A stretch of DNA of 34,887 nucleotides. It comes from a virus. Below the pieces are notes generated by a model that was not told where the DNA came from, made no database searches, and was given only the letters and a program-made list of their open reading frames with translations. The DNA is taken from positions 1-34,887 of the IMG/VR virus record IMGVR_UViG_3300043436_001336. The stretch is one strand, 5' to 3'. Shown in pieces: positions 1 through 34,887 of the stretch. Made by a program: the position numbers and the translations under genes. Each line of letters starts with the position of its first letter. The first letter of the stretch is position 1.

Positions 1-2
1 AA

Positions 3-101
3 AGATTTATCGTTGCATCTACCTACTATGAGATTCTCACACAGATGGCAGATAATGCCGAAAAAGCCTTAAAACAATGGGAAAATGACGGTATCCTTTA
101 G
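3..101 (+). CDS. 3' end of a hypothetical protein (truncated by window edge)
   Basis: An open frame enters from the left edge and stops at TAG 99-101, giving the last 32 residues, ending KQWENDGIL. No family is recognised. It is probably a real gene end: the next gene follows after 18 bases with a strong ribosome binding site. The stop codon lies inside the GTATCC-TTTA-GGATAC palindrome at 91-106, so any hairpin forms right at the end of this gene. The start is outside the window. Confidence 0.5.
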   Translation, partial: RFIVASTYYEILTQMADNAEKALKQWENDGIL

Positions 102-106
102 GATAC
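91..106 (+). promoter_or_regulatory. Perfect palindrome GTATCC-TTTA-GGATAC before an RBS
   Basis: Six-base arms flank a four-base loop, and the GGAGG ribosome binding site of the next gene starts at 111. The same arms, with loop TGTA, recur at 924-939 before another gene with a strong ribosome binding site. Seen directly: two copies of the same inverted repeat in equivalent positions. Inferred: an RNA hairpin that affects initiation or transcript processing, or a protein-binding operator. It lacks a following U-run, so a simple terminator is unlikely. Confidence 0.5.
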
Positions 107-119
107 AGAAGGAGGCACT

Positions 120-281
120 ATGCCAGAATATGAAGTAAAATTATTATTAAACCTCAAGGCAGATAATAAGATTGAGGTTGCTGATATAATTAGTGCAATG
201 CTTGAGGACTGGGGCGACATACAGTATTCAGCAGAAGTAGACAACGATTTATTCGAGGAGTTAGGAGTTAGGTATGATTAA
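120..281 (+). CDS. Small hypothetical acidic protein, 53 aa
   Basis: ATG at 120 is preceded by AAGGAGG about six bases upstream, a near-ideal Shine-Dalgarno site. The frame runs to TAA 279-281 and overlaps the next ATG (274) by eight bases, which suggests translational coupling. The product begins MPEYEVKLLLNLKADNK and ends EELGVRYD. It is acidic, with no membrane segment or recognisable motif. I do not recognise the family. Its place at the head of a series of small genes upstream of replication functions suggests an early accessory protein, which is inference only. Confidence 0.65.
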   Translation: MPEYEVKLLLNLKADNKIEVADIISAMLEDWGDIQYSAEVDNDLFEELGVRYD

Positions 282-507
282 ACATTATGTAGTATTATCA
301 GCAACGTTCAGTGATGATGATGAGGAGATGAACTTAGAGATTGACCATGCGTTTCTATTGAATCATCTGGGTGGCGTGGCATTGGACACCGACACAAACA
401 AGTTCCTCACGCCAACTCAGTTAGCCGAGCATGACGAGAAAGCAGAAAGACGTGACGGACTATTCGTATCGTTTATTGGAACGGCTATCTTTCAAGCAGG
501 TACGTAG
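274..507 (+). CDS. Hypothetical protein, 77 aa
   Basis: The frame starts at ATG 274 inside the end of the previous gene and stops at TAG 505-507. The product begins MIKHYVVLSATFSDDDEEM and contains an acidic patch (DDDEE) near residue 15, with no cysteines and no membrane helix. No family is recognised. Its stop shares one base with the GTG start of the next gene (TAGTG). The three consecutive overlapping small genes look like one co-translated set of early accessory proteins; their functions are unknown. Confidence 0.6.
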   Translation: MIKHYVVLSATFSDDDEEMNLEIDHAFLLNHLGGVALDTDTNKFLTPTQLAEHDEKAERRDGLFVSFIGTAIFQAGT

Positions 508-830
508 TGCGTCAACGTAAGAAAGAAATGGATGTGCTCGTTAGCCTTCTAGAATCTGAGCATGATGATGTAGACATGCTTGCATCTGACATCTGGAAGG
601 CTCTCGACACAGCCCGTAGGGAAAGAGACCTATGGGTGGTAGCGGTCCGTATGGATGGGTTAAACTTTCTGTACGGGCCGTATGAGTCAGAGGCTAATGC
701 TAAAAAAGACGTAGACACAGGTCAGATTAAATCTGTTGGTAGTACCAATGACAGGTATATGATTCTGAAACTGCTAAGTCCTTCTCGCATCTTTGAAAAC
801 ACTAACCCTACATTGTTTGATATTAAATAG
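507..830 (+). CDS. Hypothetical protein, 107 aa (GTG start)
   Basis: I take GTG 507 as start because it overlaps the preceding stop (TAGTG), matching the coupled-gene style of this phage. An alternative is ATG 528, which would remove seven basic residues (MRQRKKE). The N-terminal third is charged and helical. The middle has a short beta-like segment (LWVVAVRMDGLNFLYGPY) that resembles small phage proteins built around a compact alpha/beta fold, but I cannot name a family. It ends before the structured region 845-939, so it is probably the last gene of this small early group. Confidence 0.6.
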   Translation: MRQRKKEMDVLVSLLESEHDDVDMLASDIWKALDTARRERDLWVVAVRMDGLNFLYGPYESEANAKKDVDTGQIKSVGSTNDRYMILKLLSPSRIFENTNPTLFDIK

Positions 831-846
831 TTATATATATTATAAC
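817..846 (+). promoter_or_regulatory. Candidate sigma-70-like promoter TTGATA-N18-TATAAC
   Basis: TTGATA (817-822) and TATAAC (841-846) are spaced 18 bases apart in an AT-rich stretch that begins inside the end of the upstream gene. They match five of six consensus bases each. The predicted start site would fall near 853, inside hairpin 845-868 but upstream of the two other hairpins and the split nuclease genes. AT-rich sequence gives such matches by chance, so confidence is low. Confidence 0.3.
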
Positions 847-868
847 TTGAGCCCTTGAAGGCTCAAGT
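845..868 (+). terminator. Stem-loop ACTTGAGCC/GGCTCAAGT (possible terminator)
   Basis: A perfect nine-base-pair stem (845-853 with 860-868) closes a six-base loop. The flanks are AT repeats that can extend it by a few pairs. It sits 14 bases after the stop of the 107-aa gene. There is no clean U-run after it (ATATATACTATT follows), so it may be a weak or factor-assisted terminator or a transcript-end stabiliser. It is the first of three consecutive hairpins in this gap. Confidence 0.5.
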
Positions 869-885
869 ATATATACTATTAGTAC

Positions 886-918
886 GACACGCAAGCACTT
901 CAATGTACTTGGCGTGTC
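886..918 (+). promoter_or_regulatory. Long stem-loop GACACGC...GCGTGTC
   Basis: Arms 886-892 and 912-918 pair over seven bases. After a one-base bulge, a second helix (893-898 with 905-910, one mismatch) closes loop TTCAAT. No poly-U follows. It lies between the AT-rich hairpin and the GTATCC palindrome in a gap of 132 bases that otherwise contains no gene, so it is probably part of a structured 5' leader for the nuclease gene at 963. Function unknown. Confidence 0.45.
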
Positions 919-923
919 TTAGG

Positions 924-939
924 GTATCCTGTAGGATAC
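924..939 (+). promoter_or_regulatory. Second copy of palindrome GTATCC-TGTA-GGATAC
   Basis: The arms are identical to those at 91-106 and only the loop differs by one base. It lies 10 bases before the AGGAGGT ribosome binding site (950-956) of the gene starting at 963. Two identical arms at equivalent positions before two genes argue against chance. An RNA hairpin or a dimeric repressor site would both fit. Confidence 0.5.
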
Positions 940-962
940 TAGATACCTAGGAGGTATAAGTT

Positions 963-1169
963 ATGAGTATTAAAATTAACGGTTATGAGTTACCGTCACA
1001 TGTAAGTTACTCTGCGTTCACGACATGGCTAGATTGTGGATTCAAGTATTACCTGTCTCGGATTGAAAAACAAAGTGGTACGGCATCATGGTGGTTAGTC
1101 GGTGGGTCTTCGGTACACGAAGCCTCTGAAGTCTTCGACCATGCTTATTTTAAGCAGGAGGGCAAATGA
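963..1169 (+). CDS. RecB/Cas4-like PD-(D/E)XK nuclease, N-terminal part (split gene)
   Basis: The 68-residue product carries the N-terminal signature of RecB/AddB/Cas4-type exonucleases: a segment YSAFTTWLDCGFKYYL with Cys25, then GGSSVHE with His52-Glu53. Known relatives use the early cysteine as one of four ligands of an Fe-S cluster and the histidine near the active site. The rest of the enzyme (Asp, DLK, QxxxY and three cysteines) is in the next ORF, whose ATG (1166) overlaps this TGA (1167-1169). ATG 963 has a strong AGGAGGT site. Together the two parts have the length of a normal phage Cas4-like nuclease (about 290 aa). The split may be a real two-subunit enzyme, a programmed -1 shift or an indel. 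Confidence 0.75.
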   Translation: MSIKINGYELPSHVSYSAFTTWLDCGFKYYLSRIEKQSGTASWWLVGGSSVHEASEVFDHAYFKQEGK

Positions 1170-1831
1170 CGGATGTAAATGATGTAGTTGACCCCTTATC
1201 CAAGGATTTTCTGGATGAGGCATGGGAAAGTACGTGGCAACGGCTAAAAGAGGCTCAGCGTGCCGCTACGGGGCAGGAAGAGACACTCTGGAGGGCTGCT
1301 GGCAGGGCCACCAAGGCTAATCCTGACAAGGAGAACGGCGTATGGTGGCATACAGCAGGTCGTGAGATGCTAGACAAGTGGGTCGCATGGCGGACCGGCT
1401 CTCATGGCTGGAAGATTTGGGATAACGATGGTATTCCTGCAATCGAACTAGGATTAAATCCAGTTCTTGGCGGTGTGACAGTCCAAATGCACATCGACCG
1501 AGTGATGGTCACTCCAGATGGTGAACTGGTAATCCTTGACCTAAAGACGGGACAACGTACCCCGTCATCAGACTTACAGTTAGCATTCTACGCCGCTGGT
1601 CTAGAGAAGATGCTAGGAGTAAGACCCAAGTATGGAACATATTGGATGGCACGTGAGGGTACAACCTCACCTCTTGTGGAGTTAGATTTCTACAAGACAG
1701 AGATGATTGAGGAAATGGTAGCCGATTTCGATAAGGCACGTCAGGCGCACCTGTTCATACCTAACCTCAACAATTGCAAGATGTGTGACTTAACGGATAA
1801 ATGCAAATGGTACAACAAGAAGGAAGGCTAG
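1166..1831 (+). CDS. RecB/Cas4-like PD-(D/E)XK nuclease, C-terminal catalytic part
   Basis: The 221-residue product holds the catalytic core: Asp111 in MHIDRV, Asp125-x-Lys127 in VILDLKTG, and Gln138...Tyr142 in QLAFYA. A C-terminal cluster Cys204-x2-Cys207-x5-Cys213 follows. This matches Fe-S RecB-family exonucleases, which lack only the N-terminal Cys and His found in the preceding ORF. The start ATG is preceded by GGAGGG about five bases upstream, so independent translation is possible. The likely role is end-processing of DNA in replication or recombination. The neighbours (ATPase, resolvase-type nucleases, primase) agree with this. Confidence 0.8.
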   Translation: MTDVNDVVDPLSKDFLDEAWESTWQRLKEAQRAATGQEETLWRAAGRATKANPDKENGVWWHTAGREMLDKWVAWRTGSHGWKIWDNDGIPAIELGLNPVLGGVTVQMHIDRVMVTPDGELVILDLKTGQRTPSSDLQLAFYAAGLEKMLGVRPKYGTYWMAREGTTSPLVELDFYKTEMIEEMVADFDKARQAHLFIPNLNNCKMCDLTDKCKWYNKKEG

Positions 1832-1834
1832 ATT

Positions 1835-2299
1835 ATGGCAGAGAAAAATTACGTGTTGAACGTAAAGACGAAGAACAATACTATCTTCACTGTACGTGCG
1901 GATACTGCAAGCGAGTTGAAAGAGAACATCACAGATGTAATCACCAATTCTCTGGAGGACCATGTCCTTGCGTTAGAAGAATTGCTACTGGGAGTGGCTC
2001 CGCCACAAACTCCTAGCGCAAGTCCTAGTGCAGTTGACGTAGTTGCAGAAGCATTCGGTGGCACAGTGGTTAGTGAAACGCCTATACCAGCGTTTGCACC
2101 AGTACCACCACCACCAGTTGCATCCACGGCATCACAGGTAGGCGCACGTATGTGTACCCACGGTGCAATGGTTGGTCGCAAGGGTAACGGTGCTAAGGGT
2201 GAATGGAAGGGCTTGTTCTGTCCTACACCTAAGGGAACCGCTGGTCAATGTGACCCTGTATGGCTAAACCGTTCTATGCCAGAATGGAATAGCATCTAA
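1835..2299 (+). CDS. Hypothetical protein with putative Zn-binding C-terminus
   Basis: The 154-aa product has an N-terminal beta-like segment (KNYVLNVKTKNNTIFTVRAD), a Pro/Ala-rich linker around residues 56-100, and a C-terminal conserved-looking block CTHG...FCPTPKGTAGQCDPVW. The spaced Cys-x-His...Cys...Cys residues could bind zinc. It starts three bases after the nuclease stop and precedes the helicase-like ATPase, so a DNA-binding accessory role (for example single-strand binding) is possible but not shown. The Pro-rich linker reads as a disordered tether between two small domains. I recall similar C-terminal blocks in actinobacterial phage proteins of unknown function. Confidence 0.7.
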   Translation: MAEKNYVLNVKTKNNTIFTVRADTASELKENITDVITNSLEDHVLALEELLLGVAPPQTPSASPSAVDVVAEAFGGTVVSETPIPAFAPVPPPPVASTASQVGARMCTHGAMVGRKGNGAKGEWKGLFCPTPKGTAGQCDPVWLNRSMPEWNSI

Positions 2300-2461
2300 A
2301 TTTCTAGGGAAACCTAGAATCATTCCGAGGGGAAGCGGGATGGTGGCGTTACCGTAGGGATACTAAAGCAAGTCGCAGAGGTATAGCAATGGCCGGAAAT
2401 CTATTGTGCGTGGTGCAACTCCACAACGTCACACGAAATTCAACTACTACAAGGAGGTAAC
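2300..2461 (+). promoter_or_regulatory. Structured 162-base leader upstream of the ATPase gene
   Basis: No long ORF fills this gap. It opens with a perfect hairpin TTCTAGG-GAAA-CCTAGAA (2302-2319, GNRA tetraloop). GTGGCGTT (2343-2350) can pair with AACGTCAC (2425-2432), seven Watson-Crick pairs plus one G-U. Immediately 5' of that 3' strand is GTGG-TGCAACT-CCAC (2410-2424), a four-pair stem with a seven-base loop resembling a tRNA T-arm. I could not complete a D-arm and anticodon arm, so I do not call a tRNA. The leader ends with AAGGAGGTAAC before ATG 2462. A cis-acting regulatory RNA or small ncRNA is the best reading. Confidence 0.45.
2389..2460 (+). CDS. Possible 23-aa leader peptide ORF
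   Basis: ATG 2389 is preceded by AGAGG at about seven bases. The frame codes for MAGNLLCVVQLHNV... and stops at TAA 2458-2460, inside the spacer between the AAGGAGG site and the ATG of the ATPase gene. Translation of this ORF would cross the structured 3' half of the leader and end on the downstream ribosome binding site, as leader peptides that control a following gene do. It is equally compatible with chance, and the RNA structure and this ORF may be alternatives. Confidence 0.25.
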   Translation: MAGNLLCVVQLHNVTRNSTTTRR

Positions 2462-3244
2462 ATGAAGACATTGACTCGCTCAGTAGGGCGACCTGAGATT
2501 GGTGGCGAACCACTACCACCCGTATTCAGGACATTCGATGGCAACCAGATTGCTATTAGACGTTCAGAGGTATCCATGATTGCTGGTGAGCCTGGGGCTG
2601 GTAAGTCCACCCTAGCCCTTGCTATGGCTCTCAGAATGAATGTACCAACCCTGTATCTGTCAGCAGATACTAATGCTCATACCATGGCAATGCGCTTGTA
2701 TTCCATGATTACAGGTGAGTCACAGCAGAATGCTGAGGTTGCCATTGAGAAAGACCCTGAGGGTGCTAGACAGAAGTTAGCATTGGCTAGTCACATCTAC
2801 TGGTCATTTGATTCATCACCTAGCCTTGGCGACCTAGACGACGAGTGCATGGCTATAGAGGAACTACTAGGTAGACCTCCTGAACTAATCGTGGTAGATA
2901 ACCTCATGGACATCGCCATGGATGGTGGGGAAGAATTCTCTGGTATGCGTGGGGCTATGAAGGAACTCAAGTTCTTGGCACGTGACACTAACGCTGCCGT
3001 TCTTGTCCTGCACCACACTAGTGAGGCATTCAAGTCTGAACCTACACCACCACGTGCTGCCCTACAGGGCAAGGTGGCGCAGTTACCTGCACTAATCCTT
3101 ACTGTGGGTCAACAGGCTGGGCTAATGGCGGTATCATCAGTTAAGAATCGCTATGGTAAGGCTGACCCATCTGGCTCACAGCCAGTATGGCTACAGTTCA
3201 ACCCTGAGTACATGTACTTGGCTGACCTAGAGGAGACCCGTTAA
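2462..3244 (+). CDS. RecA/DnaB-like P-loop ATPase (probable replicative helicase-type)
   Basis: The 260-aa product has Walker A GEPGAGKST at residues 42-50, a Walker B-like strand ending LIVVDNL at about 139-146, and a sensor-like LVLHHTSE near residue 182. This arrangement is typical of the RecA fold in DnaB C-terminal domains and RecA/RadA/KaiC proteins. It lacks the DnaB N-terminal domain, so it is a single-domain enzyme. In actinobacterial phages similar proteins lie beside Cas4-like nuclease and primase genes, as here, and are annotated DnaB-like helicase. ATP-dependent unwinding or recombinase loading are both possible. The start has a very strong AAGGAGG site. Confidence 0.8.
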   Translation: MKTLTRSVGRPEIGGEPLPPVFRTFDGNQIAIRRSEVSMIAGEPGAGKSTLALAMALRMNVPTLYLSADTNAHTMAMRLYSMITGESQQNAEVAIEKDPEGARQKLALASHIYWSFDSSPSLGDLDDECMAIEELLGRPPELIVVDNLMDIAMDGGEEFSGMRGAMKELKFLARDTNAAVLVLHHTSEAFKSEPTPPRAALQGKVAQLPALILTVGQQAGLMAVSSVKNRYGKADPSGSQPVWLQFNPEYMYLADLEETR

Positions 3245-3315
3245 TGGAATGGTTAATAATCATTGGGTTAACTGGAATCCTATGGTTTCTACTAAAGGTA
3301 AATGGAGACAAGTAA
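3244..3315 (+). CDS. 23-aa single-span membrane microprotein
   Basis: The ATG overlaps the ATPase stop (TAATG) and the frame ends TAA 3313-3315, itself overlapping the next ATG. The product MEWLIIIGLTGILWFLLK... is almost wholly one hydrophobic helix followed by a short charged tail. Chained TAATG overlaps on both sides make chance unlikely. Possible roles include superinfection exclusion or membrane tethering of replication; nothing in the sequence decides between them. Confidence 0.5.
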   Translation: MEWLIIIGLTGILWFLLKVNGDK

Positions 3316-3389
3316 TGGAACTTACAATAGCGTTAATCTTAATGTTTTCCATGGCAACATTTATTATCATTAGTTCTAAGGAGTGGTAA
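3315..3389 (+). CDS. 24-aa single-span membrane microprotein
   Basis: This frame is the second link in the TAATG chain, starting at 3315 on the previous stop and ending TAA 3387-3389 on the next ATG. The product MELTIALILMFSMATFIII... is one hydrophobic helix with a short SSKEW tail. It differs in sequence from the preceding microprotein but has the same design. Two adjacent membrane peptides could form a hetero-oligomer in the membrane, which is speculation. Confidence 0.5.
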   Translation: MELTIALILMFSMATFIIISSKEW

Positions 3390-3511
3390 TGTTTAACATG
3401 CACATATGTTATGCATGTGACTCAGCATTCGAAGAACTACTGGACCTACTAGCACACATTAAGGAGAAACATGACACACGCGATACGAGATATAGAAACA
3501 CATCTCCGTAA
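3389..3511 (+). CDS. 40-aa C2H2 zinc-finger microprotein
   Basis: Starting on the preceding stop (TAATG), the frame gives 40 residues with a textbook C2H2 finger: CYAC, twelve residues, then H-x4-H (Cys7, Cys10, His23, His28; HIKEKH). The helix residues FEELLDLLAHIKEKH fit the recognition helix of such fingers. Its last 41 bases overlap the next gene, whose AAGGAG ribosome binding site lies within it. Likely a small nucleic-acid-binding or protein-binding regulator. Similar single-finger phage proteins are known but poorly characterised. Confidence 0.6.
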   Translation: MFNMHICYACDSAFEELLDLLAHIKEKHDTRDTRYRNTSP

Positions 3512-3866
3512 TACATGGCAGTGGGATTCTTGGGGATTTACTTCCGAGTGGGATAACTGCACGTTGTCGGACATGGATGGCTTTGCACCATTCTTTTCTG
3601 AGCGCAAGGGTAAGTTCCTTGTAGTTGAGATGAAGCATTGGAACGGTACAGGTGACTGTCCAGAAATCAATTACTACTCAGGTCAGATACGTGCGCTAAT
3701 GGCATTAGCAGAGCAAGATAACTTTACAGTTGTCATTGGCTTTGGTGATACCTCGACACGCGAAGTACATGAGTACAAGGTGTTTGACAAGAGCGGTGTA
3801 ACTGCAGGAGAATATCCCTTTAAGGACTTTCTTACTAACTGGTACAGAACGGTAAGCAAATCATGA
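3471..3866 (+). CDS. Putative PD-(D/E)XK nuclease, 131 aa
   Basis: The start at ATG 3471 is preceded by AAGGAG at good spacing. The product contains LSDMDGFAPFF followed by KFLVVEMKHW: an Asp, then a beta strand ending Glu-x-Lys, which is the core of PD-(D/E)XK nucleases. A later SGQIRALMALA helix fits the conserved Gln region. Its size suits a small single-domain nuclease, structure-specific or restriction-like. It is followed by a second nuclease of similar type (ATGA overlap), so two enzymes of this class lie side by side. The family name cannot be set without a profile search. Confidence 0.6.
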   Translation: MTHAIRDIETHLRNTWQWDSWGFTSEWDNCTLSDMDGFAPFFSERKGKFLVVEMKHWNGTGDCPEINYYSGQIRALMALAEQDNFTVVIGFGDTSTREVHEYKVFDKSGVTAGEYPFKDFLTNWYRTVSKS

Positions 3867-4198
3867 GCAAGTCAAAGCAAAAGGGTACGTCAGCAGAAAC
3901 TGCTGTAGTTAATTGGTTACAGAGCAAAGGACGCAAGCATGTGGAACGAAGAGCCTTGGCTGGTCTTCTGGACCGCGGGGATATTGCTGGTATACCTGGC
4001 CTTGTTATTGAGGTAAAGAATCACAGAGAGATGAAACTCTCTGCTTGGCTCAAGGAACTAGAGATAGAGATGCACAATGATAAGTCTGATACTGGTGTAG
4101 TAATACACAAGAAGACTGGAACGTTAGATGTTGGCAAGTGGTACGCCACTATGCCAGTAAGTGTCTGGTTTAAGTTACTGGAGGAAGCAGGTTACTGA
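3863..4198 (+). CDS. Holliday-junction-resolvase-like nuclease (Hjc/VRR type)
   Basis: The 111-aa product begins MSKSKQKGTSAETAVVNWL, then has RRALAGLLDRGDIAGIPG and LVIEVKNH. The conserved pattern of Glu12, an Asp in RGDI, and Glu-x-Lys in EVKNH is that of archaeal Hjc-type and related phage resolvases in the PD-(D/E)XK superfamily. It would cut branched DNA from replication before packaging. Its start overlaps the preceding stop (ATGA) and its own stop overlaps the primase ATG (TGATG), so it is embedded in the replication operon. Confidence 0.75.
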   Translation: MSKSKQKGTSAETAVVNWLQSKGRKHVERRALAGLLDRGDIAGIPGLVIEVKNHREMKLSAWLKELEIEMHNDKSDTGVVIHKKTGTLDVGKWYATMPVSVWFKLLEEAGY

Positions 4199-4575
4199 TG
4201 GAGAAGCATAGTATTGCAACCGTACTAGAACACTATGGATGCAAGACTATACCTGAGCGTAGCGGATGGCAGAAAATTAAATGCCCATTCCACGACGATG
4301 GACATGCGTCAGCAACCGTAAATATAGAAGCCCAAGCATTCAATTGCTTTGGGTGTGGAGTAAAAGGCGACACGTACAGTGTCATTATGCAACAGGAAGG
4401 AGTTGATTTTCGTGAGGCTTACACACTCGCAGAGGGAATTACTGGAGAAAGCGGTAACACACTATCAAGGGTCAATACATCTAGCAGAGGAGTATCTAAA
4501 GGGACGGGGATTATCGCTCAACGACGCGGCTACAGTCCGCCTAGGTCTCGTAGAGGAGCCGCTAACAGGGCATGA
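4198..4575 (+). CDS. Primase zinc-finger domain ORF (split primase, N-terminal)
   Basis: The first 80 residues are a DnaG-type CHC2 zinc-binding domain: Cys29, His32 (CPFHDDGHAS) and Cys50, Cys53 (FNCFGCGVKGD), followed by the usual helix QEGVDFREAYTLAEG. This domain recognises template in primer synthesis. After about residue 85 the sequence becomes Arg/Ser/Gly-rich without domain character, as expected when a ribosome reads past a frame change. The TOPRIM half lies in the +1 frame. It is therefore either a gene split with a 3' overlap, a +1 frameshift product, or the result of an indel. Confidence 0.75.
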   Translation: MEKHSIATVLEHYGCKTIPERSGWQKIKCPFHDDGHASATVNIEAQAFNCFGCGVKGDTYSVIMQQEGVDFREAYTLAEGITGESGNTLSRVNTSSRGVSKGTGIIAQRRGYSPPRSRRGAANRA

Positions 4576-5029
4576 GCAGTTTCGTGGACGATTAGCAATT
4601 CCTTACATTACTCCTGCTGGAGTTGTGGACATTCGCTTTAGAACCATTGGACCACAAGAACCTAAGTACATGGGCATGCCTGGTGTACAGACAAGACTAT
4701 ACAACGTCAATGCTTTGCTAACAGCAGAGGAATACATTGCGGTAACAGAAGGAGAGATAGATGCCATCACGCTCAACTACAAATGTGGTATCCCGGCAAT
4801 TGGGGTTCCTGGGGCTAACTCGTGGAAAAGACATTACTCAAGGCTACTCCAAGACTTTGAGACTGTATTTATATTTGCGGACGGTGACCAACCGGGCTCG
4901 GACTTTGCTAAGAAAATCGCGCAAGAAGTTCAAGGCGTAACAATAGTTAACATGCCAGAGGGGCATGACGTTAATTCAATGTATCTACAGGCTGGCGCAG
5001 ACTGGTTTGCTGATAAGGTGAAGGGATAA
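4412..5029 (+). CDS. Primase TOPRIM catalytic domain ORF (split primase, C-terminal)
   Basis: In the +1 frame relative to the zinc-finger ORF, this frame carries the primase catalytic core: EYLKGRGLS and GRLAIPYITPAG, then TOPRIM motif EGEIDA (residues 113-118) and FADGDQPG with DxD at 157-159. I place the start at GTG 4412 because AGGAAGGAG (4394-4402) lies nine bases upstream; an earlier GTG at 4379 has no such site. The upstream DnaG-like zinc domain is then a separate polypeptide overlapping by 164 bases. T7 gp4 also makes forms with and without a zinc domain by internal initiation, but in one frame. It would synthesise or extend RNA primers for phage replication. Confidence 0.75.
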   Translation: MRLTHSQRELLEKAVTHYQGSIHLAEEYLKGRGLSLNDAATVRLGLVEEPLTGHEQFRGRLAIPYITPAGVVDIRFRTIGPQEPKYMGMPGVQTRLYNVNALLTAEEYIAVTEGEIDAITLNYKCGIPAIGVPGANSWKRHYSRLLQDFETVFIFADGDQPGSDFAKKIAQEVQGVTIVNMPEGHDVNSMYLQAGADWFADKVKG

Positions 5030-5031
5030 GA

Positions 5032-5517
5032 ATGGGGAAGTACAAAGATGAGTGGTTCGACGAATTCTACGGGGAGTTCCCAGAATACGACAAACCTCGC
5101 TGGCACACAGATGGAGACATTGCAGATAGCGGTGAGATTACTTTCCGACATTGGAATGAAGCCACACTCAATGACATGGTTGACGGATGGGACGCTTCAG
5201 ATTTCGATACTAGTCCCTCCCCCGAGAGAATGAGAACGTCTGCATTGACGTTTGACATCTACGATATTCAGGATGAGTTATTGTTGTTGCTGTTAAGTAA
5301 GCATGATGACTATGGTCCAAAGAATATTAGTAATGCGCCAGGCGGACCGCTTAACGGTCTTAATGTTCGCATCTATGACAAGTTGGCAAGGTTAGATAAC
5401 TTAATTAGTAATAAGAAAGAACCTAAGAACGAGTCACTACGAGACACATTCTTGGACATTGCAAACTACGCAATCATCGGATTGCTAGTCTTAGATGGGA
5501 AATGGGACAAGAAATGA
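5032..5517 (+). CDS. DUF1599 / MazG-like all-alpha protein, 161 aa
   Basis: The C-terminal half resembles the DUF1599 family (called nucleotide-modification-associated domain 1): KHDDYGPKNISNAP, then RIYDKLARLDNLI, then ESLRDTFLDIANYAIIGLLV. Spaced acidic residues in such helices bind Mg and nucleotide in the MazG/dUTPase-like NTP pyrophosphohydrolase fold. The N-terminal 70 residues are acidic and unrecognised. Likely role: control of nucleotide pools or modified nucleotides during replication. It follows the primase after two bases and overlaps the metallophosphoesterase start. Annotation pipelines often name such proteins MazG-like pyrophosphatase. Confidence 0.65.
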   Translation: MGKYKDEWFDEFYGEFPEYDKPRWHTDGDIADSGEITFRHWNEATLNDMVDGWDASDFDTSPSPERMRTSALTFDIYDIQDELLLLLLSKHDDYGPKNISNAPGGPLNGLNVRIYDKLARLDNLISNKKEPKNESLRDTFLDIANYAIIGLLVLDGKWDKK

Positions 5518-6272
5518 AAACAATTGTAGTACTATCAGACATGCAGATACCTTATCACGACCCTCGCGCAGTAAAGGCTGTTATGAATTTCGTAGCAGAC
5601 TACCAACCAGATGAGTTGTTCTGCGTTGGAGACGAGGCAGACAGCCCAGAACCATCTCGCTGGAATAAGGGCATGGCTGGTGAGTTCGAAGGAACCTTAC
5701 AAAAGGGACTAGATAAAACCACTAACATTATGGTTGGCTTCAAGGAAGCCTTAGGTGATAAGCCTTTTCATACAATGAGGAGTAATCATGGAGACAGAGT
5801 TCAAAATTATGTATCCAAGTATGCCCCAGCCCTTTCGTCACTCCGTGACTTGGAGTACAGTAAGTTGCTTCGGTATACTGAGAATGAAATTACTTATCAC
5901 AATAAGTTTTATTCATTTGCTCCAGGTTGGGTACTGGCACATGGGGACGAAGGTCGTGCCAACAAGCAACCTGGTGGTACTGCTCTTACGCTTGCTAAAC
6001 AAATTGGGGCTTCGGTTATATGTGGACACACACATAAGCAAGGGATTCAACACGAACATACAGGATTCGGCGGAAACATCAAGAATCGATTGTATGGTGT
6101 TGAAGTTGGACACCTCATGGATTTGGGACAAGCCCATTACCTTGGACAAACTGGTGCTAACTGGCAGCAAGGGTTCACTATCCTCTACCAGCGTAGAGGC
6201 AACGTGACACCTGTGAACGTTCCAATCAATGGTCGTTCATTCGTGGTTGAGGGAGAGGTCTATGAGTTCTAA
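5514..6272 (+). CDS. Calcineurin-like metallophosphoesterase
   Basis: The 252-aa product shows the metallophosphoesterase series: SDMQIPYHD (Asp9, with Gln where most members have His), GDEAD (Asp40), NHGD (Asn91-His92), LAHGDEG and a late GHTH. Two metal ions would be held by these residues. ATG 5514 forms an ATGA overlap with the previous stop; ATG 5502 in the same frame is the alternative and would add MGQE. Substrates in phages are unknown and may be DNA ends, cyclic nucleotides or RNA 2',3'-phosphates. The Asp-x-Gln variant is uncommon but also occurs in some phage members, as far as I recall. Confidence 0.75.
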   Translation: MKTIVVLSDMQIPYHDPRAVKAVMNFVADYQPDELFCVGDEADSPEPSRWNKGMAGEFEGTLQKGLDKTTNIMVGFKEALGDKPFHTMRSNHGDRVQNYVSKYAPALSSLRDLEYSKLLRYTENEITYHNKFYSFAPGWVLAHGDEGRANKQPGGTALTLAKQIGASVICGHTHKQGIQHEHTGFGGNIKNRLYGVEVGHLMDLGQAHYLGQTGANWQQGFTILYQRRGNVTPVNVPINGRSFVVEGEVYEF

Positions 6273-6942
6273 TGACACCTTTCGCTTCGATGAAGCAGCA
6301 GTACGAGATTATGAACCAATGGTACGGCAAGTATCCTCGGAGTATAGTAAAAAATATAGAATGGTTAACAAGGAAGACATAGCACAAGAACTGTGGATGT
6401 GGTTCGTAACTCACAACCGCAAGATGTCTGAATGGTTAAGCGAAGAAGAAGCAGACCGCACGAAACTTGTAGCCAAGTCTCTGCGCAATGCTGCCTATGA
6501 CTTCTGTCTAAAAGAGAAGGCTCAGTCAGAAGGATACAATCCTGATGACGTATTCTTTTACAAGAAAGAGTTCATTAAGATGATGTTGCCCGCTGTTATT
6601 GCTGACGACTGGGCACGTATCGAGAACTCGCTAAGCCTAGGTGGTAAAGCACCTAAGGCTGTAGCAGAATCCAATGACTGGATGGCTTATAGTGCTGACA
6701 TAAAGTTAGCGTTATCCAAATTGGAAGACAAGGACCGTATACTTGTGGAAGAGTTCTATGGTCACGACATGGATGGTACTACGCTTCATGAGCAAATCCT
6801 TCCAGAAAAGTCTACGGCTAGGGCTGCAATGATGCAGGCTAATCGTGCACTTAACAAGATGGTTAGAACCCTTGGAGGGTTCCCACCCTTTCACGACCCT
6901 AAAGAAGAAGCACTAGAAAAAACCAACCAGGAGGAATCATGA
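6262..6942 (+). CDS. Sigma-70-like RNA polymerase sigma factor
   Basis: From ATG 6262 (GAGGGAGAGG upstream; overlaps the previous stop by 11 bases) the product has about 226 residues. Residues 15-50, with MVNKEDIAQELWMWFVTHNR, match sigma region 2, where EDIxQExW is typical. A late segment LALSKLEDKDRILVEEFYG...ARAAMMQANRALNKM has the layout of region 4 helix-turn-helix. There is no region 1 or 3, so it is ECF-like in architecture. It is near the end of the early operon and the virion operon lies on the other strand, so it could direct late transcription. An earlier in-frame ATG 6229 lacks a ribosome binding site. Confidence 0.65.
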   Translation: MSSNDTFRFDEAAVRDYEPMVRQVSSEYSKKYRMVNKEDIAQELWMWFVTHNRKMSEWLSEEEADRTKLVAKSLRNAAYDFCLKEKAQSEGYNPDDVFFYKKEFIKMMLPAVIADDWARIENSLSLGGKAPKAVAESNDWMAYSADIKLALSKLEDKDRILVEEFYGHDMDGTTLHEQILPEKSTARAAMMQANRALNKMVRTLGGFPPFHDPKEEALEKTNQEES

Positions 6943-7139
6943 AATACACAACCAAGAAGCAACTAAAGCAAGACATCGAAGACCTTGAAAAGACATTAGC
7001 CGCTACGACTAGTTTACTTGCTGAAGTAATCTTTAATTGCGAGATGGATAAGTTCGATGCATCGGTAAAAAAGAAACCAGCCAAGAAGACTGTTGCAAAG
7101 AAAGTAGCAGTAAAGAAAAAGGCAGTTACTAAGAAATGA
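6939..7139 (+). CDS. Lys-rich histone-H1-like small protein, 66 aa
   Basis: ATG 6939 overlaps the sigma stop (ATGA) with AGGAGG just upstream. The first half (KQLKQDIEDLEKTLAATTSLLAEV) is a short coiled coil. The second half is an alanine/lysine tail (KKKPAKKTVAKKVAVKKK) like histone H1 and actinobacterial nucleoid protein tails. The likely role is DNA or RNA binding with dimerisation through the coil; this is inferred from composition alone. No specific family is recognised. Confidence 0.6.
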   Translation: MKYTTKKQLKQDIEDLEKTLAATTSLLAEVIFNCEMDKFDASVKKKPAKKTVAKKVAVKKKAVTKK

Positions 7140-7399
7140 TGGAAGTAACTCATGCACCTGCTATAGCGTATGAGCCAAAAGAAAAAACTAAAGATGAAAT
7201 TCTAGAGGAAACCGCTAAGGCGGTTAAGGATTCTTCAGACAGGCAAGTGTTCGTTGATTATCTAGAGGCCTTCAAAGAGGCCGAAAGAGAGCACATAGAA
7301 AACTTTCTGACTGAGGGTAACTTTAACCTAAGGAATGCATCCTTATGTGCTGAGGCTTACGCTGCTGCTGAGTTGCTACAGAAACTAATAATAGAATAA
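7136..7399 (+). CDS. Hypothetical helical protein, 87 aa (last early gene)
   Basis: ATG 7136 overlaps the previous stop; ATG 7139 directly follows and could be used instead. The product is acidic and mostly helical (KDEILEETAKAVKDSSD, FVDYLEAFKEAEREHIENFL), without Cys pairs or membrane segments. I do not recognise it. It is the last gene before the bidirectional terminator, whose A-run begins one base after the stop codon. Confidence 0.6.
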   Translation: MMEVTHAPAIAYEPKEKTKDEILEETAKAVKDSSDRQVFVDYLEAFKEAEREHIENFLTEGNFNLRNASLCAEAYAAAELLQKLIIE

Positions 7400-7400
7400 A

Positions 7401-7445
7401 AAAAAGACCCCCCAAGAGGAAGAGGAACCTCAAGGGGGGTTTTTT
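7401..7445. terminator. Bidirectional intrinsic terminator between convergent operons
   Basis: An A-run (7401-7405 plus flanking As), then ACCCCCC (7407-7413), an inner GAGG/CCTC helix, GGGGGGT (7434-7440) and TTTTTT. Read on either strand this is a G+C-rich hairpin followed by a U-run, so it can end both the + early operon and the - virion operon. The gap between the two converging stop codons is only 53 bases and the terminator fills it. Confidence 0.9.
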
Positions 7446-7452
7446 AATATCC

Positions 7453-7845
7453 TTAAATAGGATTGGCCTTAATCTGACGACCATCTAACACTACGGGGCT
7501 AGCGCCATCATGGTCTATGTAAAGGCCCACTGGCATTTTACCGCCAGAGATGAAGGAGTGGGCAAGGGTTACCCACACTGTCTTACCTGCCATACCAGGG
7601 TGCACTGGGTACGAGAAGTGACCAGTGTAATCAGCCTGTGCTGTATTAGGGTATCGGCAGAAGCGGAAACGAATAATGTTAGGTAGGCCGGAAGCGGGTA
7701 ACTCTACCTGAACTGTTGTTTCCCATAGGTTGCGACGGCTACGCAACGAGCCCTTCCAAGATGTCTTACCATTGATGCGAACCTTAGTTGCATCGCTTCC
7801 TGGAATGCTTTGCTTATCTTTATTTGATACTACTTTGTCAATCAT
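7453..7845 (-). CDS. Hypothetical protein after endolysin, 130 aa
   Basis: The start overlaps the endopeptidase stop (TAATG), so it is probably co-translated with it. The product is predicted mostly beta (WETTVQVELPASGLPNIIRFRFCRYP, TVWVTLAHSFISGG, PVGLYIDHDGASPVVLDGR), which looks like a small beta-sandwich. It might bind cell wall or sugar as a partner of the peptidase, which has no binding domain of its own, or it may be a virion decoration. No family is recognised. It is the promoter-distal last gene of the virion operon. Confidence 0.6.
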   Translation of the reverse strand: MIDKVVSNKDKQSIPGSDATKVRINGKTSWKGSLRSRRNLWETTVQVELPASGLPNIIRFRFCRYPNTAQADYTGHFSYPVHPGMAGKTVWVTLAHSFISGGKMPVGLYIDHDGASPVVLDGRQIKANPI

Positions 7846-8246
7846 TATGCGTCCAATGTTTTCTGTGGGTTAACTGGCTTACTTGTGCTCCAGCGAGGTC
7901 CAGTTCTTTCACCGAAGTGAAGGTGTGGGGCTGTGCTCTTACCTGAGTTACCAGAGTGCCCAAGCAACTGTCCTTTATGAACCTTCTGTCCAGGCTTAAC
8001 AAACACCTCAGAAAGGTGAGCATAGATTAAGTGGTTCTTAGTTCCAAAAGGAAAGGTCCTGCGCTGAACTATGTGCTTACCATAGTCCTTGCCCCAGTTA
8101 TTAGCAGTGATTACGCCTTTACGTGCTGCGTAAACGTACGTACCAACGGGACAGGCAAAGTCAACACCATCGTGCCAACCAGATTTCCAGATTTTCCCCT
8201 TGGCTCCGTACTCTTTTGAGATACGTGAGTTTACAACTGGATACAT
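7845..8246 (-). CDS. M23 family (LytM-like) endopeptidase, probable endolysin
   Basis: The 133-aa protein is a bare peptidase M23 domain. It shows HDGVDF (His25, Asp29 as Zn ligands), YAHLS (His77) and HLHFG (His108, His110), with the usual glycine-rich strand GQKVHKGQLLGHSGNSG before the last motif. M23 enzymes cut peptide cross-links of peptidoglycan. There is no signal peptide, so a holin is needed for release; the holin-like gene lies three bases upstream. The lack of a cell-wall-binding domain is unusual among endolysins and might be compensated by the next gene. Confidence 0.85.
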   Translation of the reverse strand: MYPVVNSRISKEYGAKGKIWKSGWHDGVDFACPVGTYVYAARKGVITANNWGKDYGKHIVQRRTFPFGTKNHLIYAHLSEVFVKPGQKVHKGQLLGHSGNSGKSTAPHLHFGERTGPRWSTSKPVNPQKTLDA

Positions 8247-8249
8247 GTA

Positions 8250-8453
8250 TTATTCCACGCTTCCGTAGCGCATGTCCATGTTGTTTAGGTAGTTGATTGC
8301 TACCGGTAGCGCTGCACCAAGTGCAACAATTACTACAGGTGCTAGGTCAAATGAAGACACATTATCTAAAACCCATACAAGTACAGCACCAAGTGCTGCC
8401 TTAAACATTCCACCTAGTGGGCTATCTGCTAACCAGATACCAAAATTTCTCAT
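8250..8453 (-). CDS. Holin-like protein with two membrane helices
   Basis: The 67-aa product has two hydrophobic segments (MFKAALGAVLVWVLDNV and APVVIVALGAALPVAINYL) joined by a short turn, and a charged end. That size and layout, directly upstream of the endopeptidase, match class II-type holins. The start overlaps the previous stop (TAATG) and AAGGAAG is placed before it. Assignment rests on topology and position; holins have no conserved sequence. Confidence 0.75.
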   Translation of the reverse strand: MRNFGIWLADSPLGGMFKAALGAVLVWVLDNVSSFDLAPVVIVALGAALPVAINYLNNMDMRYGSVE

Positions 8454-10492
8454 TACATCTTCCTTACTGTTATCGTGAGAAGACCACCAAATCCAGAGGA
8501 TTCCCTGTCGGGTGATGTCTCATTTGCGAACTCTACTTGTTCAATTACCCCGATGAATGTTTCGTTCATTCGGTAATCTGTAATAGTTACGAACTTTCCA
8601 GTCTCTTCAAGTTGTTCTAGTTTCTGCAACATTGTAAGAGCCCGGTCATCATAACCAAACCCAACGTTATACCTATCGCTTTCGAAGTCGAAGCAAGACA
8701 AAGGTATCTGAATTAATCTCTGACGGCGGACTGCCGGAATAGCCTTTACCTGCCAAGCCCTAAGGATTGGTAAGTTGATATCTGTATTTGCGTTATTAAA
8801 TGTAAACTTAAATGACATTCTTTCTTGTGACTTAGATGGAACTTCAATTAAGTTTTCAATATTAGATAGGCCGCTAGTTACTGTGGTTAATCCAGTTTCA
8901 TTAGAAGACTCATCTATTACATCAATATCAATGGTGTCATTGATTCCAGTTTCACACTTCACGTTAATAAATCTAAAGAACTTAGGTTCGATTGTTCCAA
9001 ACCTAATCTTTCCAGTTACCATCCATGATGTTGCTCTATAGGAACCCAGGGACTCAACCAGGAGTTCCCCCTTTGCGGTTGTCTGTATCTCTTGGACAAC
9101 AATGACTAGTCTATTATCAACAAGGAGAACATCTCTACCTTCGGAGTCATCATTCGATAAAGAACTTTGATATTCTAGGTCGTATGCATAGGCGAATGTT
9201 CCATCCCCAAAGTCCTGGGATAGGTCAACTCGAACTAAGCATGCGTTGCTTTTTTCGTTCTCACCAAGAACTGATGTTGAAGCAAATACGAATCTATCGT
9301 TAGCAACCAATCCAGTTATCGGGTAATCTGAATCAAATAGAACTGGACCATATGCTACGTCTCCACTGACACCAGTCTGTGCAATTCGAATACCCTTATT
9401 GGTTCCAATGATTAGGAATCCTAAGTAGTATTCAATACAGTTAATTATTTCACCTAGCGGCATCTGAGCCGACACAAACGCTCCAGGTAGGTTAGGTAGG
9501 GACGTGGCTGTCTGACCTGAGTCAGTTCCAGAGCCATCAAAACCGATTGACCAAATCTCACTACGGTTACCTGCGTATCCAGAAGCGTACAAGTGTGTAG
9601 TTCCAGAAGCAATATCGTTCCACTTCCATTCAGAACTTGAATGAACCTTTAGGTTTACACCACTAGGAAGAGCAGTTCCACCATTATTGTGATGGTCACT
9701 TGAGGTTATTGCTGTATCTAGTCGATACAACCTTCTTCCAAGGCCACTAAATACGTATCCCTTGGCATACTTTACAAAGCCCTTAGGGTCGCTATTAGTG
9801 TTTCCATAAAGAACTATGTCATTCGTAGTTCCATTAACGTTTCCTTTATGTATAGCGTCGCCACACAATGCGTAATAACTGGTTCCATCACTAGTAACGC
9901 TATAGAATGGATGGGTTGCCCCAACGTTGTGATTTGAGTTAAGTGTGTATGAAGTTACAAATGTTGTACTACCTGTAACATCTTGGTCTCCGTTTAATGT
10001 AATCTTTTTTAGGGTGCCTGCGGCATCTCCCATAATGATTGCATCTTGACCGCTACCAAGTGCTACAGTAGCACATAAATTTTGCGCAGTAGTACTACCA
10101 GTAAATGCATGAACTACTTCTTTTAGTGGCTTTGCTTCGCCTTCAGTCCACACGTCAAGGCCACGTGATGTATCAAATCTATGGCTAGTGTGTTCCTTGT
10201 CGGTACCAGGTTCGTAGAAACCAATGCCAGAACCATTATGGAAAGATGACTGCGAGCGCAACCACCATCCACTTAAAGACTGTTCGCCTGGCTCAGTTGA
10301 GTTATCAAACTGGTCCTTGCGGTACTGAGCAGTCTGACGAATGTACTGATTCTGGTTTCCAACTTTAGCAATAAATGGAAGATTATCAATTACAATGTCA
10401 TAAGCAACATCAGTTAGTTCAAATGGCTGGTTAGGAGAAGGTATCGAAACATCATAAGGTAGACCTTCTGTGATGTCGTACTCTACTGTCAT
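8453..10492 (-). CDS. Large beta-propeller-like tail protein (possible nozzle), 679 aa
   Basis: The product is beta-rich with repeated blade-like segments such as QDAIIMGDAAGTLKKITL, KGYVFSGLGRRLYRLD, THLYASGYAGNRSEIWSI and LGFLIIGTNKGIRIAQTG. These have the pattern of propeller blades reading small-to-hydrophobic strands. T7 gp12, the nozzle, has a comparable length and propeller core, so a nozzle or tail-tip role is reasonable. The last 50 residues (GKFVTITDYRMNETFIGVI) form a separate small beta domain. It is two genes after the gp11-like adaptor, which supports a tail function. The exact part is not proven. Confidence 0.55.
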   Translation of the reverse strand: MTVEYDITEGLPYDVSIPSPNQPFELTDVAYDIVIDNLPFIAKVGNQNQYIRQTAQYRKDQFDNSTEPGEQSLSGWWLRSQSSFHNGSGIGFYEPGTDKEHTSHRFDTSRGLDVWTEGEAKPLKEVVHAFTGSTTAQNLCATVALGSGQDAIIMGDAAGTLKKITLNGDQDVTGSTTFVTSYTLNSNHNVGATHPFYSVTSDGTSYYALCGDAIHKGNVNGTTNDIVLYGNTNSDPKGFVKYAKGYVFSGLGRRLYRLDTAITSSDHHNNGGTALPSGVNLKVHSSSEWKWNDIASGTTHLYASGYAGNRSEIWSIGFDGSGTDSGQTATSLPNLPGAFVSAQMPLGEIINCIEYYLGFLIIGTNKGIRIAQTGVSGDVAYGPVLFDSDYPITGLVANDRFVFASTSVLGENEKSNACLVRVDLSQDFGDGTFAYAYDLEYQSSLSNDDSEGRDVLLVDNRLVIVVQEIQTTAKGELLVESLGSYRATSWMVTGKIRFGTIEPKFFRFINVKCETGINDTIDIDVIDESSNETGLTTVTSGLSNIENLIEVPSKSQERMSFKFTFNNANTDINLPILRAWQVKAIPAVRRQRLIQIPLSCFDFESDRYNVGFGYDDRALTMLQKLEQLEETGKFVTITDYRMNETFIGVIEQVEFANETSPDRESSGFGGLLTITVRKM

Positions 10493-10493
10493 G

Positions 10494-11639
10494 TTATGCT
10501 ACCTTCATAATGAAGTTAAGTACTGTAGAAGGCTGACGGTTTTCGTGTGCTGTTCCACTACCCTGAGCCGCAATATCGTGACGGTGGTTAGTGTCTGTTC
10601 CGTAGATTCCGTGGTCGTGAGCACCTTCACCAGCAGTAGTTATTAAGTAATTTCCACCAGTAGTTTTAGCATTGATTAACCAGTTAATCTGTGTATCATT
10701 GGCAAGCGAACCTGCAATTTCAATTTGAGTATTAATATTGTGTTGATGTGACCCACCACCAGCAGTGCTATGAGCGTGAGATGCGTTTCTATCCATCCAA
10801 GATGTTTTAGCAACAGAACCGGCACCATCACCAACGTCAAGAGGGTGATTATGTGAAGGCATGTTAGTAATTGCTAGTGCTACAGTTTCAGCACCAAATT
10901 TAGCACCAATTGTACTGTACACGGTAGGCGCTGCAGCATCAGGACTATCTCCATAACCAATAGGAACGCGTCCACGCATATCTGGAATGGTTGAAATTCC
11001 AGCAGCAACTAGTGCTGGGTATGCGGAAGCGGATTGTCCTTCACACAGTACCCATCCAGTTGGAGCGGTAGCCTTTGCCCACATGGTAATAGAGCCAGCA
11101 GGAAGACTGGACCCTATTGAGGCAGCCACGAAGGCTTCTGTGGCATATGAAGTAATGGTTGCAGAGGATGCGTTAATGGTTCCAGTAAGGGTAGCACCTG
11201 TTATGGTTCCACCATTTAACAATGGAGCCGTTAACGTCTTTCCTTCAAGAGTTTGAATCTCTTTTGTACCAACAACCTTGTTATTTGACAAGGATGAATT
11301 AAGCCCATGAATTCCAAGTGACGAATCAACATGGTCTCGTGAGTCCTGAAGGTCACGACCAGTAACCATGTGACGTAATTCAACACCGTCTAGGTGAGAA
11401 GTAGGGGCATTGCCCTCATCTCCACGAACCACTGTTAACTGAACACCGTTCACACCTGTTACGGTTATGATTTCTTCTTTACCAGAAACTCCAGGCTCCA
11501 TGACCATGGTAAATGGAACAGGTGGAAGTAGGTCTGCGTTGTCAATGTTGAACTGAAGTGTATTGCTTGCAATACCACCAGATGCGCTAAGGTACTTTAC
11601 TGGTACATTGGAGCGGTAATTACGAATTGTTGAAGTCAT
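10494..11639 (-). CDS. Tail fibre with tail-collar domain, 381 aa
   Basis: The N-terminal part has a beta domain (EEIITVTGVNGVQLTVVRGD) often seen in virion attachment proteins. The middle has KTLTAPLLNGGTITGATLTG. The C-terminal 200 residues form a phage tail-collar domain: ITMWAKATAPTGWVLCEGQ, IPDMRGRVPIGYGD, a His-rich receptor region (MPSHNHP, NASHAHS, GGSHQHN, DTNHRHD) and the terminal ENRQPSTVLNFIMKVA. This is the receptor-binding type shared with microcystin-dependent proteins and T4 gp12; paired His-x-His bind metal in gp12. Two other genes in this window share the domain. Confidence 0.8.
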   Translation of the reverse strand: MTSTIRNYRSNVPVKYLSASGGIASNTLQFNIDNADLLPPVPFTMVMEPGVSGKEEIITVTGVNGVQLTVVRGDEGNAPTSHLDGVELRHMVTGRDLQDSRDHVDSSLGIHGLNSSLSNNKVVGTKEIQTLEGKTLTAPLLNGGTITGATLTGTINASSATITSYATEAFVAASIGSSLPAGSITMWAKATAPTGWVLCEGQSASAYPALVAAGISTIPDMRGRVPIGYGDSPDAAAPTVYSTIGAKFGAETVALAITNMPSHNHPLDVGDGAGSVAKTSWMDRNASHAHSTAGGGSHQHNINTQIEIAGSLANDTQINWLINAKTTGGNYLITTAGEGAHDHGIYGTDTNHRHDIAAQGSGTAHENRQPSTVLNFIMKVA

Positions 11640-11647
11640 GAGTCCTC

Positions 11648-12547
11648 TTAGTTGGTGTAGTGTACGCGGACAGGGAAGCGGTCAGATAGTTTACGAGACT
11701 CATCTGCTAGACGCTGTTGGTATAGAGCAAGTAGGTACTTTGCTGTGTTAGTTCCTGTACCGTAGGAACGACCAACAACATTGGATTGTGAATCAGATTC
11801 TGCTGAAGCAAAGGTCAAGCGACCTGGGTCAACGAATGACGCTAGGCGGTATGCTGCACCAAGAACAATTACATCCTTGGCTGATGGTGGTAAGCCAGTA
11901 GTCATTTCGAAATCATCGAAGTCAGCATTTAGTAAATCAGGCTGCATAGTGTAAGTAACCTGAACAGTTCTACCTGGCTCAACAGGTCCAAGAAGGGTGA
12001 TACTTGTAGTTGAATTGAAGGAAGATACGTTAGCCATTCCGTCTACACGCCAAGCACGGATAGGTAACCACTGCTTAGATGGTCCAATGGTCTCGTAGGA
12101 TACCGCTAGGACGGTCTCAGCGCCACTAGGAAGGGCGTAGGAGGCCTGTGCTGGCTTGTACTGGAACGTGGTGGTTGCCACGCCGTATAGGTCTGGATAG
12201 ACGCTATTGATGGTGTCGTTGATAGCGCGCTTGATGCTAATCTTAGGGAAGGTAGGAGAGATTGCTACACGCTTACCTGCGCCATGGTTGGCTGAGGTAG
12301 TGCCAGAGTATCCACGACCATAGGGTGGTATGGTAAGTGTCTTGGCTGTACGGTCAAATGACTCCACATACATTAACTCATCATCAATTTCAATGATACC
12401 AGAACTGATGTTGCTTGCATTAGCAACAGGTATAGTGGTGTCATTAGATGTAATTGGTGAAGTCAAGTGTGTCTGACGGTCCTGACGAAGGGTATAGCCA
12501 GCAAGGCTTAAAGAAACCTCATCAACTAACTGACTAAAAGTTGCCAT
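11648..12547 (-). CDS. Head-tail adaptor, T7 gp11-like (tail tubular A type)
   Basis: The 299-aa product begins ATFSQLVDEVSLSLAGYTLR and ends with helical segment KDVIVLGAAYRLASFVDPGR...KYLLALYQQRLADESRKL. This resembles the helical core of podoviral gp11/gp4-type adaptors that sit under the portal. The middle is beta-rich (EIDDELMYVESFD). Such beta modules of the form IxIDDELMxVxxxD are common in phage neck and fibre proteins. Its place between small structural genes and fibre/propeller genes fits. The fit is moderate, since gp11 of T7 is shorter (about 196 aa). Confidence 0.6.
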   Translation of the reverse strand: MATFSQLVDEVSLSLAGYTLRQDRQTHLTSPITSNDTTIPVANASNISSGIIEIDDELMYVESFDRTAKTLTIPPYGRGYSGTTSANHGAGKRVAISPTFPKISIKRAINDTINSVYPDLYGVATTTFQYKPAQASYALPSGAETVLAVSYETIGPSKQWLPIRAWRVDGMANVSSFNSTTSITLLGPVEPGRTVQVTYTMQPDLLNADFDDFEMTTGLPPSAKDVIVLGAAYRLASFVDPGRLTFASAESDSQSNVVGRSYGTGTNTAKYLLALYQQRLADESRKLSDRFPVRVHYTN

Positions 12548-12816
12548 TACGTGCTCCGCTTTCTATTCTTGTTCCCCTTGGCAATGTTCTTACTTGCGCT
12601 CATTGCGCTAAGATTAGACTTACTACCATTCTTATGGTTATTGTCCTTGTGGTCAACGTGAGTCTTCTTAGACAAAGACTTACCTGTTGCTCTTTTGTAA
12701 TCTAAACGAGCAGCATTGGTGGATGTAGTCTTGCCACCCTCTTTAATGACATAAATCTTACGGCCATCATTTTGCTTACTACCCTTGTATGGTCCGTAGA
12801 CTTTCTTTGCTGCCAT
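12547..12816 (-). CDS. Small HNH endonuclease-like protein, 89 aa
   Basis: ATG 12816 overlaps the previous stop (TAATG); an upstream in-frame ATG 12822 (MVM...) is less likely. The C-terminal half is HNH-like: THVDHKDNNHKNGSKSNL followed by SASKNIAKGN, with His53/His56, Asn residues 59-63 and Asn77 in the usual order. Short HNH proteins can act in packaging (nicking at cos or with the terminase) or as homing nucleases. It sits inside the virion operon and its overlaps suggest it is a fixed member. It is far from terL, which weakens a packaging role. Confidence 0.6.
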   Translation of the reverse strand: MAAKKVYGPYKGSKQNDGRKIYVIKEGGKTTSTNAARLDYKRATGKSLSKKTHVDHKDNNHKNGSKSNLSAMSASKNIAKGNKNRKRST

Positions 12817-13103
12817 TACCATTTAACCTTATCTGCCCAGTAGGCAGCACTTAGTCTGCCTTTAGATATATTTTTAGCGTGACGTGCTTGGAATGACCGT
12901 CTACGTGCAGCATAGGCTGCTGACTCCCCTTTTTTCTTAGGGGAGCCAGACACACCTTGCTGACCAAAACGAATGGTCTTAACCTGTTCGCCAACTTTAG
13001 CCACAACTACGTGTGACTTAGTAGGATGACTAGGTGTACGCTTTGGTTTATTGTAGGCAGAAACACCAGCACGTGCTAAACGTGGGTCCTTCTTTACTGC
13101 CAT
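12816..13103 (-). CDS. Conserved basic phage protein, 95 aa
   Basis: The product is very basic (MAVKKDPRLARAGVSAYNKP, TIRFGQQGVSGSPKKKGES, FQARHAKNISKGRLSAAYW, ADKVKW). I recall close look-alikes in many aquatic phages, often ending in AYWANKVKW, but with no assigned function. No catalytic motif is visible. It could be a nucleic-acid-binding protein packaged in the virion. TAATG overlaps join it to both neighbours. Confidence 0.65.
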   Translation of the reverse strand: MAVKKDPRLARAGVSAYNKPKRTPSHPTKSHVVVAKVGEQVKTIRFGQQGVSGSPKKKGESAAYAARRRSFQARHAKNISKGRLSAAYWADKVKW

Positions 13104-13267
13104 TAGTAAACGCCTTCACCAAATCGTTGTTCTTCTTTAACCTTTTTCCAGTTGTTCTTCATTCCAGAATCAACTCGGTACTGACGACCTAGTTCCTTGT
13201 AGAGTAAACGCTCTCCTGGGCTAATGCCCTTTTTGGTAGCACGATGCTCAACTTTTTTCTTAGCCAT
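13103..13267 (-). CDS. Hypothetical basic protein, 54 aa
   Basis: This ORF fills the gap between two larger ones: ATG at 13267, two bases after the upstream stop, and a TAA at 13103-13105 that overlaps the next ATG (TAATG). The product starts MAKKKVEHRATKKGISPGE and contains LLYKELGRQYRVDSGMKNNW. It is basic and helical. No family is recognised. The perfect fit into the overlapping gene chain is the main evidence that it is real. Confidence 0.6.
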   Translation of the reverse strand: MAKKKVEHRATKKGISPGERLLYKELGRQYRVDSGMKNNWKKVKEEQRFGEGVY

Positions 13268-13269
13268 GA

Positions 13270-13866
13270 TTAACCGCCAGCAACAGTCTTGTACTTCTTG
13301 GAACGTGGCTTTGCACCAGGTCCACCAGAAGGCTTAGGGCTGTTCATGGTCTTACGACCTTCACGCTGGTTAGGTGTCTGACCCTTTGATGGACGAGACT
13401 TAGCACCTGGGCCACCCTTAGGAGCGGTAGGACGAGTGCTCTTGGCACCTGGACCACCTGATGGTTTTGGACTACCTAGACCTGGCTTACGACCTTCACG
13501 GTTGTTAGGGGTCATCTTGTTCTTATTGGCATCTGCCTTAGCCTTCTTACCAGCAGCAATCTGTGCTGGAGTTGGCTTAGGATTGCCACGCTCAATTACT
13601 GGTTTCTTTGAAGGCTGGTTAGTTGGACCAGTCTGATTAGGACCAGGTACTTTGCTAGGTGTGTTTGCAACAGCACCCTTACCATAGAAACGACGAACCG
13701 CTTCTTTAAGTTCTGCAGATGCACCAGGCTTGTTAGCAGCAGCAATGTTGCTAGCCTTTGTTCCCTGCTTTAGTTTTGCAACAGTAGCCGAAGAAACCTT
13801 AACTCCGTAGTTGCTGTTGCTGTCTTTCCATTTTTGCGAAGAAGCCTTAGGCTTGATTCCGGCCAT
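13270..13866 (-). CDS. Basic Pro/Gly-rich repeat protein with RFYGK domain, 198 aa
   Basis: Residues 20-63 (VKVSSATVAKLKQGT ... GASAELKEAVRRFYGK) share a pattern with residues 31-72 of the next upstream gene product, so the two are paralogues in this region. The rest is a low-complexity, positively charged tail with several copies of SPKPSGGPGAK and NREGRK. The tail resembles disordered DNA-condensing or surface-decorating extensions. There is no enzymatic motif. Function unknown; a virion-internal or capsid-associated DNA-binding role is plausible from charge and location. Confidence 0.6.
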   Translation of the reverse strand: MAGIKPKASSQKWKDSNSNYGVKVSSATVAKLKQGTKASNIAAANKPGASAELKEAVRRFYGKGAVANTPSKVPGPNQTGPTNQPSKKPVIERGNPKPTPAQIAAGKKAKADANKNKMTPNNREGRKPGLGSPKPSGGPGAKSTRPTAPKGGPGAKSRPSKGQTPNQREGRKTMNSPKPSGGPGAKPRSKKYKTVAGG

Positions 13867-14966
13867 TATTTTTTCTCATCTCTTGTCATAGTAGCGGCAC
13901 CGTAGTGTACCATTTGTCCGCGACGTGCACCCTTGCGGACTAACTTACCCTTTGCAACTTTCTTCTTTAGTGTTGAACGGGCTTGTGAAGCAGCCTTACC
14001 GGATGTCTTCATTGCATCATAGGATGCGCCCATACCCTTGGCAGCCTTGCCACCTGCTTCAGCCTTCTTGGCCTTGTATGCTGTAGTAGCAGCCTTTGAA
14101 GTCTTGGTTGCAGCAGCAGCAGTTTTAGCAGCAGGAGTAACCGCAACAAAAACATTGCCTGCACCCTTGACAGCCTTGTATCCAGCCTTAGGGGCCTTAG
14201 CAACAGCCTTTACTCCCTTGACAGTTCCCTTTACAGGAGAACCAGTGACGGCAGTCTTTACAACTTTCTTTGCTGCACCAGTTGTTCCCTTAGCGGTTGA
14301 CTTGGCAGCAGTCTTTGCACCAGTCTTAGCGCCTTGCTTTGCAGCCTGCTTTGCAGCAACCGCACCAGCCTTAGCACCCCAAAGGGCTGCACCTGTAGCA
14401 CCACCAGTAAAGGCAGAACCAACAACGCTAGCAACAGTAAGACCGAGTTCTGCTTGTCCAGTCAGACCAGACTTAATAGCACCTTTGACGTTGCCTTCTT
14501 TTGCATACTTAACGGAACGCTTGAAGTCATCAACACCAAGAAGTTCGTTCTGTACAAAAGTACCAACGTTCTTTCCAATAGAGCCCATGGTTGGACCCTT
14601 ACCCTTTGGTGGTGTGTAGTTAGTGCTACTAGCACCCTTGTAACCAGCACCTGGGTTATTGGTTGTCTTGTTAGGAATGTTGTATGAGTTGGCTGGGTAT
14701 GTCTTGTTGATTGTTGACACACCAGTACCTAGAGCAGCACCTACACGGTTCTTTCCGTAGAAGCGGTTCATTGCTTCACGTTGCTCTGCGGTTGCACCGC
14801 TCTTAAACTTTGCTACGTTACCTTCGAAAGTCTTTCCATCACGTAGTCCCTGAATCGTTGACTCAGAAACCTTGATTGACTTATCAAAGTTACTTGCCTT
14901 AAAATCACTTTTTTGAGACGAAGACATGGCATTCCAGCCTGACTTGCTCTTTTTCTTATCGGCCAC
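13866..14966 (-). CDS. Ala/Lys-rich histone-like protein with RFYGK domain, 366 aa
   Basis: The start is GTG 14966, with AGAGG upstream, overlapping the previous gene end by 11 bases. Residues 31-72 (IKVSESTIQGLRDGKT ... GATAEQREAMNRFYGK) match the paralogue downstream. From about residue 150 the sequence turns hydrophobic (LTVASVVGSAFTGGATGAAL), then into a long Ala/Lys/Gly tract (AAKQGAKTGAKTAAKSTAKG and similar), like H1-type tails. A hydrophobic stretch beside a DNA-binding tail could suit an ejected protein that contacts membrane and DNA. The function is unproven. Apparent ORFs on the opposite strand here are shadows of the repeats. Confidence 0.6.
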   Translation of the reverse strand: MADKKKSKSGWNAMSSSQKSDFKASNFDKSIKVSESTIQGLRDGKTFEGNVAKFKSGATAEQREAMNRFYGKNRVGAALGTGVSTINKTYPANSYNIPNKTTNNPGAGYKGASSTNYTPPKGKGPTMGSIGKNVGTFVQNELLGVDDFKRSVKYAKEGNVKGAIKSGLTGQAELGLTVASVVGSAFTGGATGAALWGAKAGAVAAKQAAKQGAKTGAKTAAKSTAKGTTGAAKKVVKTAVTGSPVKGTVKGVKAVAKAPKAGYKAVKGAGNVFVAVTPAAKTAAAATKTSKAATTAYKAKKAEAGGKAAKGMGASYDAMKTSGKAASQARSTLKKKVAKGKLVRKGARRGQMVHYGAATMTRDEKK

Positions 14967-15090
14967 GGCTAGAACCTCTCATGTTCTTTCTTGTAGGAGC
15001 AACTCTGCTCTTCATAGACTTCTTGTTTGACTTACCCTTGCCGAAGCCTGGTTCGCCCTTTTTCTTTCCACATCCACATGCTTTACACAT
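14956..15090 (-). CDS. Small Cys-rich basic protein, 44 aa
   Basis: I choose ATG 15090 because AAGGGTGGAA lies just upstream; a longer frame reaching 15222 would run through the 88-aa gene in another frame. The product MCKACGCGKKKGEPGFGKG... has Cys2, Cys5 and Cys7 and a strongly basic tail. C-x2-C-x-C may hold a metal or a disulphide. It overlaps the start of the next gene by 11 bases. No family is recognised. Confidence 0.5.
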   Translation of the reverse strand: MCKACGCGKKKGEPGFGKGKSNKKSMKSRVAPTRKNMRGSSRGR

Positions 15091-15100
15091 ATTTCCACCC

Positions 15101-15367
15101 TTATAGTTTACTGCCATATGCATGGCCAGTTTGGTTGCTGATATCAACAGCCTTTTGAATGTCAGCCGTCTTGGTACTATCTGGCTGGATTCCTTGTGCA
15201 CGCGCTGACTTGTAAGCATCAAGTTCGCCTTGCCAAGATTTACGGGTCCATCCGTTTTCGGTTAGACCACTGTTAGCGTCCCCAACGCTAAGTTGAACAT
15301 TAGAGACTTTACACATAAAGCAACCGTCAACATAAGTTGGGTGTACTTCCCTCTGGTGTATACTCAT
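15101..15367 (-). CDS. Conserved small phage protein with C-x2-C, 88 aa
   Basis: AAGGA precedes ATG 15367. The product begins MSIHQREVHPTYVDGCFMCK, with His9 and Cys16-x2-Cys19 suggesting a small metal site. It continues with a helical part KSWQGELDAYKSARAQGIQP and ends ISNQTGHAYGSKL. I recall similar sequences in actinobacterial phages near structural genes, always unassigned. The location among tail and accessory genes gives no direct function. Confidence 0.65.
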   Translation of the reverse strand: MSIHQREVHPTYVDGCFMCKVSNVQLSVGDANSGLTENGWTRKSWQGELDAYKSARAQGIQPDSTKTADIQKAVDISNQTGHAYGSKL

Positions 15368-15372
15368 ATTTA

Positions 15373-15471
15373 TTAATTCGTCCTTAAACTACTTTTGTTA
15401 ATTGCTACCGATTGGCAACAAGTTGCGTAATCTGGGCAGTCCTGAGTTGGACATCCTGTTCTACATGCCAT
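15373..15471 (-). CDS. Cys-rich microprotein, 32 aa
   Basis: The ORF lies in the gap between two longer genes: ATG 15471 with TAAGGA upstream, stop TAA 15373-15375. The product MACRTGCPTQDCPDYATCCQ... has five cysteines in its first 19 residues (positions 3, 7, 12, 18, 19). I recall short phage proteins starting with CRTGCPTxD, which raises confidence. It may bind metal or form disulphides. It forms, with the two next genes, a run of three small Cys-containing proteins. Confidence 0.55.
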   Translation of the reverse strand: MACRTGCPTQDCPDYATCCQSVAINKSSLRTN

Positions 15472-15479
15472 TACTATCC

Positions 15480-16250
15480 TTAGGTTTTAATTATGTAATT
15501 CATTAATATTGTTGGTTGCATGTTGTTATGCGCACCATCACTACCAGCATTAGCATTGGTTATGCCAACAGTAGTAGTTGCCGATGGAGTATTTGTATCT
15601 CCAGTGCTAGTCATTCTTGTAGCAGATACTGAAATTGGAGTATTTGTACCAGCAACAGTTGCGGTAAATGCGCTACTTTGTGTTCCACCCGCGTACGCTG
15701 AAGTTGAATACTTGTATGCACCTGCTTGACCCGCTGTACCATAACCACCGTTTGGACCCACAGCATTGTAGTTATAGTCTAAAGTTGCTATTCCAAAATC
15801 ATGTCTATGAGTTGAACTAGCAACTGTATTACTAGATAAGGTATTTGTGTGAGCATGAACTGGCATTTCGGCAGTGGTCAAAGTATGTGTTTGAGCACCA
15901 GTAGTTGTTCCAAGAGTGTTCGCTAGAGTTAAACGACCGGCATCAGTGCCACCCATGTTGTCAAGTGCAGCAACTACTCGACCACGTAAATCAGGTAACC
16001 TGAAGTGCGTAGTTCCTGCTCCACCAGAACCGTTAGTTAAAGAACCGTATGTTGTTCCAAGTAATGTTGATAGTGCAGTATATCCAGATACGGGAAGTTC
16101 TTGACCCCAACATAGTAGCCAACCTTCTGGAGCAACAGCACCAGCAAAAGGATTAACTACACCAGTTGGAACAAGGGACTGTGGATTAACCATAGACGAT
16201 GCCAGGTCTACAAACTCTGTACCTGTCCATACTCTTGCTCTTTTAGCCAT
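15480..16250 (-). CDS. Microcystin-dependent-protein-like tail collar fibre, 256 aa
   Basis: Nearly the whole protein is a tail-collar domain: PFAGAVAPEGWLLCWGQ, GTTHFRLPDLRGRVVAALD, a His-rich stretch (MPVHAHT, STHRHDF) and the terminal HNNMQPTILMNYIIKT. The family includes MdpB and T4 gp12-like short fibres that bind host receptors as trimers. It is the last gene of a four-gene fibre set joined by TAATG overlaps. Its N-terminus, RARVWTGTEFVDLASS, probably attaches to another fibre part, as this type of short tag is repeated in fibre proteins. Confidence 0.8.
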   Translation of the reverse strand: MAKRARVWTGTEFVDLASSMVNPQSLVPTGVVNPFAGAVAPEGWLLCWGQELPVSGYTALSTLLGTTYGSLTNGSGGAGTTHFRLPDLRGRVVAALDNMGGTDAGRLTLANTLGTTTGAQTHTLTTAEMPVHAHTNTLSSNTVASSTHRHDFGIATLDYNYNAVGPNGGYGTAGQAGAYKYSTSAYAGGTQSSAFTATVAGTNTPISVSATRMTSTGDTNTPSATTTVGITNANAGSDGAHNNMQPTILMNYIIKT

Positions 16251-16984
16251 TATGCTGGTCCTATATCCTCTATGATAATAAAGTGCTCATTACCTGTACC
16301 GCCACTAAGAGTGTTGGCTCCTGAAATATTTACAAAACCAACTTCAATTAATCGTGAACCACTACTCATAGTAGCAGTAATAACTCCTGTTTGAGTTTTA
16401 TAGTTCCAGTCTCCACCGTAGTTGGTTGCATCAAAAACACGTCCGACAGCATTACCATCAACAGTAAGTGAAGATAACATACGACCAGCAGAAGCAGCAA
16501 GAGATACGTTTAATGTAACGCTAATTCTGTAAAGTCTTCCAGTAACTGCCGTAATAGTTCTTGCTAGTCCAGGAATTTTAGAACTAGTAACAGTGTTGCT
16601 TGAGGATTTTGCATAACTAACAATGCCCCAAGGCATGTTCCAAGGCTTAGTGTTTATGTTCACGGTAGACGCTTCACCACTGGAAGTTGTTGAGGTCTGC
16701 CTAGCAAAAACATTTTGCGTAACTGCAATGGTTGAGCCTTGTCCTGCAGGGAGGGAAGTTATACCTAAAGATACACCTCGGTTGGTTCCACCTCTTTCAA
16801 AAATTCTAAAATTATTTCCATTAAGGTCAATGGCAACTCCAGTGCTAATGGTGCTACCAGTAGCAGGTGCAGCAAGTTGTATTTCTCCACCCTCAGCACC
16901 AGCAGAGTTATTTGAAATAAGTGTAGGCGCACTTACATCATTTCTAAATATTGGTCCATTTGCTAAGTCTCTTGCTCTAGTCAT
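16250..16984 (-). CDS. Putative tail fibre / receptor-binding protein, 244 aa
   Basis: The N-terminal TRARDLANGPIF is a short tag common in phage fibres, followed by beta-rich repeats. The C-terminal 110 residues (GRLYRISVTLNVSLAASAG, ENGF-like strands, ending EHFIIIEDIGPA) look like a jelly-roll or C1q-like trimeric head. There is no enzymatic motif. It lies between two other fibre genes with TAATG overlaps at both ends, so it is almost certainly a fibre component. The exact fold needs modelling. Confidence 0.65.
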   Translation of the reverse strand: MTRARDLANGPIFRNDVSAPTLISNNSAGAEGGEIQLAAPATGSTISTGVAIDLNGNNFRIFERGGTNRGVSLGITSLPAGQGSTIAVTQNVFARQTSTTSSGEASTVNINTKPWNMPWGIVSYAKSSSNTVTSSKIPGLARTITAVTGRLYRISVTLNVSLAASAGRMLSSLTVDGNAVGRVFDATNYGGDWNYKTQTGVITATMSSGSRLIEVGFVNISGANTLSGGTGNEHFIIIEDIGPA

Positions 16985-18036
16985 TATGCGTACACCTCAA
17001 TAATAATTGCACCGCCACCGCCAGCAGTGCCAGCACTTCCTGATGTTCCAGCAACGCCAGCAGTTCCTGCTGCACCAACTGAATAAGAATAAGTTGCAGA
17101 TGGAGATTCAATTGTTGCTTCTACATATCCACCAGAACCACCGCTAGTTCCCACACATACTGCAGTAGCACCGTTTCCTCCACCAGAACCACCGGAGCCG
17201 TATCTTCCTAGCGGAGATGGAGGACCACCAACACCCGAAGTATAGGCTTGAGCAGCATTATTGTATTGCCAGTTAACTGAACCAGTTACACCAGGAAATA
17301 CAAGTCCTACTGCTGGAGAACTTACCGTACCGCTACCACCTGCTCCTGGGGCATTGCTTGAGTTTCCTCCACCAGCGCCACCAGTAGTAGTTAATAAAGA
17401 TGAACCAAATGTAGTTGAGCCACCAGTGCCACCAGTACCACCGTTGCCAGCACCGGAGCCACCGCCAGAACCAGCACCGCCACCTCCACCAGCGACCATG
17501 CGGATTCTTAAAGCCCTGGTTCCAGCAGGAACTGTAAAAGTTCCACTTCCAGATGTTAAGTATGTAGTTGATGCATAGCGAAATCCAGAATTAAATTTTG
17601 CATCAGCAGCAGTCTGTGTGTAAGTATCAGCCAAAGCGTAAGCAACTTGTGACATAACTGTAACAATGTCGCCAGCACTGAGCGCTAGAAGTCCAGTAAT
17701 GGTTGTACCATTTGTAGCAACATAGTCAGAACCACGAACCTGCAATACACCGTTGATGTAAACTTCTTCGTATCCTGGTGTGTACTTTAGCGATAGGCCA
17801 TTGTCATCAGGACCACTAAGAGTTGTCTCTCCACCGACTGCAGTTTCTTTCCATCGGTAAAATACTGATGAGTCAATACTTGGTACATCATCATCACTGT
17901 CAATCCAAATGTCACCTGTTGCTGGTGAAGTTGGTTCAGTTGCTTGATAGGATACTGGTGCTACTACAGCAGCATGTCCAATGTTGACCCATTCATCATT
18001 AACGTCATCCCAGACGTATCCTGGTCTAGTTGTCAT
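16984..18036 (-). CDS. Gly-rich tail fibre / adhesin, 350 aa
   Basis: The N-terminus RPGYVWDDVNDEWVNIG is a fibre tag. Then come TEPTSPATGDIWIDSDD (a module also present in the 688-aa fibre) and EEVYINGVLQVRGSDY, a common fibre unit. From residue 160 the sequence is FTVPAGTRALRIRMVAGGGG followed by long Gly/Ser/Ala tracts up to the end. Poly-glycine sandwiches of this type form the tip adhesin of some T-even-like phages (gp38) and several bacterial adhesins. A receptor-binding tip is therefore plausible. TAATG junctions on both sides. Confidence 0.7.
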   Translation of the reverse strand: MTTRPGYVWDDVNDEWVNIGHAAVVAPVSYQATEPTSPATGDIWIDSDDDVPSIDSSVFYRWKETAVGGETTLSGPDDNGLSLKYTPGYEEVYINGVLQVRGSDYVATNGTTITGLLALSAGDIVTVMSQVAYALADTYTQTAADAKFNSGFRYASTTYLTSGSGTFTVPAGTRALRIRMVAGGGGGAGSGGGSGAGNGGTGGTGGSTTFGSSLLTTTGGAGGGNSSNAPGAGGSGTVSSPAVGLVFPGVTGSVNWQYNNAAQAYTSGVGGPPSPLGRYGSGGSGGGNGATAVCVGTSGGSGGYVEATIESPSATYSYSVGAAGTAGVAGTSGSAGTAGGGGAIIIEVYA

Positions 18037-20102
18037 TATGCAATCCTAATTAAGTAGTTAAGTGCAATGTACGGTTGAAGGTTTCCACTTGCTGCTTCTG
18101 CGCTAGCAACACCAGAAGTACCAGTAAAGTTTGGAACATCAATAGTGGTTGTATGCGTATGGTCTGTATTTGTTGAAGTAACTCCAGCATCATATCTAGT
18201 GTATGAGTTGTAGGCGGCTCGAACGGAGGATGTAGTACCATCCCAACCAGAAGAGCCCGGTGCTGAATCATTTACGTGTGCGTGAGCGTGGCTTGCGTTA
18301 GCAGAAACATTTCCAGAGGTTGCATTAAACGCAGCATGGTCATGGTTAATTCCATGTGTGTGTGGTGCGACACTTATTTTGCTACCACCAGTTTCACCCA
18401 GTACGTTAAACTCTGTCTGTGCTGCATCAACACCAACTACTACGCGACCCTTTAGATTAGGTAGGTTGAATGTAGTTGAGTTGTCACCAATACCATATGT
18501 AGTTCCAATGCGAGCAAATAGAATGTCATAGGTTGTGCGGCTTATAGCAGTACCATCGCAGATAGCCCACTTAACACTAGGACTTGTAGAACCTGCGTAT
18601 GGAGTTAGACCACCGATAGGTGTAGTAAATAACTCAAAGTCATTCTTTAACAAGAAATCATTAGTGTTAATAACAGATGCAGTAGCGTCAGAGTCAATCC
18701 AAATATCACCGTTCTGTGGTGTAGATGGAGCAGACGGTTGATAAACAGCACCAGCGACAGTTGACCAAGTAGTGTCATAGTCACTAGTTGTGGCTTTCTT
18801 TAAGAACTGACCAGCCCCACCACCTGCAGCAATAGTTCCTTGAACCTTAGTTGCGTCAATGTTTGCAGTTAAAGCAATCTGAGCGTCTGTAATTGTAGTA
18901 GGAGCAATGTCCCCAGCAACAATAGTTGCATCAGCAATCATGGTTGAAGTTACTGTACCAGTGTCAGACGTAGTTACAATACCGCTAGGTAAAGTTAGTG
19001 TTGACCATTCGGTGTCATAGTCATCGTCAGAATTTTTAGTTAAGTACTGACCAGTAGTTCCTCCTGGAACAACGCCTTCTCCGGTCTCACCCTGTATACC
19101 TTGTATACCTTGCTCGCCCTGAATACCTTGTTCGCCTTGTATTCCCTGGTCTCCTTGCGGACCAACTTCACCTTGAATGCCTTGAATACCTTGGTCACCT
19201 TGTGGGCCTACTTCACCACGGTCAGCAACTGGAGTCCACGATGCATTGATTGAACCAGGTGATGGTGGGTATCCAGGATTAAGAGGATTTCCAGTTCTGT
19301 AATAGAATCCACCTTGGTAGGTTACTGCATCGCCGTATCCGTAACTTACGCCATTATCATAGGGCCCGATAAGAGTCCATGGCTCTGGTCCAACTTCTCC
19401 CTGAATTCCTTGGATTCCTTGTTCACCTTGGATACCTTGGATACCCTGGTCTCCTTGGATACCCTGTATGCCTTGTTCTCCCTGAATGCCTTCAGGAAGC
19501 CCAAAATCGAACACAGCGACGTTTTCATCTCCACTGTTAGTCACAGTAGCAGAAGACCCTGGAGAGAGCGTTGTAGTGCTTCCTACGGCTATTGTAGCGG
19601 CAGTACCAGTATCACCGACAGGTATAGTAAAGTCTAGGACAGCATCATACTCGTCACCAGAATTAACAATCTCAACATCAGTACCCTCGGCACCAGTAGT
19701 TACAGTGCCAACTGTTATAGTGGTCTCACGGCCCTGAGGTAACTCAAAGTCAAAGACTGCATCCGAAGTAGTACCAGAGTTTGTAACCGTAGCGGGTTCA
19801 TCCCAAGCAACTGTAGTTACATCTCCGACATCAACGGTTGCTGCTGGACCTTCTGGTAATTCAAAATCAAGAATGGCATCAGTAGGTGTGCCAGAGTTAG
19901 TTACTGTAGCAGGAACACCACTGTCAACAGTTACAACTTCACCAATGTTGACGGTTGCAGGAGGACCCTGAATACCTTGAGGACCTTGGTCATTAGATAC
20001 AACAACCTGAGTATTGTTCGTGGTAACTTCAACAAGAATCTCAGAAGAACCAGTTACATCAACGTTGTAAACTTTTTCTTCAATAATGATTTCGGTTGCC
20101 AT
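18036..20102 (-). CDS. Main tail fibre with collagen-like repeats and tail-collar domain, 688 aa
   Basis: Residue order: an N-terminal attachment region; about four 40-residue beta repeats (ATVTNSGT..DAVFDFELP, residues 49-205); collagen-like GIQGEQ repeats; a carbohydrate-binding-like insert with YGDAVTYQGGFYYRTG; a second collagen-like block; a linker; QNGDIWIDSD; and a C-terminal tail-collar domain (GLTPYAGSTSPSVKWAICDG, FNLPNLKGRVVVGVD, His-rich PHTHGINHDH, ending NLQPYIALNYLIRIA). Collagen repeats form trimeric rods in phage fibres. The collar head would bind the receptor. It is the largest and first gene of the fibre cassette. Confidence 0.85.
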   Translation of the reverse strand: MATEIIIEEKVYNVDVTGSSEILVEVTTNNTQVVVSNDQGPQGIQGPPATVNIGEVVTVDSGVPATVTNSGTPTDAILDFELPEGPAATVDVGDVTTVAWDEPATVTNSGTTSDAVFDFELPQGRETTITVGTVTTGAEGTDVEIVNSGDEYDAVLDFTIPVGDTGTAATIAVGSTTTLSPGSSATVTNSGDENVAVFDFGLPEGIQGEQGIQGIQGDQGIQGIQGEQGIQGIQGEVGPEPWTLIGPYDNGVSYGYGDAVTYQGGFYYRTGNPLNPGYPPSPGSINASWTPVADRGEVGPQGDQGIQGIQGEVGPQGDQGIQGEQGIQGEQGIQGIQGETGEGVVPGGTTGQYLTKNSDDDYDTEWSTLTLPSGIVTTSDTGTVTSTMIADATIVAGDIAPTTITDAQIALTANIDATKVQGTIAAGGGAGQFLKKATTSDYDTTWSTVAGAVYQPSAPSTPQNGDIWIDSDATASVINTNDFLLKNDFELFTTPIGGLTPYAGSTSPSVKWAICDGTAISRTTYDILFARIGTTYGIGDNSTTFNLPNLKGRVVVGVDAAQTEFNVLGETGGSKISVAPHTHGINHDHAAFNATSGNVSANASHAHAHVNDSAPGSSGWDGTTSSVRAAYNSYTRYDAGVTSTNTDHTHTTTIDVPNFTGTSGVASAEAASGNLQPYIALNYLIRIA
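19081..19219 (-). repeat. Collagen-like tandem repeats, block 2
   Basis: About 45 codons of Gly-x-y triplets (GIQGEQGIQGIQ pattern) coded by 9- and 18-base near-repeats. These are part of the 688-aa fibre gene, not an independent element. Such blocks are prone to change in repeat number. Confidence 0.85.
19384..19496 (-). repeat. Collagen-like tandem repeats, block 1
   Basis: The more N-terminal collagen-like block of the same fibre (EGIQGEQGIQGIQGDQ pattern), about 37 codons. It is separated from block 2 by the carbohydrate-binding-like insert. Nucleotide near-identity between the two blocks would allow recombination that removes the insert. Confidence 0.85.
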
Positions 20103-20443
20103 TACTGAGTCACCTCAGCAGATACTACGAAGCGACCCTCAAGGACGCGTGTTACTTCACCACCAGCCGACACTAATTCAATGTCGTAAACCCATCGGCC
20201 TGCAGCAATCGCTGCCATTCTAGTAGCGGAAACGGTAATTGATACTTGTCCCAAAGAGTTAACTGAGATGTCGCCATTTGCAGTACTTAGGTCAAGAAAC
20301 TTATTTGTAGTATTGTAGTCAGCACGAACTTGCATGCGTGCGCTGTAACCACTTAGGTCCCAAACAATCTCGTCAATTTTGATTGTGAAATTAAAATTAA
20401 AAGTAGAACCTTGGTCTGCAACAATGTTGTATATTCCAGCCAT
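20102..20443 (-). CDS. BppU/Ig-like conserved virion protein, 113 aa
   Basis: The all-beta product has DQGSTFNFNFTI, WDLSGYSARMQVRADY, ISVNSLGQVSITVSATRMAA and GRWVYDIELVSAGGEVTRVL. This pattern resembles the N-terminal domain of baseplate upper protein BppU-like and other phage Ig-like structural proteins. It likely mounts or decorates the tail near the fibres, as it directly precedes the fibre cassette in transcription order. TAATG overlaps on both sides; AAGGGTG is placed before the start. Confidence 0.65.
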   Translation of the reverse strand: MAGIYNIVADQGSTFNFNFTIKIDEIVWDLSGYSARMQVRADYNTTNKFLDLSTANGDISVNSLGQVSITVSATRMAAIAAGRWVYDIELVSAGGEVTRVLEGRFVVSAEVTQ

Positions 20444-20673
20444 TATATGTCACCCTTAATATGTAAGTTGATGTGTTCGTCAAGTTGCTTTTCAATCCTT
20501 TTTACAGCGTAAGCAATATCAGGAAGGCTACGACCGCCATTGGCCGTTGGTTGAATAGGGTAGGTCTGTTCCTTAATGAAAGCCTTAAGAGGTCCAAGGA
20601 TTAACCATTTCCCAAGCACTGCTAAAATACCTATCGAGGTTGCTACAATGCCTAATATTTCTGCTACAGTCAT
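20443..20673 (-). CDS. One-helix membrane protein, possible second holin, 76 aa
   Basis: Residues 4-30 (AEILGIVATSIGILAVLGKWLILGPLKAF) are a long N-terminal membrane segment; the rest is soluble and helical, with ANGGRSLPDIAYAVKRIEKQ. I recall NGG-S-L-x-D followed by a coiled helix in small actinobacterial phage membrane proteins, including DUF2746-type, sometimes considered holins. It is far from the endopeptidase gene, so the role is uncertain: lysis, entry or superinfection exclusion. Its start overlaps the preceding stop (ATGA). Confidence 0.6.
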   Translation of the reverse strand: MTVAEILGIVATSIGILAVLGKWLILGPLKAFIKEQTYPIQPTANGGRSLPDIAYAVKRIEKQLDEHINLHIKGDI

Positions 20674-20921
20674 GAGATTTCCTCGACCTCGTAACCATTA
20701 TCAATCAGCACTTGTGCTTCCTCATCTGATATTTTGTAAGTATTACCACCAAGGTAATAGTTATCTACTGCTAGTAGGTCTTCATTCTGGGGCCAACGTG
20801 TTTCGTAGCACTCACCATCTACAACTAATACAGTTATGCCGCGAGGCATTTCATAGAATTCAAATAAGCGGTGACCACCAATAGGTCCCTCACTTATAGT
20901 GGGTGGGCTAAAACGATACAT
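20670..20921 (-). CDS. Conserved small phage protein, 83 aa
   Basis: Sequence RLFEFYEMPRGITVLVVDG, CYETRWPQNEDLLAVDNYYLGGNTYKISDEEAQVLIDNGY. I recall similar proteins with ITVLKxDG and YLGGxxYxISDxEA in many actinobacterial phages directly after the capsid gene, unassigned. It is compact and acidic, without membrane segment. By position it might be a capsid decoration or completion protein. It starts 34 bases after the post-capsid hairpin. Confidence 0.65.
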   Translation of the reverse strand: MYRFSPPTISEGPIGGHRLFEFYEMPRGITVLVVDGECYETRWPQNEDLLAVDNYYLGGNTYKISDEEAQVLIDNGYEVEEIS

Positions 20922-20955
20922 GTTATCTCCAGATAGTTTAAGTTACCAACCCCAC

Positions 20956-20973
20956 CCCCAGGTTGCCCTGGGG
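20956..20973 (-). terminator. Hairpin with GCAA tetraloop after the major capsid gene
   Basis: On the - strand CCCCAGG-GCAA-CCTGGGG is a perfect seven-pair G+C-rich stem with a GNRA tetraloop, 18 bases after the capsid stop. The sequence after it is G-rich (GTGGGGTTGG), not U-rich. It therefore may act as a 3' stabiliser, processing site or partial terminator that sets a high capsid-to-tail ratio, as in many phages. Confidence 0.6.
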
Positions 20974-20991
20974 ATGAGACTGATGACTTAA

Positions 20992-21915
20992 TTAGTCAGC
21001 AATGCTTGAGTCAGACTCAATGCGGTATAGGCACTCATCGCGGTAGATTGCGTGACCTAGTACGCCGTACCAACCCATTGGGCGTAGACGCATCAACTTG
21101 TCAGTCACAGGACCAACTACCATGTGTGGCTCTTCTGCCACAACTTCAGCAAGTGCTTGCTGTCCAGCGAAGAACGTTGAGTAAACGCCTGCTACTGGTT
21201 CGATACGTGCAGATTCTACGAAGAATGCACCTTCGAAAGCACCGATTTCACCAGCATAGATGTTGCCAGTGTCCTGGTAGTTGTGTGGAGCACGCCATGC
21301 AGCCGCATCAGATTCAGCACGAAGGTCGTGTGAAACTTCTGGGTGAATAGCGGACCAGTACATGCTACCCTTACGGTATGGAGCCTTGTTAGCGCGCAAC
21401 TTAGCAACAACGTAACGAACGTCTGCAGCAGTGATAGTACCGGTAGCATCTACGCCACCTTCTGCGAAGCGAACGTTTTCACCATCAAGAAGGATATCCT
21501 TAACGATTTCGTCGATGCTGTCAGCCATGTTGAATGCAAGGATGTTAGCAATCGCTGGGTCTACGTCTGCTAGAGAAAGCAGGTTCAACTTGCGAGTGGT
21601 AACAGTTGCATTGCCATACTCTTCTAGGGTTACAAGAACCTTATCTGGAGTATCTAGACCAACTGAATCAACATCAACAGTTTCTGTTAGTGTTGAAGTC
21701 TTGCGAGCAAGGTCCTTGTACTTCTGTAGTACTACGGTTTCGCCTGGGTTAGTTAGGGACGATGGACGCTTATCTGCAACGGCGCGAAGCAAAGGCTGTG
21801 CACGCAGTTGGAATTCGATAAGACGGTCATACGCCTTCTGTACTAAACCGGCATCACCAGCGGTTCCACCAAGAGCCGAAGCGGCGGTGGAGTTAAAGCC
21901 AGTTGTATTAGCCAT
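20992..21915 (-). CDS. Major capsid protein, N4-gp56 family-like
   Basis: The 307-aa product begins NTTGFNSTAASALGGTAGDA and contains LIEFQLRAQPLLRAVADK, LEEYGNATVTTRKLNLLSL and ANILAFNMADSIDEIVKDIL, followed by IHPEVSHDLRAESDAAAWR. These match the HK97-fold major capsid proteins labelled N4-gp56 family in databases. The length is usual. It follows the acidic scaffold gene and has AAGGAA before ATG. It forms the icosahedral shell. Confidence 0.85.
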   Translation of the reverse strand: MANTTGFNSTAASALGGTAGDAGLVQKAYDRLIEFQLRAQPLLRAVADKRPSSLTNPGETVVLQKYKDLARKTSTLTETVDVDSVGLDTPDKVLVTLEEYGNATVTTRKLNLLSLADVDPAIANILAFNMADSIDEIVKDILLDGENVRFAEGGVDATGTITAADVRYVVAKLRANKAPYRKGSMYWSAIHPEVSHDLRAESDAAAWRAPHNYQDTGNIYAGEIGAFEGAFFVESARIEPVAGVYSTFFAGQQALAEVVAEEPHMVVGPVTDKLMRLRPMGWYGVLGHAIYRDECLYRIESDSSIAD

Positions 21916-21947
21916 TTTTTAGTTTCCTTATGTTAGATTGATTTCGA

Positions 21948-22445
21948 CTATTCACTGCCGAAAATCAGATTGAGAAGTTCTTCCTCGGTCTGTGCCTGAT
22001 TAATACGGAGAAGGGCATCTTCTGCGCGGTCAGGTGACATAGCACCAGAGGTTACGGCATCAATCTGACGCAACGCAGCCAAGTCGGCTGAGTCTACGGC
22101 AGTTCCCGCATTTGCGGAAGGCACACCAAAGACATCTGCATAATCCTCAAGCCATGAATCAAAGTCGCTAGACTCTACATCAATGTCTTGTGGAATGAAT
22201 GCTGCAATCTTTGGGCTGATGCCCTTGGATTCTAAAATGGATTTGACACTGGTATCACGAGTTGTCTTCCGGAGTGACGATAACTCAGATTCCAATTCTT
22301 TAATACGCTTTGATTGTGAACGTTCTGCACGACGCAACTTCTTTACAACATCATCACCAGATGAACGCCGTGGCGTAGGTTGTTCGTCTAAATCGTCCTC
22401 AAAGTCGTCTTCGAAGTCGTCCCATTCTTGAATGTTGTTACTCAT
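21948..22445 (-). CDS. Capsid scaffolding protein
   Basis: The 165-aa product is highly acidic at the N-terminus (WDDFEDDFEDDLDEQ), then has a coiled coil (KLRRAERSQSKRIKELESEL) and a helical C-terminal half. Acidic, helical proteins of this size directly before the capsid gene are scaffolds in most tailed phages. No protease motif is seen. It starts after a 126-base leader, so scaffold and capsid may have their own promoter. Confidence 0.8.
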   Translation of the reverse strand: MSNNIQEWDDFEDDFEDDLDEQPTPRRSSGDDVVKKLRRAERSQSKRIKELESELSSLRKTTRDTSVKSILESKGISPKIAAFIPQDIDVESSDFDSWLEDYADVFGVPSANAGTAVDSADLAALRQIDAVTSGAMSPDRAEDALLRINQAQTEEELLNLIFGSE

Positions 22446-22571
22446 AGTAACCTATCTCCCTTTATTCATTAGTCGAATCGTAGCGACGCGAGTCCACCCA
22501 GGGGCGAGTGGTTCGGATACTACTACCAGTCTTATACAAGGTAAGGGCTGGTCGGTCCTACCTGAGTTTAT
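22446..22571 (-). promoter_or_regulatory. Leader before scaffold/capsid genes with possible promoter
   Basis: This is the largest gap inside the virion operon and has no ORF. On the - strand it contains TTGTATAAG (GTATAA at 22532-22537) that could be a -10 element, inverted ACCAG/CTGGT around it, and CCAC...GTGG further down, before AAAGGGAG and the scaffold ATG. CAGGTAG (22558-22564) also occurs in the leader of the terminase gene. A promoter for high capsid expression is plausible; the match is weak. Confidence 0.35.
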
Positions 22572-23444
22572 TTAGACTTGGCGTTTACGGCGCAAGCCAG
22601 TTGAAGAGGCACCAGTTCCACCTTGGAACTCTGCTCTTGCCTGAGAACGTAAACTAGTTACATTCTGAGAATTTCTCTGAAGAACATTCTGTTGTTCAAG
22701 TTCAGATTCTAAATCTATACCTTGCTGACCAAACTGACTTGCAGCCTGGCCTAGACCAGAAAGTTCTGCTGCAGTCTTCTGGTATCCGAGGCGGGCCGTA
22801 GAGCGTTCTACACCCATCTTAAATAGTTCTTCAGCATCAATCTTGTTTCTTAATCCAAATTCAGATGCAGATGCACGAACTCCTGCGATATCAATCTTCT
22901 TCTTAAGTTCTTCTGCTCCCGCTTCACCAGTTAGTAATGCTCTGGCTAGGTCGGTACGACCTATGGTAGGGAAGTTCTGTTGAAGTTCAGACTTTAAGTA
23001 TTCATCAGCATTGTCAATAGCATAGAATGCCATAGATAGACGTTTTTCAACTTCTACTGCATCCACATCTCCACCGATAATATCTGCAATATTTGCATCA
23101 TTACCTAAGTCATTTAGACCATACTTTTGAAATTGCTTTTTCATTTCTTTAGACATGGTAGCATAGTCAGCAACAGTTGGAATATACGCAACATTGTAGC
23201 CAGCGGCTCTGCGCTGCTTCAACTTAAAGATACCAGCAAAGCGGTCCTTGTAAGCCTGTGGCGCATTCTCGTCAGTTAGAAGTAAGTCAGGAATGTCTGC
23301 ATCCGTCATTCCCATATTGTAATACTTTTGGGAAGCGTTATACAGAGATAATAGCCATGGTGCTTCGGTATCAATGTTATCAAAGAACGCAGAGAACTGC
23401 TGACGAAATACTTCGTAAGCAGGTATTTTTGTATCTTCAGCCAT
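22572..23444 (-). CDS. Probable internal virion protein, 290 aa
   Basis: The helical product starts AEDTKIPAYEVFRQQFSAFF and has a Gln-rich C-terminal coiled part (LGQAASQFGQQGIDLESELEQ), ending with Arg/Lys-rich GLRRKRQV. It follows two other probable internal virion proteins with TAATG overlap, and comes just before the scaffold. In podoviruses such helical, Gln/Ala-rich proteins form the core stack ejected into the host (as T7 gp14-gp16). No enzymatic motif is visible. The role is inferred from neighbours and composition. Confidence 0.6.
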   Translation of the reverse strand: MAEDTKIPAYEVFRQQFSAFFDNIDTEAPWLLSLYNASQKYYNMGMTDADIPDLLLTDENAPQAYKDRFAGIFKLKQRRAAGYNVAYIPTVADYATMSKEMKKQFQKYGLNDLGNDANIADIIGGDVDAVEVEKRLSMAFYAIDNADEYLKSELQQNFPTIGRTDLARALLTGEAGAEELKKKIDIAGVRASASEFGLRNKIDAEELFKMGVERSTARLGYQKTAAELSGLGQAASQFGQQGIDLESELEQQNVLQRNSQNVTSLRSQARAEFQGGTGASSTGLRRKRQV

Positions 23445-24382
23445 TATGCACCAAATCCAAACGCTTTAGCAAATGATGAACCAAGGTTCTTTGCTTCCTG
23501 TTGAGCCATTGTACTATACTGAAAACGAGTGTCCCCACGTAGGTCTGCACGGAACTCATTAATAGTTTTAGTATAAGGCTTACCTTCTTTTGTAGTTGCT
23601 GTTAACGCCTTAGCCAAAGTATTATCCATAAGGGATATGTTCTTTGGGTTAATGTCAAGCATTGTAGCCATAGTCTCAATGTAATCAGAAGCAGCATCAC
23701 GTACAGTAAGTGTTGGGTCCTGAGTTAGACGCTCTGCCAGTCCACCGTATAGCGAAATAGCGCGCTTACGGAATGATTCCTTCTGAGCATTTTCATCAGT
23801 CTTACCTAGAATAATGTCAAGTGAAGTTCCAATTGCGCTAGCATCAGTTAGGGTAATACCCATATCAGCAGCGTAAGTCTTTAGACTGTTGATTGTCTGA
23901 CCAGCAATACCGCCAACTTCTTGGCCTTCTTGAATGTACTGTCTGGCTAAGCCAACCGTAAACTCATAAAGAAACGCATTGTTATCAAAAGCAAAACTTG
24001 TGCTCTTGCTTCTACTGGAAGAAGAATCGGAACTACTACCAACAGTATTTCCAAGAGCATCAACACCGCTAGTAGAGGTTCCTCCACCACCGCTCTTGCT
24101 TGAACTTGTGCTAGCATACTTTTTTTCGGCTTTATTAAGAGCCTTAAAGTAAGCGTTCTTTTCAGCAGCAGTAGCACGACGACCAAATAGAGCAATCATT
24201 TGCTGGTCTAGTTGTGTGAAAGCAGACTCTTTTGGAGTGATGCTAAATGACTTACCACGACTTGAACTACTAGAACTGCTTCTAAAGGTTGAAGTGGTAC
24301 CAGCGCCACCAGCAGCAATTGTTCCCTGCTGTGTGGCTATAGCAGCATTATCTGCTGCCGGACCGCTGTTCTCGCTTGCCAT
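23444..24382 (-). CDS. Probable internal virion protein with Ser-rich linkers, 312 aa
   Basis: Two Ser-rich disordered tracts (STFRSSSSSSSRGKSFS near residue 35 and SSSDSSSSRSKSTS near residue 120) flank a short helical unit FTQLDQQMIALFGRRATAAE. The C-terminal 180 residues are helical (LARQYIQEGQEVGGIAGQT, KRAISLYGGLAERLTQDP). Disordered N-terminal segments suit passage through the narrow portal. TAATG overlaps connect it to the giant gene and to the 290-aa gene. No family assignment. Confidence 0.6.
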   Translation of the reverse strand: MASENSGPAADNAAIATQQGTIAAGGAGTTSTFRSSSSSSSRGKSFSITPKESAFTQLDQQMIALFGRRATAAEKNAYFKALNKAEKKYASTSSSKSGGGGTSTSGVDALGNTVGSSSDSSSSRSKSTSFAFDNNAFLYEFTVGLARQYIQEGQEVGGIAGQTINSLKTYAADMGITLTDASAIGTSLDIILGKTDENAQKESFRKRAISLYGGLAERLTQDPTLTVRDAASDYIETMATMLDINPKNISLMDNTLAKALTATTKEGKPYTKTINEFRADLRGDTRFQYSTMAQQEAKNLGSSFAKAFGFGA

Positions 24383-27300
24383 TATTTAACTCCATTAAGT
24401 AGTGGTGAATCAACAATATTTAACTCGTCCTGAGACAAGTAACGTGTATACATCTGTTCAAACTCAGGGTTCTGAGTAATAATGTATTCCGCCATACGGT
24501 CACGCCATTCAGCAAATCTTTGATTAGCCTTAGTGTCGAGACCCTCAGTACCAGTTAAGGCGCGATTCTTTTCTAGTTCAGCAATGATTGTCTCACGACC
24601 TTCAAGATACATTTCTAAACCCTTGACTGCCTTGTTCTGGCTACCAACGGTTGACATGAACTTCTCGTCTTTTGTAAAGTACAAGGCTAGTTCAATGAAC
24701 TTATCACTCTTTTGAAGTGTAATTCGGTTCTCTCTTGTATCCCAGATAGGGTACTGTCCACCAACATAATCAGCAAGACGCTCTTTCCATGGGCTGTAGT
24801 ACTCTCTGTAAGCAGTACTGCCCTTCTTGATGCCATTCTTTTCTGCATCCTTTTCGATATACTCTAAGTTATCAAAGTAGGTTGCCCAACCAGCGGACAT
24901 CTGTGCACGTCGTTCTGCATCTTCAGGAGACATGTTACGAGACTTTAATGGTTCACCATTAATCTCAATGCTGTAAAGAAGGTCATCAGCAATAGGACTG
25001 TAGTTTACGTCATCACCAGGAATGTTAAACAATTCACCAATGAATGGGTTGTCTTCATACAGTTGTGCTGCTCTACTTAGAGAGTCGGCATTCTTCTGAA
25101 CTCCCTTGACGGTCTGAGTATTGCTAATCAAACCAAATCGGTTATCTGAAGTAGATGAACGAAGTGTTGAAACTAGACCGCTAGCAAACATAACACCCTG
25201 AGCGTCAAGTTCACTTACTAACTTTACTGAGCCTTCAGAGTAACCAAGTTCGTTTTGGTACTTAGTTAAACGACGGTTAAGGTCCATCATCTGTGAATCT
25301 GCAGTCTTACCAGCAACAACTGGACCAATGAAAGATGAAGCCGATTCAGCCATTAGCGCACGTCTAGCAATGCTTTCTGCTCTTGCAGTAATTATATCTG
25401 GGTCTAGTGCTTCATCATCCATAATCATGTCAGCAACAACTTGGTCGCGAGCAGCATCTAGTCTTGCAACCCAACGTTGCTGTACCTGAGGAACTACTTG
25501 CTCGATGATTGGCAATGAGCCAGTCATTCCATAAGTTGCTGCTAAAGCAGATATGGTTGCAGAGTTAAATGGAACTGCAGCACTTTGAACGTTGCTTAAT
25601 AGGCTACGTCCATATCCCTTTTCATAGAATGGGAGAATGTGTTTGCTTGAGAATTCATCAAAAGTAATTCCGTAGTTATTCTGTAGGAATGCATCAATCT
25701 CTGTGTTCTTTGCAGCAGCCTTAATTCCCTCAGTCGCAATAACTTCACCAACTGGTCCACCAAAGGTAGGAATAACAGGAAGTTGTCCTTGAGTAATTAC
25801 ATCTAATCCAGTAGGGTTAATTGTAATGGTATCTCTACCAACAACTCCGCGAAGCCACGCAGAATTCAAAACAATGTTTTGCTTTCCACTTTCTTTACCC
25901 CAAGGAGTTCCTTCTTCTACAAAGTTACCTTCTTCGTCATAGACATATCCAGAGCGGAATGGTGCATTGTAAGCCTTTGCTAGCATGTATGCTATTTCAG
26001 GATTACGTGCAGCAGTTCCAAGCCAGAAACGGCTTGAGTTCTGATGTGCCATGTAGAATGGTGTTAAGAAACGAAGTAATTTACCTGGACTTGTGTAGCG
26101 CTCTACAGAGTACAAGCGTTGCATAAGTTCTTTGTACGCTCTATCGGTAGCACCAATTTTAATGCGCTCTGCGTTTGACTCAATGTATAAACGAACAGAT
26201 TCTTCAGTGGCACCAGGAACCTTGCGGGCTTCTGCTTCGTACTTACGCGCCAATTTCTTTGCTTCTGCATCATGAACCATGCTAAAGAATGGGTGACGTA
26301 CAAGTCTATCTTCAGGCATAGTTCCAATAACGTTAAATACGCCAGAAACTGCATTCTTGTAAAGATTAGTAAATCTTCTATCTTGAAGGTCTACACCAGT
26401 AACAACCTCAAAGCGGTCACGAATGTGAATCTTTGCTGACTCTTCTGGAGTCATTCCATCAATAGCAATCTTATGAATGTTTCCATAGGAAACTCCAGGA
26501 ACACTGCTTGATGTTGGAAGGTATTGTTCAATTTGTGCGTATGTGACATCAAGTTGATTTTGGAACGAGAAGCGAGTATCCATGGCTCTGGCCATGCCAG
26601 TCATGTTTTCCTTGACTTCACGCTTCCAAGCAACTGCTTCTGGGTCACTTGAGTCTAGCCACTTACCAGCATCATCAAGAGCCTTCTGAGGAGACTTACC
26701 TTCTGCGAGACCTTCAATAATTCTACGTGCTGCAGCATCCTTCATTAGGACGTTGTTAATGTAGTCAGCATGTCCATTTGCCCAACGAACATCTGAGCCA
26801 TCAACTGGGCGAACAGCATGTCCTGCGTTGAGTGCACCGTGTCCAGTTACATTTCGCTCATCTGCAAGAACACGAGTTGAGGATACCTTAGAACTAGAGG
26901 CGTTACGAATCATGTCTCCGGCTTCGCCAGAAAACGCACGACCAATAAATACTCCAGGAGCAATTTCAATCTGGTCTTCACCACTGTAAGATTTACGAAT
27001 CTTACCAGTAGGTGCAATCTTTCCACCAAGAGTTGATAGTTCTCCCTGTAGGTCTGCGCGATTAACAAGCAGGTCAATTGTTTTGTCTGCGTGTACGTTA
27101 ATTCTACCTAAGGCAAACTTTGCATTCTCAAGAGCAAACTCAACACTCTGGGCACCATTGGCATTCTTAGTGCTTAGCACAGAGAAAGCCTTATCTGCAT
27201 CATCGCGGAACTTCGTAAGAGCAGTTACAATCTCCATGGAGTTTGAACGAGTTGCAACAGTTGCGGCTTCGTTGTACTTACCAGTAGCAAACAACTTAAT

Positions 27301-29910
27301 AAATTCGCTTCCGGCTTCTGAGCCGTAATCGCCCTCACCAGATACAAGTGGGGAAATCAATTCGCGCATTGACTTTACAACGTCATCTGCTTCTTTGATT
27401 CCAGAACTCTTGTAAGTGCGCAAAGCGCTTAACTGGTCTTTAACGATTATAGTAGAAAGAGCAAGTCCGTCTGCATCCTTAATGAGTTCCTTGTTGGACT
27501 CATCAATCATGATACGCTTTACGCTAAATGCAAGTTTTGTTCCACTTGTTGTAGGAACTATCTGCTTACGAATAATACCCTGTTCCTTGCGGAGGATATC
27601 TGACTTAGCATTAAACTCTTCTTTAGCCTGCTTGCCACTTTTCTTGTATGTGCGGTTGCCTAGTCCACGAGCAATTGCTCCTGGGTCGCGACGACCTTGC
27701 CACATGTCAACCCAGCCGTAGCCGTAGTAACTTGTGTAGTCAATCATTGAAGCAACAGTACGTAGGTAGCCTTCAGCAACGTTACGAGTAGTATACTTAA
27801 AACTTAGAAGGGTAAATGGTTTCCATGCGTAAGTGTAAAACTTGTCTAGGCTGTCTACCGCAACGTCATAACCAGTGCGAATGCCAGGACCAAGAATATC
27901 TTGATATAGTGAAAGACTTCCAGTTTGACCTTCCACAGCAGAACGCTCTGCAGTCTGCATGATTCTGCGAACGTCTGATGCGTCAAGACCTTCTTCAAGA
28001 ATACCGTCAAGAACGTTTCTTAAAAGTTGTGGGTTCTCAGCCATAATTCTGTCGAAGAACTTTAAGTCAACACTAAAGTGAATTCCAGGAACCTGAGTTT
28101 CTGTCAACTGGTTGTTAGCGAGAGCGCGCTTAACAGCATCAAAGTCTTCTGTTCTTACAGGACGACCTGCTTCTACAGCACGTTGTTCTGCTAGAGACTT
28201 AATTGCTTTATCCATGACAAGGTGAGCCTGCGGTGAACCACCATTGGCCTCATCTGTAACAGTGTACTTGGTTTCAAGTAGACTCTTAATCTCACGAGAC
28301 TTAGCACGGTTAGTTGACTGAATCAACTCACGGGCAAAAACTTCTGCTGCTTCTCTTTGAGTAGCATTAAGAACGTCAAGTTCCTTACCATAATGCTTTT
28401 GAAGCAAAGACTCAATGCCTTCATCCTGAAGGTTATCAAGGAAGTAGAATCGTTCTGACTTGCTTGTTAGGCGACGGTATAGATTGGACTTCTCTTTCAT
28501 CCAAGCAACGTCTTTACCTGCAAGTGTTCCAATTTGAGAGATTCGAGAATCTGCTTCTAGGAATGAACGTTCTCCAGCACGACCGCCAAGGTGGGCTAGT
28601 CCAGATGGAACTTCACGTAGTTGCTGGTTTGGGCTAACCCACATAGCAGCACGTACACCAAAGGTCTTCATGTTATTTGCTTTAGCAACTTCACGTGCTA
28701 AAGAGAACTTTTTCATTGGGTCAACATCTAGGAAGATGCCGTCGCTTTGACGTTCGGCTATGCCAGTACGTACGCGTTCAATGTATGAGTACTTGGACCA
28801 AGTTGATGTTACACCAAAGTCCTGTTCTACAACAGGCTTGAATGCTTCACGCTTTAGTAAGAGTTCTTCTTGCTCTTTAGCCAACTTTTCTTTTGCTTCA
28901 GCAACTTTGTCTTTGGCCTCAATGTTCTTAAGACGGTTCTCTGGTGACATCTTGATTTTAGAGTCAAGCAACTTACCAATTGCTGCTTCTTCATCCATAA
29001 TCTGCTGTGTCTTGCCAGTATTGTCCAGCAATAACTCGTATACGTTCTCGTACTGAGTCTTTACCTTCTCAAGGCTAGGCTTATGGCCAATAGATGCCTT
29101 GATAACATCACCCATAGCCTGACGGCCACCAAGTTTTTGTGCATCCGAAAGCATAACAGCATAACGTGCGGGGTTACTAGAGCCAGCGGCTAGAGGCATA
29201 GCCTGAATAGCGGCTAAGTTCTCTGGGTCCTTTTCAACCAACTTAAAAATCTGTGCAGCAGCGGTATCAGAGGCCTGATTGGTTACTGCTTCGTCTAATT
29301 CTGCAACTAATGCGTCAGTACGACCAAACTTACTGCCTGCTTCACGTGTAAACTGGCTACGCTTGATGGTTTTGAACGCTTTACCACCAAATAGACCCAC
29401 TGGGTCAAGGATATTGAAGCCTAAATCAGCAAAACCAGACCAGAACTGTGCAGAACCAGAGGTAAAGTAGTCGTTTACCTGCTTGGAGTCAGCCCAATCA
29501 ATCTTATCTGTGCCTTGTTCACCTGTAAAGTTCCAGTCTCCAATGAGACCTACTAGTGCACGTCCAGGAGATACGCTACGTCGCCACTCTTCTTCACCTT
29601 CAACAGTCTGCTTGGCTGACATGAAGCCTTGATTCATCTGTTCAATGAAAGATAGTTCTTGGTTCTGTTCACGATAGTTGCTGTTAAGTTGTAATAGAAC
29701 TGAGGTTAGACCTGGGGCAACGTAGTCGCGGTAAGGTATCGCTAACTTAGACAGAGTTGTAAGTGCTGGAGTAATATCTTCAGCAAAGTTCTGTCCAGTT
29801 TCACTACCAAAGAAACCTTCTACTTTGTTACCTAAGTAATCCTTGGCTTGCTCAAAAGGATTATCTGGGTTGTCAACCATAGATTGCACTGCATCAAAAG
29901 GATTAGCCAT
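24382..29910 (-). CDS. Giant internal virion / ejection-type protein, 1842 aa
   Basis: The single largest gene of the window. It is mostly helical, with aromatic membrane-seeking segments such as FWSGFADLGFNILDPVGLFG (near residue 155), KPFTLLSFKYTTRNVAEGYL and LLRFLTPFYMAHQNSSRFWL. There is no tape-measure heptad pattern and no visible lysozyme or protease motif. In T7 the largest gene, gp16 (1318 aa), is an ejection protein that lines a trans-envelope channel; size, helicity and neighbours support a similar role. Segments of the form FLTPFYMAxxN occur in large structural proteins of other phages. Not an annotated enzyme; a hidden catalytic domain is possible. Confidence 0.65.
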   Translation of the reverse strand: MANPFDAVQSMVDNPDNPFEQAKDYLGNKVEGFFGSETGQNFAEDITPALTTLSKLAIPYRDYVAPGLTSVLLQLNSNYREQNQELSFIEQMNQGFMSAKQTVEGEEEWRRSVSPGRALVGLIGDWNFTGEQGTDKIDWADSKQVNDYFTSGSAQFWSGFADLGFNILDPVGLFGGKAFKTIKRSQFTREAGSKFGRTDALVAELDEAVTNQASDTAAAQIFKLVEKDPENLAAIQAMPLAAGSSNPARYAVMLSDAQKLGGRQAMGDVIKASIGHKPSLEKVKTQYENVYELLLDNTGKTQQIMDEEAAIGKLLDSKIKMSPENRLKNIEAKDKVAEAKEKLAKEQEELLLKREAFKPVVEQDFGVTSTWSKYSYIERVRTGIAERQSDGIFLDVDPMKKFSLAREVAKANNMKTFGVRAAMWVSPNQQLREVPSGLAHLGGRAGERSFLEADSRISQIGTLAGKDVAWMKEKSNLYRRLTSKSERFYFLDNLQDEGIESLLQKHYGKELDVLNATQREAAEVFARELIQSTNRAKSREIKSLLETKYTVTDEANGGSPQAHLVMDKAIKSLAEQRAVEAGRPVRTEDFDAVKRALANNQLTETQVPGIHFSVDLKFFDRIMAENPQLLRNVLDGILEEGLDASDVRRIMQTAERSAVEGQTGSLSLYQDILGPGIRTGYDVAVDSLDKFYTYAWKPFTLLSFKYTTRNVAEGYLRTVASMIDYTSYYGYGWVDMWQGRRDPGAIARGLGNRTYKKSGKQAKEEFNAKSDILRKEQGIIRKQIVPTTSGTKLAFSVKRIMIDESNKELIKDADGLALSTIIVKDQLSALRTYKSSGIKEADDVVKSMRELISPLVSGEGDYGSEAGSEFIKLFATGKYNEAATVATRSNSMEIVTALTKFRDDADKAFSVLSTKNANGAQSVEFALENAKFALGRINVHADKTIDLLVNRADLQGELSTLGGKIAPTGKIRKSYSGEDQIEIAPGVFIGRAFSGEAGDMIRNASSSKVSSTRVLADERNVTGHGALNAGHAVRPVDGSDVRWANGHADYINNVLMKDAAARRIIEGLAEGKSPQKALDDAGKWLDSSDPEAVAWKREVKENMTGMARAMDTRFSFQNQLDVTYAQIEQYLPTSSSVPGVSYGNIHKIAIDGMTPEESAKIHIRDRFEVVTGVDLQDRRFTNLYKNAVSGVFNVIGTMPEDRLVRHPFFSMVHDAEAKKLARKYEAEARKVPGATEESVRLYIESNAERIKIGATDRAYKELMQRLYSVERYTSPGKLLRFLTPFYMAHQNSSRFWLGTAARNPEIAYMLAKAYNAPFRSGYVYDEEGNFVEEGTPWGKESGKQNIVLNSAWLRGVVGRDTITINPTGLDVITQGQLPVIPTFGGPVGEVIATEGIKAAAKNTEIDAFLQNNYGITFDEFSSKHILPFYEKGYGRSLLSNVQSAAVPFNSATISALAATYGMTGSLPIIEQVVPQVQQRWVARLDAARDQVVADMIMDDEALDPDIITARAESIARRALMAESASSFIGPVVAGKTADSQMMDLNRRLTKYQNELGYSEGSVKLVSELDAQGVMFASGLVSTLRSSTSDNRFGLISNTQTVKGVQKNADSLSRAAQLYEDNPFIGELFNIPGDDVNYSPIADDLLYSIEINGEPLKSRNMSPEDAERRAQMSAGWATYFDNLEYIEKDAEKNGIKKGSTAYREYYSPWKERLADYVGGQYPIWDTRENRITLQKSDKFIELALYFTKDEKFMSTVGSQNKAVKGLEMYLEGRETIIAELEKNRALTGTEGLDTKANQRFAEWRDRMAEYIITQNPEFEQMYTRYLSQDELNIVDSPLLNGVK

Positions 29911-30074
29911 TATTCACCAATCTTCTGATTATTATTAAGGGCAACTAGTTCGTTAATGAATTGATTGCGGTCTTCGTCGTTCTGCCAGTCAATTGAAGCA
30001 AACCCAAAAACAATGTCTGGATGCTCAGTACCTAGCACGTTAGTGAATGCCGCAATGTGATTCACTAGGCTCAT
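29910..30074 (-). CDS. Hypothetical protein, 54 aa
   Basis: This short ORF closes the gap between the 153-aa and the giant gene. Both junctions are TAATG overlaps (ATG 30074 on the previous stop; stop 29910-29912 on the next ATG). The product starts MSLVNHIAAFTNVLGTEHPD and ends ELVALNNNQKIGE. It is acidic and helical. No family is recognised; it may be a small internal virion or assembly factor. Confidence 0.6.
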   Translation of the reverse strand: MSLVNHIAAFTNVLGTEHPDIVFGFASIDWQNDEDRNQFINELVALNNNQKIGE

Positions 30075-30535
30075 TAACTATTCCTTGCTTGAGAGAGGAC
30101 TGATTTCCAAAATGCGATGTATCCAGGCGACTGCCCATCCTGGGCTGCCTGAGTATCTAACTGGTCTTTGTATGCTTTAATCATTGCGAAGCGGTCTGGT
30201 ACTGCTGGTTCTGGTGTCATTCCAGGCCCAGTCATATAACCGTTGGTTACTGGAACTCCAGGGTTCTGTGTAGGAGCATTGATTGGAAGTACTGGACTAG
30301 CCATGGTTGCTTCACGAACTTTTGCAGCGCTTGGACCCTGAGGTCGTGCACCTGCTAGAGACGCTCCCTTAGTTGCATCAGCAGTTTCCTTACGGTAACC
30401 ACGTTCGCCATTTGCAGGTATCTCTCGCATTGCTTGTTTAGTTCCAGCCATACCATCAGTCCTTTTTCCTGAACGAGGGTTCGACACTGCTGCACGCTTC
30501 TCATTTGATGGTGCGCGATATCCGCCACGTGCCAT
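30074..30535 (-). CDS. Hypothetical basic virion-region protein, 153 aa
   Basis: The N-terminal 80 residues are basic and low complexity (ARGGYRAPSNEKRAAVSNPR, KETADATKGASLAGARPQGP). A short C-terminal helical part follows (DRFAMIKAYKDQLDTQAAQD, YIAFWKSVLSQARNS). I recall similar proteins between portal and internal virion genes in related phages, without function. AGGAG sits just before the start. It may act as an assembly or packaging accessory. Confidence 0.6.
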   Translation of the reverse strand: MARGGYRAPSNEKRAAVSNPRSGKRTDGMAGTKQAMREIPANGERGYRKETADATKGASLAGARPQGPSAAKVREATMASPVLPINAPTQNPGVPVTNGYMTGPGMTPEPAVPDRFAMIKAYKDQLDTQAAQDGQSPGYIAFWKSVLSQARNS

Positions 30536-30536
30536 G

Positions 30537-31049
30537 TTATTCTCCTCGTCGTACTATCTGGATTGGTGCTCCAGAGTTAATGTCAAGTTTAATAGCAATC
30601 TTCATTGCTTCTTCGATGGATGCTCCTGCAAGAATTGCTCCAGTCGCCCAGTTCCCACCAGTGCCGATAGAATACGTATTAGTATTCGTACGTAAAACTG
30701 AGTAATCTTCACAAACATAAAACAACTTATTCTTTAGTCCGACAATAAAGACAGCGCCTTCATCATCTTTTAATACATACCCAGTCTCTTCATGCGCCCT
30801 GCGCATTGCTGGTACGAACTTAGATACCATGAACTTGTATAGGTCAGTTCCATCATATGCTGGAGGCTCCCAGCCATATGTTATGATATCACAATAGCGA
30901 CTAACACCTGCACCAGCAATAACATAATCACCAATTTCGGTAATCTTTTTAATGTCTTTGCTTATGTAGGCTCTTTCACCTTCAGTGGTCTGACTATCTG
31001 CCGCAAGCGTAAACCCTTTACGGTGTTGTACGCCTACGATAGTTGTCAT
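30537..31049 (-). CDS. Proteasome-beta/HslV-like Ntn hydrolase
   Basis: After removal of Met the protein starts TTIVGVQHRKGFTLAADSQ and has the exact proteasome active-site spacing: Thr1, Asp17 (AADSQT) and Lys33 (SKDIKKI). It continues with YVIAGAGVSRYCDIITY and a late SIGTGGNWATGAILAG at the place of the conserved glycine/serine loop. At 170 aa it is a bare Ntn-fold domain with no propeptide. Such enzymes are threonine proteases. It lies between portal and internal virion genes, where a prohead protease is normally coded, and no other protease is seen in the structural region. A role in capsid maturation or in host protein turnover are the two candidates. Confidence 0.75.
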   Translation of the reverse strand: MTTIVGVQHRKGFTLAADSQTTEGERAYISKDIKKITEIGDYVIAGAGVSRYCDIITYGWEPPAYDGTDLYKFMVSKFVPAMRRAHEETGYVLKDDEGAVFIVGLKNKLFYVCEDYSVLRTNTNTYSIGTGGNWATGAILAGASIEEAMKIAIKLDINSGAPIQIVRRGE

Positions 31050-31050
31050 G

Positions 31051-32820
31051 TTATCCGCCCATTGCCGAAAGAATTGTTGCTATGTCAGCCGGTGGCTGCT
31101 CTGCCTGAGGTGGTCCTGATGGTTGTTCCGTAGTTGGACCAGGTGGAGCCTGCTCTGGAGGAACGCCACCACCCATTGCTGCTAGCATTTGTTCTGCTGG
31201 CATAGGAGGTTCTGGCATTTCCATCTGTGGTTCAGGCTCAGGTGGAGCAAATGATTCTAGTACGGCATCTTCGATGTCCTTACCACGACGACGTGCCTCA
31301 ATTACAGCAGCCATCTTAGTAATAATATCTGATGGGTCTTGACCATTTGCAGCCATGCTAGGAATCGCTTGCGCTGTTGCGGCTAGTGAGCCAGCAAGAG
31401 AATCGCGCATACGTTCTACGTCAATCTTTTCCTGCTCTGCAGAAACGTTCATTGACCATGGTAGTTCGCGCATTACAAAGTCACGGGAAGCCAAGTTAGC
31501 CTGTAGTGCTTGTAGTGCAAAGATTAGTGCACGGTTAGGGTCAAGTCCAGCCATAAGGCCGTAACGTGCCTGAACTGTGTAGTCGCCACGAATGTCTTTT
31601 GAGGTATCGTATTCGATTTCATATGGTGTGCCAGTTTGCGCACCAGTAATCTTCTTGACACCGCCAAAGAGGCGTTCGTCCATTTCGAAGCAAAGGCCCA
31701 AAACATCTTCAAACAGTTCCTGAAGAATCTGCTGACCGGCCTTAACCTGCGTATCGAAACCACCGAGAAGGGCTTGCACACCAGAACCTGTAATGATGCT
31801 GGCATCAATAGTTCCAGAACGGCCTTCAGGGTATCGCGCACCCATGCGCATTTCGGACTCTAGAACTGCTTGTTCTTGGAATGCTCCCGAAGGAAGTTCC
31901 AGTCCTACTCGTCGGATACCTTGTGGGTTGGACGAACGTAAGATTGCGTCTGGTCCGAATGCGAATTCCTGTACATCCTGAGGAACAGCAAACGGAGCAT
32001 TAACTGACTTCTCCGCAGCATCCATGGCGAGCCATGCGAATCGTGCGCGAGCAAGTTGCGGGAAGATAACATCATCAAATTGTCCACGAGGGTCATCAGG
32101 GTCAATGCCAGGTCGGCGGGCAACAAGAGTTGTTACCTTACCCATTGGGTTCGTGGCTTTCTTTAGTTCTAAGTTATCCTTTTCAGGAAGGAATAGAAGA
32201 ATCTGGTCGCGGTCTTCGTAACGGATTAATTCCAGTTGCTGGTTCAGGTCCGTATTATCGCGGCCGCGACGGCCAAGGATTTGCGATTCATATTCAGGAA
32301 ACTCAACAATGAGTTCGCGAACACTCTTTAGGTATCGCTTGGTAAATGACACGATTCGACCGTGGCGGTCAAACTCTGGGTAAGCACCTAGTGGGTTTTC
32401 CACACGAATACGTGGCATAAAAGTTTCAAAGTCTGGTTCTATGGTAATTGGCAGGAAGCCATATGTTAGATACCAGTCTGCTCCGTAGTACATTTGGCTC
32501 TGAAGTTTCGAAGCCTGTACGTAATGGTTAGCAATTGTAGTCTTCTTATCAGCGCGTGCTTTAGCACGTTCGTTATCTCCTTTAACCGTTTGGCAGTTAA
32601 ATGAGGGAAGTGGTGCTAGTACCTCAGAGATATCGCGAGCAGCGACATCGATGAAGTTAGCAATCATTGACTGGGAAGCACCGTCTGGGAACATGTCTGG
32701 TGCAACGTTTGCCATGTTGCCACGGCGTACGTCAAGGACATCTGCCATGCGTTGGTCGCGAATGGCATAGCGCTGCTTAAGCGCTTCTACCTTATCCGAA
32801 ACTTGCATTACTGATAACAT
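31051..32820 (-). CDS. Portal protein
   Basis: From ATG 32820 (AAGGAT upstream) the product has 589 residues; a longer frame from 32865 would overlap terL and lacks a ribosome binding site. It follows terL, is helical with a beta-rich wing (MPRIRVENPLGAYPEFDRHG; VNAPFAVPQDVQEFAFGPD), has the clip/stem type segment GVQALLGGFDTQVKAGQQIL, and ends in a long Pro/Glu/Met-rich tail. Twelve copies form the ring through which DNA enters. Family-level similarity to podoviral portals is judged from layout, not a search. Confidence 0.8.
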   Translation of the reverse strand: MLSVMQVSDKVEALKQRYAIRDQRMADVLDVRRGNMANVAPDMFPDGASQSMIANFIDVAARDISEVLAPLPSFNCQTVKGDNERAKARADKKTTIANHYVQASKLQSQMYYGADWYLTYGFLPITIEPDFETFMPRIRVENPLGAYPEFDRHGRIVSFTKRYLKSVRELIVEFPEYESQILGRRGRDNTDLNQQLELIRYEDRDQILLFLPEKDNLELKKATNPMGKVTTLVARRPGIDPDDPRGQFDDVIFPQLARARFAWLAMDAAEKSVNAPFAVPQDVQEFAFGPDAILRSSNPQGIRRVGLELPSGAFQEQAVLESEMRMGARYPEGRSGTIDASIITGSGVQALLGGFDTQVKAGQQILQELFEDVLGLCFEMDERLFGGVKKITGAQTGTPYEIEYDTSKDIRGDYTVQARYGLMAGLDPNRALIFALQALQANLASRDFVMRELPWSMNVSAEQEKIDVERMRDSLAGSLAATAQAIPSMAANGQDPSDIITKMAAVIEARRRGKDIEDAVLESFAPPEPEPQMEMPEPPMPAEQMLAAMGGGVPPEQAPPGPTTEQPSGPPQAEQPPADIATILSAMGG

Positions 32821-32830
32821 AAATATCCTT

Positions 32831-34705
32831 TTACATGTAAATGACGTGTTGCTCCGCGTAGGCATCGTCTAAGTTTACCACTCCACGCTGGGCTTCTTGC
32901 CTGCGAGTAATAAAGCGGTTTTGTCCGAAATGTGTTACATTGTTTCCAGCACGTACGATTTCCTGTGCTTTTATCTCACAGAACCACAATGCCATAACTA
33001 AGTCGGTAGCACCTTTGGTGTTAGCCGACCAGGTTATTAGTTGGTTAATAAGAGCCTTAGTGTGCTCGTTGGTATTGTCTGGGAGTTCAAGCAGGTTGTC
33101 GTTCTGGAACTTTCCGTCTCGGATTGTACCCATGAGGTTAGACATGGCTGCCACGCCGAAACCAACGTCCCATTTATTCTTGCCTGTAAACTGTTCAGCA
33201 AGTCTGGTACCTCGGTTGGCGAGCCAGTGACGTAGGTCTTCATCTAGGGAGAACGCTTTCTGGAAAGCATTGATTTCAATGCGCAACTCCATAGGGCGGT
33301 ATCGCTCTACGAAGTCTTCGATTAAGGAACGAATCTTTCGGGGCGTAGGGTCTGACATGTTGTAGCAGTCAAGTACCATACGGTGGCCAGTCTCTCGTTC
33401 CACAGCATAAACAACTGCGGCGGTCTTACCAGACATGGCAGGGTCAAGGCCCATAATGGTTACCCAGTTACCACCTGCGGGGTGGCCAGGGGCATTTCGA
33501 TTAAGTGGCCCAGGCTTCCGCATTCGGTTGATGCAACCGTTAACCACCAAGGGTGGGAATACTGCGTCTTCTTCAACGTCTTGCTGTTGATATACCAGAG
33601 CCCAAGTTGAGGATGACACTTCGCCACGTCTGCGATAAAGTTCGCGTCCATCCCATTTGGGGTAATGCCCATTCTCGTCAGGGCTAGTATCTTCGTCACC
33701 ATCCCAGGGACGGTCTGACTTAGGCCAGAGAGTGACCCATTTCTCAGGGTCATCCGCAAACTCCAGTACCGCTGGCATTGCGAGATAAGTAAACGGGGAT
33801 TCGCCTTGTGCCCAATGGTCCTCGTTGCGGAGTTCCTTGTACAGGTCAACAGAGGAGACACGTGTTCCGGCGACAATTAATTTACCATTCTTACCCAAAC
33901 GGGTAATAACCATCTTTTGCAACCAGTTAAGTTGCTTTTCCCATTCATGGGCGTTAGTAGTACCCACAACGTCATCAAGAATGATGAGGTCGGCGCGAGT
34001 ACCGTAAATCTGCTGGCCAATACCCAGAGCCTGAACGGTTGGGTCTTTTTCGCCAGATGAGCGTTCCAAGTAGATTCTGTCCTGGGTCCATTGGTCCGCG
34101 GTGGCCTTATAGCCGCCAGCGGGTCCGTAGACTTGCTGCATCTTGAGCCAGGCTTCCTCAGTTAATCTTTGCTTGACTGAGTACAAGAATTCCTTGGCGC
34201 GCGTCTGAGTCTGAGAAACAAACACGATACGGATATTGGGGTCCATGGCTATACGGTAGGTAGCGTAGTTAACCGTAAGGACGGTGGACTTAGCATGCTC
34301 GGGGGGTACGTTTACTAGCAGGCGGTTTGAGTTACCTGTCATGTACGTCATTGAGTCATGGAGCCAGGAAGGCTCTTTTCCTTCTAGAACATCAATCCAA
34401 GACTGGTGATGTGGGAAAACCTCCATATTGAGGAATTCCTTAGAGAAGGTGGCAAAGTCAATCTTTTTGTCTGAGGCTACGTGCAGAGACGAGGTTACAG
34501 TCTGAGCGCCGAGCGAGGAGGCCTCATCTAACTTGGATGAGAACTTCGGGTCTTTTAGCCAGTTCCGGAGGACTTCCTTCTTGCGGCCTACGCTATTGAG
34601 CGCGGCTTCCACAGGGATTCCCTCGGATACGAGTTTTAATACGGAGGCTTGGTCATGGGCTAATTTAACCCGTGTATGGTGTAGGTCCCCACCTTTTGCA
34701 CCCAT
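32831..34705 (-). CDS. terL: Terminase large subunit with N-terminal HTH-like domain
   Basis: From ATG 34705 the product has 624 residues. Residues 18-50 (DQASVLKLVSEGIPVEAALN...VLRNWL) resemble a helix-turn-helix of small terminase subunits. ATPase motifs: Walker A-like VPPEHAKST at 133-141, Walker B LIILDD ending Asp244-Asp245. The nuclease domain begins TIMGLDPAMSGKT (Asp421), with LRIEINAFQKA and DLVMALWFCEI as later acidic strands of the RNase H fold. It packages DNA into the prohead. An earlier TTG 34717 is in frame but has no ribosome binding site. A separate small terminase gene is not seen here. Confidence 0.9.
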   Translation of the reverse strand: MGAKGGDLHHTRVKLAHDQASVLKLVSEGIPVEAALNSVGRKKEVLRNWLKDPKFSSKLDEASSLGAQTVTSSLHVASDKKIDFATFSKEFLNMEVFPHHQSWIDVLEGKEPSWLHDSMTYMTGNSNRLLVNVPPEHAKSTVLTVNYATYRIAMDPNIRIVFVSQTQTRAKEFLYSVKQRLTEEAWLKMQQVYGPAGGYKATADQWTQDRIYLERSSGEKDPTVQALGIGQQIYGTRADLIILDDVVGTTNAHEWEKQLNWLQKMVITRLGKNGKLIVAGTRVSSVDLYKELRNEDHWAQGESPFTYLAMPAVLEFADDPEKWVTLWPKSDRPWDGDEDTSPDENGHYPKWDGRELYRRRGEVSSSTWALVYQQQDVEEDAVFPPLVVNGCINRMRKPGPLNRNAPGHPAGGNWVTIMGLDPAMSGKTAAVVYAVERETGHRMVLDCYNMSDPTPRKIRSLIEDFVERYRPMELRIEINAFQKAFSLDEDLRHWLANRGTRLAEQFTGKNKWDVGFGVAAMSNLMGTIRDGKFQNDNLLELPDNTNEHTKALINQLITWSANTKGATDLVMALWFCEIKAQEIVRAGNNVTHFGQNRFITRRQEAQRGVVNLDDAYAEQHVIYM

Positions 34706-34887
34706 GTCAACATCCAATCAAAACAATAAACAAAACATATTACAAAGGACCGCGCAAAGCGGTCCGTTATACTAAAGAACTATACATATATACTAACCCC
34801 ATTAGAGAACTACCTGTAACGCATAGTTACAGAAATAATATAAAATATTTTTACAGAGACCAGGGGCAGGGGCAGAAAACCCAAACA
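34706..34887 (-). promoter_or_regulatory. Terminase-operon leader: two hairpins, AT-rich tract, CAGGGG repeat
   Basis: No ORF is supported in this stretch. It contains a perfect seven-pair hairpin GGACCGC-GCAAA-GCGGTCC (34747-34765), followed on the - strand by T-rich sequence. A second perfect hairpin is CTGTAAC-GCATA-GTTACAG (34814-34832), and CAGGGGCAGGGGCAG (34861-34875) repeats. On the - strand several TATA-like hexamers (GTATAA at 34767-34772, TATAGT and TATATT upstream) could serve as -10 elements for the virion operon. Which of them is used cannot be told by eye. Confidence 0.4.

Follow-up and report, generated by a model that had tools for sequence, protein, structure and literature searches.

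Why should a podovirus carry a proteasome-like threonine protease directly behind its portal gene, and is that enzyme the head-maturation protease of the virus? The question is raised by a stretch of viral DNA of 34,887 nucleotides (IMG/VR record IMGVR_UViG_3300043436_001336, positions 1 to 34,887; hereafter the window). The following genes of this linear and possibly incomplete record frame the problem.

32831..34717, minus strand: terminase large subunit gene (phrog_38, E=3e-64)
31051..32865, minus strand: portal protein gene, directly upstream of the hydrolase gene with a 1-nt gap (phrog_104)
30537..31049, minus strand: proteasome-like Ntn hydrolase gene, 170 aa, with a mature form from Thr1 after Met removal
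30074..30535, minus strand: 153-aa gene, function unassigned, a conserved neighbour and the other border of the accessory slot (phrog_8200, E=3.5e-5)
24382..29910, minus strand: 1842-aa gene, function unassigned, conserved downstream (phrog_10618; synteny)
21948..22445, minus strand: putative scaffold protein gene (phrog_7813, weak scaffold matches; aligns with a Dennebes protein annotated as scaffolding)
20992..21915, minus strand: major capsid protein gene, without N-terminal pro-domain (phrog_1357, E=4e-70)

The virus and its gene neighbourhood

The portal, the capsid and the gene order of the window match those of Streptomyces podoviruses of the Beephvirinae and of the unannotated phage ct2KA10, with the portal matching its counterparts in the Streptomyces phages and ct2KA10 at 46-54%, and the common order runs from terminase and portal through small genes, a protein of 1650-1840 aa and further late genes to scaffold and capsid. 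Judged from these sequences, the window is a podovirus related to the Streptomyces Beephvirinae, and it has a very large sister clade in IMG/VR. Kinship with the Streptomyces phages is the sole basis for inferring an actinobacterial host, and freshwater as the habitat of the clade is an impression from its contigs only. No tRNA was found in the window, and an M23 peptidase is encoded at 7845-8246.

The hydrolase gene had been described as lying between the portal and internal virion proteins. The upstream half of that description holds, but the identity of the downstream genes does not follow from PHROGs, which assigns them no function. Two Streptomyces phage proteins that match a 312-aa gene of the window contain NlpC/P60 and SLT domains, and these would be in keeping with tail or ejection proteins. 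The 312-aa gene itself (23444-24382, minus strand) is without NlpC/P60 and SLT, its two matches being adjacent genes (L082:12251-14865). The listed terminase and portal ORFs share 35 nt (32831-32865); since alignments with portal homologues begin at residue 11-17, translation of the portal probably starts from an ATG further downstream.

A group I proteasome homologue

As far as sequence and a predicted structure can tell, the product of the ORF at 30537-31049 is a proteasome-family Ntn hydrolase and a group I homologue, of the branch that comprises HslV, BPH, AAH, CPH and PPH. PHROG 1040 (phrog_1040, 'peptidase HslV family') matches the 170-aa protein with E=3.5e-32, the score against Pfam PF00227 Proteasome is above the cut-off (29.9 bits against 22.4), and a 33-sequence profile has BPH as its best match among solved structures (E=4e-10, full length), with HslV also matched. 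The protein begins Met-Thr-Thr (MTT) and has no propeptide. In comparisons with close relatives dN/dS is ~0.06-0.08, and selection therefore acts on the protein; together with the invariance of the catalytic residues in 177 sequences, this value places the hydrolase far beyond chance. No close bacterial relatives were found in two bacterial genome scans. Designed repeat proteins, the top phmmer matches of the hydrolase, were discarded as short matches to repeated helices only, and one homologue, from locus L215, begins MTVLAAYQ instead of MTT and retains Thr at position 1.

Residue conservation was read from 177 sequences, 132 of them distinct, in which Thr1, Asp17, Lys34 and Gly47 show no variation. 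The codons of three of these residues are as follows.

31044..31046, minus strand: codon of the nucleophile Thr1, invariant in 177/177
30996..30998, minus strand: codon of Asp17, invariant in 177/177 and aligned with HslV Asp17
30945..30947, minus strand: codon of the catalytic Lys34, invariant in 177/177 and aligned with Lys33 of HslV and the proteasome

The initial annotation had seen Thr1, Asp17 and Lys33 at the exact proteasome spacing. Thr1, which follows the initiator Met, and Asp17 stand, but the lysine had to be reassigned. Position 33 is variable among the 177 relatives (K, V, P, T, D or S), and it is Lys34 of the window protein that pairs with E. coli HslV Lys33 (63 of 63 in an alignment of E. 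coli HslV and 62 other phage sequences). The apparent spacing thus reflects the coincidence of a Lys-Lys pair, and because the equivalent of HslV Lys33 is Lys34, the hydrolase clade has one additional residue between Asp17 and the catalytic lysine relative to HslV.

The AlphaFold2 (AF2) monomer model is confident (pLDDT 92.9, pTM 0.89), and Foldseek returned Thiobacillus BPH as its best PDB matches (TM 0.78-0.80), followed by HslV and proteasome beta, with Anbu also found; matches in BFVD are phage proteins of like kind. Four helices are modelled, including both H1 and H2 (residues 49-57 and 69-87), and the final strand spans residues 163-168 without a C-terminal S12/H5. An H3/H4 insertion of the sort that would block a double ring is absent from the model. 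This compact subunit, free of insertions and of a C-terminal extension, is that of group I, nearest to BPH and then to HslV. Sequence, profile and predicted fold together bear out the proteasome/HslV-like threonine protease that had been proposed.

Relation to characterised homologues

Among characterised structures the nearest is that of BPH (PDB 5ovs, 5ovt, 5ovu), itself a protein with no known function (PMC5777263). It shares with the window protein the lack of a propeptide, the YALGA motif and the lack of an unfoldase partner (PMC5777263), whereas identity between the two is ~22% and BPH is a cellular, betaproteobacterial protein. In the hydrolase tree two BPH sequences, incomplete and taken from profile-search alignments, form a separate branch with long branches, and the window protein falls outside the BPH clade; because of such long branches the placement of isolate and cellular sequences in this tree is unsure.

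HslV (ClpQ), which gives PHROG 1040 its name, is similar in size and has aligned Thr1, Asp17 and Lys residues, but the window protein has its extra residue before the catalytic lysine and scores far below the curated HslV family cut-offs (27.7 bits against 137 and 157.75). No match to an HslU-type ATPase or AAA_2 unfoldase was found in the record, and a host HslU is possible.

Among the phage-borne groups, PPH (Proteasome homologue of Phages and their Hosts) consists of proteins of ~140 residues in which helix H2 is missing (PMC8665760). The window protein resembles PPH as a phage-borne group I homologue with no known function; membership is ruled out by its 169 residues and by the presence of both H1 and H2 in the model. 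AAH, a plausible home of the window clade, is a group I homologue found in many phages and abundant in Actinobacteria (PMC8665760). The 2021 survey in which PPH and AAH were introduced as group I homologues carried by phages found neither a functional context nor an unfoldase partner for them, and saw no actinophage with AAH (PMC8665760). A large and strongly conserved actinophage-associated clade is now documented. On the function of phage HslV-like proteins, only this survey and the BPH paper proved informative (PMC8665760; PMC5777263).

An optional gene in a fixed slot

In a scan seeded with the window's own portal, the hydrolase is present in 15 of 18 loci and absent from three (L103, L104, L107), and most loci of the sister clade have it directly after the portal. 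It is also absent from L111, L113, L126, L114, L115, L236, L243, L264 and L283, where an unrelated ORF of 77-87 aa or a bare gap is found instead; L111, L113 and L126 have an identical gene arrangement and are probably one virus. Portal and major capsid genes related to those of the window, in the same layout, are present in Streptomyces phage Immanuel3, whose complete genome yielded no hydrolase homologue with a profile that does detect E. coli HslV. Likewise, all 65 scored Immanuel3-type loci or contigs, a count that includes repeated contigs, have no hydrolase behind the portal. The loci are public contigs, duplicates and truncated ends included, and absence was scored only where a contig extends 1.3 kb or more past the portal, with L104 and L115 as exceptions that were read directly; a scored absence refers to the slot behind the portal, and the gene could sit elsewhere in those genomes.

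Hydrolase presence changes five times on the portal tree. In the hydrolase tree the podovirus copies do not group together, some falling with copies from unrelated large phages and some with that of phage DSL-LC01. The count of changes on the hydrolase tree is too high, because some rows labelled as other phages are truncated podovirus loci (L074, L108, L132), and the placement of L026, L037, L038, L053, L055 and DSL-LC01 is independent of these mislabelled rows.

Homologues elsewhere occur in diverse settings. Those of phages phi92 and Shewanella phage 1/4 lie near PhoH and ribonucleotide-reductase genes, that of Pumpernickel adjoins ThyX amid tRNA genes, and that of Pitbull is at the genome end; DSL-LC01 and D'Alembert have theirs surrounded by small genes at a distance of some kilobases from the terminase, L033 next to a CHAP endolysin, and L044 and L065 in what appears from sequence to be a recombination module. 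The PHROG 1040 proteins of DSL-LC01, LeeroyJenkins, Pitbull, Pumpernickel, phi92 and Shewanella phage 1/4 are homologous to the window protein over most of their length, at ~29-35% identity, but their gene neighbourhoods differ from that of the window gene, which stands directly behind the portal. Comparison of these loci shows the hydrolase to be an optional, exchangeable accessory gene, as opposed to a head-maturation protease, and the picture that they suggest is of a gene exchanged between phages, apparently lost several times, and under strong selection where it is present.

Proposed role and alternatives

The reading that we consider probable is that the gene encodes an accessory, probably ring-forming and unfoldase-independent group I proteasome homologue that acts inside the infected cell. 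Because the gene lies 1 nt behind the portal gene, the hydrolase is probably produced with the late genes. Host methionine aminopeptidase would expose Thr1, which would form a threonine-protease site with Asp17, Lys34 and a Gly47 oxyanion hole, the residues being identified by alignment. The compact subunit would probably assemble into a homo-oligomeric double ring, as do HslV with 12 subunits and BPH with 14, and the ring would work without an AAA+ unfoldase of its own on unfolded or selected proteins in the cytoplasm, which may be host, defence or unassembled phage proteins. General proteolysis may nevertheless be the wrong picture, because BPH was unable to replace other self-compartmentalising proteases in its discoverers' tests (PMC5777263).

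Because most loci of the lineage have kept the gene next to the portal, a virion-linked role is possible. A proteasome homologue may thus have been recruited in this podovirus clade to a late, portal-linked role, either as a component of the particle or as an enzyme that removes host or defence proteins while particles assemble; we regard this as unlikely, though if true a defined function could be given to a viral proteasome-like enzyme for the first time. Somewhat less likely is the narrower proposal that the hydrolase travels in or on the particle and reaches the host cell together with the DNA, for early action on host or defence proteins. Its gene does adjoin the portal and putative ejection-protein genes, but no packaging signal was identified, and the homologues of other phages are found in modules of early or middle type.

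It is doubtful, and a shade less probable again, that the protein is a peptidase or transpeptidase dedicated to a single partner protein, comparable to the connectase ligase, and not a degradative ring. The superfamily does include a monomeric ligase (PMC8665760), the record holds no unfoldase partner, and no role in general degradation was evident for BPH, yet the compact fold is nearest to the ring-forming BPH and HslV and lacks an insertion of the connectase type.

Head assembly is where the initial annotation had looked, proposing that the hydrolase may mature the capsid or internal proteins in place of a serine-type prohead protease. Such an enzyme is indeed missing, in that a search for S78, S49 and ClpP-type protease domains found none in this linear and possibly incomplete record. 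To our knowledge, however, no prohead protease is required by podoviruses in which the scaffold is a separate protein, T7, P22 and phi29 among them, and the missing family thus leaves no vacancy to be filled. In most loci of the clade the gene lies between the portal and late genes further downstream, a location that would suit a protease that removes the scaffold, or that trims capsid, portal or ejection proteins during assembly. The head genes, however, are not coinherited with the hydrolase, since relatives with related capsid, scaffold and portal genes, namely the Immanuel3-type phages and several sister-clade loci, are without it. The N-terminus of the major capsid protein matches those of hydrolase-lacking relatives from its start, with no extra domain that could serve as a pro-domain. 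Moreover, Microbacterium phage LeeroyJenkins has a hydrolase homologue and a separate annotated capsid maturation protease, and homologues in other phages are mostly away from head genes. Capsid maturation by the hydrolase was accordingly not borne out, and a head-assembly protease of the lineage is improbable.

Interference with the proteasome of an actinobacterial host, for instance through entry into its beta ring or capping of it, is very improbable: Streptomyces, the host genus of the related Beephvirinae, does have a proteasome, but the Streptomyces phages themselves are without the gene, the hydrolase resembles HslV and BPH more closely than it does the 20S beta subunit of bacteria, and the invariant catalytic residues point to an activity of its own.

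The slot as a natural experiment

Proteasome-homologue genes are already known in many phages, and those described are without known function (PMC8665760). What is new is a large clade, associated with actinophages, in which the gene has a constant but optional slot after the portal, and the pattern of its presence and absence there. With the gene at one constant place in numerous related phages and missing from others of their kin, the lineage constitutes a natural experiment, and the benefit and the substrates of the enzyme are therefore testable by deletion or swap.

The slot has other occupants. The ORFs found in place of the hydrolase (L103:2619-2879 and L104:3018-3257, and likewise in L114, L115, L236, L243, L264 and L283) encode 77-87 aa, mostly with an acidic C-terminal end, and represent at least two unrelated sequences. 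In some close relatives (L010:4021-4272, L013:7748-7999) a third small ORF, Lys-rich and of ~83 aa, separates the hydrolase from the portal, and the slot can therefore hold more than one gene.
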